A stretch of DNA of 52,260 nt, taken from the NCBI GenBank assembly GCA_024228555.1, contig JAAETI010000801.1, positions 1-52,260 of the forward strand, in the 5' to 3' direction. Origin of the DNA: a bacterium (GTDB lineage Bacteria; Actinomycetota; Acidimicrobiia; Spongiisociales; UBA5794). Every line of letters starts with the position of its first letter. The first letter of the stretch is position 1. Below the pieces are notes generated by a model. That model searched no databases, was not told the DNA's origin, and worked only from the letters and a program-made list of their open reading frames with translations. The position numbers and the translations under genes were made by a program. This document shows, in pieces, positions 1 to 52,260 of this stretch.

Positions 1-2
1 TC

Positions 3-734
3 GGCAGCGACGGACGCACCGTCAACTTCAGATCCCTGGCCGGCGACCTCCTCAGTCATGCGGATTTCGGGCTCGCTTCGCCGCATGAGATCGAGACCGT
101 CGATGGTAACGACCAGCACATCTGGATCACCACGCAGCAAGACGATCTGTTCACCTCATACATCTACGACCTCGGCGAGTGCGGCGGCATCCCCGAACCT
201 GGCCGGTTCCTCGATGATGACCATTCGATCTTCGAACCCGACATCGAGTGGCTTGCGGGACAGGCCATCACCCTGGGCTGCAATCCTCATCAAGCAAACA
301 CACGCTTCTGCCCCGCCGATGATCTCACCCGTGGCGAGATGGCCGCGCTGCTCCACCGTGCGCTCGGAGAGACCGTTGCAGAGGTGAGACCACCAGTTGC
401 CTTCACAGATACCGCAACGTCGGTCTTTGCGACGGATATCGATTGGCTGTCGGCAACCGGCATCACGCAAGGCTGTTCAGCGTCGACGTTCTGTCCGGAG
501 GATCCCGTGACCCGCGGACAAATGGCTGCGTTCTTGGTGCGGGCACTCCATCTTCCAGCGGTATCAGATGTAGGCCGGTTCGTCGACGATGACAGCAGCG
601 TCTTTGAGGATGACATCGCCACACTTGCCAGCGCTGGAATCACCTCTGGGTGTGCGATCGACCGGTTCTGCCCCGACGATCCGGTGACCCGAGCCGAAGT
701 AGCCGCCTTCCTCCATCGGGCGCTCGAGGAGTAG
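3..734 (+). CDS. Surface protein with three SLH-like repeats (5' truncated)
   Basis: The reading frame is open from the left edge, so this is the C-terminal part (about 243 residues) of a larger protein. The last 170 residues hold three similar repeats of about 50 residues. Each has an F-x-D start, a hydrophobic helix, a conserved G-C turn, an F-C-P-x-D loop and an A-A-x-L-x-R-A-L helix. This matches the S-layer-homology layout seen in many actinobacterial exported proteins, with a Cys pair per repeat that could form a disulfide. SLH repeats normally fix exported proteins to the cell wall. The roughly 70 residues before them (with HIWITTQQDD and YIYDLGECG) match no family I recognise, so the catalytic or adhesive part is unknown. 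Confidence 0.75.
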   Translation, partial: GSDGRTVNFRSLAGDLLSHADFGLASPHEIETVDGNDQHIWITTQQDDLFTSYIYDLGECGGIPEPGRFLDDDHSIFEPDIEWLAGQAITLGCNPHQANTRFCPADDLTRGEMAALLHRALGETVAEVRPPVAFTDTATSVFATDIDWLSATGITQGCSASTFCPEDPVTRGQMAAFLVRALHLPAVSDVGRFVDDDSSVFEDDIATLASAGITSGCAIDRFCPDDPVTRAEVAAFLHRALEE

Positions 735-906
735 ACAGCGGGCACTCGCCGCAGCTGGGCCGGCCCCCGGAGACCGAATCCCCCGGTTCTTGCGTGGATT
801 CGTCGCCCATCGGCCGGCCTTTTCTACGCAAGTTCGGCATTGGAGTCGAGCCTGCCGTCCCACATCGGGAACTCTTCTTCCCCGAGGGTCGTTGACCACA
901 ATGAGT

Positions 907-923
907 GACAGTGCGAAACTGTC
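907..923. promoter_or_regulatory. Inverted repeat upstream of the resolvase-fold gene
   Basis: GACAGT and ACTGTC form perfect 6-bp arms around a 5-base spacer, 33 bases before the next start codon. The 222-base gap has no other gene that I can support. It could be an operator or a small RNA stem; there is no T-run, so a terminator is unlikely. Confidence 0.3.
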
Positions 924-956
924 GGTAGCCGAGAGTGCGAAAAGAAAGGCAGCGGC

Positions 957-1493
957 GTGCGAGTGGTTGGATACATACGGGAAACCTCCTCAGGAGGAGA
1001 ACCCGCGTTCGCCCAATCCGAGAAGATCCGCCGTTGGATCAACGAGAGTGGGCATCGGCTCGTTGCGCTGTGCCAAGACGTTCGCACCCCCGGACACGCC
1101 GTCGGACGAGAAGGTCTACAGTCGATCGTCGGGATCATCTCGGCGGGCCAGGTCGATGCCATCCTTGTCCCTTCGCTTGACGCATTCTCTTCCGACAAAG
1201 TCACACAGGAAGTCATCATGTCGGCGCTTCGAATCCACGAAGTGGCACTCTTGTCCACCGACCCTGATGACATTGACATGCTGTCAGACCCACCCGCCGA
1301 CAACTTGCGGATGATCGTCCGTGACGTGCTGGCAAAGCAGACCCGCTTTGACGAGATCCTGAGCCTGCCTACCAATGATGAGCCGGAGCCCCACGCAATC
1401 CAGGTCGACGAGACACCCGATGTGGTGATCGAACTGATACCGGCCGATCGCAAAGACGCACTGCCGGCCAGTCGCGCTATCCCCGGCCAGTAG
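957..1493 (+). CDS. Resolvase-fold protein lacking serine-recombinase catalytic residues
   Basis: The N-terminal 110 residues resemble the serine-recombinase (resolvase/invertase) domain: a VVGYIR strand at residues 3-8, then a helix, and a DAILVPSLDAF segment where active enzymes have V-x-x-LDRLSR. The residue aligned with the nucleophilic Ser is Thr10, followed by Ser11 and Ser12. Both arginines of the LDRLxR motif are missing (LDAFSSD). The last 70 residues are acidic and Pro-rich, with no recognisable helix-turn-helix or zinc ribbon. A GTG start is preceded by AAAGG. Family knowledge says those Arg and Ser residues are needed for strand exchange, so I infer a non-catalytic protein. It converges with the next gene, the stops being 2 bases apart. 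No terminal repeats or mobile-element context are visible. Confidence 0.6.
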   Translation: MRVVGYIRETSSGGEPAFAQSEKIRRWINESGHRLVALCQDVRTPGHAVGREGLQSIVGIISAGQVDAILVPSLDAFSSDKVTQEVIMSALRIHEVALLSTDPDDIDMLSDPPADNLRMIVRDVLAKQTRFDEILSLPTNDEPEPHAIQVDETPDVVIELIPADRKDALPASRAIPGQ

Positions 1494-1495
1494 GC

Positions 1496-2152
1496 CTACC
1501 GGGCGGCTCGGCTCGCCAGGTCAAGACTCAATGCAACCCAGGTCGCTCGCGCTACGGAATAGGCACGTCCGCCTTGCTGTACGGCCGCACCGCTGGCATG
1601 GCGGTGCTCGTCTAGCGCCAACAACACGGTGATCACTGTGTAACCACCCAACTCAGCTTCGGCGACCCCTGCTAGCGCAACCTCATGTGAGCCACCCAAC
1701 TCGGCAACGGCCGCAACGACCGCTGCATCCATGCCCCCGATGCCCAGTTCGAGCGTTCGGTCGGATCTTCGGCCATCGGTGGCCCGCACCGAGACAGAGA
1801 TGCCGTCGGGGGTCTCTTCAACTGCAACGCTCTCCAACCTGGCGCCGACCGCCTCGCCTGCCTCGGCGGGACCGTCGGGTAACGCATGCTCCCCCACCCT
1901 CGGGAAACTGACTACCGAACCCGGCGCACCTGGAGGTGGCGGCGGACCGTCGCTGCCTGCATCGTCGCCTTCGGCGGGAGCAGGCCGCATTCCGTGGTCG
2001 GCAAGGATGCGACGCACCGCCACACCCACCGCATCCGCATCCGCACCGGTTGCCAACTGCACCCTGACCCCGGCAAGCCCACTCTCGGACTCGACCTCGG
2101 CCCCGGCGATCCCGGGGACCGCCATCAGCTCATCCTGAAGTGCTGCCGGCAT
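1496..2152 (-). CDS. Conserved hypothetical two-domain protein
   Basis: This is a 218-residue soluble protein of unknown function. An N-terminal alpha/beta unit (about residues 1-60, with VPGIAGAEVE and GVRVQLATG) looks like a small ACT- or BON-sized ferredoxin-like fold. A Pro/Gly linker (about 65-80) leads to a C-terminal domain of about 120 residues that contains a GGYTVITVLLAL strand and ends in a long helix. No catalytic motif is recognised. The start is decided by context: a GGGAGGG Shine-Dalgarno lies 4 bases before an ATG that overlaps the upstream stop as TGATG. An ATG 39 bases further upstream has no such site. Translation is therefore probably coupled to the upstream small gene. 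Confidence 0.6.
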   Translation of the reverse strand: MPAALQDELMAVPGIAGAEVESESGLAGVRVQLATGADADAVGVAVRRILADHGMRPAPAEGDDAGSDGPPPPPGAPGSVVSFPRVGEHALPDGPAEAGEAVGARLESVAVEETPDGISVSVRATDGRRSDRTLELGIGGMDAAVVAAVAELGGSHEVALAGVAEAELGGYTVITVLLALDEHRHASGAAVQQGGRAYSVARATWVALSLDLASRAAR

Positions 2153-2406
2153 CAAACCCTCCCAAATATTCTGTGTTGCTTCTTGCGCCATTCCAAATAC
2201 AGAATCAGATCTCCAGCAGGCAGCGGAGAATCGACATCACCCTGGGCGGTCGCCAGCCGCCAATCGGCGTAGGGTTGGTCAGGGATCGGCAGAAACGGGG
2301 CCTTTCGCCACCAGTTGTGTCGCGAAACGGCAAACAACGTGCGCACCCCTTCGACCCAGAGATCGGGGCGTCGTCCCACCGCCGCCGCAAGATTCCACGA
2401 CATCAT
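2152..2406 (-). CDS. Small conserved hypothetical protein rich in Trp/Arg
   Basis: The product is 84 residues and basic, with a distinctive core: a VEGVRTLFAVSRHNWWRK helix, a PFLPIPDQPYADWR loop and a final ILYLEWRKKQ helix. Small actinobacterial proteins with the same WW...PFLP.P......WR pattern are familiar to me as uncharacterised, so the function is unknown. The frame stays open further upstream, but that part is low-complexity and overlaps the moxR gene. Two adjacent ATG codons at 2406 and 2403 fit as the start, with a TACGAT hexamer 6 bases upstream and no Shine-Dalgarno, suggesting a leaderless mRNA. The stop overlaps the next start (TGATG), which makes a two-gene operon. Confidence 0.65.
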   Translation of the reverse strand: MMSWNLAAAVGRRPDLWVEGVRTLFAVSRHNWWRKAPFLPIPDQPYADWRLATAQGDVDSPLPAGDLILYLEWRKKQHRIFGRV

Positions 2407-2412
2407 GGAACG

Positions 2413-2418
2413 ATCGTA
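2413..2418 (-). promoter_or_regulatory. Putative -10 element for leaderless mRNA
   Basis: TACGAT on the minus strand ends 6 bases before ATG 2406. No Shine-Dalgarno lies between. One of nine such cases in the window. Confidence 0.45.
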
Positions 2419-2514
2419 CCCCCCGAGGCGTTGACAACGTGGCATTGCCAAATGGGGCAGACAGGTACCAGCACTGATAGTCTCATCGCGTTGCTGCCGG
2501 AGGAAGGAGCACAT

Positions 2515-3486
2515 GTGACTGTTACCGCTGAAGACCTTCAGTGGTTCGGAAAGAGTTTTGGCGCGATCGTTGACAACATCGAGACCGTCATTCAAGGTAA
2601 GCGCCGCACGATCGAATTGGCAACGATCTGCTTGCTGTCCGAAGGCCACACTCTGATTGAGGACGTCCCAGGTGTCGGCAAGACCCTTCTTGCCCGATCG
2701 TTGGCGAAGTCGATTGATTGCAGTTTCCAGCGAATCCAATTCACCCCCGACCTTCTGCCGTCGGATGTGACAGGTGTTTCCGTATGGGACCGCGAATCAA
2801 ACCACTTCGTCTTCCGCCCCGGACCCGTCTTCGCCAATGTTGTACTTGGCGATGAGATCAACAGAGCGAGCCCGAAGACACAGTCGGCGCTACTCGAGGC
2901 GATGGAAGAGCGTCAGGTCACGGTTGATGCCGTCACCCGGCCGCTCGCCGCACCATTCATGGTGGTCGCCACGCAGAACCCGATAGAACACGAAGGAACT
3001 TACCCGCTGCCAGAGGCACAGCTCGACCGCTTCATGATGCGGCTGGGCATGGGATATCCCGAACGGGACAAGGAACTGGAGATGCTCGAAACCCACGGGC
3101 ACCACTCCACTCTCGAAGATCTCGAGCCAGTCGTTGACGCCGCAGACGTGAACCGGATGGTCGACATTGCTGCCCGGGTATACGTTGCGGACGCAATCCG
3201 CTCGTATCTGGTCGACTTGTCTGACGCCACTCGTAACGACCCCGACTTGCTGCTGGGGGCATCGCCGCGGGCGACGCTCTATATGCAAAGGGCAGCTCGC
3301 ACCAATGCGGCAACAGAGGGAAGGGACTTCGTGACACCCGACGACGTCAAAGAGATGCTCCACCCGGTCCTCAACCACCGGTTGATCCTGCAGCCCGAGG
3401 CACAGATGCGGGGCTCAGGGGTCAGGAGCATCATCGATGCGATCAGCGACCGGGTCGGAGTACCTGGCGCCCGTACCGGCGTCTAG
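2515..3486 (+). CDS. MoxR-family AAA+ ATPase
   Basis: The 323-residue product is a MoxR chaperone-type AAA+ ATPase. Visible are Walker A DVPGVGKT (residues 50-57), Walker B VVLGDE (109-114), the TQNPIEHEGTYPLPEAQLDRF sensor-1 and arginine region, and a C-terminal lid with the GASPRA motif. MoxR proteins are thought to remodel or mature partners encoded beside them, usually DUF58 and VWA proteins. Here the DUF58 gene follows with a TAGTG overlap and then a transglutaminase gene, the classic trio. The frame extends upstream to 2140, but the GTG at 2515 has AGGAAGGAG at ideal spacing and yields the normal family length. The upstream extension is antisense to the 2152-2406 gene. Confidence 0.9.
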   Translation: MTVTAEDLQWFGKSFGAIVDNIETVIQGKRRTIELATICLLSEGHTLIEDVPGVGKTLLARSLAKSIDCSFQRIQFTPDLLPSDVTGVSVWDRESNHFVFRPGPVFANVVLGDEINRASPKTQSALLEAMEERQVTVDAVTRPLAAPFMVVATQNPIEHEGTYPLPEAQLDRFMMRLGMGYPERDKELEMLETHGHHSTLEDLEPVVDAADVNRMVDIAARVYVADAIRSYLVDLSDATRNDPDLLLGASPRATLYMQRAARTNAATEGRDFVTPDDVKEMLHPVLNHRLILQPEAQMRGSGVRSIIDAISDRVGVPGARTGV

Positions 3487-4670
3487 TGCCAACGCTACAC
3501 GGCTGGGCAGCACTCGGTGCAGCCTTTGCCCTCGGGGTTTTGTGGATCGGCTTTGGCGAGCGCTTGCTGCTCGCCCTTGCGATCTTCCTCGTCGGATCAG
3601 TTGCTTTGGGGGTTCTGTATGTGAGAAGCAGCGCACCACGTGCCCGCCTCACCCGCCAGATCTCACCCGTGCAAGTTCACGACGGCGAACGGGCCATCGT
3701 GCAGCTCTCTCTGGTTTCCAGCCGGAGACTGCACTCGGCAATAGTCGAAGACATCGTCCACAGCCTGGGAACGGCTTCGTTCGTGGCCGAACGGGTTGAC
3801 GAAAGCGAACCGATGTTGGCCCGCTACGAGGTTCTGTGTAAACCGCGAGGCGTCTACAAGGTCGGCCCCGCCACCCTGAGAGTCCGTGACGCCATGGCGC
3901 TGGCCGAATCGCTCAGCTCGGGGAGACGAGCCGATCGGCTTGTTGTCTACCCGTCGGTCGAGCCACTTGCCGGTCTGCCCGTTGTTCGCGGGCAAGATCC
4001 GAATGTGAACTCGGCACGGGCCAACTTCTCCCACAGCGGCGGCGATGATTTCTTCACTCTCCGCGAGTACCAGCGCGGCGACGACCTACGCCGCGTGCAT
4101 TGGCCATCGTCGGCCCGACGTGATGAGCTGATGATCAAGCAGCTCGAGATGCCCTGGCAATCAAGGGCACTCGTTCTGCTCGATATCCGAGCGGATTCGT
4201 ACGCCACTCCAGATTCGTTTGAACATGCAGTTCGTGGTGCTGCCTCAGCCATGCGCCATCTGTATCGACACGGATTCAGCCCGACACTGTGGAGCGGCCA
4301 CTCCAGGGGAACCGCAGTCACCACATCGCAGGCCTACGAGCTGGCAATGGAAGAACTGGCCACCGTCCAAACCAATCCGGAACTGGACTTTGGCGCTCTG
4401 ATGAGTCGCTTGCGCAGGGAGGGTCTGGCCGGCGGTGCGCTTGTCATGGTGACCGGCGTACTCGACAGTGGCGGCGTATCGGTGTTCAAGACACTCAGTC
4501 GGGATTATTACAAGACGATCGTAATGACGGTCTCAGAGCGCGAGAACGAAGCCCTACACCAGGTGAAACGCGCCGGTGCAGTAGCCGTCGCCTCGGGACC
4601 GGCATCGAAGTGGGCGCCAGCCTGGCGAGAAGCAATGGAGAAGACATGGTCTACCGCCTCAGCTGGCTAG
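3486..4670 (+). CDS. DUF58 domain membrane protein
   Basis: The product has 394 residues. Two N-terminal hydrophobic segments (about 5-22 and 27-46) are followed by a beta-rich region and then the DUF58 signature REYQRGDDLRRVHWPSSAR at about 193-211. A VWA-like segment starting ALVLLDIRAD follows. DUF58 proteins partner with MoxR ATPases; a cell-envelope or complex-assembly role is assumed from family context rather than proven. The GTG start overlaps the moxR stop (TAGTG). The 3' end overlaps the transglutaminase gene by 25 bases, so all three genes are probably translated from one mRNA. Confidence 0.88.
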   Translation: MPTLHGWAALGAAFALGVLWIGFGERLLLALAIFLVGSVALGVLYVRSSAPRARLTRQISPVQVHDGERAIVQLSLVSSRRLHSAIVEDIVHSLGTASFVAERVDESEPMLARYEVLCKPRGVYKVGPATLRVRDAMALAESLSSGRRADRLVVYPSVEPLAGLPVVRGQDPNVNSARANFSHSGGDDFFTLREYQRGDDLRRVHWPSSARRDELMIKQLEMPWQSRALVLLDIRADSYATPDSFEHAVRGAASAMRHLYRHGFSPTLWSGHSRGTAVTTSQAYELAMEELATVQTNPELDFGALMSRLRREGLAGGALVMVTGVLDSGGVSVFKTLSRDYYKTIVMTVSERENEALHQVKRAGAVAVASGPASKWAPAWREAMEKTWSTASAG

Positions 4671-7072
4671 CCGGTGCGGCATCGCTGATCTTCGCCCTCA
4701 GCGGCCTGACCGGTTTGCTGCGTCCTACCAGCACAGGAACCAAGTGGCAGTTCATTGTGATCGCGGCGCTGATCCTTGGAGCCACCATCACCTGGACGGC
4801 GCTGAGCTACCGGGCCCATCCTGCGATAGTCGTCGGCCTGAACCTTGTTGCGATGGTTGTTGCCATCTCCCGGATCGCAGCGCCAGAGACCACACGGGGG
4901 CTTCTACCGACCGCAGAGACTCTCACCGCCTTTAGTACCCAATTCGATCGAGCGATGGCGCTGATCAGAACGGGGATCGAACCGGTCCAGCCAATCGCAG
5001 GCATCGTCATCGTCCTGGCGGCTGTGTTCTGGGTGGCAGGGGTCCTGCTCACCTGGGGGCTGATGCGTGGCCACCCCTACGTTGCCCTCGTCCCACCCCT
5101 GGTGCTTGCACTGCAATTCGCCACGATGGACCGCACCAGAACCGGTTGGCTCCGCATCGTGATCTTCCTTTCCGTCGTCGCAGCCTCTGTCGTCGCCATC
5201 ACGATTGACGAGCGTGATCAGTCGGCAGGACGCATGTCGGGCGGCGACCGCAAACGATCCGCCCTCAATAGTCGCCTTGCTCCGTCGGCAGCGGGTCTTC
5301 TGGCTATCACGCTGTTCCTCAGCGTTGCGGCAACCGGGGCCATGGCGGGAATGGTCCCCCGTGACGGTGTCCTCCCCTGGCGGAGCGCCACCGGCCTCAC
5401 CTCTGATTTCTACGGTGGCATTGCCTACAACCCGTTCATCGGGATCCAGCAGTCGCTTGTCTCCCAATCTGACACACCGGTCTTCCTTGCAGAGGTCACC
5501 GGCGACGTTCCTGCCAGCGAGGTCTACTTCCGACTAGTGACGATGGAGACCTACGACGGCGGCCAGTTCTTTGCCGACAAGCCAACGGTCGTCGACCTCG
5601 ATACCCGCCCTTGGGAAGACAGCGACAACCGATTCGCCGGCCCCACCGGCCGGATCACCACCACCATCCAGATCGAACGACTCCGCATGGACTGGCTGCC
5701 CGAGACCTACGTACCCGATTCGTTCGGCAGTGAGGATGGCGACATCCTCAGAGACGTCCGAGTGCGACAAGCCGACGGAGCCATCCGCCTCGAGGGGAAC
5801 CTCTCCTACGAAGGACTGACATACACCGTCGAGTCAGAAGTGCCAATACCCGATATTGCCGTCCTTGCGACCGACGACGACGGTGAGCTGTCGCCTGCGT
5901 TTGAATTTGCCGCCACTGAGCAAACCGTGCCGCAGCCGGTCGTGGTTGCCGCTCGGTCGGAACCCGCCGACGTCGACAAGTACCTGGCGCTGCCCGACAA
6001 TCTCGGCGAAGACATCGCGGCCGAAGCCAGACGGCAGACCGACAACCTGACCACCAACTACGAGATCGGCCTCGCCCTGGAGTCGTGGTTCCATTCGAGT
6101 GCGTTTGCGTACTCGACCAACATCGACCCCGGTCACGGTGCAACCGACCTGGCGGCCTGGCTTCTCGACCCCGAATCACCGAATTTCCACACCGGCTACT
6201 GCGAGAACTTTGCCACGGCAATGGCAGTCATGGCGCGAACCCTCGATGTCCCCTCGCGCGTGGTCCTTGGGTTTACCCCCGGTGAGCCAACCGAGCAGGA
6301 CAACGTCGTCATCGTCCGCGATCGTAACGCCCACGCCTGGGTGGAGCTTTGGATCCCAACCCAGGGCTGGGTCCGTTTCGACCCCACCCCGCGTGGTGAC
6401 TCCATCAACCCCTCGACGTACGGACTCGCCGAATCGGAACTCGGGTTCTCACTCACCGCCTACCTCGATGTCCCCGACCCCGATCCAATCAGTGTTCCCA
6501 ATGCCCCGCTGGCACCACCTGAGTTCCCAGAGGATCTGCCGATCTTCGCCGGTGGCGGATCCGCAGGAAACAATGACAGCGGCCTGTCGATCCCGGCCTG
6601 GGTCACCACGATTGCACCTTTCGTCCTGGTCGCTGTGCTGCTGGTTGGCGGCATACCGACGATCAAATGGTGGCGGCGACGACGCCGCCTGAAGCGACTC
6701 GAGCACGGCGACATAAGCGCCGCATGGGAAGACATCGTGGTGCGCCTCACCGACCTTGGCGAGACCCCCTCGCCATCGATGACACCCCACCAGCTAGCCC
6801 AATCAATTGACAGTGCGATGGTTCCGCTGGCATCGGTTTATGGTCGTTCGATCTATGGACCGGAGGAGGGCATCGCGGACGGCCACGTCGAGACGGCGGT
6901 GAAGTCGCTCGACCAGACACGCGCCCGTCTCACGACGCGACACAGTGCCGCACAACGTGTGGTGGCGATGTACCGGCCAACCAGCATCGTGCCGAAGGCT
7001 GCCAAGAATGCTGTACGCCGGCTCAAGTTCAGCCAGCGCAACGGATCATCGAACGGCAACGGTAGGGCGTAG
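4646..7072 (+). CDS. Membrane-bound transglutaminase-like protein
   Basis: The 808-residue protein starts with about six transmembrane segments within the first 240 residues. A large extracytoplasmic region follows, with a transglutaminase-like core, then another transmembrane segment (around 650-670) and a basic cytoplasmic tail. The triad is intact: Cys519 in GYCENFAT, His563 in NAHAWVEL and Asp579 in FDPTP. This arrangement (DUF3488 plus transglutaminase core) is typical of the third member of MoxR-DUF58-TGase operons. It may act as an extracellular protease or amidase, or as a crosslinking enzyme; the substrate is unknown. ATG 4646 lies inside the end of the DUF58 gene with GGAG nearby. 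The frame is open much further upstream, but that part is antisense-like shadow. Confidence 0.88.
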   Translation: MVYRLSWLAGAASLIFALSGLTGLLRPTSTGTKWQFIVIAALILGATITWTALSYRAHPAIVVGLNLVAMVVAISRIAAPETTRGLLPTAETLTAFSTQFDRAMALIRTGIEPVQPIAGIVIVLAAVFWVAGVLLTWGLMRGHPYVALVPPLVLALQFATMDRTRTGWLRIVIFLSVVAASVVAITIDERDQSAGRMSGGDRKRSALNSRLAPSAAGLLAITLFLSVAATGAMAGMVPRDGVLPWRSATGLTSDFYGGIAYNPFIGIQQSLVSQSDTPVFLAEVTGDVPASEVYFRLVTMETYDGGQFFADKPTVVDLDTRPWEDSDNRFAGPTGRITTTIQIERLRMDWLPETYVPDSFGSEDGDILRDVRVRQADGAIRLEGNLSYEGLTYTVESEVPIPDIAVLATDDDGELSPAFEFAATEQTVPQPVVVAARSEPADVDKYLALPDNLGEDIAAEARRQTDNLTTNYEIGLALESWFHSSAFAYSTNIDPGHGATDLAAWLLDPESPNFHTGYCENFATAMAVMARTLDVPSRVVLGFTPGEPTEQDNVVIVRDRNAHAWVELWIPTQGWVRFDPTPRGDSINPSTYGLAESELGFSLTAYLDVPDPDPISVPNAPLAPPEFPEDLPIFAGGGSAGNNDSGLSIPAWVTTIAPFVLVAVLLVGGIPTIKWWRRRRRLKRLEHGDISAAWEDIVVRLTDLGETPSPSMTPHQLAQSIDSAMVPLASVYGRSIYGPEEGIADGHVETAVKSLDQTRARLTTRHSAAQRVVAMYRPTSIVPKAAKNAVRRLKFSQRNGSSNGNGRA

Positions 7073-7078
7073 CGGACG

Positions 7079-7100
7079 CGGCACCATAGGCTCAGTGCCG
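7079..7100. terminator. Hairpin between convergent genes
   Basis: CGGCAC and GTGCCG pair around a 10-base loop in the 47-base gap between the transglutaminase gene and the converging MerR gene. No T-run follows, so it is at best a weak or Rho-assisted bidirectional terminator. Confidence 0.3.
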
Positions 7101-7119
7101 TCTCCAAGCTGGACGGGTC

Positions 7120-7617
7120 CTAGCCTTGGGCGGCTTGGCCCTCTGATTTCACATCATCTTCGACCCGACGCAGCATGTCGAGGAAACGATCTCGGTCCAG
7201 CTCGAACTTGGTGACATCCTCTTCGACGCTCTTGGTGATCTCGTTGATCGCAACAAAGAACGCCAGCTGCCCATCGCGGAGGGCATCCAACAACTCGTCT
7301 TCATTCTGGGCAACTCTGAAGATCGTCTGCCCGTCCGTGACCAGCTTCACCGAGGCGAGATGATCATCCATGGCCGCGCTGCGACGCAGGTAGTCCCAGG
7401 CGCGACGGACCCGTTGCACCGACATCCCGTTGTCGAGCAGGCTCTTGACGACACGCAATGCCACGAGGTCTCGGAATGAATAGAGACGACGACGGCCGGG
7501 ACGCCCTCCGCTGCTCTGAATGCTTGGTGCGACTAGATCAACTTTGTCCCAATAACGAAGTTGGTGGGCAGTACACCCAGTCAGTGCTGATGCCTGCTGG
7601 GCAGTAAAAGAATCCAC
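7120..7617 (-). CDS. MerR-family transcriptional regulator
   Basis: The product has 165 residues. The first 70 form a MerR winged helix: a TAQQASALTGCTAHQLRYWDKVDLV recognition region, a GRRRLYSFRDLVALRVVKSLLDNGMS wing and helix. The C-terminal part (about 85-165) lacks Cys clusters or a drug-binding motif and ends in a charged coiled-coil-like helix. The ligand is unknown. A GTG start with GGAGGAG 4 bases upstream is clear. It is followed by about 100 bases before the DUF3040 gene on the same strand, which might be co-transcribed upstream of it. A developmental or division role is possible from the neighbours, but that is inference. Confidence 0.8.
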   Translation of the reverse strand: MDSFTAQQASALTGCTAHQLRYWDKVDLVAPSIQSSGGRPGRRRLYSFRDLVALRVVKSLLDNGMSVQRVRRAWDYLRRSAAMDDHLASVKLVTDGQTIFRVAQNEDELLDALRDGQLAFFVAINEITKSVEEDVTKFELDRDRFLDMLRRVEDDVKSEGQAAQG

Positions 7618-7723
7618 CTATCTCCTCCACAAACGTTCTGGTCCGCTGGCTCCGCATGAACCCTGATTCGAGCGCCTTGTTACAGCTTGGGCGACTCATT
7701 CCCTCGCACGAGGGGATGCCACT

Positions 7724-8059
7724 TTAGCTGTTCCGCGACCACCTCTGTCGAGCCCTCTCCAACCAGCTCTCGAAGGTCTCGGAACCCACCTCAGTGGACT
7801 GACGCAAGCTCATGGCGAGCCATCCCGCCGAAGCCAACATTATCAAGAAACCAGCGGCGGCAATCCACACGTTTGCGGTAAATGAGGCCAACATGACGAT
7901 AAGACCAACGATGAATCCGGCTATGGCCATGCGGCGTTGCGGACGAAACGAAGAACGCCATGAAGCGTCAGCAACGGAGCGCGCTAGCTCCGGGTCCTCT
8001 TCATAGAATTGGCGCTCGATCTCTTCAAGAATGCGCTGTTCGTCTTCGTTTAGCGGCAT
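7724..8059 (-). CDS. DUF3040 small membrane protein
   Basis: The 111-residue protein begins MPLNEDEQRILEEIERQFYEEDPELA, the DUF3040 N-terminal signature of actinobacteria. Two transmembrane helices follow (about 44-63 and 66-86) and a charged tail. Function is unknown; the family is usually found near cell-division or envelope loci. GGAGAGG precedes the ATG. Downstream at 7698-7717 an imperfect 9-bp hairpin could end transcription, although no T-run follows it. It lies 45 bases downstream of dinB on the same strand and could share its mRNA. Confidence 0.85.
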   Translation of the reverse strand: MPLNEDEQRILEEIERQFYEEDPELARSVADASWRSSFRPQRRMAIAGFIVGLIVMLASFTANVWIAAAGFLIMLASAGWLAMSLRQSTEVGSETFESWLERARQRWSRNS

Positions 8060-8104
8060 CGTTGGCCTCTCCGGTTCTCAAACCGAGTATACAAGCCGGT
8101 GATG

Positions 8105-9310
8105 CTATTCATCGCGGCGTTCTTTGGCCTCTTGGCGCATCAGCGAGGCCGGGAATACTGCTGCATCGCCGAATCGCTCCCGCACGTCCTCCACGACATC
8201 GGCAGCCACATGTCGTGGCTGTTTCTCAAGTGACAGTTGCCGCGGCTGATCGGCGGCCGCAAGACCCGACGCTCCGATGCCGAGAAGCCGGACTCCCCGA
8301 TTGCTTCGGTCGATTCTGCTGAGGAGCACCTGCGCAGCTTCCCATAGGGCAGGAGTGGTCTCTGCAGGCTCACCGAGGGTGAGCGCTCGACTCTGTGTTT
8401 CGAAGTCACCAAAGCGGACCTTGAGGTTTACGGTATGACCGGCATATCCAGATCGGCGCATTCGAGACGACAAGCGGTCGCACAGTCGAAGCAACGCCCG
8501 CTCAATAGCCTCCCCAGACCGGAGATCCTCGCTGTAGGTCTCTTCGACCGAAATCGACTTGGCTCCCCCACCGGGCTCGATCTCACGTTTGTCGATACCG
8601 TTTGCGAGCTGGCTGAGATGGTGGGCCAAACTCGGTCCGAGACGTGACACGAGGACACGCTCAGGGACCGTCGCCAGGTCACCGATCGTCACCACCGCAA
8701 GCGCCTCGAGACTCGCTCGAGTCGCCTCCCCAACACCCCAAAGCCTTCGCACCGGCATGGGATGGAGAAACTCGAGCTCTTTGCCGGCATCGACAACCAG
8801 CAGCCCGTCCGGTTTGGCAGCATCGGAAGCCAGCTTCGAGATGAACTTGATCGCCGAGATACCAACCGAAGCGGGCAAACCGACCTCCTGCCGCACCCGC
8901 AGACGAAGTTCCTCCCCGGCCGCTGCGGGACTTGAGTGGTGGAGTCGAAGCCCTGAGATATCCATGAAGGCCTCATCGACCGACAAGCCCTCAACCAGTG
9001 GAGTGAAGCCACGAAATACATCGAATACTTGGTGCGAGACCTCGCTGTATGACGTGAGGTCGGGAGGCACAAACCGTGCGTGTGGGCACAGCCGACGCGC
9101 TTCACCGATCGGCATCGCGGAATGCACGCCCGCTGCTCGAGCCTCATAGGATGCCGAGGCCACAACACCGCGGCGCCCGAGACCGCCAACCACCACCGGT
9201 AGACCTACGAGTCCTGGGTCCTTCTGTCGTTCTACCTCGACAAAGAAGGCATCCATGTCGATGTGGAGAAATCTCTCGGCGAAGTCGGGCATCCCGCCAC
9301 GGTACCCCAC
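8105..9310 (-). CDS. dinB: DNA polymerase IV (Y-family)
   Basis: This 401-residue Y-family polymerase extends primers across DNA lesions. Motifs include HIDMDAFFVEVE (first catalytic Asp), VVASASYEAR (nucleotide-binding Tyr and Arg), SVDEAFMDI (second acidic pair), the LWGVGEATRASLEAL helix-hairpin-helix and a little-finger domain in the last 120 residues. I see no clear beta-clamp motif at the C-terminus beyond QLSL at about residue 370. The start is uncertain: GTG 9310 has GGGAGGG 5 bases upstream, while ATG 9292 (MPDFAERF) has none. The LexA-type box of mycobacteria (GAACnnnnGTTC) was not seen upstream. Confidence 0.92.
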   Translation of the reverse strand: MGYRGGMPDFAERFLHIDMDAFFVEVERQKDPGLVGLPVVVGGLGRRGVVASASYEARAAGVHSAMPIGEARRLCPHARFVPPDLTSYSEVSHQVFDVFRGFTPLVEGLSVDEAFMDISGLRLHHSSPAAAGEELRLRVRQEVGLPASVGISAIKFISKLASDAAKPDGLLVVDAGKELEFLHPMPVRRLWGVGEATRASLEALAVVTIGDLATVPERVLVSRLGPSLAHHLSQLANGIDKREIEPGGGAKSISVEETYSEDLRSGEAIERALLRLCDRLSSRMRRSGYAGHTVNLKVRFGDFETQSRALTLGEPAETTPALWEAAQVLLSRIDRSNRGVRLLGIGASGLAAADQPRQLSLEKQPRHVAADVVEDVRERFGDAAVFPASLMRQEAKERRDE

Positions 9311-9343
9311 GGGCACCCTCCCTTGACGTGGCAGACTAGGCCG

Positions 9344-9940
9344 ATGCATATCCATCTCATCAGACACGGCGAGGTCCACAATCCGGACCACGTGGTCTAC
9401 GCAGACCTACCCGGGTTTCACCTGTCGGAGCGAGGCAAGGCGCAAGCCGCGGCGACAGCAGCCCGCATGGCTGATACCCATCTGACGGCCATCGTCTCGT
9501 CGCCGCTGGAGCGTGCCGTAGCTACAGCTCTTGCCATCTCTGACCAGAATGGGTGCGCAGTCAGCACCGATGAACGGCTTACCGAATGGAAGCTGGCCAG
9601 CCGCTGGGCTGGAGTGAGCTGGGAGAGCCTCCCCGAAGTGTTCCCCGGCGAGCTCGCTGCCTATCTCGACCATCCGGCCAGCCTGCCGTTCTCTCCCGAA
9701 TCACTTGAAGAAGTCGGGAGCCGCATCGCCGCCACCGTATGCGATTGGGCACAAGCACAAGACAGCGGAGACATTGCATTCGTTTCGCACCAAGATCCAA
9801 TCCACAGCGGAGCCCGGCTCCTCACCGGGGCGGGGTTCCGGGACTATCAAGACGGCAAACCGGAGCATTCCTCAGTGCTGACGCTTGCAGGAGAGAACGG
9901 GTTGTGGCGGATAGCCGACTACTGGGCCCCTGAGCAATGA
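9344..9940 (+). CDS. Histidine phosphatase family protein
   Basis: The 198-residue product is a phosphoglycerate-mutase-like (branch 1) phosphatase. It starts with MHIHLIRHGEVHNP, the RHG catalytic motif with phospho-acceptor His8. SSPLERAVATALAIS and FVSHQDPIHSGA supply the second Arg and His. The substrate cannot be read from sequence. It diverges from dinB across a 33-base gap. The start follows the RHG position, since upstream extensions leave the family alignment. Its 3' end is followed by an SD-led lipoprotein gene 68 bases away. Confidence 0.85.
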   Translation: MHIHLIRHGEVHNPDHVVYADLPGFHLSERGKAQAAATAARMADTHLTAIVSSPLERAVATALAISDQNGCAVSTDERLTEWKLASRWAGVSWESLPEVFPGELAAYLDHPASLPFSPESLEEVGSRIAATVCDWAQAQDSGDIAFVSHQDPIHSGARLLTGAGFRDYQDGKPEHSSVLTLAGENGLWRIADYWAPEQ

Positions 9941-10008
9941 CCGGTCAGACAACACATCCCCGTCCTTGCGCACTACACTGCCCGAACCGAACCACTTCGA
10001 GGAGAGAC

Positions 10009-10422
10009 GTGCAAGCACGCTTGGTCATGATGACCGCCATCTTTGCGCTCTTGCTGGGCGCTTGCAGCAGCGGTCCTTCCGACGCCGCTTTGGAGTCCGG
10101 GAGGTCTCCTGTAGTGACTACGACGACCGAAGCGCCCCCCGAGGGAATCGCCGTTGTGATCATTGAAGGTGGGCGGTTCCGCCCATCCAACCTGAAGCTT
10201 GACCTCAACGACGAATGGATCGTCGAATGGCGCCACGAGGACATTGCTGAGCGCGAATACACCCTCGAGGCACGCAACGGCGAGTTCGAGAGCGAGGTAC
10301 TCACCCCTGGCTCAATCTTTCAGGTCGACTTCTCTGAACTAGAACCGGGCATCTACCGCTACTTCTCATTCCTCGGCAACAACCGGATACCTGGTTCCGT
10401 CGACACTCGCCCCGAGCAGTAG
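10009..10422 (+). CDS. Lipoprotein with cupredoxin-like domain
   Basis: The 137-residue product has a signal peptide ending in the lipobox LLGAC at about residues 14-18, a Ser/Thr linker and a beta-sandwich region of about 90 residues. The domain resembles plastocyanin-like cupredoxins (GGRFRPSNLKL, a D-x-W-x-V-x-W strand, LTPGSIFQVDF, PGIYRYFSFLG). The expected copper ligands are absent: the C-terminal Cys, His and Met positions read Phe, Asn and Ile. I infer a metal-free structural or binding protein on the outer face of the membrane. The GTG start has GAGGAGAG upstream; an in-frame ATG at 9937 overlaps the phosphatase stop but would hide the signal peptide. Confidence 0.65.
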   Translation: MQARLVMMTAIFALLLGACSSGPSDAALESGRSPVVTTTTEAPPEGIAVVIIEGGRFRPSNLKLDLNDEWIVEWRHEDIAEREYTLEARNGEFESEVLTPGSIFQVDFSELEPGIYRYFSFLGNNRIPGSVDTRPEQ

Positions 10423-10453
10423 CCCGCAGCAGCCCACAACGGAGAGATTGCTC

Positions 10454-11143
10454 GTGTTTCGCATGCCTTTCGTCGTCGCAGCGCTGGTCATGGGAGCGGG
10501 TCTTGCCTGGACAATCCATCTGGTCGTATCTCCGGAGCCGTGGGCAGTTGACTCCGCCATGGCAATCGCCATCGGCACCCTCGTTCTCAGCATCGTCGCA
10601 ATGACCGCCCTCTTGCTCGGGCGAGGACGATGGACCAGACCCTTCGCCGCCGGCTTGGTCGTTCTCGAGATGATGATCGCGATCGTCGCTACTTTCGATG
10701 GATGGCTGATTACCGCTCTGGTATTGAGCGGCCTCAGCCTGGCTGGTCTCGGCGGGCCTTGGTTCAAAGGCTGGTTGCGGGAGCGTCCTGCCGCGGGAGC
10801 GCCTGGACCGGCCCCCATTTCTCTGGCAATCGGTTCATTTGCAGTCGTGCCGCTGGTTGGCATTGCTTCTCCGGCTGGTCTCGATCCAGCACATGGAATC
10901 GCTGGAGCACTGGGCATCCTCTTCAGCTGGGGCTACATGAAGGGCGGAACGTGGGCACTCCATAGCCTGCGCTTCGCCATGCCCCTTGCCATGCTTGCAG
11001 CCGCCATCTCATCACCACCAGCAGGGGCTGCATTGCTGATTGCGGCAGGCGCAGCATTGACCTACCTTGCGTGGACGCAGGACGCACGACTTGCGGTCGA
11101 TCCGGCACCCGAGTTGCCTGCGCCACGACGGAGAAGACCATGA
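10454..11143 (+). CDS. Hypothetical integral membrane protein
   Basis: The 229-residue protein has six or seven predicted transmembrane helices and a short basic C-terminus (PAPRRRRP). No family motif is recognised. The GTG start at 10454 has GGAGAG 7 bases upstream; a TTG at 10448 sits too close to it. The stop overlaps the next start as ATGA, so it is probably coupled to the following small membrane protein. Together with the upstream lipoprotein it may form a small envelope operon. Confidence 0.6.
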   Translation: MFRMPFVVAALVMGAGLAWTIHLVVSPEPWAVDSAMAIAIGTLVLSIVAMTALLLGRGRWTRPFAAGLVVLEMMIAIVATFDGWLITALVLSGLSLAGLGGPWFKGWLRERPAAGAPGPAPISLAIGSFAVVPLVGIASPAGLDPAHGIAGALGILFSWGYMKGGTWALHSLRFAMPLAMLAAAISSPPAGAALLIAAGAALTYLAWTQDARLAVDPAPELPAPRRRRP

Positions 11144-11562
11144 GCGCGCCACCCAACAAGATCATTGCGATCGCAGCGTCGGCAATTTGTGGCGGCGTCG
11201 TGGGCTGGCTGATCGGGAGCAGTCTCGCCTGGGGAACCATCGGGGCCGTCGTCGGTCTCGGCGTATCCCTGATGACTCTGGTGTACGGAGTTCGTCCGCT
11301 CGTTGCCGCTCCGGTGGGAATTGGGGCGGGCGTTGGCGCCTACCTCGGTGGCACCATCGTTGAAGTCATCTGCGAACCGAAAGGATGCCCCGCATTCGAA
11401 GCCGTTGCCGCCACAACCACGGGGATCGGTGCTCTGGTTGGCATCGGCCTGGTTGTGGCGCTCGCCACCCGTTCGTTTGACGAATACCAAGACGCCGTGG
11501 CACGAGGTGCCCAAGCGCCAACTACACGCTGTAGCTCCCATGACCAGACAGAGTCAGACTGA
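11140..11562 (+). CDS. Hypothetical small membrane protein
   Basis: The 140-residue product has four Gly/Ala-rich hydrophobic segments, with a loop [12 protein letters not shown] carrying two Cys between segments 3 and 4 that could form a disulfide if exported. The C-terminus is polar. No known family is recognised. The ATG overlaps the upstream stop (ATGA). The 3' end overlaps the convergent fabF stop by 9 bases. Confidence 0.6.
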
Positions 11563-12798
11563 CGTAAACAGCAGCGAGACATTGTGGCCACCGAACCCGA
11601 ACGAGTTCGACAGCACGCTGTTGACCTTGGCTTCACGAGCCTCATTGGGGACGTAGTCCAGGTCACATTCCGGGTCTGGAGTTGTGTAGTTGATCGTTGG
11701 CGGTACAACACCCTCGGCGAGGGATTTAAGCGCAATCACTGCTTCAACGGCTCCAGCGCCACCCAGCATGTGGCCCGTCATTGACTTCGTTGACGAGACA
11801 GGAATGTCGTAGGCAGCGTCACCGAACACAGTCTTGATTGCCAGCGTCTCGGTGACGTCATTTGCCGGCGTAGAAGTGCCGTGCGCATTGATGTAGTCAA
11901 CGGTGTCACTGGCAACGCGGGCATCGTCAAGGGCTCCTTGCATGGCGCGGGCTGCGCCACCGCCGCCGGGCCGGGGCAACGTGATGTGATAGGCATCCGC
12001 CGACATGCCATAGCCGGAAACTTCGCCATAGATTTTGGCTCCACGCGCAGTCGCGTGCTCAAGAGACTCGAGGATCAAGGAACCCGCTCCCTCTCCGAGG
12101 AGGAATCCGTCGCGGTCCTTGTCAAAGGGTCGGCTGGCGCGATGCGGCTCGTCGTTGCGGGAGCTGAGCGCCTTCATCGAGCTGAACCCACCCATGGCAA
12201 AAGCGGTCACCGCACCCTCCATACCCCCGGCAACCATCACGTCCGTTACCCCCCTGCGGATAATCTCAGCAGCGTCCCCAATGGCGTTAGCCGAGGCGGC
12301 ACACGCGGTAACGGTGCAGGTGCTGGGACCGCCGAGATGGAAGTCGATCGAAACCGCACCCGCGGCTTGGTTGCTCATGATCATCGGTATCGCCAGCGGC
12401 GAAACCCGGCTCGACCCTCGTTCAGCCAGAACACCCATCTGCTGTTGGGTCGTTCCAATACCGCCAATGCCAGTGCCACAGACAACCCCAGCTCGCAGAC
12501 TGGCTGGATCGCCGTCCTCGAACGCAAGATCGGCGTCATCGAATGCCTGCTTTGTTGCCGCCCAGAACAGCATCGTGCTGCGGTCGAGCCGACGCGAGTC
12601 CTTGCGAGGCATGTAGACCTCGGGATCGAAGTCCTTGACCTCGGCAGCAATCTGCGTGCCCAATCCTTCGGGATCAAACAGCGTGATCGGCCCGGCCCCG
12701 GATTTCCCATCCAGAAGAGCTTCCCAGAAATCATCAACACTGTGAGCCAAGGGATTTACCGTGCCCATCCCTGTGATCACAACTCGGCGGCGATCCAT
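11554..12798 (-). CDS. fabF: Beta-ketoacyl-ACP synthase II
   Basis: FabF condenses malonyl-ACP with acyl-ACP during fatty-acid elongation. The 414-residue protein has the thiolase-fold triad: Cys166 in [10 protein letters not shown], His306 in [14 protein letters not shown] and His343 in [13 protein letters not shown], with Lys338. Length and motifs are normal for KAS II. It is the last gene of fabD-fabH-fabG-acpP-fabF and starts 5 bases after the acpP stop, so it is likely co-transcribed. No second ketosynthase resembling mycobacterial KasA/KasB pairs is in the window. Confidence 0.96.
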
Positions 12799-12803
12799 AA
12801 CAG

Positions 12804-13049
12804 CTAGCCGTTCAGCTTCTGGTTGACCAGGTCAGCGGCCTCACCAACGGTGGTGATCTTCTCAGCTTCCTCGTCGGGAATCTTCACGTCGAAGTTGTCC
12901 TCGAGAGCCATCAAGAGCTCAACAACACCAAGTGAGTCAACATCGAGGTCTTCTTCAAACTTGGCTTCCATCGTGATGTCGTCACGTTCCAGACCAAGCT
13001 CGTCCACGAGCAGGTCTGTCAGTTTCGCCTCAATCTGGGATCTTTCCAT
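12804..13049 (-). CDS. acpP: Acyl carrier protein
   Basis: The 81-residue acidic protein carries the [15 protein letters not shown] motif, with Ser39 as the phosphopantetheine attachment site. It shuttles acyl chains among the enzymes encoded around it. The start is ATG 13049, with GGAGGG 8 bases upstream; a TTG 21 bases earlier would place the Shine-Dalgarno inside the coding region. It lies 17 bases after fabG and 5 before fabF. Confidence 0.96.
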
Positions 13050-13066
13050 GGCTAATGCCCTCCTAG

Positions 13067-13813
13067 TCAAAGAGCCAGACCACCGTCAACGACGATCGTC
13101 TGACCCGTAATGTACGACGCATCTTCCGAGGCAAGATAGCCGACGGCCGACGCGACTTCCTCTGGTAGCCCAAGACGCCCCAAAGTGATCTTCTCTGCCG
13201 CGGCAGTGGCGACATCATCGCCGAGCGCAGCTGTCATGTCCGTTGCGATAAATCCCGGGGCCACAGCATTGACCGTGATGCCTCGCGATCCGATCTCTTT
13301 CGCAAGCGACATGGTGAAACCAATGATTCCCGCCTTGGCAGCCGCATAATTGGCCTGGCCCGGGTTGCCGTAGACGCCGGCCACGGAACTCAAACTCACG
13401 ATCCGCCCCCACCGGCCGCGCAGCATTCCCCGCATCACGGCCCGCGAGCACAGATACACGGACTTGAGATTGGTCTGCATCACGTCATCCCATGCCTCGG
13501 GCCTCATCCTCATGAGCAAGTCATCCCGAGTGATGCCTGCGTTGTTCACCAGAATCTCGACAGGGCCAAGACGGTCCTGCACATCTTTGATGAGCGCATC
13601 GACGGCTTCTTGATCGCCCACGTCACCCCTGACCGCGATCGCAGTGCCACCGGCGGCCTCGATGGCAGCAACGGCCTCAGCCGCAGCGACCTCGTTGGAG
13701 ACATAGTTGATGGCGATCTGGTGACCGTGTCCGGCCAGCAGTTCTGCGATTGCACGACCTATGCCGCGCGAACCACCAGTTACCAAAGCTACACGTGAAG
13801 TGATCTCGCTCAT
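13067..13813 (-). CDS. fabG: 3-oxoacyl-ACP reductase
   Basis: The 248-residue short-chain dehydrogenase reduces 3-oxoacyl-ACP with NADPH. It shows the cofactor motif TGGSRGIG (12-19), NNAG (90-93), and catalytic Asn115, Ser143, Tyr156 and Lys160 in the order typical of Fab[14 protein letters not shown] closes the protein as in E. coli FabG. The start overlaps the fabH stop (ATGA). In Streptomyces, as I recall, the fabDH-acpP-fabF cluster lacks an internal fabG, so this gene order resembles other bacterial FAS-II clusters instead. Confidence 0.95.
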
Positions 13814-14874
13814 TGGACGCCGAGACCTTGGGCCCGCTCCCGGAGCAACTGCAGCCCGGTCTTGTCAGTGTCGGGGAGTCCGTGATCGGCATCGCCGAGC
13901 CGGGTAGTCCGCTCCCCCCATCGAAGTACAGCGGCGCCCCAGGTGAGACCGCCGCCAAAAGCAACCATCGCTACGATGTTGCCGGGTTCGATGACTCCTT
14001 GGTCTAGGGCTTCAGAGAGGGCGATCGGGATACTGGCTGCGGATGTGTTCCCGTAGGCGTGAATGTTTGTGTAGACCTTTTCTGGACTCACCTTGAGGCG
14101 CTTGGCAGTTGCATCAATGATGCGGATGTTCGCCTGATGAGAAATCAGAACATCGACGTCCTCGATCTCTAGGTCGGCCGTCTCGATCGCGGTTGTGGTG
14201 CCTTCTCCCATCCTGGTGACGGCATGGCGGAAGATCTCACGCCCCTCCATCGCAACGGTCAAAGGGATCGCATCGTCAAAGACGTTCTCGGTGCCGCCAC
14301 CGCGGATCGTGAGGATCTCGGTGAGGCTGCCATCGGAATGCAGATTTGACGCCAGGAGCCCTTCTGGACCTTCGGTAGCTTCAACGACCACGGCTCCGGC
14401 GCCGTCGCCGAATAGAACCGCGGTGGTGCGATCGGTGAGGTCCAGGTAGGAAGAAAGCCGCTCAGCACCGATCACCAATGCTCTATTGACGGTGCCGGCT
14501 GCGATCATTCCGTCGGCGACGCTCAACGCATAGACAAATCCACTGCACGCCGCGTTGAGATCCATCGTGGCGCCGAGTCCGCCCAGTTGCCGTTGCACAT
14601 AGGCAGCGACCGACGGTAGAGCGCGGTCTGGGGTGCAGGTGGCGACAACGACAAGATCGATATCCGAAGCGTCAACACCCGCTGCCGCAAGCGCCCGCCG
14701 TGAAGCGGCAGTCGCCATCTCGGCATTGGAGACGTGGCTGATCCTTCGTTCCTTGATACCGCTGCGGGTGGTTATCCACTCGTCGTTGGTATCGATGACT
14801 GTTTCCAGATCAGCATTGCTTAGAACGGCCGGCGGCGTATACGCGCCCCAGCCGATGATGGTTGCACGGCGCAT
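13810..14874 (-). CDS. fabH: Beta-ketoacyl-ACP synthase III
   Basis: FabH starts fatty-acid synthesis by condensing an acyl-CoA primer with malonyl-ACP. The 354-residue protein has Cys110 ([11 protein letters not shown]), His246 (SHQANIRI) and Asn276 (YGNTSAAS). It is about 30 residues longer than most FabH proteins because of a C-terminal tail after [13 protein letters not shown] precedes the ATG. The stop overlaps fabG. Primer preference (straight or branched) cannot be read from sequence. Confidence 0.95.
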
Positions 14875-14893
14875 CAGGCTCCCTTCCCAAGAC

Positions 14894-15820
14894 TCATACT
14901 ACGGCGAGCTCCCCCGCTGCCGCGCCGATATCGTCGAGCGACGATACGGTAATAATGGTTGCGCCCTTAATGGTGCGTTTCGCCATTCCTGCGGTTACAT
15001 CACCAGGCCCAATGTGGACAAACGCTTCGACCCCGGCGCCGGCCATCGCCATCAGCGATTTGCTAAATCGGACCTTGGCTACAAGCTGGCCGGTCAGCGA
15101 AGCAGCAACATCTGCGGCCGGTGCGGCCTCCAGGTTCGAGTAGACAGGGAAGGCCCCTTCGACAAATTCGACACCGGTCAGTGCCGTCTCGAATTCGTGA
15201 CGCGCCAAATCCATCAACGGTGTGTGAAACGCACCTGCCACCTTGAGCTGAATGACACGGCGCAGCCCGAGCTCGCGGGCGTTCTCAATCAGTAACGCAA
15301 CGTCCTTTTGGGAGCCGGCGACGACAATCTGGTTTGGGGCGTTGATGTTGGCAACCCATATTTGCGCACCGCCTTTGCGTTGGGCCGCAACGACCGACTC
15401 AACGGTCTCGAGATCGGCGCCCATGACCGCCGCCATCGCTCCTTCCGCTGTTTCGGTTGCCTTGGCCATGGCTTTGCCGCGAGCAGCAACCAACCGCAAT
15501 CCGTCGAGGAAATCAAGTGAGCCAGAAGCGGCATGGGCGGTGTACTCGCCTAGTGAGTGTCCGGCAGCTGCCACCGGTGGGTGGGGGGCTTGCACTGCGA
15601 ACGCTTCCCACAGGGCGTACGCAACGGCATACAAAGCAGGTTGGGCGCGGTCGGTACGGACTAGCTCAGTTTCGGGTCCGTCAGCACAGACCGACGCCAA
15701 GGACCACCCCAGCACCTCGTCGGCTGCGGAGCCGAGCAGATCTGGGCGCATCGCAAATACGTCGGCGCCCATGCCGACGACCTGACTCCCTTGTCCTGGG
15801 AACAAAACTGCGTATCGCAT
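14894..15820 (-). CDS. fabD: Malonyl-CoA:ACP transacylase
   Basis: FabD loads malonate onto ACP. The 308-residue protein has FPGQGSQ near the N-terminus, the nucleophile Ser89 in AAGHSLGEYTAHA and His199 in AGAFHTPLMD. It is the first gene of the fab operon, 19 bases before fabH. An AGGAG lies about 12 bases before the ATG, rather far. A TACGAT hexamer about 21 bases upstream could be the -10 element, and a palindrome overlaps it. Confidence 0.95.
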   Translation of the reverse strand: MRYAVLFPGQGSQVVGMGADVFAMRPDLLGSAADEVLGWSLASVCADGPETELVRTDRAQPALYAVAYALWEAFAVQAPHPPVAAAGHSLGEYTAHAASGSLDFLDGLRLVAARGKAMAKATETAEGAMAAVMGADLETVESVVAAQRKGGAQIWVANINAPNQIVVAGSQKDVALLIENARELGLRRVIQLKVAGAFHTPLMDLARHEFETALTGVEFVEGAFPVYSNLEAAPAADVAASLTGQLVAKVRFSKSLMAMAGAGVEAFVHIGPGDVTAGMAKRTIKGATIITVSSLDDIGAAAGELAVV

Positions 15821-15841
15821 CGGGTGATCTGACTCCTGGTG

Positions 15842-15857
15842 ATCGTAAACAGTTACG
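15842..15857 (-). promoter_or_regulatory. fab operon promoter/operator candidate
   Basis: CGTAA-acag-TTACG (15844-15857) is a perfect inverted repeat between fabD and the divergent secreted-protein gene. The minus-strand hexamer TACGAT (15842-15847) overlaps its left half and fits a -10 element for fabD. In other actinobacteria, TetR- or PucR-type factors such as FasR and MabR control fab genes from this position, but no such regulator gene is in the window. Confidence 0.4.
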
Positions 15858-15900
15858 GAGTAGTGAAAGGTTTCTGAGTTTGGTGCCGAAGAGAACCGTC

Positions 15901-16572
15901 ATGCGACGATTACTGATGATTACGTTCGGGCTTGTGGGTGGCCTGTTGTTGGCGACACTCTTGCTCGGTCCTGAGGTTGCCGCAGACACGCCCGTTGCCG
16001 TCGTTGCTGCCGACGACATCGTGCTTCACCTTCCCGTTTCGCCTTCGGTAGACCGGATCGTATCGGACTTGAGCACCGAATTGCGTTCACAAGCCGCCAC
16101 CACAAACGACCCGCGCATTGCGCGCGGATTGCAGCGGCTAGTAGGCGATCGCGAGCTTCTCGCCCAGGTAGCCACGAGCCCGGTCGACAAGTTCGACACC
16201 GGAGAGGCCGCGGCCACCGCCACCGCGATGTACGACATCGAACTCGACAAGGACACTGTCACAGTGATCGTCTTGACCGTCGAACTCGTACCCGGGTTCG
16301 GCAGCACCGCCGGCAGCCGAGAACACGAGGACGGCCACGCGCTCATCAATCTATCGATGGCGCGCCGCTGCGCTGCCGACGCGCTCCGTGTCTCGGTCGA
16401 AGCCGGATTCCGTGGGCAATCGTTGATCAACAGCATGTGGAACCAATTGAATGCTGCCAGCGATCCCGTCCACACGCGCTTTCACGAGTACGTCAAGAAC
16501 GCCCGCTATGGGCAGCATCTTCGGCGCGCCAAACAAGCTGTGGCAGACGTCGATGGTTGCGCGTTGATCTAG
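15901..16572 (+). CDS. Exported protein with HExxH motif (possible metalloprotease)
   Basis: The product is 223 residues with an N-terminal signal or anchor (RRLLMITFGLVGGLLLATLLL, about 2-22), so it is probably exported. The C-terminal half contains HEDGH at 142-146, an exact HExxH zinc-binding pattern, followed by a long helix and His191, His195 and His206 as possible further ligands. The layout (HExxH, helix, an aromatic/His/Gly stretch, final Gln/Lys-rich helix) recalls DUF922-type putative metalloproteases, but similarity is weak. A GTG at 15883 is an alternative start. It diverges from fabD and is transcribed towards alaC. Confidence 0.55.
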   Translation: MRRLLMITFGLVGGLLLATLLLGPEVAADTPVAVVAADDIVLHLPVSPSVDRIVSDLSTELRSQAATTNDPRIARGLQRLVGDRELLAQVATSPVDKFDTGEAAATATAMYDIELDKDTVTVIVLTVELVPGFGSTAGSREHEDGHALINLSMARRCAADALRVSVEAGFRGQSLINSMWNQLNAASDPVHTRFHEYVKNARYGQHLRRAKQAVADVDGCALI

Positions 16573-16615
16573 AGCGCTGATCGATGGTATCGAGGGTTCC
16601 GAGGAGGAAACCCAG

Positions 16616-17797
16616 CTAGATCGCGGTCAGCTTGTCTAGGGCCTTACGGATTCCACGGACAGCTTGGCCGGTGCGGTGCTCATTCTCCACAAGCGCAAAG
16701 CGGACATAGCCTTCTCCGCTGGGACCAAAGCCGTTGCCGGGACTGACCGCAACCTTGGCCTCCCGCAACAGATGAACCGTGAAATCAAACGACTTCATGT
16801 AGCTGTACTCCTCGGGGATCTCGGCCCACACAAACATGGTGCCGAGTGGTTTTTCGATGGGCCAACCGGCACGGTTTAGTCCGTCGACGAGAATGTCGCG
16901 CCGTTTCTTGTAGACCTCTTGTACTTCCGTCACGTGCTCGTCACCCTCGTTCAAGGCAAGGATGGAGGCAATCTGGATCGGCTGGAATGTGCCGTAATCG
17001 AGATATGACTTGAGCTTGGCGAGCGCACCGACCATCTCGGGATTTCCAACGACAAAACCGACACGCCATCCGGCCATGGAGTGGCCCTTGGTGAGCGTAT
17101 ACAGCTCTACGCCCACATCCTTGGCCCCCGGCACCTGCAGCAGACTGGGTGCGCGATAGCCGTCAAACGTGATGTCGGCATACGCAAAATCATGGACAAG
17201 CATCACTTCGTGTTCCTTGGCGAACGCAACCAGACGCTCGAAGAACTCGAGTTCAACTGTCTTTGTTGTTGGATTGTGCGGGAACGAGGTGATGATCACT
17301 CGGGGGCGTGGCCATGAGTCCAAAAAGGCCTCGTGAAGATGTTCGAAGTAGTCGGTGCGATGCAGCACCGGCACCCGGCGCGCCTCTGCACCAGCGAGTG
17401 CGGCCGCATAGATATGAATCGGATAGGACGGCTCAGGGACAAGTGCAACATCGCCGGGCTGGACCAGAGTCCACATCAGGTGAGACAAGCCCTCTTTGGC
17501 ACCGATGGTGTTGATCGCCTCGGTTTCCGGGTCGATCTCCACACCAAAGCGGCGCTGATAGCGGTCGGCAATAGCCTTGCGCAGATTGGGGATCCCCCGT
17601 GACGCCGAATAACGATGATTTCGCTCGTTCTTGGCCGCCTCTGCCAGTTTGTCCACCACAAAATCGGGGGAAGGAATGTCTGGGTTACCAAAGCCGAGGT
17701 CGACGATATCCTCACCGGCACGCCGCGCCTCGAGCTTGAGCTGATTGACCTCTGCAAAGACGTACGGTGGCAGATTGTTGATTCTTCGAAAGTCCAT
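16616..17797 (-). CDS. alaC: Alanine aminotransferase, AlaC type
   Basis: The 393-residue protein is a fold-type I PLP enzyme very similar to E. coli AlaC over its whole length: [34 protein letters not shown] at the start, [30 protein letters not shown], and the PLP-lysine motif [15 protein letters not shown]. AlaC makes alanine from pyruvate and glutamate. A related actinobacterial role in succinyldiaminopimelate transamination (DapC-like) cannot be excluded. A TACCCT hexamer lies 10 bases before the ATG and no Shine-Dalgarno is visible. Confidence 0.85.
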
Positions 17798-17859
17798 GAT
17801 GCAGGTGAGGGTAGCCGTGGATTACCAGGACCCAGTTCTTCTGACCGCCACGGACCTGG

Positions 17860-18354
17860 CTAGGACAGCGCCACCATCCGTCGAAGCCGGTCGGGGAGCA
17901 TCTCAACACCCCAGCCAGCGATTCCCCGGATCAGCTCGAGACCGTCGGCCGATCCATCCCAGTAGAGGTCGACAATCTCTGGCGGGCTTGCCTGCAGCAG
18001 GTAGTCGATAGCAAACGCTAGAACCAGCATGTCGTCGAAGCTGCCGAGAACCGGCACGAAGTCCGGGATCACGTCTATGGGCGAGACGATGTAGGCAGCG
18101 ACCAAGGTCATCGCAAGCCGGCGCTGCAGTGGAACCCGCCTATCTCTTAGGAGGCGGTAGAGGAGTTTGGCGAGGTTCGGTCCCAGCAAGACCGCCTCTT
18201 TGATCATCTCCTGCCGGCCTCGCATCGGAATCGGGTCGGAAGTGTCCAGCGGGTGTTGAACCAGCGCAAGCGTGGCCTCGACGGACTCGGGCTCATCACA
18301 CACGCCCGGGTTGCCGCCGGTTTGCTTCGATATCGGAACGACTTCGCCATCCAT
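17860..18354 (-). CDS. DUF1232 (YkvA-like) membrane-associated protein
   Basis: The 164-residue protein carries the DUF1232 core AAYIVSPIDVIPDFVPVLGSFDDMLVLAFAI at about 95-125. This short amphipathic or transmembrane hairpin is widespread in bacteria and has no firm function. The N-terminal 50 residues are polar. The ATG at 18354 has a TAGTCT hexamer 6 bases upstream and no Shine-Dalgarno; a GTG one codon earlier is possible. It is the last gene of the minus-strand series but seems to have its own promoter. Confidence 0.8.
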   Translation of the reverse strand: MDGEVVPISKQTGGNPGVCDEPESVEATLALVQHPLDTSDPIPMRGRQEMIKEAVLLGPNLAKLLYRLLRDRRVPLQRRLAMTLVAAYIVSPIDVIPDFVPVLGSFDDMLVLAFAIDYLLQASPPEIVDLYWDGSADGLELIRGIAGWGVEMLPDRLRRMVALS

Positions 18355-18360
18355 CACGCA

Positions 18361-18366
18361 AGACTA
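18361..18366 (-). promoter_or_regulatory. Putative -10 element for leaderless mRNA
   Basis: TAGTCT on the minus strand ends 6 bases before ATG 18354 of the DUF1232 gene, with no Shine-Dalgarno between. Confidence 0.45.
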
Positions 18367-18378
18367 ACTCGCATGCGA

Positions 18379-18744
18379 TCACTCTTCGGCGTCGAGAACC
18401 AATCGGGCCAGCGACTTCGGGGCGACCAACACGTAGGAAGTTCGGATCCACTCGTCGACGATCTCCCAGCGCCCATCGTCCGCATCATCTCGGAGCGTGA
18501 ACGAAATCCAACCGTGTCTCCCCAACCCGTAGCCAAGCGGCTCGGCAGTCGGATCGGTGGCGACGACCGCCTCTGCCTCTTCCCTGGACAGCTTGAGCGA
18601 CAACGACGTCGCATCCAGATCGCTGAACACGAAGTTCTTTGCCCGCACCCGGAACCCGGGATGCCCGCCCCACTCTGCAATATCGACTCGCTCGGTCTCC
18701 GGTAGCGAGGCGACGATCGCCTCGAGCCGTTCCATGTTGGTCAT
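18379..18744 (-). CDS. MmcQ/YjbR family protein
   Basis: The 121-residue protein fits the YjbR double-wing fold. It opens with MERLEAIVASLPETER, then VRAKNFVFSDLDATSLSLKL, GYGLGRHGWISFTL and a final DEWIRTSYVLVAPKSLARLV. Members are called DNA-binding by fold, with little functional data. Its ATG overlaps the upstream ROK kinase stop (ATGA), so the two are likely translated together. Confidence 0.75.
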   Translation of the reverse strand: MTNMERLEAIVASLPETERVDIAEWGGHPGFRVRAKNFVFSDLDATSLSLKLSREEAEAVVATDPTAEPLGYGLGRHGWISFTLRDDADDGRWEIVDEWIRTSYVLVAPKSLARLVLDAEE

Positions 18745-19676
18745 CGTGCGAGTTGAGCCTGGATCCCTTGTGCAGCGAGCAATGCGGCACCGATTGCCCC
18801 CGACTCCGGGCCCAGCTCGGCGACAACTATCGGCGGCAGCGGGCGATGCGATCCCCCGTGAATCGCATCGGCGGCAATCCGGCGCGCGGGACCTAGGAGC
18901 GATTCTCCCACTGAACCGAGCCCACCGCCGACCACGATCAGTTCCGGATCAAAGATGGCGATGAGACTGCACAATCCTTGGCCCAGCGCAGCCCCGACCT
19001 GGCTCACCAGCCCGCGAGCAGTTTCATCTCCGGCGTCTGCGGCAGAAGTGATGGTCTCTGCGCTGAAGTTGGCGTCACGCAGCGTTTTGGCCAATTGCCC
19101 GTCAGGATTGAGTGCATTGAACTCACGACCGAGTCGAGCCAATGCTGGCCCCGAGGCCACCGTCTCCCAACAGCCCCGCTTGCCACAATCGCACTGGAGC
19201 CCGTTTGCCTGGTAGAGCATGTGTCCCCACTCCCCAGCAAATGATGAACCGCGGTACACGTCACCGTTGGCAACAACAGCGCCGCCGATGCCCGTGCCAA
19301 GCGTGACGAGGAGAACATCCTGGCGACCAACGGCGGCACCGAGATGCAGCTCAGCAAGAGCCGCCATGTTGGCGTCGTTGTCGACAAAGGCCGGAACCCC
19401 GAATTCATCTTCGAGGATCTGCCGCACCGGAATGTTGGAACCAGCAACATGCGGCCCCCATACAAAGACGCCATCGGGATAACGCACCAAACCCGCAATG
19501 CCAGCACCTATCGCGACGACATCGTCGGTCCACAATTCGCGGATGGCTGCTTTGGCGGTGACCAGGAGATCTTCACCGGCAGAGGCAAACAACTCGCGCT
19601 CCACCACGTCACCGTCATCAACTCTTACAACCAGCAGCTTCGAGCCGCCCAGGTCAATACCAACGGTCGCTACCAC
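18741..19676 (-). CDS. ROK-family sugar kinase (probable glucokinase)
   Basis: The 311-residue protein shows an N-terminal ATP site GIDLGGSKLLVVRVD, the sugar-binding and catalytic segment FVDNDANMAALAE (Asp as base), VTLGTGIGGAVV, and the ROK zinc signature CDCGKRGCWE. GGGLGSVGESLL closes the second ATP motif. No helix-turn-helix precedes it, so it is an enzyme rather than a ROK repressor. Glucose is the likeliest substrate in actinobacteria, but specificity is inferred. A GTG start has GGAG upstream. Confidence 0.85.
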   Translation of the reverse strand: MVATVGIDLGGSKLLVVRVDDGDVVERELFASAGEDLLVTAKAAIRELWTDDVVAIGAGIAGLVRYPDGVFVWGPHVAGSNIPVRQILEDEFGVPAFVDNDANMAALAELHLGAAVGRQDVLLVTLGTGIGGAVVANGDVYRGSSFAGEWGHMLYQANGLQCDCGKRGCWETVASGPALARLGREFNALNPDGQLAKTLRDANFSAETITSAADAGDETARGLVSQVGAALGQGLCSLIAIFDPELIVVGGGLGSVGESLLGPARRIAADAIHGGSHRPLPPIVVAELGPESGAIGAALLAAQGIQAQLAR

Positions 19677-19704
19677 ATCTGCTCCAATTCAAGGCTCTTG
19701 TTCT

Positions 19705-19908
19705 TCAGTCCAATTCAATTCGGATGGGGCCATCTTCAATGTCCCCCGGGTCATCCTCATCGTCGGCACCATCGCGACGCGACCGGGCCACCTCGTCGAG
19801 GAATGCACCAACGCCGGCAACAACCTCGTACCCGGCACGCAGCCAATGCAGACTGGCGCGACGCAGACCCAGCTTCAGGACCCCGCGGTAATCGGTGTTC
19901 TCATCCAT
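19705..19908 (-). CDS. Small acidic helical protein
   Basis: The 67-residue product has a basic/hydrophobic helix (KLGLRRASLHWLRAGYEVVAGVGAFLDEVARSRR) followed by a very acidic tail ending in IRIELD. No known domain is recognised. It sits between the ArsA-like ATPase and the ROK kinase, all on one strand. Similar small proteins with a helix and an I-x-[I/L]-[E/D] end are familiar to me beside actinobacterial kinase or ArsA genes, but are uncharacterised. The start could be ATG 19908 or TTG 19917. Confidence 0.5.
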   Translation of the reverse strand: MDENTDYRGVLKLGLRRASLHWLRAGYEVVAGVGAFLDEVARSRRDGADDEDDPGDIEDGPIRIELD

Positions 19909-19950
19909 GTCTCGCAACCCGATCGACTTCGCAGTCAGCGTAGCTGTAGC

Positions 19951-21120
19951 TCACGGAGCCAGGCTGAATGTGATCCGCAGCTCACCCTCGACAAGCTGGG
20001 CGCGGCGCACATGACGGCGGGCCAGCGAGTCAGGAAGGATGATCGATCTCCGATAGGGACCGACTGTCACGACGAGCTCGTTGCCGTGGCGCATCACGTC
20101 AACGTCGCCCCGCTCGGCAAACGGCACCGTCACGATGAACACCACGTCATCATTCACATCCTCGATCCGGAATGGTCGGCCCTCCGACAGCCGCGCCGCC
20201 GGGTCCTCGTCGGCAAACAACTCCTGGCCGACTGTGCGGAGCCGGTCGATCCCCACCATCTCTTCGCCGAACAACCGCAGCTCACGAATCGCAACGTCGG
20301 CGAATCCTTCTTCAACCGAAGCCATATGCTCCTTCTGGATCTCCCGCCATCGGGCGAAGTATGGGTCGGTAACTGTCTCGGGAAGGACCCGATTGACGAT
20401 CGCGGCATCTACCGCGTAGCCAAACAAACCAAGGTAGGTGTACGTACGCCGCGCCTCGGCGATCACCATCTTCTCGGGGTTCATAACAAGCCGGGCACTG
20501 GTCACCTCTGGGTCGACAAGAATCTCTCTAATCCCGTCCAGCCGCTCGTAGAATCTGGCCACCGCTTCGAACACTTTGTCATCGGCGACCGGCATGGAGG
20601 TCACCTTCGACAGCATCGGTCGCACCACCTTGGCTACCCGGCGCCCGATGGGGAACATCTTCTCCATGTACCAGGAGAGGACCTCCGGAAGACTGAGCAA
20701 GCGAAGTGTTTCCGCGGTCGGTGCGCAGTCCACAACGATTACGTCGTACTCCCCAGACCGGACATGATCGCGAACGCTGACCAGCGAGAAGATCTCCTCC
20801 ATTCCTGGGAATACCGTCAACTCTTCGGCTTCGATGCCTTTGAGACCGGACCAATCGAAGAGGTCGGTCAGTGCATCGCGTACCTCACCCCAGGATTCCT
20901 CGAGCCTTTGCTGCGAATTGATTTGCTGTGCGGACAGCTGCGGTGTGACCTGGGTGGGGGCGTCGCCGAACTCGAGTTGGAATGCGTCGGCCAGTGAGTG
21001 CGCCGGGTCTGTGGACATGACCAAGGTGCGGTAACCCAGGTCGGCGGCACGGACCGCGGTGGCCGCCGAAACCGTTGTCTTGCCGACTCCGCCTTTGCCT
21101 GTCACCAACAGGACTCGCAT
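19951..21120 (-). CDS. ArsA-like ATPase with C-terminal HSP20-like domain
   Basis: The 389-residue protein is a deviant Walker A (SIMIBI) ATPase: GKGGVGKTTVSAATA at residues 9-23, switch STDPAHSLADAF, and VVDCAPTAETLRLLSLP. The last 80 residues (DVMRHGNELVVTVGPYRRSIILPDSL) form the small heat-shock-like beta domain often fused to actinobacterial ArsA homologues. The arsenite-binding cysteines are not evident and no arsB is nearby. A role in membrane-protein targeting or another ATP-driven process is more likely than arsenic export. AGGAG precedes the ATG. It follows the SRPBCC gene by 9 bases; as I recall, that pairing also occurs in mycobacteria (Rv2185c-Rv2184c). Confidence 0.85.
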   Translation of the reverse strand: MRVLLVTGKGGVGKTTVSAATAVRAADLGYRTLVMSTDPAHSLADAFQLEFGDAPTQVTPQLSAQQINSQQRLEESWGEVRDALTDLFDWSGLKGIEAEELTVFPGMEEIFSLVSVRDHVRSGEYDVIVVDCAPTAETLRLLSLPEVLSWYMEKMFPIGRRVAKVVRPMLSKVTSMPVADDKVFEAVARFYERLDGIREILVDPEVTSARLVMNPEKMVIAEARRTYTYLGLFGYAVDAAIVNRVLPETVTDPYFARWREIQKEHMASVEEGFADVAIRELRLFGEEMVGIDRLRTVGQELFADEDPAARLSEGRPFRIEDVNDDVVFIVTVPFAERGDVDVMRHGNELVVTVGPYRRSIILPDSLARRHVRRAQLVEGELRITFSLAP

Positions 21121-21129
21121 TGTGAGCTC

Positions 21130-21570
21130 CTAGGAGGCTTCGGCGCGCTTCTTCAAACCACGCAGTGCGTTGCTGACTATCTGCTTTTCTGCCTGACGGC
21201 GCAGGAACCCAGGGACGGTGAATGCCGGCTCGACTTTGAGCGCGTAAAGAACCTCGGTTCCGCCTTCCTCGAGGTCGGTGAATCGGTAGCTTCCCTCCAT
21301 CGCTGTGATATCAAGGCCAGGATCGGCCGACCACGAGAAGCCATCATCGAGGTCGTACCGATACAAGAGCGTATACGAGATTTCCTTGATCATTGCATCG
21401 GCAACAAACGAGACCCTGATGGGACGGCCGTACTCGTCTTCCTCTTCGATCTCTACCTGCTTGACACCCGTTGCCCACTCTGGATACGCATCGAGATCAA
21501 GCGCAACTTCGTAGATCGTCTGGGCATCGGCAGACACTTCGATGCTTTGAACTGTGCCTTCCATCGCCAT
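21130..21570 (-). CDS. SRPBCC (START-like) domain protein
   Basis: The 146-residue protein has the helix-grip layout of the polyketide-cyclase/SRPBCC superfamily: SIEVSADAQTIYEVALDLDAYPEWATGVKQVEI, then antiparallel strands and a long final helix (FLRRQAEKQIVSNALRGLKKRAEAS). Such domains bind hydrophobic ligands in an internal pocket; the ligand here is unknown. ATG 21570 has GGAGAGGA 8 bases upstream, which decides it over codons further upstream. It is the first gene of a likely SRPBCC-arsA-small-ROK-yjbR transcription unit, preceded by a repeated motif. Confidence 0.8.
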   Translation of the reverse strand: MAMEGTVQSIEVSADAQTIYEVALDLDAYPEWATGVKQVEIEEEDEYGRPIRVSFVADAMIKEISYTLLYRYDLDDGFSWSADPGLDITAMEGSYRFTDLEEGGTEVLYALKVEPAFTVPGFLRRQAEKQIVSNALRGLKKRAEAS

Positions 21571-21589
21571 GGCTGTAGTCCTCTCCAGT

Positions 21590-21636
21590 GCTAACAATTG
21601 CAAGCATAGTCGGATAAACGCTCACTATTGCAAGCA
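21590..21636 (-). repeat. Two direct repeats upstream of the SRPBCC-ArsA genes
   Basis: Read on the minus strand, TGCTTGCAATnGTnAGC occurs twice (21620-21636 and 21590-21606): 15 of 17 positions are identical and the starts are exactly 30 bp apart, about three helical turns. A TATGCT hexamer (21603-21608, minus) overlaps the second copy and could be the -10 element. This looks like a tandem operator. Confidence 0.5.
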
Positions 21637-21643
21637 ATGTGAA

Positions 21644-22372
21644 CTAGATAACCGTCCTAATCCTGTCAAAGGTCAAAACATACTCGACCGGCTCATCCGG
21701 ATCGGGATATCTTGCATCGTAGGCCTCGAGACCATCGCAAAACTCCTGGTCGGATATCAGTTGCAGCGTACTGACAAAGCGTGCCTCGACGGCGCGACGC
21801 CACTGAGCTGCCGAGGACACCTTCTCCTCGATGTCCTTATCGATGATCACGCTGGCGCAAGTGGCATCGAGATAGGCTGCAACCTCTTGCGGATCTGGAA
21901 AGCGATCCGTGTCGATGTCACCAATCGAAGGAAACCATCGGGCCAGAAACGATGCTCGGTGATGCTGCTCCCCCATCGTCCAGATCCAGCACTCGCCTCC
22001 GGACATGACGACCCTTCCAACTTCATCGAGCGCCGCCTTCCAATCGCCGTAGTGGAGGGAAAGGTGAAAGTACGCAAGCCGGGCGGTGTCATTCCTGAAG
22101 GGCAAGAACTGCGAATAGGCCCGAACCGTGTGGACGCCTTTGTGCCGGCTTGCCTCCTTGGACATCCCTGCCGAAGGGTCAACAACGATCGGAACGGCAT
22201 GCCACTCGAGCCAGGTGGCGGCGTGGTGCCCACGACCCCCACCGATGTCGATGCCAACGCACCCAGCATCAAGGTTCGCTGAGGATGCCGCCAAGCGGGC
22301 TCTGGCGAGAGCGGCTGCCGACGCCGGACGGTGGGAATAGCCTGCGGCGAGATTCTCGAGATCAACCTGCAT
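21644..22372 (-). CDS. SAM-dependent methyltransferase (class I)
   Basis: The 242-residue product shows motif I GCVGIDIGGGRGHHAATWLE at about 36-55, motif II-like VPIVVDPSAGM and a YFHLSLHYGDWKAALDEVGRV segment typical of the Methyltransf_11 fold. The substrate is unknown. ATG 22372 lies inside the end of the metallophosphatase gene (11-base overlap), so translation is likely coupled. A start 27 bases further upstream is possible but has no support. Confidence 0.75.
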   Translation of the reverse strand: MQVDLENLAAGYSHRPASAAALARARLAASSANLDAGCVGIDIGGGRGHHAATWLEWHAVPIVVDPSAGMSKEASRHKGVHTVRAYSQFLPFRNDTARLAYFHLSLHYGDWKAALDEVGRVVMSGGECWIWTMGEQHHRASFLARWFPSIGDIDTDRFPDPQEVAAYLDATCASVIIDKDIEEKVSSAAQWRRAVEARFVSTLQLISDQEFCDGLEAYDARYPDPDEPVEYVLTFDRIRTVI

Positions 22373-23123
22373 TGTGAACAAACACCCGGCCGGTGGCACG
22401 GAAGTATCCGACGTTCTGGCTCACGGTACGGCCGACATCCCACCGAACTGCCTGAGGTTGGTGGATATCTCCGAAGTAGTGGCGGGGTGGTTGATGCTCG
22501 AGTAGGTAGGCGAGGACCGCCGGGGAGCCCTTCTCCCGACCTCCGATCACATCAGCAGAAAGCTGGCGCACGGCAGGAGCCACATGGGTGCACAACATAT
22601 CGACAGATCCGATTTCGCGGAGACGGTCCGCCATTTCGGCATCACTGATCTCGCCTGGCGAGTTGATGGTCGGGACACCGCCACCGACCAGCCCGATGGT
22701 GAGCCCATCCAACTCGATCACCCCGGCTTCGATGTAGGTGGCGCTCGCCGGCAAGTGCGACTCCAAGACGCTTGGATTGTCGACATTGCCATATGTCACA
22801 TATGCTTCGACGCCTTCCAGAGTCGCACAAATCTCGTTGTAGGCACGAGCGATCGCATCTGCGTAGGCCAAGCGAAACGCATCTTCCCGCCCTTTGCTGT
22901 GGGTGCGCCATAACTCGCCGGCAGAGGTGAAGTCACCACCGGAGCGCAGCTTCACTACCTCATCGACGAACTCTTGTCCGGCGACTTCCGACACGATCCC
23001 GTGGTTGTCGCGGTAGTCGATGAAGTTGATCAGGTCGCCCAGCACGAGCAAGGGACTGTCACCTGGTGCCTCCCTGGCCAACGCTGCCACCGCGCCATGC
23101 ACATCGGATACGAGACGGATCAA
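22362..23123 (-). CDS. Metallophosphoesterase
   Basis: The 253-residue protein has the calcineurin-like dimetal motifs in order: LVSDVHGA (D-x-H), LVLGDLINF (GD), TYGNVDNP (GN-x-D, without the usual His), LCTHVAP and a final FGDIHQPQ (GD-x-H). Family members cleave phosphomono- or diesters; the target is not evident. A TTG at 23123 overlaps the stop of the upstream gene (TTGA) and has a GGGGA stretch before it. The frame upstream is Arg/Cys-rich nonsense overlapping the neighbour, so I reject a longer start. Confidence 0.8.
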   Translation of the reverse strand: MIRLVSDVHGAVAALAREAPGDSPLLVLGDLINFIDYRDNHGIVSEVAGQEFVDEVVKLRSGGDFTSAGELWRTHSKGREDAFRLAYADAIARAYNEICATLEGVEAYVTYGNVDNPSVLESHLPASATYIEAGVIELDGLTIGLVGGGVPTINSPGEISDAEMADRLREIGSVDMLCTHVAPAVRQLSADVIGGREKGSPAVLAYLLEHQPPRHYFGDIHQPQAVRWDVGRTVSQNVGYFRATGRVFVHNAG

Positions 23124-23425
23124 GTCGAGTCCCCACCCACGTCCTCTTCGACGCCGAGGTAGCCAGCGACGACAACCGCGGCACCGGCACCGGCCAGCGC
23201 AACCACAACCGCCAGACCGTCGTTCCATCCACCGAACGAGGCCGACATCCCGGCCAGCCCAAACCCTGCGACACCAGCAATCACCGACCTCCCGACACTG
23301 CCAAACCGCTCCTCGGGTTCCAGATGCTCCTTGTCGTCAAGCGAAGACGAAAGTAGCCCCAAGACCAGCCATCCCAGAATTCCGATGACGCCGAGCACAA
23401 TGCACACGGCGTAGATCGCAATCAT
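23120..23425 (-). CDS. Small membrane protein of unknown function
   Basis: The 101-residue product has one N-terminal transmembrane helix (IAIYAVCIVLGVIGILGWLVLGLL), a charged loop (DDKEHLEPEERFG) and two further hydrophobic Gly/Ala-rich segments. No known family is recognised. ATG 23425 has GAGGAG 7 bases upstream, and the longer open frame overlaps queG. The stop overlaps the metallophosphatase TTG start. Confidence 0.6.
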   Translation of the reverse strand: MIAIYAVCIVLGVIGILGWLVLGLLSSSLDDKEHLEPEERFGSVGRSVIAGVAGFGLAGMSASFGGWNDGLAVVVALAGAGAAVVVAGYLGVEEDVGGDST

Positions 23426-23496
23426 CAAGGGGCTCCTCTCTTGGCTGACCGTTGTATCGGTCCCACAGTTCGCCAGGTGAAGCGTAGACCGCTCAC

Positions 23497-24633
23497 TCAC
23501 TCCGAGCCCACAACCGCCAATGCGGCCTCGATCTCGACAATGACCGAATCGACACGCTCCCGACCCAGCTGATGCTGAAGAAGCGGCACCGCCTGTTCGC
23601 CGCCGATGCGACCAATGGCCCATGCCGCATGCGAACGGTAGAGATCATCCGGATCACCAAGAAATCCAGCAAGCACCGCTTGCGCATCCGCTGTCGCGGG
23701 CGAGGACACCGCACCCACCTGTCTTGCCTGTGCGATGGAATTGGCCAACGCAACTATTGCGTTGCGGCGGAGAAACCGAGGCCGACGCCGCGGGACGTAG
23801 AAATGCGAGTACTTCTCCAACAGCGTCTTGTCGTCGGTGGCGAGCAACTCGAGGAGATCTACCCGGCCCGGTCCAACTGCGACGTCGGTGAGCCTCTTGA
23901 ACCCCGGGGGGCATACATCGAGACAATCATCGCACCCGTAAACACGGTCACCCATTGGTGCCCGTAGCTCGACGGGAATCGGTCCCCCCACCTGCATCCA
24001 GTGCGCCAGACAGAGCGACGCATCGAGCACCCCCGGCGCCACGATCGCACCGGTCGGGCAGGCAGGCATGCAGGCATCGCAAGCGCCACAGTCACGAACC
24101 ATCGGCTCATCGGCCGGCAGGTCTGCGTCCGTGACCAATGATCCAAGCAGCAACCACGGGCCATGCCGAGGGTCGAGAACCAGACTGCTCTTGCCCCACC
24201 AGGCAACGCCAGCGCGAACGGCCGCGGCACGGTCGACGAGCCGGTCATCGTCAACAAGCACCTCGGCTCGCCAGCCCGCACCAACCACCAACGCCTGCAG
24301 ACTTGCCAGCGCCTCGCGGAGACCCCGATAGTGATCCTCGGTCGCAAACCGAGCGATCCGGCCCACGCCCGGCGAAGGCTCGCCCGGTGAGCCCGCCTCA
24401 GGCAGGTAGGACCAGGACACCACAACAATCGACCTTGCCCAGGCAAACGAATGTGTAACAGCCGTAGCGGTTTCTGGTTGCTTGTACGTGAACTGCAGCT
24501 TGCCGGCCAGCCCGGCCGCACGCCGCCGCTCGATGGTGTCGGCGACAGCATCGAATGGCTCGGCACCGGTTACGCCAAATCCCGCACACCCGGCTTCTTG
24601 TGATCTCAGCTTGAGTTGCTCGTAGAGTTTCAC
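23497..24633 (-). CDS. queG: Epoxyqueuosine reductase
   Basis: QueG performs the last step of queuosine tRNA modification, reducing epoxyqueuosine with cobalamin and two 4Fe-4S clusters. The 378-residue protein shows the cobalamin-binding N-terminal domain, CGACDACMPACPTGA and CDDCLDVCP for the two clusters, and C-terminal HEAT-like repeats (LYRSHAAWAIGRIGGEQAVPLL). Other queuosine genes are not in the window. The GTG start has no Shine-Dalgarno but a TAGGCT hexamer 6 bases upstream, suggesting a leaderless mRNA. Confidence 0.93.
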   Translation of the reverse strand: MKLYEQLKLRSQEAGCAGFGVTGAEPFDAVADTIERRRAAGLAGKLQFTYKQPETATAVTHSFAWARSIVVVSWSYLPEAGSPGEPSPGVGRIARFATEDHYRGLREALASLQALVVGAGWRAEVLVDDDRLVDRAAAVRAGVAWWGKSSLVLDPRHGPWLLLGSLVTDADLPADEPMVRDCGACDACMPACPTGAIVAPGVLDASLCLAHWMQVGGPIPVELRAPMGDRVYGCDDCLDVCPPGFKRLTDVAVGPGRVDLLELLATDDKTLLEKYSHFYVPRRRPRFLRRNAIVALANSIAQARQVGAVSSPATADAQAVLAGFLGDPDDLYRSHAAWAIGRIGGEQAVPLLQHQLGRERVDSVIVEIEAALAVVGSE

Positions 24634-24639
24634 CCGGCC

Positions 24640-24645
24640 AGCCTA
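24640..24645 (-). promoter_or_regulatory. Putative -10 element for leaderless queG mRNA
   Basis: TAGGCT on the minus strand ends 6 bases before GTG 24633. It shares a 61-base gap with a divergent element at 24681-24686. Confidence 0.5.
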
Positions 24646-24680
24646 TTGGATCTGTGGCTGCGGGCAGCTGTGATCGTCTA

Positions 24681-24686
24681 TAGACT
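24681..24686 (+). promoter_or_regulatory. Putative -10 element for leaderless mRNA
   Basis: TAGACT ends 8 bases before GTG 24695; no Shine-Dalgarno is present between. Confidence 0.5.
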
Positions 24687-24694
24687 CCCCATCC

Positions 24695-25297
24695 GTGCTC
24701 CCCCTCCCTACCGAACGCCTTCCCCGCCGCCTTGGCCAACTACTTCCCGGCCTGGTGGCATTTGGCGTCGGTATCGCATTGATGGTCAACGCCGACCTGG
24801 GTCTGTCTCCGTGGCAGGTGTTCCACCAAGGAATCGCCGAGAACACGGGCATCGCCATCGGGACGGTGACGATCCTTACCGGGATCATCGTCCTACTGGG
24901 GTGGATCCCGTTGCGGGAGCGCTTTGGGTTGGGGACAATCCTCAACGTGGCCATCATCGGGAACGTCGTAAACGTCACACTCCTGCTTCTGCCGGAGGAA
25001 CTCAGTGGACTGGCCATGCGATGGACCACCATGTTGGGTGGGATCGTGCTCATCGGTCTTGGTTCAGGGCTGTACATTGGCGCCGAAATGGGACCCGGCC
25101 CGCGTGACGGTCTGATGACCGGTCTTGCCCGCAAGGGATTCCGCATCGGTGCGGTCCGGACCGGGTTGGAGATCTCGGTCCTGGCGATCGGATGGCTACT
25201 CGGGGGCACGGTCGGCGCCGGCACGGTGGCATTTGCTGTGACGATCGGCCCTCTGATCGCCTTCCTACTGCCCCGCCTGACCGTCCAACTCAGCTAG
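24695..25297 (+). CDS. YczE/YyaS/YitT-like membrane protein
   Basis: The 200-residue protein has five hydrophobic segments and family landmarks: GLVAFGVGIALMVNADLGLSPWQVFHQGI near the N-terminus, and GLGSGLYIGAEMGPGPRDGLMTGLARK in the middle. These Gly-Pro-rich motifs are typical of the YczE family of uncharacterised inner-membrane proteins, possibly transporters. It is encoded divergently from queG, sharing a very short promoter region. Transcription converges on the small CxxC gene. Confidence 0.8.
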   Translation: MLPLPTERLPRRLGQLLPGLVAFGVGIALMVNADLGLSPWQVFHQGIAENTGIAIGTVTILTGIIVLLGWIPLRERFGLGTILNVAIIGNVVNVTLLLLPEELSGLAMRWTTMLGGIVLIGLGSGLYIGAEMGPGPRDGLMTGLARKGFRIGAVRTGLEISVLAIGWLLGGTVGAGTVAFAVTIGPLIAFLLPRLTVQLS

Positions 25298-25320
25298 GAC
25301 CCCAATCTGGCCGTCCTTCG

Positions 25321-25527
25321 CTAACCAGCGGCCGCCGAGGAATCATCTGAGAAAGGAACCAGACGAAGTGGTGCCACCAGACCGGCATCGGCCAGGTTGT
25401 CGAAGGCCTCGGCCTCGTCACTACCGAGCTCAAACGGCCCCGACATCTGATGAAGCAACACAGGCACGATGCATGTGTCACAGGCTGTCGTCGCCTGCAT
25501 ATTGCAGGCATTGCAATCGATGTGCAT
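25321..25527 (-). CDS. Small CxxC protein
   Basis: The 68-residue product begins MHIDCNACNMQATTACDTCIV, with two CxxC pairs 11 residues apart, compatible with binding one zinc ion or an iron-sulfur cluster. The rest (DEAEAFDNLADAGLVAPLRLVP) is a short helix-loop. Similar mini-proteins (C-x2-C...C-x2-CVV, then AL..LA.AGLVPPLR) are common and uncharacterised in actinobacteria. AGGAGA lies 6 bases before the ATG. It is encoded divergently from the F420-type oxidoreductase. Confidence 0.7.
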   Translation of the reverse strand: MHIDCNACNMQATTACDTCIVPVLLHQMSGPFELGSDEAEAFDNLADAGLVAPLRLVPFSDDSSAAAG

Positions 25528-25641
25528 TCCGTTCTCCTATCAGCGTGACCTCAACTTATCCACAAGGTGTGACAAAAAACCCGCAAGAGCCAGCCTGCTA
25601 CTTTCCGGACCACGCCTGAGCCACCGATCGAGAGGGACCCC

Positions 25642-26673
25642 ATGAAGCTTGCCGTCAATGTCGGCTATTGGGGCGGCGGCGCCGGCACCGACCTGACCTT
25701 CATCGAAGAAGCGGAACGTCTGGGCTACTCCTCGGTGTGGGTCGCTGAAGCGTGGGGGTCCGATGCTGTCACCGTGCTCTCATGGATCGCCGCCCGTACC
25801 TCGAAGATCAATGTCGGAGCAGCAATCCTGCAGATGCCGGCGCGGACCCCTGCGATGACCGCGATGACGGCCGTCACCCTCAACGAACTGAGCGGCGGCC
25901 GCTTCTTGCTCGGACTCGGCCTGTCTGGACCGCAAGTTGTCGAGGGATGGCACGGCGTAGCGTACGGTAAGCCGCTTGGCAAGACCCGCGAGTACGTCTC
26001 AATCGTTCGCAATGCGATCGCCCGCAAGGAACCACTGGTCCACGACGGAACCCACTATCAGATCCCATATACAGGCTCCGACGCAACCGGACTCGGCAAG
26101 CCTCTGAAGTTGATGACGCACCCTTCACAGCCGGTACCCATCTATCTGGCCGCGATTGGCCCCAAGAACGTCACGCTCACCGCCGAAATCGCCGACGGAT
26201 GGCTGCCCATCTTCTACTCGCCACACCGAGCCGATGAAATCTACGGACCGCCCCTGCAAGAGGGTTTCGCAAAATCGGGCGAGCGAGACAAGGCAGATCG
26301 GTTCGATACGGTGGCCTCAATACAGGCGATCCTCACCGACGACGTTGAGTCTGCTCGCAATCAGGTGAAGCCGATGCTGGCTCTATACATAGGCGGCATG
26401 GGCGCCAAGGGGAAGAATTTCTACAACAACCTTGCCTGCCGCTACGGCTACGAGGAAGCAGCCACCAAGATCCAAGATCTGTATCTGTCCGGCAAGAAGA
26501 TGGAGGCAATCCACTCCGTCCCCGATGCGTTGGTCGACGAGGTGAGCCTCATCGGCACGAAAGAGATGATCCGCGATCGACTCGACGCCTGGCAGGAATC
26601 CACCGTCAAGACTCTGGCACTGATGCCAACTGATCAGGCGACATTGCGTGCAGTGGCAGAGCTGGTTCTCTAG
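25642..26673 (+). CDS. LLM-class F420-dependent oxidoreductase
   Basis: The 343-residue protein is a luciferase-like TIM barrel: [67 protein letters not shown] and [22 protein letters not shown]. In actinobacteria this subgroup normally uses coenzyme F420 rather than FMN. The substrate is unknown. GAGAGGGA precedes the ATG. The stop is 6 bases from the convergent NYN gene. Confidence 0.85.
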
Positions 26674-26679
26674 AGAAGG

Positions 26680-27897
26680 TCAGGAGCGCTCGAGCCAGGC
26701 CGCCAACGACTCGGACCAAAGCACGACGGCCCCGTTTGCTTCGGCGCCGTCGCGCACCGCACGATCACTGGAAATGACTACGACCCGCGATAGCTCGCTT
26801 GTCATCTCAACTATCTCTTCGTCCGCGATGCGGTCCTTGTCGGCGAAACGCACTTCAACCCCGCCGAGGGATGTTCTGGCGATTCGCTCTCCGGGAAGCG
26901 TTGAGTCATAGATAACGACGATCCGGTGTTTCCGCACAGATGCGGTACGCAGCCGCTTCAGCGCATCGACGAGACGTCGCCGTGCTCCCCCGGAGGTGAA
27001 GTCCTTGTCGTCAATGTGAAATTGGGCGTTGTAGCCATCGACAAGAACAACAACACCTTCGGGTAGGCCAACCAACCACCGGATCGCATCAGAGGAATCG
27101 GGTCTGACTCCCGACGCCATCGTGAGTTCACCGACTTCGACCGGCGCTACGACGGGCACCACCCCAGCATCGCGGCCCAGAGCCGCTGCCTGCAGATCCA
27201 AGAGTCGTGCCAGCTTCACAGGATCGCGGGGAACAAAGCTCGATTCCCCCTGCGGGCCATGCTCCTCGAACCTCTCGCGGCGTGCCTTGAGTAGTCGCGA
27301 TCGCAACACATCAAAAGCGTCCTGGAGCTGCCGATGCTCGGAATCGAGTTCAGCTAGCTGACTCTGCGTCTCGGCGAGCTCGTTCCTCACATCGGTCACG
27401 TCGGCTACCGAAGCCGCAAATCGATCTTCCACCTTCTTGCGCGCCGACTCAGCAGCCCTCTTGGATTGACGCTCCGCCTCGGCCAGCGCTCTCTTGCAGT
27501 CGGCAGCCTTCTTGATGGCGACGTCGCGCTTGGCCTCGACCTCGAGAAGTTGACTTTCCAGCTTGCCGAACCGCCGCTCCTCTTCACCAGCGCCCTTCGC
27601 CACAACCACCTCGCCGAGTTCGATCCACCAACCATCGGCTCGATTGAGGAACAGATCGGATGGACTGCCGGGCTCACCATCAAACTCCTCAACAACCTTG
27701 TCGCGGAACCATTCGTTCTTGTCGATCTCCCCAAGCAACCTGCTCGCCAACGGCGGCGGCAGCCTGCCCCCCTGGGAAGAGGCGACCCTCACCAAGGCAG
27801 ATGGCACTTCTTTGATGTCGAGGTCGCGCAATGCACTTCGCCCCGCACCAATCGCATCGCTCAACACTGTTAGCCAGATCCCACCGAAACCGCTCAT
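26680..27897 (-). CDS. NYN-domain ribonuclease with central coiled coil
   Basis: The 405-residue protein has three parts. An N-terminal helical region of about 90 residues (LPPPLASRLLGEIDKNEWFRD) is followed by a coiled coil at about 105-220, rich in Glu, Arg, Ala and Lys. A C-terminal NYN/PIN-like nuclease domain of the YacP type (VVVLVDGYNAQFH, RKHRIVVIYDSTLPG, VRFADKDRIADEEIV, VVISSDRAVRDGA) carries the conserved acidic residues. YacP (Rae1) of Bacillus cleaves mRNA at the ribosome; here a long coiled coil is added, so RNA decay or ribosome binding is only inferred. The start is uncertain (ATG 27897 or upstream). Confidence 0.75.
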   Translation of the reverse strand: MSGFGGIWLTVLSDAIGAGRSALRDLDIKEVPSALVRVASSQGGRLPPPLASRLLGEIDKNEWFRDKVVEEFDGEPGSPSDLFLNRADGWWIELGEVVVAKGAGEEERRFGKLESQLLEVEAKRDVAIKKAADCKRALAEAERQSKRAAESARKKVEDRFAASVADVTDVRNELAETQSQLAELDSEHRQLQDAFDVLRSRLLKARRERFEEHGPQGESSFVPRDPVKLARLLDLQAAALGRDAGVVPVVAPVEVGELTMASGVRPDSSDAIRWLVGLPEGVVVLVDGYNAQFHIDDKDFTSGGARRRLVDALKRLRTASVRKHRIVVIYDSTLPGERIARTSLGGVEVRFADKDRIADEEIVEMTSELSRVVVISSDRAVRDGAEANGAVVLWSESLAAWLERS

Positions 27898-27955
27898 GCC
27901 CCCATCATGGCGCGTCGATACGCAACACACGGCGATTGTTCAGCCGGCTATGGAC

Positions 27956-27983
27956 TTGACACCACCTGCCGGACTGTCATACT
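27956..27983 (+). promoter_or_regulatory. Promoter of the ilvBNC-leuAB operon
   Basis: TTGACA (27956-27961) and CATACT (27978-27983) are separated by 16 bases, a good vegetative promoter. Transcription would begin about 15 bases before the leader peptide ATG. Confidence 0.65.
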
Positions 27984-28004
27984 CGCCCCCCACAGAAGGA
28001 TCTC

Positions 28005-28046
28005 ATGACCGCAACCAACCACACCACCCTCGTACTTATTGACTAG
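28005..28046 (+). CDS. ilv leader peptide (attenuation)
   Basis: A 13-codon frame encodes [13 protein letters not shown]. It has AGAAGGA at good spacing before the ATG and four successive branched-chain codons, CTC-GTA-CTT-ATT (Leu-Val-Leu-Ile), just before the stop. Three Thr codons are also present; threonine is the isoleucine precursor. With a terminator 34 bases downstream and ilvB next, this is the layout of ribosome-mediated attenuation: stalling at Leu/Val/Ile codons when the charged tRNAs are scarce would prevent termination. It is not annotated by length-filtered gene finders. Confidence 0.75.
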
Positions 28047-28080
28047 GCGCAGACGTCGCCAGACGTCAACATGCGCCGAC

Positions 28081-28104
28081 AACCCTCCAGCCGGAGGGTT
28101 TTTT
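28081..28104 (+). terminator. Intrinsic terminator (ilv attenuator)
   Basis: AACCCTCC-AGCC-GGAGGGTT is a perfect 8-bp stem with a 4-base loop, running into six T residues (28099-28104). It lies between the leader peptide and ilvB. Upstream, GGCGCA (28046-28051) and TGCGCC (28072-28077) can form a competing stem with two GACGTC copies between them. A classical antiterminator pairing with the terminator's left arm is not obvious. Confidence 0.8.
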
Positions 28105-28141
28105 CATATCCCGACCAAGACAGGCAGCCCAGGAGACCGAG

Positions 28142-29860
28142 ATGAGCGAAACGCTTACCGGAGCACAAGCACTGATAAAGGCCCTCGAGCACGAGGGGGT
28201 AGACGTGATCTTTGGTATGCCGGGCGGTGCAATCCTCCCCGCATACGATCCCCTCTATGACAGCCCCATCCGTCACGTCTTGGTACGCCACGAGCAAGGC
28301 TCCGGCCACATGGCGTCGGGCTACGCCCACGCCACGGGACGAGTGGGTGTCTGTCTGGCCACCTCAGGCCCCGCCGCCACCAACCTGATCACTCCGCTGC
28401 TCGACGCCTACATGGACTCGATCCCGGTCGTTGCCATCACCGGACAGGTGGCCCAGACCTCAATCGGTATGGATGCATTTCAAGAGGCCCACACGTGGGG
28501 CATCTCAATGCCGGTGACCAAACACAACTATCTGATCACCAACGTTGACGAAATTCCCGATGTCATTCGCGAGGCTTTCCATCTTGCCGCCACCGGTCGT
28601 CCCGGTCCGGTGCTCGTCGACGTCCCCAAGGACATACTCAACGACACGTTGGTCTGGCATAAGCCGGGCGAGATGAACCTGCCCGGCTACAAACCGAGCG
28701 TGAAAGGCCATCCCAAGCAGGTGCAGTCGGCTATCGACATGATCCACTCCGCACAGCGTCCGGTTCTCTATGCGGGCGGCGGCATCATCAGAGCGAACGC
28801 CTCTGATCGGCTCCGGCGGTTTGCGGAGCTGAGCAACCTGCCGACAGTGACAACTCTCATGGCCCGCGGCGCAATCCCCGATTCGCACGAATTGGCGCTG
28901 GGAATGCCCGGCATGCACGGCAACTACACCGCGATAACGGCGATGCAGAAGGCCGACCTCCTCATTGCCATCGGGGCCCGATTCGATGATCGGGTCACCG
29001 GTAACGTTGCAGCGTTCGCCCCCGAGGCAAAGGTCGTCCATGTCGATGTTGACCCTGCAGAGATCGGAAAGGTCCGCAATGCCGATGTTCCGATCGTCGG
29101 CGATGCCGATGCGGTCCTCGAGCAGTTGACGTTTGCGATGGAGCATTTCCTCGGGTCAGACCCGGCCCCGGCTCGCACCGAGTGGATGGAAACCCTCGCC
29201 GGTTGGCAAAGGGACTTCCCGCTCGCCTACGAGCAGGACCCCGAGGGACCGATCCAGCAGCAATACGTCATCCAGGAGATGCATCGGATCACCGGCGGTG
29301 ACGCCGTTGTTGTGGCCGGCGTTGGACAGCATCAGATGTGGGCGTCACAGTTCTGGGGCTTTGAGAAGCCACGCACATGGATCAACTCAGGCGGCTTGGG
29401 AACTATGGGATACGCCATCCCAGCTGCGATCGGGGCCAAGGCCGGTGCGCCCGATGAGCTGGTAATCGCCTTCGATGGTGACGGCTGCTTCCAGATGACG
29501 ATGCAAGAACTCGTCACAGCCAGCGTCGAGAAGATCCCGGTCAAGATCATGGTTCTCAATAACTCTTGGCTCGGGATGGTCAAACAATGGCAGAAGCTGT
29601 TCTACAACAAGAGATACAGCGCAACGGACCTCACAAGTCATACCCCGGATTTCGTGGGGCTTGCCGAAGCGATGGGTTGCGCCGGTATCCGCGCCGAAAG
29701 GCCTGAGGAAGTGGGGCCGGCAATCGAAAAAGCCCTGGCCATCAACGACCGCCCCGTTGTCGTTGAGTTCAAGTGCGATCCGGACGCCATGGTGTTCCCG
29801 ATGGTTCCTGCAGGTGGTTCGAATGACGACGTTGTCCTGAGCGCGGAGGATTTGGCATGA
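28142..29860 (+). CDS. ilvB: Acetolactate synthase large subunit
   Basis: The ThDP- and FAD-dependent enzyme makes acetolactate or acetohydroxybutyrate, the first common step of valine, leucine and isoleucine synthesis. The 572-residue protein has Glu51 ([14 protein letters not shown]) for ThDP activation, FAD-region [12 protein letters not shown] and the Mg-ThDP motif GDGCFQM...[12 protein letters not shown]. Length and motifs are normal. It is the first structural gene after the attenuator. Its 3' end overlaps ilvN (ATGA), coupling the two subunits. Confidence 0.97.
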
Positions 29861-30387
29861 GTAGACCAAACAACATCAGCCAGCACGTCATCACGGTCAC
29901 GGTCGAAGACAAGCCAGGAGTCCTGGCAAGAGTCTCTTCGATGTTTGCGAGGAGAGGATTCAATATCCACTCACTGGCGGTCGGTCCCACGGTCGACCCG
30001 AGTCTGTCTCGGATCACCCTTGTCGCTGACGGTCCGGAGATGGAACAGATCATCAAACAGCTCTACAAGCTCGTGAACACAGTGAAGGTGACCGAGCATC
30101 CCGCAGGCGCCTCCATCGAGCGCGAGATCATGCTGGTGCGGGTCAACGCGGACTCGAAACGCCGCGGGGAGATCCTCGACGCTGCGGGCATCTTCGATGC
30201 CAGGGCAGTTGATGTGGGCAAGATGACAATCACCTTCGAACTGGCCGGTGAGCCGGGGCGTCTTGCCGACTTCCTAGAGCTAATGCGCCCATACGGGATC
30301 GTCGACCTGGTTAAATCCGGTCGCATCGCCCTAGCCAGAGATCCCAAGACCAAGAACGGACGCCAGCCCGAGCTGCGCTCCGCATGA
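29857..30387 (+). CDS. ilvN: Acetolactate synthase small subunit
   Basis: The 176-residue regulatory subunit starts with an ACT domain ([36 protein letters not shown]), which binds valine for feedback inhibition, and has the usual C-terminal activating domain ([36 protein letters not shown]). It overlaps ilvB by 4 bases and lies 28 bases before ilvC. Confidence 0.96.
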
Positions 30388-30415
30388 CCAAACGATACCG
30401 AGAGGACCGAATCAG

Positions 30416-31432
<1,017 letters not shown>

Positions 31433-31480
31433 ATGGCCAGAACGCACCTCTCTTGCGGAGCTCATCTGGAGCTTAGGTAG
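31433..31480 (+). CDS. Possible leuA leader peptide
   Basis: A 15-codon frame (MARTHLSCGAHLELR) starts immediately after the ilvC stop (TAGATG) and includes three Leu codons (CTC, CTG, CTT). Downstream, ACCGC-atc-GCGGT (within 31480-31500) can form a small hairpin, but no T-run follows. It lies in a 119-base gap before leuA, the largest gap inside the operon after the leader. It could set leuA expression separately, or be chance. Confidence 0.3.
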   Translation: MARTHLSCGAHLELR

Positions 31481-31551
31481 CCGGACGACCGCATCGCGGT
31501 TGACCCGGCCCCTCCCCCAAGCTGCACATCCGCACCAAGGAGCCCCCAACC

Positions 31552-33102
31552 ATGGCATCAGCCCTGACCGACAAACTGATAATTCTCGACACCACCCTGC
31601 GCGACGGCGAGCAGGCACCCGGAATCGCACTGTCCCCCGACGACAAGGTGGCAATCGCCCATCAACTGGCTCGTCTCCAGGTAGATGTAATCGAGGCCGG
31701 TTTCGCCGCGTCATCCCCAGGCGACCATGAGGCAGTCTCTCGCATTGCCAACGAGGTCAAAGGACCGGTCATTGCCAGCCTTGCCCGCACCCACCCCGAC
31801 GACATCGATGCCGCAGCCGATGCGGTGAAGGGTGCTGCCCGGCAGCGCATCCACGTGTTCATCTCGACCTCGCAGATTCACCGCGAACAGATGCTGCGGA
31901 TGTCCGAAGAAGACGTACTCAAAGCGATCACCGAATCGGTGACGAGAGCAAAGCGATACTGCGACGATGTCGAGTTCTCTCCTCAGGACGCCACTCGTAC
32001 ACACCCCGACTTTGTTGTCGAGAGCTGCCGCAGAGCTGTTGCAGCAGGAGCTACGACCATCAACATCCCCGACACAGTCGGCTATGCCGTCCCCTCGGAC
32101 TTCGTTGCATTGATGGAACGGGTCTACAGCGACGTGCGAGGGGGCAACAACGACGTGGTTGTTTCGACCCATTGCCACAATGACCTCGGTCTCGCCGTTG
32201 CCAACTCGCTGTCGGCGATCCATGCCGGCGCCCGCCAGATAGAGGGAGCCATCAACGGTCTCGGAGAGAGGGCAGGCAACACGTCCACAGAAGAGATCAT
32301 CATGGCGGTCAAGACCCGCGAGGACTATTTCGGCGTCAAAATCGGTGCCGACACGACCCAGCTGTTCGAGACATCGCGATTGGTCGCACAACTCACCGGT
32401 TACCCGATCCAATACAACAAAGCGATCGTCGGCAGGAATGCGTTCGCCCACGAATCGGGGATCCACCAGCACGGAGTACTGCGGGACCGGGAGACCTACG
32501 AGATCATGGATCCGGCGTCGATCGGTCACGCCTCAGCCATTGTCCTTGGCAAGCATTCGGGGCGGGCTGCCTTTGCCGATGCTCTAGCCAACATGGACAT
32601 CGCTTTGGAGGACGACGACTTCAAGGCAGCGTTCGATCGCTTCAAAGAACTCGCCGACCGCAAAGGCGAGATCTCTGAGGAAGGCGTCCGCGCCATCGTC
32701 AGCGAAAAGACCAGTGTCGCTCCCGACACCGTTGAACTGGTCGGCATCCACTTCTCCGGCGGTACCCAGGAAGTACCTCTCGCTACCGTCAGTGTCCGCC
32801 GCAACGGCGACACCATCGAAGTGAACTCTGAAGGGGACGGCATGGTAAACGCTGCCTTCGGAGCCCTGCGTGACGTTTTCGAGATAGAGGCAATACTGCT
32901 CGACTACAGAGTCAGCCCTCTCACCTCGGGGGCCGACGCTTTGGCCGAGGTCAACGTGATCATTCAGGTTGCGTCGGAGACGTACTCCGGGCGCGGTGTT
33001 TCAACAGACGTTGTCGAAGGCTCGGCGCGTGCATTCACCGCCGCACTCAACAAGGCTGCGTTTGAGGCAGCCGCCATAGGTAGACAAGAAGGATCTGACT
33101 GA
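31552..33102 (+). CDS. leuA: 2-isopropylmalate synthase
   Basis: LeuA condenses acetyl-CoA with 2-oxoisovalerate, committing carbon to leucine. The 516-residue protein has the TIM-barrel start LDTTLRDGEQAPGIAL, the metal site STHCHNDLGLAVANSL, NGLGERAGNTSTEEI, ESGIHQHGVL and a C-terminal regulatory domain (about 390-510) for leucine inhibition. The length fits the E. coli-like type, not the longer type usual in mycobacteria and Streptomyces. Citramalate synthase is an alternative, but operon context favours LeuA. Confidence 0.93.
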   Translation: MASALTDKLIILDTTLRDGEQAPGIALSPDDKVAIAHQLARLQVDVIEAGFAASSPGDHEAVSRIANEVKGPVIASLARTHPDDIDAAADAVKGAARQRIHVFISTSQIHREQMLRMSEEDVLKAITESVTRAKRYCDDVEFSPQDATRTHPDFVVESCRRAVAAGATTINIPDTVGYAVPSDFVALMERVYSDVRGGNNDVVVSTHCHNDLGLAVANSLSAIHAGARQIEGAINGLGERAGNTSTEEIIMAVKTREDYFGVKIGADTTQLFETSRLVAQLTGYPIQYNKAIVGRNAFAHESGIHQHGVLRDRETYEIMDPASIGHASAIVLGKHSGRAAFADALANMDIALEDDDFKAAFDRFKELADRKGEISEEGVRAIVSEKTSVAPDTVELVGIHFSGGTQEVPLATVSVRRNGDTIEVNSEGDGMVNAAFGALRDVFEIEAILLDYRVSPLTSGADALAEVNVIIQVASETYSGRGVSTDVVEGSARAFTAALNKAAFEAAAIGRQEGSD

Positions 33103-34176
33103 GTGGAAGCTTCATTTGTACTCCTGCCCGGCGACGGGATCGGCCCCGAGGTAACCGCGGCCGCACATGCAGTGTTGCAGACAACCGGAAGCCGTTTTGG
33201 GCACCGATTCGAGTTCGAATCTCGCCCGATGGGTGGCATCGCCATCGATGAGTTCGGAGATCCGCTGCCCACTTCCACCCTCGATGCCTGTCGCCGCGCT
33301 GATGCAGTGATCCTCGGCGCCGTCGGCGGACCGAAGTGGGATGATCCCAACGCCAAGACACGACCCGAGGCCGGTCTGCTGAGTCTGCGCAAAGAACTGG
33401 GGCTCTTCGCCAACCTACGCCCAATAACCGCACACGCCGAACTGATTGACGCCTCGCCCCTACGACGCGAGCTCATCCAGGGGGTCGATATCCTCTTCTT
33501 CCGCGAGCTGACCGGCGGTATCTACTTTGGTCGCTCTGCACTCAGCGAGGACGGGCAGCATGCGGAAAGCGTCATGGAGTACACCGTCCCGGAGGTCGAA
33601 CGCATTGTCCGGATGGCGGCATCCTCCGCTCGAACCCGACGCGGCAAGCTGACCTCGGTCGACAAGGCGAACGTTCTCGAGGTCTCCCGCCTCTGGCGGC
33701 GGGTGGCCGCGCGCGTGATGGCAGAGGAATTCCCCGACGTCGATTACGAAGTTGTGCTGGTCGACGCCATGGCCATGCACCTCATTGCCCGCCCTAAGGA
33801 CTTTGATGTCGTTGTGACAGGCAATCTGTTTGGCGACATCCTCACTGATGAAGGTTCGATGCTGCCGGGGTCGCTTGGCATGCTGCCGTCGGCGTCGCTC
33901 GGAGACAGCCAACCGGGTCTGTACGAACCGATTCATGGTTCGGCCCCTGACATTGCAGGCAAAGATACGGCCAACCCTCTCGCAACCATTCTGGCCGCGG
34001 CGATGGCGCTACGGCACTCGATGGAGCTGGAAACTGAGGCGGCCGCAATCGAGGATGCGGTGGCAGCAGTGTTGGCGTCTGGTCTACGGACCAAGGACAT
34101 CGCCGCCGGCAAGCCCGCCGTTGGAACCGTTGCGATGGGAGAAGCGGTCGTCGCCGCACTCGCTGCGGCGTCGTAA
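33103..34176 (+). CDS. leuB: 3-isopropylmalate dehydrogenase
   Basis: LeuB oxidatively decarboxylates 3-isopropylmalate. The 357-residue protein shows [26 protein letters not shown], the substrate loop [65 protein letters not shown] and the NAD-binding [20 protein letters not shown]. The GTG start abuts the leuA stop (TGA-GTG). Isopropylmalate isomerase genes leuC and leuD are not in the window. Confidence 0.96.
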
Positions 34177-34190
34177 ACGGCCCAAGCACG

Positions 34191-34196
34191 TATCCT
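34191..34196 (+). promoter_or_regulatory. Putative -10 element for leaderless mRNA
   Basis: TATCCT ends 6 bases before ATG 34203 with no Shine-Dalgarno between, just after leuB. Confidence 0.5.
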
Positions 34197-34202
34197 GAAC
34201 GG

Positions 34203-35705
34203 ATGCTTCGCAGATCAGTCCCTGTGGTGGCCATCGCCATCGTGCTCACCGCCTGCAATCCTTCGGGTTTTGGACCGGCCACGTTCGATTCGATCGCCGT
34301 CGACACCACCTTGGCCCCAACGACAACAAGCCCACCTGCATCGACCACCACGACCGCTGCTCCCCCGCCCCCATCCGACGTAGCCGATCTCCTCGGACTC
34401 GGCGACAGCCTCTACCCGGAACTGGGCAATAGCGGCTACGAAGTCAACCACTACAGCGTTGACCTCACATTTGATCCCGAACCGAAGACGATCACCGCCC
34501 GGGTTGAGATCGAAGCCACCGCCACCCAACCGCTTGCTGCCTTCAGCCTTGACTTCATCGGCTTCGACATCGCAGACATCACCATCGATGGCGATCCCGT
34601 TTCCTTCACCCGACAAGACGGCGAGCTGATCATCGAGCCAAACGCCACGATCACCGCGGACCAGCAGTTCGTGACCGCAGTCAGCTACACAGGGACCCCC
34701 GCCCCGATCGTCTCACAGGCAATACCCATCGAGATGGGGTGGCGTACCGATCCCACCGGAATCAACTATGTCGTCAGCGAACCTGACGCCGGACGGTCCT
34801 GGCTCCCGGTCAACGACCATCCGAGCGACAAAGCAACCTATTCATTCCGGATCACGGTTCCAGACCCGCTCGTTGCTGCCGCCAACGGCGTGCTGGTAGA
34901 GCGACTAACGGACCTCGGCTGGGCGACATGGGTGTGGGAGTCGGCACAGCCTATGGCCTCGTACCTTGCCACCGTGGTTATCGGCGACCTGGAGATCACC
35001 GAGGACGAGGCATCGACAGCAACGTCCGGCGTTGCGGTTCGCAACGTATTGCCCGACGGTATCAGCAGCAATTCGCTTGCCGTGCTCGACAAGCAGGGCG
35101 AGATGCTCGAGTTCTTTGCGGATGTCTTTGGGCCCTATCCGTTCGATGCCTACGGGATAGCGGTCGTCGATGGTTTCGAGAGTGCGTTGGAGAACCAGAC
35201 GCTTTCGATATTCGGCACTTACATGGTCGAATCCCCGCGGCTCTTTGAGACAGTCCTGGTTCACGAGTTGGCTCACCAATGGTTTGGTAACAGCATCACA
35301 CCGACTGATTGGGGTGACATCTGGCTCAATGAAGGATTCGCCACGTATGCGGAGTGGCTCTGGATCGAGCACACCGAAGGCCCCGCCGCCATGGCTGCCA
35401 CCGTAGGCGGCAACTACCGTCAGATGGGTCTGGCATCAGACCTCGATCCGCCAGGCAACCCGCCTGCAGACGATCTCTTCAACGCCAGCGTCTACGTCCG
35501 CGGTGGGCTTGTACTCCACGCCCTCCGCTCCGAGGTTGGGGATGACGCCTTCTTCGAAATCCTCCTGACCTATGCGGCCGAGTATCGCAACGGCGGGGTC
35601 CGCACTGCTGATTTCATCGAGCTGAGCGAGTCTGTCTCGGGCCAGGATCTCACCGATCTGTTCGATTCATGGTTGTACGGCGACGAACTACCAACGCTCC
35701 CCTAG
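34203..35705 (+). CDS. M1-family aminopeptidase lipoprotein
   Basis: The 500-residue protein has a lipoprotein signal (VVAIAIVLTAC), a Thr/Pro linker and an M1 (gluzincin) metallopeptidase body. The zinc site is His354-Glu355-x-x-His358 in VHELAHQWFGN with Glu377 in NEGFATYAE, the correct 18-residue spacing. The exopeptidase motif GAMEN reads SALEN, still with the key Glu. The large C-terminal domain of PepN-type enzymes is missing, so it ends soon after the catalytic domain, like many secreted actinobacterial M1 peptidases. It probably trims peptides at the cell surface. Confidence 0.88.
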   Translation: MLRRSVPVVAIAIVLTACNPSGFGPATFDSIAVDTTLAPTTTSPPASTTTTAAPPPPSDVADLLGLGDSLYPELGNSGYEVNHYSVDLTFDPEPKTITARVEIEATATQPLAAFSLDFIGFDIADITIDGDPVSFTRQDGELIIEPNATITADQQFVTAVSYTGTPAPIVSQAIPIEMGWRTDPTGINYVVSEPDAGRSWLPVNDHPSDKATYSFRITVPDPLVAAANGVLVERLTDLGWATWVWESAQPMASYLATVVIGDLEITEDEASTATSGVAVRNVLPDGISSNSLAVLDKQGEMLEFFADVFGPYPFDAYGIAVVDGFESALENQTLSIFGTYMVESPRLFETVLVHELAHQWFGNSITPTDWGDIWLNEGFATYAEWLWIEHTEGPAAMAATVGGNYRQMGLASDLDPPGNPPADDLFNASVYVRGGLVLHALRSEVGDDAFFEILLTYAAEYRNGGVRTADFIELSESVSGQDLTDLFDSWLYGDELPTLP

Positions 35706-35793
35706 CCAATATTTGCCATACTCATCGAAAAAACTGAATCCGCGAGTCTCTTCTCGCAGTACTCTGTGAGCCTCCATCCTGGAAGAAGGACCT

Positions 35794-36693
35794 GTGCGAA
35801 CACCTCCCAATTTCATGCCGGCACTCATCACCCCCTTCGATGAAGAGGGAGATATCATCGTCGAAGCTCACGCCCATAACCTGCGAGTCCAGACTTCACG
35901 TGGTGTAACCGGGTTCGTTTTGGGTGGTTCCACCGGCGAAGGCCCTTACTTCGAAGCAGGCGAACGCGCCAGCTTGTTGGATCTGGCACGCCAAGAGTTG
36001 GGAGCGACCCCGTTCCTCGTCTGTGGAGTTCAAACACAGTCTGTACGACAGGCAGAACACCAAGTATCCGAAATCGCAGACGCCGGAGCCGACGCCGCAC
36101 TGGTGATGACCCCGACCTCCCTGGCGCGCGGCAACCATGAAGCAATGCGCAGGTTCTTCGATGCCGTTGCCGAGGCCTCTCCACTACCCATATTCCTGTA
36201 CTCGGTACCCGCAGTAACCGGGTACGACCTCCCCGCCGAATCGGTTGCTGCGCTTGCCCAACACCCCAAGATCATCGGCCTCAAAGACAGCGGTGGTCGA
36301 CCTCTCCACACCAAAGAGGTCGTGCAGTCGACACCTGACGACTTCATGGTCTACACGGGATCCAGCGGCACGCTGCTCCAAGGTATGGCCGCAGGCGCCG
36401 TTGGTGCCATCACGGCGTCAGGCAACTACCTGCCCGAGCTCGTATCGGCCTTGGTATCCACGTCACGGTCTTCGGTTTCCGAGGCAGAGCCGATACAGGC
36501 ACGTCTCACCAAAGCGACGCGGGAGATTGAGACCTACGGAGTTGTCGGCACGAAAGCTGCGGCCGGAGCCGCCGGCCTGTGGACGGGAATACCCCGTAAA
36601 CCGCTGCAACCCGTTCCCCGCACTGAGCTCGCCAAGATCGATCAGATCGTCAAGGCCGCCCGCGAGTCGGCAGACGAGCTAGTCGCCGGTTAG
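35794..36693 (+). CDS. DapA/NanA-superfamily lyase (not a typical DHDPS)
   Basis: The 299-residue TIM-barrel protein has Schiff-base Lys164 (IIGLKDSGG) and Tyr136 (FLYSVP). The substrate loop reads GSTGEG and the following motif YSVPAVTGYDL. Dihydrodipicolinate synthases have GTTGES and Y-N-V-P-x-R-T, whose Arg holds the substrate carboxylate; that Arg is absent here. The pattern is closer to the N-acetylneuraminate lyase and keto-deoxy-sugar aldolase branch. The real substrate is open. A GTG start has GAAGGA upstream. An 88-base gap before it holds a CATACT hexamer and a GCGAG/CTCGC hairpin (35742-35757). Confidence 0.75.
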   Translation: MRTPPNFMPALITPFDEEGDIIVEAHAHNLRVQTSRGVTGFVLGGSTGEGPYFEAGERASLLDLARQELGATPFLVCGVQTQSVRQAEHQVSEIADAGADAALVMTPTSLARGNHEAMRRFFDAVAEASPLPIFLYSVPAVTGYDLPAESVAALAQHPKIIGLKDSGGRPLHTKEVVQSTPDDFMVYTGSSGTLLQGMAAGAVGAITASGNYLPELVSALVSTSRSSVSEAEPIQARLTKATREIETYGVVGTKAAAGAAGLWTGIPRKPLQPVPRTELAKIDQIVKAARESADELVAG

Positions 36694-37391
36694 CGTTCGT
36701 CAACCTCGACGGCACCGGCGATGAACTCAACGTTGGGGATGTCCACAAAACGTCGATCGCCAACCTGAATCCGTGTCGAAGCGAGGCCAATCTCAGCAAT
36801 AGGTCCCTCTGCGTCACCGACTCGCACTCTGGCTCCAGGGGTGTAGCGATTCGCCACATGACGACCGGCGGCGACCTGCTTGGCTAGCGGCACCGAGCCG
36901 AGACCGGCACCAAGCGCAAGGGCCAGAGCCCCGCCAAAGGCAAGCGCCGCGACCAGGATCAGGATGATGTCTGTTGAGATACCAATCTGCTGAAGCGCAA
37001 TGATCACGCCAACACCAAGGATCATGCTGGACAGGATCAGACGAGCTCGCCCGGCCAGGCTGACCGACACCGGCCGGAGGGCCGTCTCCGCGAACAGGCC
37101 GACGATACGCCCCAGCGCCCTAGCCACGATGACGACGATCGCCGCGATCATCACCTTTGGCACAGACTCAATAACCGAATCCACCAGCTGGTCTGCTTGC
37201 TCAGGGTCGATGATGACCAGTGCACCGATGACGGCAACCGCGGTCAGCAGTACCGGCACCAGTTGACCGACTAGCTCAGAAAAGCGGCCACTGAGCCGCC
37301 TTGCGGCCAGCCGCCCGAGTACCCAAGTCGCCAACATGATGCCGGCGACCACAGCAAGCGCAATAAGGCGTCGTTCGAGTTCCGGATCCAT
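36690..37391 (-). CDS. Mechanosensitive ion channel family (MscS-like)
   Basis: The 233-residue protein has four hydrophobic segments in the first 170 residues, then a short MscS-like beta domain (PGARVRVGDAEGPIAEIGLASTRIQVGDRRFVDIPNVEF). The Gly/Ala-rich pore-lining helix AALAFGGALALALGAGLG is typical. The protein lacks the large cytoplasmic vestibule of E. coli MscS, so it is a minimal member. GAGGAG precedes the ATG. It follows the anti-sigma gene by 2 bases, suggesting co-transcription with the sigma pair. Confidence 0.8.
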   Translation of the reverse strand: MDPELERRLIALAVVAGIMLATWVLGRLAARRLSGRFSELVGQLVPVLLTAVAVIGALVIIDPEQADQLVDSVIESVPKVMIAAIVVIVARALGRIVGLFAETALRPVSVSLAGRARLILSSMILGVGVIIALQQIGISTDIILILVAALAFGGALALALGAGLGSVPLAKQVAAGRHVANRYTPGARVRVGDAEGPIAEIGLASTRIQVGDRRFVDIPNVEFIAGAVEVDER

Positions 37392-37393
37392 GC

Positions 37394-37729
37394 TTACTCC
37401 TCGTCATCTTCGATAGAAGGGACATTGTCGGCATCTGCCTCGTCATCGGCGTCGAGCGACCCGCGTTCGGTGCCTGGGACGTACTCAGCAAAGGCTCGAC
37501 CCATGGCTCCTGCCACGTCAATAGTGAGTTGCCCGATTTCGCGGAGGAACTCCTCAAAGCGAATCTGTCTCAGCACCGGCTCTGCCAGATCGGCTTGAAG
37601 CTCTCCTATCCACAATTCGGCCAGGAACTCCTGGCACTCGTCGCAGGTTTCGACGTGGGTCTCGAGATCCGTTTCGATCCCGTCAACAAACGCAAACAGG
37701 CGGTCATCGGAGGTGCGACAGTCTCTCAT
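37394..37729 (-). CDS. Putative anti-sigma factor (zinc-finger type)
   Basis: The 111-residue protein has an N-terminal H-x3-C-x2-C motif (HVETCDECQEFL), the ZAS signature of zinc-dependent anti-sigma factors, and a hydrophilic acidic tail. No transmembrane helix is seen, so it is cytoplasmic. The ATG overlaps the sigma stop (ATGA), with GGAGG 7 bases upstream; a GTG two codons earlier is possible. Binding and silencing of the adjacent sigma factor is inferred from the coupling. Confidence 0.8.
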   Translation of the reverse strand: MRDCRTSDDRLFAFVDGIETDLETHVETCDECQEFLAELWIGELQADLAEPVLRQIRFEEFLREIGQLTIDVAGAMGRAFAEYVPGTERGSLDADDEADADNVPSIEDDEE

Positions 37730-38283
37730 CGCCACGCCTCCATTCTCTCTCGCAACGATCGTCGCGCCCGGAGGATGCGGGTTCGCACAGTGTTGATGGG
37801 CAGGTCGAGCTGATCCGCAATCGCCTGATAGCTGAGACCTTCGTACTCGCGAAGGACCAGCGGCGTCCGCAGCTTGGGTGGCAGCTGCTTGATCGCTTCC
37901 TCGAGTTCCTTGCGCAGGGCCAGGTTCTCAGCGTCATAGGCCGGATCGATCCACGTCGGGCGGTCGGGAACCGCATCGGTTGGATACTCACGGCGGCGTT
38001 GCACAGCATTCAGAGCAAGGTTCGTTGCTATCCGATACAGCCACGATCGCACTTGGGCTTGACCACGGAAACCGGGCAGCGCTCGATGGGCTCTCACAAA
38101 TGTCTCTTGGGCGAGATCCTGAGCCACCACCGGGTTCCTGACGATCCGCAACGCCGCCCCGTACACAAAGTCCTGATGTCGCCGCACCAACTCACCGAAC
38201 GCTTCGAGATCGGTTAGCGAGGCTTCAACTAACTCCGTATCGGAGAGCGCCGCATGTTTGCTGTGTTGCTCGATTAGACCCAT
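37726..38283 (-). CDS. ECF-family RNA polymerase sigma factor
   Basis: The 185-residue protein has sigma region 2 (LVRRHQDFVYGAALRIVRNPVVAQDLAQETFVRAHRAL, RSWLYRIATNLALNAVQRRR) and region 4 (LPPKLRTPLVLREYEGLSYQAIADQLDLPINTVRTRILRARRSLRERM) with little between, as in RpoE/SigE-type ECF factors. It is followed by its likely anti-sigma gene and an MscS-like channel, hinting at envelope or osmotic stress. A TAGATT hexamer lies about 25 bases upstream. Confidence 0.9.
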   Translation of the reverse strand: MGLIEQHSKHAALSDTELVEASLTDLEAFGELVRRHQDFVYGAALRIVRNPVVAQDLAQETFVRAHRALPGFRGQAQVRSWLYRIATNLALNAVQRRREYPTDAVPDRPTWIDPAYDAENLALRKELEEAIKQLPPKLRTPLVLREYEGLSYQAIADQLDLPINTVRTRILRARRSLRERMEAWR

Positions 38284-38433
38284 CAACCCGTCCGAGGTTC
38301 CGTGATGAATCTAGTGGGTTCAACTCTGTGATCGATTTCTGAGGTCAGTGAGAAGTTGTGCAGAAACTTGGGAACTCTAATTTGAGCGTCGAGTCAAAAT
38401 CGAGATCGGATGGACGGAACTTCATTTGATCCA

Positions 38434-38490
38434 GGTGGCTGCAAGGGGATCGTCTGTCGTAACCCCCTACGGGTCTTCCTTGCAGCCACC
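38434..38490 (+). other. Long perfect inverted repeat upstream of pntA
   Basis: GGTGGCTGCAAGG (38434-38446) and CCTTGCAGCCACC (38478-38490) are perfect 13-bp arms around a 31-base centre that contains ACCC-cctac-GGGT. No T-run follows. It sits in the 261-base gap between the divergent sigma gene and pntA, 54 bases before the ATG. It may be a structured RNA, a protein-binding site or a small palindromic repeat. Confidence 0.6.
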
Positions 38491-38531
38491 GCCCCCTTTC
38501 CCTGCAAATCGCCTCGCCGCCGAGAATCGGT

Positions 38532-38537
38532 TAGCGT
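38532..38537 (+). promoter_or_regulatory. Putative -10 element for leaderless pntA mRNA
   Basis: TAGCGT ends 7 bases before ATG 38545; no Shine-Dalgarno is seen. Confidence 0.5.
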
Positions 38538-38544
38538 CGCTCAA

Positions 38545-39708
38545 ATGCAAGTCGGCATTCTCTCTGAAAAAGCCCCCGGTGAGCATCGTGTGGCCGCAAC
38601 ACCACAGACCGCTGCCACATATCTCGAGTGGGGATGGCAAGTAGACGTCGAAAGCGGGGCCGGCACCAGCGCCGGGTTTCCCGATCGGCTCTACACCGAA
38701 GCAGGAGCCAACATCGTGGACGGGCCAACCGCCCGCACCGCGGACATCGTGTTGTGCGTCAATGCTCCGCAGGAACTAAGCGACCTGAAATCGGGATCAA
38801 CCCTTGTCGGGTTCTTGGACCCGTTCGTGGACTCCGATTTGATCAGCGCTCTCAAAGACCAAGGTGTCACTGCGTTGGCGGTCGAGGCAATCCCGCGGAC
38901 CACGTTGGCGCAGAGCATGGATGCGCTTTCGTCGCAAGCCAACATCGGCGGCTACGCAGCGGCGTTGCTGGCCGCAACGTCATCGCCAAAGCTCTTGCCA
39001 ATGATGGTGACCGCGGCGGGAACCATCCCGCCATCCCGCGCATTGATTCTCGGCGTGGGAGTGGCCGGTTTGCAGGCAATAGCAACCGCCCGCCGGCTCG
39101 GTGCTGTTGTCCATGCGTATGACATTCGACCCGAGACGGCCGAGCAGGTGGAGAGCCTCGGCGCAAAGTTTGTCGCCGCACCGACGCAGAAGATGGACGA
39201 GGGTGGCTACGCCAAAGAGGTTGGGCAAGACACCCAGGCCGCCCAACACGCCGCGTTGACCCCCCACGTTGCAGAGTCGGACATTGTCATCACCACCGCC
39301 CAAATCCCTGGTCGCCCCGCACCGCTGCTGGTGACCGACGAAATGATTGCGCAAATGAAGCCCGGCTCGGTGATTGTTGACATGGCCGCAGGGTCGGGAG
39401 GCAACGTCTCGGCGTCGCAACCAGAAACAATGGTCGATGTTGGCGGTGTCCACATCTACGGACCCACCAACCTTCCTGCCGAGATACCCCATGACTCGAG
39501 CCGGATGTACGCCCGCAACCTCGTGGCACTCTTGGAACGGACACGGGACGAGGACGGCCACAAGATTGATCTGGACGACGAGATTATCGGGGGTACGACC
39601 ATCACTCACGCCGGCGAAGTAGTCCACCCTCGCACCAGGCAACTGCTTGGGATCGCGGAACCGGTGGCCGAGCCACCGGCATCGACACCTGAAGGAGAAT
39701 CACAATGA
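38545..39708 (+). CDS. pntAA: NAD(P) transhydrogenase subunit alpha (NAD-binding part)
   Basis: The 387-residue soluble dI domain binds NAD(H) in the proton-translocating transhydrogenase, which makes NADPH from NADH and the proton gradient. It shows GEHRVAATPQTA, SQANIGGYAA, the Rossmann motif ALILGVGVAGLQAIATARRLGAVVHAYDIRPE and the mobile loop region with DMAAGSGGNVS. The membrane helices are on a separate gene, giving the three-gene form known from Rhodospirillum. The ATG gives the normal family length. Confidence 0.95.
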   Translation: MQVGILSEKAPGEHRVAATPQTAATYLEWGWQVDVESGAGTSAGFPDRLYTEAGANIVDGPTARTADIVLCVNAPQELSDLKSGSTLVGFLDPFVDSDLISALKDQGVTALAVEAIPRTTLAQSMDALSSQANIGGYAAALLAATSSPKLLPMMVTAAGTIPPSRALILGVGVAGLQAIATARRLGAVVHAYDIRPETAEQVESLGAKFVAAPTQKMDEGGYAKEVGQDTQAAQHAALTPHVAESDIVITTAQIPGRPAPLLVTDEMIAQMKPGSVIVDMAAGSGGNVSASQPETMVDVGGVHIYGPTNLPAEIPHDSSRMYARNLVALLERTRDEDGHKIDLDDEIIGGTTITHAGEVVHPRTRQLLGIAEPVAEPPASTPEGESQ

Positions 39709-39998
39709 GCGCCGTCTTCATCAGCGGCATAGTCATCTTTGTGCTTGCTGCCTTCGTTGGCCTTGAAGTTATCTCCAAGGTCCCACCGACCTTGCACACA
39801 CCGCTGATGTCGGGGGCAAATGCGATCTCAGGTATCACGATTGTTGGTGCGGTTATTGCTGCCGGCGCCGGCGAAGGAACGTTCGCCATGATCCTCGGTT
39901 TTCTTGCCGTCACCGCGGCCACCATCAACGTGGTTGGAGGGTTTCTGGTAACCGATCGCATGCTCGAAATGTTCAAGAAGAAGCCGGGGAAGGGCTAA
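39705..39998 (+). CDS. pntAB: NAD(P) transhydrogenase subunit alpha part 2 (membrane)
   Basis: The 97-residue protein has three transmembrane helices and the conserved TPLMSGANAISGI loop. It forms half of the proton channel. It overlaps pntAA (ATGA) and pntB (TAATG), so the three subunits are translated in close coupling. Confidence 0.94.
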   Translation: MSAVFISGIVIFVLAAFVGLEVISKVPPTLHTPLMSGANAISGITIVGAVIAAGAGEGTFAMILGFLAVTAATINVVGGFLVTDRMLEMFKKKPGKG

Positions 39999-41365
39999 TG
40001 ACTGAACTCCTCTACCTCGGTGCGGCTGTTCTATTCATCCTCGGGCTGAAGCAACTGTCCTCTCCCCGAACTGCCCGCCGCGGCAACATGCTTGCCTCTG
40101 TCGGCATGCTGACCGCCCTGATCGTCACCCTCGCCAACATGGACAACATCGGTTGGGGACCGATCATCGCGGGCTTGCTGGTCGGTGGCGGTGTCGGTGC
40201 GGCCCTGGCACTACGGGTCAAGATGACCTCGATGCCCGAACTGGTGGCAGCCTTCAATGGTTTTGGCGGTGTTGCGTCCGCTCTCGTGGCCCTTGCCGAG
40301 ATTGAACGGACCTACGGTTTCGGCGGTGTATTCAGCGTTGAGACCGGCGTCGTGGTCGCTCTGTCACTGGCTATCGGTTCGATTACCTTTTCCGGCAGCT
40401 TTGTCGCCTTTGGCAAACTCAACGGCTCGCTCCCCGGCAAGCCGATCATGCTTCCGGGCGGTCAAGTCATCAACGCGTTGCTGGCCGCTGCCATCATCGG
40501 CGTGTCTGGTTGGGCCATCGCCGCCGATTCGGCTCTCACTTTCTGGATCGTCGTAGCCCTCGCCCTGCTGCTTGGCGTCCTTGCGGTGATCCCGATTGGC
40601 GGAGCCGATATGCCAGTCGTCATTTCGCTTCTCAACTCCTTTTCGGGTGTAGCGGCAGCAATGGCGGGCTTCGTCATCGGTAACTCCGCTCTGATCATTG
40701 GCGGCGCCTTGGTCGGTGCAGCTGGTCTGATCCTGACTCTGCAAATGGGCGAAGCAATGAATCGGACTATCGCCAACGTCTTGTTCTCTGGCTTCGGCGC
40801 TACCCCAGCGGGACCGGTCACCACAAGCGACAAGCCAGTGAAGAACGCCACCCCTGACGATGTCGCCATTGCCCTGGCCTACGCAGAGAACGTCATCGTC
40901 GTTCCCGGGTACGGACTTGCGGTGGCCCAAGCGCAACATGCCGTCCGTGACCTTGCCACCATTCTCGAGGAGCGTGGCGTCACCGTTGACTACGCAATTC
41001 ACCCTGTCGCCGGACGTATGCCCGGCCACATGAACGTTCTCCTCGCGGAGGCCGACGTGCCGTACGATCAGCTCCTGGATCTCGATCAGTCCAATCCGAA
41101 GTTTGGCCAAACCGATGTCGCTCTTGTGATAGGCGCCAACGACGTGGTCAACCCCTCGGCCCGGGACGACGACACAAGCCCGATCTACGGAATGCCGATT
41201 CTCGAGGTCGATCTGGCGACCACGGTTGTGGTGGTCAAGCGCAGCCTCTCCCCCGGTTTTGCCGGCATCGACAATCCTCTGTTCTACGATGAGGGCACGA
41301 TGATGCTGTTCGCAGACGGGAAGGCCGCAGTGGAGTCCGTAATCTCCGCAATCGGCAACGTCTGA
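39998..41365 (+). CDS. pntB: NAD(P) transhydrogenase subunit beta
   Basis: The 455-residue protein combines about eight transmembrane helices (including SMPELVAAFNGFGGVASALVALAE) with the C-terminal NADP-binding dIII domain (VIVVPGYGLAVAQAQHAVRDLA, HPVAGRMPGHMNVLLAEA, GANDVVNPSARDD). It completes the pnt complex. The product NADPH would feed the reductases encoded in this window, such as FabG and IlvC. Confidence 0.95.
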   Translation: MTELLYLGAAVLFILGLKQLSSPRTARRGNMLASVGMLTALIVTLANMDNIGWGPIIAGLLVGGGVGAALALRVKMTSMPELVAAFNGFGGVASALVALAEIERTYGFGGVFSVETGVVVALSLAIGSITFSGSFVAFGKLNGSLPGKPIMLPGGQVINALLAAAIIGVSGWAIAADSALTFWIVVALALLLGVLAVIPIGGADMPVVISLLNSFSGVAAAMAGFVIGNSALIIGGALVGAAGLILTLQMGEAMNRTIANVLFSGFGATPAGPVTTSDKPVKNATPDDVAIALAYAENVIVVPGYGLAVAQAQHAVRDLATILEERGVTVDYAIHPVAGRMPGHMNVLLAEADVPYDQLLDLDQSNPKFGQTDVALVIGANDVVNPSARDDDTSPIYGMPILEVDLATTVVVVKRSLSPGFAGIDNPLFYDEGTMMLFADGKAAVESVISAIGNV

Positions 41366-41450
41366 TTGACCACAAGCGGACGCATTCACACTGCGAATCG
41401 AGACTAGTGGCGGCTGGCTAGCATTACGGGTTCCCCACAACGGCGCGTTC

Positions 41451-42341
41451 ATGCTCGAAGTCAGAGAACTCCGGAAATCCTACGGCGACGTCACCGCCCT
41501 CGACGGCTGCACCTTTGACGTACGCCGTGGACAGTTGCTTGGGTTCCTTGGGCCAAACGGGTCGGGGAAAACGACGACTATGCGGTCGGTCTTCTCTCTG
41601 GTCAAGCCTGATGCAGGGGACGTCCGCTGGGACGGCTCGACCATCGAAGCGCAAGAACGCCTCCGGTTTGGCTACATGCCTGAGCAACGCGGGCTCTATC
41701 CGCGTATGAAGGTTGCCGCACAGCTCTCCTATTTCGGAAGACTGCACGGTATGGAGAAAGCCGTAGCGATTGCTGCAGCCGAGGAGTGGCTGGAGCGGTT
41801 TGATCTCGCCGATCGCGCTGAGAGCCGCCTCGAAGAACTGTCCCACGGAAACCAGCAGCGGGTCCAGCTTGCCGCTGCCCTCATTCACGACCCAGATCTC
41901 CTGATCCTCGACGAACCTTTCTCCGGTCTCGACCCAATCGGTGTCGAATCCATGATCTCGATCCTTGTCGAACGTGCGGCCCAGGGTGCCGCGGTTGTGT
42001 TCTCGAGCCATCAACTGGATCTCGTCGAGGATCTGTGCGAAGACGTTGTCATCATCGCCGCCGGCAAAGTCGTCCTCGATGGCCCGATCCGTGAGCTGCG
42101 GTCACGGTCGCCCCACCGCTATCTGGATATCGAGCTGGCCACCCGTCGTGACAACCTCGATGCCTCCTTTGCGGACTTCGAGGTGGTCGAGTCGGCCGAG
42201 GGTCGACTGCGTCTCCGAGTTGGCAACGACACCGACCTCGAGCCTGTCGTCCGCCGTGCCGCAGAGCTCGGTCGAATCAGTCAGTTCAGCTACACGCCTC
42301 CGAATCTCTCTGAAGTATTCAGAGAGGTGGTCGGACAATGA
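41451..42341 (+). CDS. ABC transporter ATP-binding protein
   Basis: The 296-residue protein has Walker A GPNGSGKTTT, signature LSHGNQQRVQLAAAL (LSHGN in place of LSGGQ), Walker B LLILDEPFSGLD and H-loop FSSHQLD. The C-terminal 80 residues resemble the DUF4162 tail of ABC-2 exporters. It pairs with the downstream permease, whose start it overlaps. The substrate is unknown. No clear Shine-Dalgarno; TAGCAT lies 26 bases upstream of the ATG. Confidence 0.92.
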   Translation: MLEVRELRKSYGDVTALDGCTFDVRRGQLLGFLGPNGSGKTTTMRSVFSLVKPDAGDVRWDGSTIEAQERLRFGYMPEQRGLYPRMKVAAQLSYFGRLHGMEKAVAIAAAEEWLERFDLADRAESRLEELSHGNQQRVQLAAALIHDPDLLILDEPFSGLDPIGVESMISILVERAAQGAAVVFSSHQLDLVEDLCEDVVIIAAGKVVLDGPIRELRSRSPHRYLDIELATRRDNLDASFADFEVVESAEGRLRLRVGNDTDLEPVVRRAAELGRISQFSYTPPNLSEVFREVVGQ

Positions 42342-43516
42342 GCACCTGGGCATCGATATACCTCATCGCAAGACGCGACTTCACAGAGCGAATCACCAGC
42401 CGCGCCTTTCAACTGTCCACAGGCGTGACACTGCTGTTTGTCGTGGGGATGCTGCTACTGCCGACCATATTTGGCGATGACGACCTAGCCGAGTGGTCGA
42501 TTGGTGTGGTGGGCGAGACGCCGGTCGGCCTCACCGTTGCCGTCGATAGTGCATCAGGCGGGACCGCATCTTCAAGCGTCACCAAACTTGACTCGCGATC
42601 AGACGCTGAGGACGCTCTTGAGGCCGGCGACGTTGACATTGCCATCGACACTGAGGGTGCCGTCGTGGTTGATGACGACACCGATGATCTTCTCACGACG
42701 GCCGTAGTGAATGCACTGGCCTCGATTTCAATCGCAGAGCGGGCGGATGAGCTCGACATCGAGGTGACCGAGATCGCCGATCTCTTCACCGGTGGCTATG
42801 AGGTCGAATCCGTAACCGGTGAAGAGGACGAGGACAGCGACGAGAACCGGATATTCGCCTTCTTTGCGACTGTCATCCTGTTCATGTCGATCGTGACCTA
42901 CGGCTCATGGATCCTGATCGGGGTCATCGAAGAGAAGACCAACCGAGTAGTCGAAGTGGTACTCGGCACCGTACGACCCCACCAACTCCTGGCCGGCAAG
43001 GTACTTGGGATCGGGGTGCTTGGGGTCGCCCAAGTCATTGTCATTGGAGCCATCGCCGTCGCCGTGTTGCTCTTGCAGGACGCCTTTGAGGTGCCGGCCG
43101 CGGCTGGCTCTGTCCTTGCCTGGGCGCTCTTGTGGTACATCCTCGGATTCGCCTTCTATGCGGTTGCGTATGCAGCGGCCGGTTCGCTGGTCTCGCGTCA
43201 GGAAGAAGCACAGAATGCGGCATTCCCGCTGACCATGATGCTGATGGGTGCTTACTTCATCGCCTCATTCTCTATCAGCGGCGAGAACACCGTCCTGCGG
43301 CTTGCATCCCTTTTCCCGATGTTCGCCCCAATGACGATGCCCATGCGAATTGCCGGCGGCGATGCCCTGCCCTGGGAGATAGCGGTCTCGTTGGCGTTGA
43401 TGATTATCTCTACCTACGCCCTGATCCGTTTTGCGGGAAGGGTCTACGCAGGCGGCGTCCTCCAATCCGGCGGCCGAATCAAGTGGAAGGAAGCCTTCCG
43501 GACATCGGATGTTTAG
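42338..43516 (+). CDS. ABC-2 type transporter permease (NatB-like)
   Basis: The 392-residue protein has an N-terminal transmembrane helix, a large extracytoplasmic domain (about 50-165) with many Asp and Glu, and five or six more helices from residue 175. This matches NatB/YhaP-type ABC-2 permeases, which in Bacillus export sodium; other substrates are equally possible. It overlaps the ATPase gene by 4 bases (ATGA). Confidence 0.88.
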   Translation: MSTWASIYLIARRDFTERITSRAFQLSTGVTLLFVVGMLLLPTIFGDDDLAEWSIGVVGETPVGLTVAVDSASGGTASSSVTKLDSRSDAEDALEAGDVDIAIDTEGAVVVDDDTDDLLTTAVVNALASISIAERADELDIEVTEIADLFTGGYEVESVTGEEDEDSDENRIFAFFATVILFMSIVTYGSWILIGVIEEKTNRVVEVVLGTVRPHQLLAGKVLGIGVLGVAQVIVIGAIAVAVLLLQDAFEVPAAAGSVLAWALLWYILGFAFYAVAYAAAGSLVSRQEEAQNAAFPLTMMLMGAYFIASFSISGENTVLRLASLFPMFAPMTMPMRIAGGDALPWEIAVSLALMIISTYALIRFAGRVYAGGVLQSGGRIKWKEAFRTSDV

Positions 43517-43522
43517 GTGAAG

Positions 43523-43534
43523 TCCCCATGGGGA
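43523..43534. promoter_or_regulatory. Palindrome upstream of the AdoMet synthetase gene
   Basis: TCCCCATGGGGA is a perfect 12-bp palindrome 58 bases before the ATG. A TACCAT hexamer nearer the gene could be its -10 element. It might be an operator or the stem ending the ABC operon. Confidence 0.25.
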
Positions 43535-43592
43535 TTACCGATGTTATGAGTGCTGTCGGGGTTACCATCCCGAAACCGACCCCCGAGGAATC

Positions 43593-44744
43593 ATGAAGCT
43601 TTCGATTACCGCCCGCGCGCCATACGATCCTTCCGTCGAGTTCGTCGAGCGGAAAGGCGTTGGCCATCCCGACACCATTTGCGATCATCTTGCCGAAGAG
43701 TTGGCGCGAGAACTAGCAGGTGAGTACCTCGCGCACACCGGAGCCGTGCAGCACTTCAACGTCGACAAGGCCATCCTGGCCGCCGGCTCGGTAAACGTCG
43801 GGTTTGGTGGAGGAGAGCACGTCCGTCCGTCACGACTCGTCCTAGTTGGCAAGGCCGACTCGCTGCAAACCTGGCGGCCAGACCCTGAGGTCCTGGCTGC
43901 GACCTACAAGAGCAAGCTGCTGGACCTTCTCCCTGAGGCGACTCCAGAGGCCTTCGACGTCGAGGTGTGGCTCAACCAGTCTTCGGCTGACCTGGCTTCT
44001 GTGGTCACTGCAAGAGAGGATGACGTTCCTCTCGCCAACGACACCTCGTTTGCGGCCGTATCTCTCCCCCGATCCGCCCTCGAAAGCACAGTCCATTCCG
44101 TTGAAACCCACCTCAACAGCGATGCGTTCCGCGCCCGGCTGCCGATCGGTAGGGACATCAAGGTGATGGGGGCCCGTGTCGACGGTGCGAGCCATGTGAC
44201 TGTGGCGTGCCCGGTGCTCGCCAGGTCGGTGCAGAACCGAGCCGAGTATGACAATGTCGTTGCAGAGGTGCAGGCTGCCATCGCGACGATTGCAGAAGCA
44301 AAACTGGGTGCCGGAGTCGTCGTCAAGATCAACCAGGCTGATCAGGAAGACAGTCCGTATCTCACCCTGACCGGGACCTCCGCCGAAGCCGGTGACGACG
44401 GCCAGGTAGGTCGCGGCAACCGGTTCGGTGGCCTTATCACGCCTTACCGTCCGATGAGCCTCGAGGCCGCCGCAGGCAAGAACCCTGCCGCCCACGTCGG
44501 CAAGACCTATCACGCCGTCGCCGCAGACATCGCCGCTCGCTTGAGTGCCGAGACCAAAGTCAGCGAATCAACCATCAGGATGCTCAGCTCGATCGGCCGC
44601 TCTGTCGCCGACCCAGAAACCGTGCACATCGAGGTTGCTGGAGAGGCCGACAAGGCGCAGATCGAGACGATCGTGACGGAATCCCTCGCCGATTGGCGCG
44701 GAGTCCGCGATCGTCTCATCGCCGGCAGCTACGAGCTCTACTAA
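43593..44744 (+). CDS. Methionine adenosyltransferase, archaeal type
   Basis: The 383-residue protein makes S-adenosylmethionine from methionine and ATP. It carries the superfamily motif VERKGVGHPDTICDHLAEELAREL near the N-terminus and the archaeal-family features FNVDKAILAAGSVNVGFGGGE, DTSFAAVS and GQVGRGNRFGGLITPYRPMSLEAAAGKNP. It lacks the bacterial MetK pattern (MTSESVTEGHPDK, GAGDQG). Archaeal-type enzymes are rare in bacteria, so acquisition by lateral transfer is likely at some depth. GAGGA precedes the ATG. Its stop overlaps the convergent alkA-like gene by 4 bases. Confidence 0.9.
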   Translation: MKLSITARAPYDPSVEFVERKGVGHPDTICDHLAEELARELAGEYLAHTGAVQHFNVDKAILAAGSVNVGFGGGEHVRPSRLVLVGKADSLQTWRPDPEVLAATYKSKLLDLLPEATPEAFDVEVWLNQSSADLASVVTAREDDVPLANDTSFAAVSLPRSALESTVHSVETHLNSDAFRARLPIGRDIKVMGARVDGASHVTVACPVLARSVQNRAEYDNVVAEVQAAIATIAEAKLGAGVVVKINQADQEDSPYLTLTGTSAEAGDDGQVGRGNRFGGLITPYRPMSLEAAAGKNPAAHVGKTYHAVAADIAARLSAETKVSESTIRMLSSIGRSVADPETVHIEVAGEADKAQIETIVTESLADWRGVRDRLIAGSYELY

Positions 44745-45631
44745 CCCGAAATCGTGCTCTTCGGGGTTCTCGCCCCGTAGCGGGGGGCGTGGATTCCGGA
44801 CAACTTGATCAGCACATAGGCTCTTCTCCGCAGCGGCCGATAAGGCTCGAGCAGTTCGAGCATCCGTTCGTCATCAGCCCGTGGCTCATGTGCCAGCGCC
44901 CACGCCACGATGTTGGGGAGATGAAAGTCGCCCGTGGGCACCGCATCGCGATCGCCCCAAGCCGTCGCCATCACCTGAGCGGTAGTCCATGGTCCAATCC
45001 CCTTGACGGCACTCAGCCGACGTATCGCATCGTGACGATTCATACCGACGATCTCTTCCAACCGCCGGGCCCTTCTGGCTAGTTCGATGATGATCTGGGC
45101 GCGCCCGCGCTCCAGACCAAAGGGATGCAGATCCTCATACGACATCGTCGCCAGGCGCTCCGGACGTGGTGGCAGAAACAAGCCGAGGTCCCCTGGGGCG
45201 GGCTCTGCGGTTGCGGCGACCAGCCTTCGGTAGCTTGCGTTTGCCTCGTCAGTCGTGACGCGTTGTCCGATGACCACCGGCAGAACCGCATCGAACACCC
45301 GGCCCGTGTGTCCGAGTCGCAGGCCTCGGTGGCGCCGATGCAGCCCGCCCATGAACCCATCTCCTGCCACAAAATCACTCGGATCGTCGTCGAGCCCGAG
45401 CGTGCCCGGGAGAGCCTGAACCGCCGCCTCGGCGCCTGGGCCCATGGCCGTTACCAGCAACTGGTCCTGGTCACGACGCACAACGACCGTTGCTGCTCCT
45501 GTGCTTGTCTCGTGGGCAAACGAGCACTCCTGATCGTCGAGACGCACCAGCTGTGTGCTCTTGGGCAGGACAAACCGAAGTGAGCGACGAAGATCGTAGG
45601 GTCGGCTCAATGTGAACGTTGTTTCAATCAT
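44741..45631 (-). CDS. DNA-3-methyladenine glycosylase (AlkA/HhH-GPD type)
   Basis: The 296-residue protein removes alkylated bases from DNA. It has an N-terminal AlkA-like domain and the helix-hairpin-helix motif LSAVKGIGPWTTAQVMATAWG, followed by the catalytic Asp in TGDFHLPNIVAWAL. No C-terminal iron-sulfur cysteines are present, so it is not an EndoIII/MutY type. A TACCGT hexamer lies 8 bases before the ATG with no Shine-Dalgarno. Confidence 0.85.
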   Translation of the reverse strand: MIETTFTLSRPYDLRRSLRFVLPKSTQLVRLDDQECSFAHETSTGAATVVVRRDQDQLLVTAMGPGAEAAVQALPGTLGLDDDPSDFVAGDGFMGGLHRRHRGLRLGHTGRVFDAVLPVVIGQRVTTDEANASYRRLVAATAEPAPGDLGLFLPPRPERLATMSYEDLHPFGLERGRAQIIIELARRARRLEEIVGMNRHDAIRRLSAVKGIGPWTTAQVMATAWGDRDAVPTGDFHLPNIVAWALAHEPRADDERMLELLEPYRPLRRRAYVLIKLSGIHAPRYGARTPKSTISG

Positions 45632-45639
45632 TCGACCAC

Positions 45640-45645
45640 ACGGTA
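45640..45645 (-). promoter_or_regulatory. Putative -10 element for leaderless mRNA
   Basis: TACCGT on the minus strand ends 8 bases before ATG 45631 of the AlkA-type gene. Confidence 0.5.
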
Positions 45646-45768
45646 GAAGCTACAACGACGCTGTGGAACGTCAGGTCGGATGGAACACAAACCCTGCAGG
45701 TAGTGCTAGTTTCGCTGCAGTCGGCCGTGAGGGACGCCGATAGTGTCCCGTTGAGGATATGACAACGA

Positions 45769-46614
45769 ATGGGGTTTGACGTGGACGAGAATCGAGAGGA
45801 TCAACCGCTATCCAGCGAGGAGCTACTGCGGAGGGCGCGAGAAGGTCTTGGCAGTGGCGAGGATGCTCCTGAGACGCCTGCAGATTTCACTGTGGAGTCA
45901 TATCCCCCACCGGCGCCCTCCCCCGAGCCGGAGATTCCGCTAACGATGGATGAGCCGGAACCGCCACCCCCTCCACCATCCTTTGACCCGCCGGTCGAGA
46001 CCCCTGCAGCGTCAGATCCATCTTCATGGGCGCCGCCGCCGGTGCAACCGGACCCTGACCCGGTGTGGGCTCCCGAAGCTCCTCCGCCGAGTTCGGGACC
46101 GGCTCCCGTTCCGGTCAAGAGCGGTGGCGGAGGCGGCGGTCTCAGCGTAAAGCTGTGGATCCTCGTGGTCTTAGTCGTGGCCGGTATTGCTTTGTTCAAT
46201 TTCGTCGATGGTTCAAAGACGGTCGACGAAATTGCCGTTGGAGACTGCTTCAACCTTCCGGATGAGACGGAGTTCTACGAGGTCGACCCGATCGAGTGCG
46301 CTGAGCCGCATGAAGTTGAGGTCTACTCGCTAATCGATCTGAGCCTGATCTCGACCGAGTTCTCATCTGTCGCCTCCTATCCCGGCGACGACGCCGTATA
46401 CAAGGCCGCCTACAACGCGTGCTGGGAGGAGTTCGAAGCATATGTCGGCTTCCCCTACGAGGATTCGGTGTTGTGGATGGATGCGTTTACCCCGACGCTC
46501 GAAGGCTGGAATGAGGTCGATGACCGTATCGCCAACTGTGTTGTCTTTGAGGTCAACGCTGATGCGTCAGAGATCGTGATGAGTCGCGGCTCGTTGCAAG
46601 GCGCCGGCAGATAA
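45769..46614 (+). CDS. Septum-formation-domain membrane protein
   Basis: The 281-residue protein has a Pro/Glu-rich cytoplasmic region (about 20-115), one transmembrane helix (KLWILVVLVVAGIALFNFV, about 125-143) and an extracytoplasmic domain with VGDCFNLPDE, DPIECAEPHEVEVYSLIDL and further Cys residues. This fits the actinobacterial septum-formation (Septum_form) family, whose role is poorly known. The start is uncertain: ATG 45769 lacks a close Shine-Dalgarno, and GTG 45781 follows the stop of a tiny frame (45759-45779). Confidence 0.75.
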   Translation: MGFDVDENREDQPLSSEELLRRAREGLGSGEDAPETPADFTVESYPPPAPSPEPEIPLTMDEPEPPPPPPSFDPPVETPAASDPSSWAPPPVQPDPDPVWAPEAPPPSSGPAPVPVKSGGGGGGLSVKLWILVVLVVAGIALFNFVDGSKTVDEIAVGDCFNLPDETEFYEVDPIECAEPHEVEVYSLIDLSLISTEFSSVASYPGDDAVYKAAYNACWEEFEAYVGFPYEDSVLWMDAFTPTLEGWNEVDDRIANCVVFEVNADASEIVMSRGSLQGAGR

Positions 46615-46636
46615 CCACAGCCACTCAGTATCCGAG

Positions 46637-46670
46637 GAGGGCTCGCCACTGTGGCGGGCCCTTCCTTTGT
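46637..46670 (+). terminator. Intrinsic terminator after the septum-domain gene
   Basis: GGGCTCGCC and GGCGGGCCC (with one T-G pair) form a strong stem around a short loop, followed by the T-rich CTTCCTTTGTT. It ends the upstream gene. It also shows that a GTG at 46651 cannot be the menC start. Confidence 0.75.
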
Positions 46671-46676
46671 TAGCCT
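46671..46676 (+). promoter_or_regulatory. Putative -10 element for menC
   Basis: TAGCCT lies 10 bases before ATG 46687, right after the terminator; the mRNA would have almost no leader. Confidence 0.35.
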
Positions 46677-46686
46677 AAGCGCCGCG

Positions 46687-47754
46687 ATGTCTCCTGCCCG
46701 TCACACCCCCAACCACATCTCTGCATGGCTCGTTGAGCTGCCATTGGTTCGGCAATTCATCTCGGCAACAACGGATGTTGCGGTGCGCCGGGTGATCGTC
46801 GTGCGCTGCAATCGTGGGAATGAGGCTGGGTGGGGCGAGGCGGCTCCGGTCCCCGGTCATTCCACCGAAACGGTTGATCAGATCTGGAATTGGCTGATTC
46901 GTGAAGCAAGAGACTCCGGCCTCGAAATGCCAGCGGCGAGTTCAGGGGTGCTGGCAGCGACCTTCGCCCAAGCTGAAGCCGATCTTGCGGCTCAGTCAGC
47001 AGGCGAGCCGTTGTGGCGTTACCTCGGTGGCTCTACACCCGTATGGGCCAGCGCCGCCATCGGACTCGATTCTGATCACAGGCCGGATGATCGCCAACTG
47101 CGCAGCGCTTCCGAGCAGGGCTACCGGCACATGAAGCTGAAGATCGATCGCCGCACCAATGTCGCCGACGTTGCTGCAGTCCTTCATCGTCACCCTGAGG
47201 TCACCTTCGGAGCCGACGCCAATGGCTCGCTTGACCTGGAGGACCGTGCAGTCCTTGACGATTTTGATGCTCTCGGGCTCGCCTACCTGGAGCAACCCGG
47301 CCGGTTCGACAACTACGAAGGCCATCGCCGGCTCCGCAAGAACATGACGACTCCGATTGCGCTAGATGAGACCGCAGCATCACCGGCAGCAATCGATCGC
47401 ATCCTTGCCGAAGGTGCGGCCGATATCGTCAATCTCAAAGCAGGGCGTTTCGGTACAGAGAGCACGCTGCGGTTGGCGAAAATGATTAGCGGTGCGGGAT
47501 ACCGGGTTCGCCTCGGTGGCTTGATCGAGAGTGGGATCGGACGGGCCCACACCGTAGCTCTCGCCACCCACGAGGTGTTCACCGAAACCGGAGACATCGC
47601 CGCTTCCGATCGGTACTTCATCGATGACCTGGTGCGCCCGCAATGGACTCTCGTTGACGGCCAAATCACCCCGCCACCTGGGGTCGGCATCGGCGTCACC
47701 GTTGCAAATGCGACCTTGGATCGTTTTGCCACTGCCACCATGACCGTCGATTAG
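46687..47754 (+). CDS. menC: o-Succinylbenzoate synthase
   Basis: The 355-residue enolase-superfamily protein dehydrates SHCHC to o-succinylbenzoate in menaquinone synthesis. The barrel shows the catalytic Lys pair (HMKLKID), metal ligands in ADANG, LEQP and LDE, and the opposite Lys in VNLKAGR. GWGEAAPVPGHSTET belongs to the capping domain. The motif set fits the OSBS branch, but related enzymes (N-acylamino acid racemase, dipeptide epimerase) share it. No other men gene is in the window. Confidence 0.8.
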   Translation: MSPARHTPNHISAWLVELPLVRQFISATTDVAVRRVIVVRCNRGNEAGWGEAAPVPGHSTETVDQIWNWLIREARDSGLEMPAASSGVLAATFAQAEADLAAQSAGEPLWRYLGGSTPVWASAAIGLDSDHRPDDRQLRSASEQGYRHMKLKIDRRTNVADVAAVLHRHPEVTFGADANGSLDLEDRAVLDDFDALGLAYLEQPGRFDNYEGHRRLRKNMTTPIALDETAASPAAIDRILAEGAADIVNLKAGRFGTESTLRLAKMISGAGYRVRLGGLIESGIGRAHTVALATHEVFTETGDIAASDRYFIDDLVRPQWTLVDGQITPPPGVGIGVTVANATLDRFATATMTVD

Positions 47755-47777
47755 GAATACGCACTCCTGCTTGACGC

Positions 47778-47783
47778 TACCGT
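47778..47783 (+). promoter_or_regulatory. Putative -10 element for leaderless mRNA
   Basis: TACCGT ends 7 bases before ATG 47791; a TTGACG at 47771 is too close to be a standard -35. Confidence 0.5.
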
Positions 47784-47790
47784 TGTGGCT

Positions 47791-50112
47791 ATGACGAAAC
47801 GTGCGCTCTACATAGCAATTCTCACCGTGTTCACCACCTTGCTTGTTGTCCATCCTGTCGGTGCCCAAACCACGTCGGACGAACCGAGCAACTGTGGGAC
47901 CTATCAGGGAGTCGTCTGCGACGGCTGGTTCTCAGACAACGCCAGTGTTGTCAACGACGATGCTGCAATCGAGGAAGCCATCGCCGCGGTCGTTGGACGC
48001 TACGGCAACGAGATTGCAGTGGTCACCGTCACTGAAAGCCCTTCCGGCACGCCGCTCGAGTTCGCCAATGCTCTAGGGAACGCCTGGGGCGTTGGAGATT
48101 CTGAACGGCAAGACGGCATCGTCATCCTTGTCGATATCAACAACCGACGCACTGAAATGACTACTGGGCCCGGAGTACAAGAACTTGCCTACACCCGAGT
48201 CACCGGAGCGGGAAACTCGTTCTTTGGGCGGGATGACTTCGACTCCGGCATCATCGCCATCATCGGTAGCCTCGAACAGGAGCTGGCTTTCACCGCAGGC
48301 GGTGGCTCGTCGGGCGATATGTCCACCAACCCGGGGGTTAGCCTGACCCCCGCCGACGACGACAGCCCAGGATCCGGTGTCGTGGTGGGAGCACTCGCTG
48401 CAGCCGCCCTTGTCGGTGGTGGGGTCGGTCTCGCTGCCGCCCGCCAGCGCAAAAGGGATCGGATCAGCAAGGAACGAAGCGAGCTCGTTGACGGTGACGT
48501 AGACGCCCTCGACCCGGTAGGGCACGAATTGCCTCTTCTCGCCGACTACGCCATCGAATTCCGGGGGACCGCTCCCGGTATCGACACACGGGCCGGGCTC
48601 GGGGCTCTAGAGAGAATCGCCGGCGGGATCGCTCCCCAGCATGGAGAGGCGGTGGCTGCACTGTGGTCACGTGACCTGGTCATCGTGATCGACAGGGATC
48701 GACTGAACGCCGAAACTGAAATCCCGCTCGAATTGCGAGTCTCATCCGAGCAGCCGCTCTTGGAGGGGGCTTTGCAGGCAGCGATCAGCGACGCTCTCGA
48801 AACCGACGCGGAGGACAAGGACGACTTTGCCGTCCGTCGTCAGGAGCTACAGCGGATCATCGCCAGCTTGCGGCCGCACCGCATTGCCAACACTCGCTTT
48901 CGGATGGGTCAGGCGATCAGCGATCGATCGGTGCGAACAGCGTTGGGGTTCGCGCTTGTCACCGATGCCGGGGAACGCTTGCTCGAAGCGGGGCCTGTCC
49001 TCGAGCTCGAAGCACCGCTCGACGATGCGCTCGATGAGCTGAGCCTGGTCTACGCAACCGCACAGAACAAGGCCTCCAAGATGGAGAGCTTGTACGAGCA
49101 ACTCCCCTCATCGACGACTCGGCCTGCCGTCGCCGCCGCACTTGCCGATCTCTCAGACGACGTCGATGCTTCGTACCGCCGCTACGAAGCTCTTCGTCAG
49201 ACCCTGCAGGAGAAGGGGGCGATGCTAAGTGTTGACGGACTGTCCATACCTGCAATCGCTGCTCTATTGCTGATGAATAACGATGCTGAGGATATCGACG
49301 ACTTTGTTGCCGCCTACGAGGCCAACCGGCGCAGAAACGTTGATGCGGACACCGCTGTTGAGTACGCCCTCGCCGGACTGAGCCATCCAGGCGAGATAGG
49401 CAGGGTTCGTGCCGAAGCCGAGCGGCTCGGTCTGCCAATCTCGCTTACCGCAGCACTGCTGCGACGACGCGACGACGGCCCGGAGATCTATCACGAACTC
49501 GCTGACCAACTAGCTGCCACCGGCGTCAAGGGCGATACTCGGCGCACGATTGCCGCAGTTCTCGCCATTTCGCTCGAACCGGCACAGGCGCTCCGCCGGT
49601 GGGTAGAAGCTCGCCAGGCGCTGACCGCCCTCGGCCTGGTGGGTGCCTACGCCGATGTCGCTGCGGCATTTGGAGCTTCCGATCCCAGAGGGCCACGCAC
49701 CTTTGCCCTTGCCTATGCGGCCCAACGACAGGCGCTGAGCCGAAGCACGATCGACGACGCCGATCGCTTTGCTCCCGAGTTGGCTCACGACGGCACAGGG
49801 GGCCAGACCGATTCGTGGAGCCAGTCACCGATCCCCCGTGGTCTCGGGCACTTCGATCCCTACACCCTTTTGTTCTACCACTGGGTGATCACCAAAGGCA
49901 GCCGCGGGTCATACGGTTGGGAGCCGGTCTATCGGGACAATTCATGGTCGCGTGACTCCAGTTCCTGGTGGGGCGGGGGCGGCGGTTTTGGGGGCGGCAC
50001 TTCCAGCGGCGGATCATCCTGGGGTGGCTCCTGGGGTGGTGGCGGTGGGAGCTTCGGAGGCTTTGGCGGTGGCGGAGGATTCTCCGGCGGAGGCGGGGGC
50101 AGCGGGTGGTAG
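47791..50112 (+). CDS. TPM-domain membrane protein with large extra region and Gly-rich tail
   Basis: The 773-residue protein has a signal peptide (about 1-25), an exported TPM domain (about 50-165, with GNEIAVVTVTESP, NAWGVGDSERQDGIVILVDINNRRTEMTTGPGV) and a transmembrane helix (about 190-215). A cytoplasmic helical region of some 500 residues follows, then a Gly/Ser/Trp-rich tail of about 70 residues. TPM proteins are usually about 250-300 residues with a similar Gly-rich tail and may act in membrane-protein assembly or as phosphatases. The long inserted helical region, with repeated hydrophobic motifs such as AIAALLLMNNDAEDIDDF, is unusual and unassigned; it faintly recalls DUF4003. Confidence 0.75.
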   Translation: MTKRALYIAILTVFTTLLVVHPVGAQTTSDEPSNCGTYQGVVCDGWFSDNASVVNDDAAIEEAIAAVVGRYGNEIAVVTVTESPSGTPLEFANALGNAWGVGDSERQDGIVILVDINNRRTEMTTGPGVQELAYTRVTGAGNSFFGRDDFDSGIIAIIGSLEQELAFTAGGGSSGDMSTNPGVSLTPADDDSPGSGVVVGALAAAALVGGGVGLAAARQRKRDRISKERSELVDGDVDALDPVGHELPLLADYAIEFRGTAPGIDTRAGLGALERIAGGIAPQHGEAVAALWSRDLVIVIDRDRLNAETEIPLELRVSSEQPLLEGALQAAISDALETDAEDKDDFAVRRQELQRIIASLRPHRIANTRFRMGQAISDRSVRTALGFALVTDAGERLLEAGPVLELEAPLDDALDELSLVYATAQNKASKMESLYEQLPSSTTRPAVAAALADLSDDVDASYRRYEALRQTLQEKGAMLSVDGLSIPAIAALLLMNNDAEDIDDFVAAYEANRRRNVDADTAVEYALAGLSHPGEIGRVRAEAERLGLPISLTAALLRRRDDGPEIYHELADQLAATGVKGDTRRTIAAVLAISLEPAQALRRWVEARQALTALGLVGAYADVAAAFGASDPRGPRTFALAYAAQRQALSRSTIDDADRFAPELAHDGTGGQTDSWSQSPIPRGLGHFDPYTLLFYHWVITKGSRGSYGWEPVYRDNSWSRDSSSWWGGGGGFGGGTSSGGSSWGGSWGGGGGSFGGFGGGGGFSGGGGGSGW

Positions 50113-50894
50113 CCGACCGCATCACCTCCACTGCCAATCCGCGAATCAAGGCGTTCGCCAAGCTCAAGACATCTCGGGAACGCCGATCCACCGGTCGATT
50201 CCTTATTGAAGGCACTCGCGAGGTCGCTCGAGCGATGGCGGCCGGCGTCGTAGTCGAGACCCTTCTGATCTGCCGAGAGCTACTACGCGAACCATTCGTG
50301 GCACCACAAGGGCTGGAAGTCGTGGAAGTCGGTCCGCAGGCCATGGCAAAGGTCGCCATGAGGGAGAACCCACCAGGGAGCATCGCCGTCGCTCGCCAGT
50401 TCGCCACCACTCTGGAGCAACTCGATCTCGGGGCTGATCCGCTTCTGCTGATCGCCGAGCAAGTAGAAAAGCCAGGCAACCTTGGAGCCATGATGCGCAC
50501 CGCCGATGCCGTTGGCGTCGATGCGATCGTCGTTGCCGATGGCGTCACGGACATCTTCAACCCAAATGTCGTCAGGTCGTCTCAGGGAGCCCTGTTCTCT
50601 GTGCCAATTGCGGTCACGACCAGTGGGGCCGCCATGGCGTGGGCCGCCGAGAACTCCATAAAGGTGATCGGCGGGTATCCGGCCGCTTCCGAGGAGCTAT
50701 GGGACGTCACGATGACCGGTCCCACTGCCGTCTTGGTCGGCGCCGAGGACATGGGCATTTCGTCCGCATGGAGCAATCTTGCAACTCCAGTCCGGATCCC
50801 GATGGCAGGATCCGCAGACAGCCTCAATGCTTCCGTTTCGGCCGCGATCTTGCTGTTCGAAGCTGTGCGGCAGCGCCGCAGCAGCCCTCGATAG
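50106..50894 (+). CDS. TrmH-family RNA 2'-O-methyltransferase
   Basis: The 262-residue SpoU/TrmH protein methylates a ribose in rRNA or tRNA. The N-terminal 90 residues form the substrate-binding domain (RRSTGRFLIEGTREVARAM). The knotted domain has motif 1 EKPGNLGAMMRTADAVGVDAIVV, motif 2 VLVGAEDMGIS and motif 3 IPMAGSADSLNASVSAAILLFE. Motif 2 has Asp-Met in place of the usual E-G-L core. The GTG start overlaps the TPM gene by 7 bases. The target nucleotide is unknown. Confidence 0.87.
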   Translation: MVADRITSTANPRIKAFAKLKTSRERRSTGRFLIEGTREVARAMAAGVVVETLLICRELLREPFVAPQGLEVVEVGPQAMAKVAMRENPPGSIAVARQFATTLEQLDLGADPLLLIAEQVEKPGNLGAMMRTADAVGVDAIVVADGVTDIFNPNVVRSSQGALFSVPIAVTTSGAAMAWAAENSIKVIGGYPAASEELWDVTMTGPTAVLVGAEDMGISSAWSNLATPVRIPMAGSADSLNASVSAAILLFEAVRQRRSSPR

Positions 50895-50913
50895 ATCGAA
50901 CCACCGTGCCGCC

Positions 50914-51978
50914 TCACCAACTGGCGAAGAAGAACCCGCTCCCTAGCGCCCCGGTTTCCCCGAGACCCTGCCAGCGGACGGTCCCGTCGCTATCGGTGTA
51001 GATGAGGAACCGACCCGACTCGTCATATCCACCCCAGGTGGACCCGACCTCGGCGTCGAAGTTTGCCAGCAATTGTCCCGATGTCGTGAAGACCACCCCT
51101 TCGCTCTCGATTGTGGAGAACTCGCCGCCTTGAGTATGCAAGAAACCAACGAGATTGCCGCTTGCCTGCGACCCGATCCCATCGATGTACTGGGTATCCC
51201 CCACCCATGGGAGGACGGCGACCGGCACCGGTGCACCTGCCGCTAAGTCGAGCGTGGCCAGGCCGGTGGCATCGCCTTGGTTGGTTGTCCAGAACAGCTC
51301 CGAACCATCGCGGCTCCATGCGGCTGAGCCGAGGGGGAAACCAAGATCCGGCTCGTCGATCCATTGGCCGGGGCCAAAGTCGGCTGAAACGTTGGGATCA
51401 GAGACGAGCATCGAATACCCGAGATTTGCGAATTGATTGTCAACGGGGGACGGAGAAAGCGTCCAACCGGCGATTCCGGGACCGGCGTAGGGGTCGCTAC
51501 CGAGCTCACCCCCGGCTTCTACGTAGAAGATCCGACCGGCGGCCGGCTCGCAACAATCGCTGAGACCGACCATCGAACCGTCGCGGACTCGCCAAATCCC
51601 CACAAGAACGTTGGGTGCGATCTCCTCAGCCGCGGCCATTTGCTCTGCTGTTCCGGTCTGCCCGAAGCTATGGACGATCTCGCCCGTTGCGGTGTCGACT
51701 TCGACGGCAACATAGCTGTCGGTGATGGCCAGGAATGTCTCGGGGCGACCGTCACTGATAGTCGGTGTCGCCGAGTCCACTGTGGTCGTCGTGGTTGATG
51801 GCGGCGCCGGCTCCGTTGTCGTGGTTGACTCCGGGACCGCTTCGGTCGTCGTAGCCGGAGCCGCAGTGGTGGTGGCCACAGTTGTGTCCGCAGCGCCTGT
51901 GGTCGTTGAGCCCGAGTCACCGCCACAGCCTGCGAAAGCCAAGGCCAAGATCAAGCCAATTCCAAGTCGCCGCAACAT
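50914..51978 (-). CDS. Lipoprotein with beta-propeller-like repeats
   Basis: The 354-residue protein has a lipoprotein signal (IGLILALAFAGCGG) and a long Thr-rich linker (about 25-65). The rest is beta-rich, with blade-like pieces such as AITDSYVAVEVDTATGEIVHSFG, GSAAWSRDGSELFWTTNQGD and YDESGRFLIYTDSDGTVRWQGLG. This suggests a WD40- or TolB-like propeller at the outer membrane face, of unknown function. A Cys pair (SDCCEPAAG) is unusual. The frame is open to 52047, but only the ATG at 51978 precedes the signal directly. Confidence 0.7.
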   Translation of the reverse strand: MLRRLGIGLILALAFAGCGGDSGSTTTGAADTTVATTTAAPATTTEAVPESTTTTEPAPPSTTTTTVDSATPTISDGRPETFLAITDSYVAVEVDTATGEIVHSFGQTGTAEQMAAAEEIAPNVLVGIWRVRDGSMVGLSDCCEPAAGRIFYVEAGGELGSDPYAGPGIAGWTLSPSPVDNQFANLGYSMLVSDPNVSADFGPGQWIDEPDLGFPLGSAAWSRDGSELFWTTNQGDATGLATLDLAAGAPVPVAVLPWVGDTQYIDGIGSQASGNLVGFLHTQGGEFSTIESEGVVFTTSGQLLANFDAEVGSTWGGYDESGRFLIYTDSDGTVRWQGLGETGALGSGFFFASW

Positions 51979-52060
51979 CTGAGGTCCCCTATCGAGCAGC
52001 GCTCGAATCGACAATGCGCACCCGTCAATCATCGGCTCGCCCACCACTACCTTGATCGGA

Positions 52061-52066
52061 TAGTGT
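52061..52066 (+). promoter_or_regulatory. Putative -10 element for leaderless mRNA
   Basis: TAGTGT ends 7 bases before ATG 52074, with no Shine-Dalgarno. Confidence 0.5.
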
Positions 52067-52073
52067 CTTCACC

Positions 52074-52260
52074 ATGATCGACTATCACACCGCCATCGGC
52101 ACCGAATCCGCTCGCTTTACGTCCTTGGTCAGAAACACTGACCACGCGGCGCCCGTCCCATCCTGTCCCGGCTGGTCCGCGGCCGATCTCACTTGGCACC
52201 TGCTCGAGGTCCAATACTTCTGGGCTTCCATCGTCGCCGACCTGCTCCGCACCCCGGACA
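52074..52260 (+). CDS. Maleylpyruvate isomerase family protein (3' truncated)
   Basis: The first 62 residues are in the window and run off its right edge. They include VPSCPGWSAADLTWHLLEVQYFWASIV, the N-terminal signature of the DinB-like mycothiol-dependent maleylpyruvate isomerase family. The conserved His of the metal site is in TWHLLEV. Many members are uncharacterised mycothiol-linked transferases, so the name is only a family label. Confidence 0.7.
   Translation, partial: MIDYHTAIGTESARFTSLVRNTDHAAPVPSCPGWSAADLTWHLLEVQYFWASIVADLLRTPD

Follow-up and report, generated by a model that had tools for sequence, protein, structure and literature searches.

The locus described here raises the question of how an operon for the synthesis of branched-chain amino acids may be switched by a leader whose terminator faces no visible antiterminator of the standard kind. 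The window, by which we mean the whole stretch of 52,260 nucleotides that was analysed, contains this operon behind a short leader for which an earlier note on the same DNA had proposed attenuation through a leader peptide.

The leader and its operon in the window

The operon is located on the plus strand in the order ilvB-ilvN-ilvC-leuA-leuB. It encodes the large and small subunits of acetolactate synthase (ilvB, 28142..29860, with its ATG at 28142, and ilvN, 29857..30387), ketol-acid reductoisomerase (ilvC, 30416..31432), 2-isopropylmalate synthase (leuA, 31552..33102), and 3-isopropylmalate dehydrogenase (leuB, 33103..34176). The best NCBIfam models all exceeded their cut-offs and agreed with the gene identities proposed earlier. 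A divergent gene on the minus strand (26680-27930) starts only ~25 bp from the -35 box of ilvB; judging by eye, we take its C-terminal half to be similar to NYN/PIN-type nucleases.

All the leader elements lie on the plus strand. Transcription is predicted to begin from a sigma-70-type promoter (27956..27983) consisting of the -35 box TTGACA (27956-27961), a spacer of 16 nt, and the -10 box CATACT (27978-27983) extended by a preceding TG. With 10 of 12 positions matching the consensus, this was the sole such site within 1 kb, while 0.2 were expected from shuffled sequences. A TTGAC/-10 pair was likewise found upstream of the leader ORF in most relatives. The leader ORF (28005..28046) starts with the ATG at 28005 and has 13 codons, the last of which are CTC GTA CTT ATT GAC, followed by the stop codon TAG (28044-28046). 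Four of these (28029-28040) specify Leu-Val-Leu-Ile and are read as the control codons. The sequence AGAAGG (27994..27999) is a possible ribosome-binding site of this ORF.

The first hairpin, P1 (28046..28077), which was recognised by sequence, folding, and covariation, begins with the G of the TAG stop codon. Its outer stem is formed by the exactly matching GGCGCA (28046-28051) and TGCGCC (28072-28077), and its inner stem by the equally exact GACGTC-GCCA-GACGTC (28052-28067); P1 also contains an AACA bulge. Only 3 nt (28078..28080) separate P1 from the intrinsic terminator, and the two share no bases. The terminator (28081..28104) has the sequence AACCCTCC-AGCC-GGAGGGTT, with the hairpin at 28081-28100 and a run of six T residues at 28099-28104. 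The ribosome-binding site of ilvB, AGGAG, follows at 28131..28135, and the stop codon of the leader ORF is thus ~95 nt away from ilvB, with the terminator in between. The folding energy of the 117-nt leader was -35.8 kcal/mol (z = -4.7), and none of 200 shuffled sequences was equally stable.

These readings verified the promoter, the four successive branched-chain codons, and the terminator stem with its T6 tail that had been listed in the earlier note, and placed both the GGCGCA/TGCGCC stem and the paired GACGTC copies inside P1. The 13-codon frame was also confirmed, while the ribosome-binding site that had been called good turned out not to be conserved in relatives. Within the genus of the window, the inner P1 hairpin hardly varies, and locus L009 keeps part of it; elsewhere, other sequences take its place.

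Conservation and covariation of the two hairpins

The leader was compared across the order, the class, and the phylum, as had been suggested for checking the attenuation proposal. For the comparison within the class, IlvB homologues were gathered by protein similarity from 60 relatives and from named genomes (strain IMCC26256, Microthrix, and Actinomarina among them), mostly titled Acidimicrobiia, so that the ilvB loci were found through the protein and not through the leader motif. The parsing script required a stop codon after a frame rich in branched-chain codons, a hairpin near this stop, and a terminator behind it. The leader was recognised by the script at 112 of the 118 ilvB loci (112 of the 116 parsed) across Acidimicrobiia. 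At three more loci (L100, L122, and L133), which were missed by the script, the layout was visible by eye.

A recognisable leader was therefore missing at 3 of the 118 loci. One of these, L126, lacks an evident codon run although its hairpin and terminator are present, while at the other two (L067 and L068, set aside before parsing) no such leader was present upstream of ilvB. Homologous leaders devoid of the Leu/Val/Ile codons or of the terminator, which the earlier note had named as evidence that would speak against attenuation, thus did not emerge as a pattern.

Beside the terminator, a hairpin resembling P1 with 7 or more pairs was found in 82% of the real leaders, compared to 6.7% of dinucleotide-shuffled sequences. 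A hairpin was also located upstream of 4 of 14 other terminators, a small control set. Among the 108 distinct leaders of the class, 104 kept a run of Leu, Ile, and Val codons containing GTA. Meanwhile, a Shine-Dalgarno-like sequence was seen in just 7 of the 45 relatives with a recognisable promoter, and in about half of these 45 the leader ATG was located 4-15 nt downstream of the -10 box. Since such sites are few and the ATG lies so close to the -10 box, many leader ORFs are probably leaderless.

In family f8 of the same order, four genomes (G043, G050, G056, and G333) had no leader in spite of their genome completeness of 96-98%. No IlvB match was obtained in G043 and G050, and G056 gave a marginal match only; these four organisms are possibly auxotrophs for branched-chain amino acids.

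To examine the helices themselves, a covariance model was built from 16 leaders. A MAFFT alignment of 30 leaders had misplaced the left arm of the terminator, and a cleaner subset was chosen for the model. In the resulting alignment of 92 leaders of several gene families, 95.5% of the cells held standard pairs, and 186 two-sided changes were counted in 18 of the 19 pairs covering both hairpins; these figures lean towards the model, as the alignment itself was fitted to it, and the counts ignore kinship. None of 500 shuffles reached the observed pairing, and pairing fell to 38-62% in the controls with slid partners. The pair types also varied, as in one P1 pair where CG, UA, GC, and AU all occurred. 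Because sliding destroys the pairing and the pair types vary, we conclude that the P1 and terminator helices are both real.

At both the gathering and the relaxed thresholds, Rfam returned nothing above threshold, including the ppGpp riboswitch, T-box, and ilvB-OMG families, and the top match below the threshold was Phe_leader (23.2 vs 55 bits). A 23-nt piece of the leader gave no match in viral contigs. Among open-licence papers, we found none on leaders preceding cimA or on leaders in Acidimicrobiia, and nothing relevant on helices abutting a terminator.

Control codons and the downstream genes

The covariance model detected the same layout elsewhere in the genome of the window and across the phylum; as the abutting layout was already contained in the model, other layouts would have escaped the search. 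Five doubtfully parsed leaders of the third round, including L258, L269, L270, and L290 (leuS-like), were excluded by hand. The control codons differed with the gene behind the leader. Namely, the ilvB leaders (n = 154) contained 280 Leu, 291 Val, and 103 Ile codons, while the cimA leaders (n = 52) contained 158 Ile, 6 Val, and 5 Leu codons. Leu codons prevailed in the leaders of leuS (14 Leu and 1 Val, n = 6) and leuA (39 Leu and 1 Val, n = 10). The chi-square test of codon against gene gave ~1e-100 with kinship ignored, and our argument is the qualitative pattern seen over many families and unrelated enzymes. Citramalate synthase feeds the isoleucine branch and LeuS charges leucine; the control codons thus correspond to what the enzyme encoded downstream makes or uses.

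The genome of the window itself contains three such leaders, with the codons LVLI before ilvB, III before cimA, and LQL before a second leuS. The second copy (L140, G000:C162, minus strand, ~3300-3410) encodes the leader MKQPNGFIIIR and is located upstream of citramalate synthase, identified with TIGR00977 at 670.8 bits vs the cut-off of 450. The third copy (L217, G000:C574:42262-42339) encodes MKTNTRLQLM and precedes a second, diverged leuS gene. The identity of leuS was verified for one partial ORF, for which TIGR00396 was the best model with 478.8 bits over the part present; the remaining leuS genes were assigned by similarity to this ORF or by the start of their ORFs. In the upstream stretch that was read for the main leuS gene (C394), no such leader was seen. 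One genome thus has two leuS genes and a candidate Leu attenuator on one of them.

The choice of synonymous codons was also uneven. GTA accounted for 192 of the 291 Val codons of the ilvB leaders, compared to 9.6% in eight genes of the window, and CTC and CTT together for 231 of the 280 Leu codons. Judging from the excess of GTA, selection acts on the codon and not on the residue alone, and the sensing of particular tRNAs appears to be favoured over the sensing of the peptide.

This pattern bears on two other explanations of the leader. It could be the relic of an unregulated premature terminator, but its retention in the class and the phylum, its covariation, and its gene-matched codons make this the least credible of the alternatives weighed here. 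It is scarcely more plausible that P1 is read by a protein or a small molecule instead of the ribosome, or that the leader ORF drives reinitiation at ilvB. A protein was proposed for the LEU element of leuA (PMC1262725), and reinitiation from a leader gene was proposed for Actinobacteria (PMC4833913). However, the control codons vary here with the downstream gene, the sequence of P1 itself varies with covariation, no riboswitch or T-box was matched in Rfam, and the terminator stands in the ~95 nt between the stop codon and ilvB.

Ten loci (L235, L237, L251, L265, L280, L293, L300, L302, L307, and L308) carry the leader with codons of the Val-Ile-Ile type before LeuB-like dehydrogenases, 34-42% identical to the LeuB of the window. 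These enzymes are possibly the (methylmalate) dehydrogenase of the isoleucine branch.

P1 and the terminator as a proposed switch

The product-codon-rich short ORF, the intrinsic terminator before the first gene, and the codons matching this gene are all features of attenuators. We consider it likely that the leader is a ribosome-mediated attenuator that responds to how far the tRNAs for Leu, Val, and probably Ile are charged, with P1 as its ON element; the weakest step is the steric one described below. For the attenuation first suggested from the window alone, there is strong support in how the leader is conserved, in its covariation, and in the agreement between control codons and downstream genes, from which we infer the regulation itself.

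In 131 of the 235 leaders, P1 starts on the last base of the stop codon, and the first GTA codon is located at a median of 14 nt (range 9-20) upstream of P1. The leading edge of the ribosome was taken to be 12-14 nt beyond the codon in the A site, and the coverage was computed with 14 nt. A leading edge of ~12 nt has been quoted (PMC4833913), and a ribosome mask of 26 nt was applied to the leader of M. tuberculosis (PMC13236596). Under a shortage of Leu or Val, a ribosome stalled with CTC or GTA in its A site would have its edge at the foot of P1, so that P1 would be spared and folded and the polymerase would continue into ilvB. When amino acids are ample, the ribosome would reach the stop codon within the foot of P1 and cover ~11-13 nt of its left arm. 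P1 would then melt and the terminator would act. The positions suggest that P1 is the ON element, and it should be ON because the reverse sign would express the operon amid plentiful amino acids. Against this reading, a ribosome halted on the final branched-chain codon would by then overlie ~5-7 nt of P1, and altering the candidate codons of the ilvB leader in S. coelicolor was reported to be without effect (cited in PMC1262725).

How P1 would oppose the terminator was examined by folding 108 leaders with the ribosome positions masked. The median probability of the terminator was 0.994-0.997 in every masked state, and with P1 masked it was below 0.5 in only 3-4% of the leaders. P1 and the terminator thus coexist thermodynamically, and the masking of P1 leaves the terminator unchanged. 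These folds revealed no antiterminator that uses bases of either terminator arm, the hallmark of trp-, his-, and leu-type attenuators, which extends to the whole family the missing standard antiterminator noticed earlier in the window. Only in close relatives of the window can ACCCTC, at the leader codons, pair with GAGGGT in the right arm of the terminator; this pairing is weaker than the terminator and would have the wrong sign.

Across the 235 leaders, the gap between P1 and the terminator was 0-5 nt in 206, and this concentration was not imposed by the search, since the script permitted gaps from -3 to +17 nt, although the presence of a hairpin and a terminator was. In family f27, outside the class, the gap was nearly always exactly 0. 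No bases were shared by the two hairpins in 216 of the 235 leaders (~92%), and the other 19 had an overlap of 1-2 nt. If P1 is ON, then the exclusion does not proceed by base sharing, and since the two hairpins are compatible and masking is without effect, it must come from the polymerase or from kinetics. We favour steric exclusion as the likeliest way: a preformed P1 lying directly against the foot of the terminator on its 5' side would block the closing of the last terminator pairs in the exit channel of RNA polymerase. P1 would thus be an antiterminator by its position, with no bases in common with the terminator of the window.

The rare overlaps could instead point to attenuation of the classical kind, in which an antiterminator that shares bases, or a pseudoknot, is hidden in the leader. 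The hairpins of C. glutamicum overlap by 3 nt, and in our folds the right arm of the terminator could pair upstream (mean 0.63) once the left arm was removed. We regard this as improbable, as the left arm itself seldom paired upstream (a mean of 0.06 when the codons were masked and P1 was left free, and of 0.24 when the full leader was considered), the terminator dominated every masked state, and most leaders have no common base at all.

The spacing of the hairpins also admits an attenuator of the same kind in which P1 serves as a pause or synchronising hairpin for the polymerase and the terminator is ruled by the coupling of the ribosome and the polymerase. According to the gap and the stem length, P1 ends ~10-13 nt before the loop of the terminator in most leaders, a spacing that resembles that of pause hairpins. 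Pausing was also assigned to the first hairpin by the authors of the C. glutamicum study (PMC11857589). Pausing alone gives no cause for read-through under stalling, and the tight fit of P1 to the stop codon and the terminator exceeds what a pause needs, so we consider this role unlikely, although it is the strongest of the alternatives.

The nearest known case to the steric arrangement that we prefer is the ilvBNC leader of Corynebacterium. In C. glutamicum, the control codons are CUU and GUA, the transcription start site is one base from the leader ATG, and the antiterminator (36-79) and terminator (77-113) hairpins overlap by the trinucleotide GCC (PMC11857589). The near-leaderless peptide with its CUU and GUA codons, the adjacent hairpins, and ilvBNC downstream are common to that ilvBNC/ilvB-II motif (PMC11857589, PMC10272879) and to our leaders. 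However, the 3-nt overlap decides the choice in C. glutamicum while here there is usually no common base, the antiterminator begins inside the ORF while P1 begins at the stop codon, and the third hairpin covering the codons is absent here. The ORF-overlapping hairpin and the shared boundary of the ilvB-II motif are thus replaced in the window by P1 at the stop codon and the 3-nt gap.

The ilvB1NC leader of M. tuberculosis resembles ours in its LVVI codons with a regulatory GUA, in the terminator ~40 nt before the gene, and in the proposal that its antiterminator, the ON structure, is blocked when a ribosome stands on the stop codon; the change of LVVI to AAAA abolishes induction (PMC13236596). 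The leaders of C. glutamicum and M. tuberculosis both work in the direction proposed here. Unlike here, its terminator and anti-terminator are mutually exclusive by description. Leaders of ilvB in Corynebacterium, Mycobacterium, and Streptomyces, for which the exact mode was left unclear, and leuS attenuators in Streptomyces were described by Seliverstov et al. in 2005 (PMC1262725). The latter candidates likewise combine a Leu peptide with a terminator before the leucyl-tRNA synthetase gene, but they were presented as classical attenuators in which the antiterminator is a distinct structure, whereas here a stop-anchored P1 abuts the terminator. The LEU element of actinobacterial leuA (PMC1262725) is set apart by its description as a pseudoknot in which Leu codons pair with the Shine-Dalgarno box of leuA, while in the window the terminator stands between the codons and the gene. 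The ilv, leu, and trp attenuators of enterobacteria have the leader peptide, control codons, and terminator in common with our leaders, but in them the left arm of the terminator is shared with the antiterminator. By its codons, terminator, and specificity, the leader of the window fits among ribosome-mediated attenuators, but it does not fit the classical ones in the sharing of bases.

Attenuation is usually taught as the competition of two helices for the same bases. We tentatively propose that the leaders before ilvB, cimA, leuS, leuA, and the leuB-like genes may form one phylum-wide class of actinobacterial attenuators, in which a stop-anchored ON hairpin would disable the terminator by abutment and only the codons would be swapped. 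In this large natural series, codons, terminator, and the hairpin anchored on the stop codon are all retained while the shared bases are lost, making purely positional antitermination directly testable; the 3-nt overlap of Corynebacterium may be one end of the series. The covariance model detects a regulator absent from Rfam, and the gene-matched codon swaps assign amino acid specificity to operons of uncultured Actinobacteria.

In family f19, which belongs to another class, seven loci (L225, L228, L230, L234, L236, L248, and L250) have an extra ~400 nt between the leader and ilvB with room for a small ORF, and their leader ORFs look longer.
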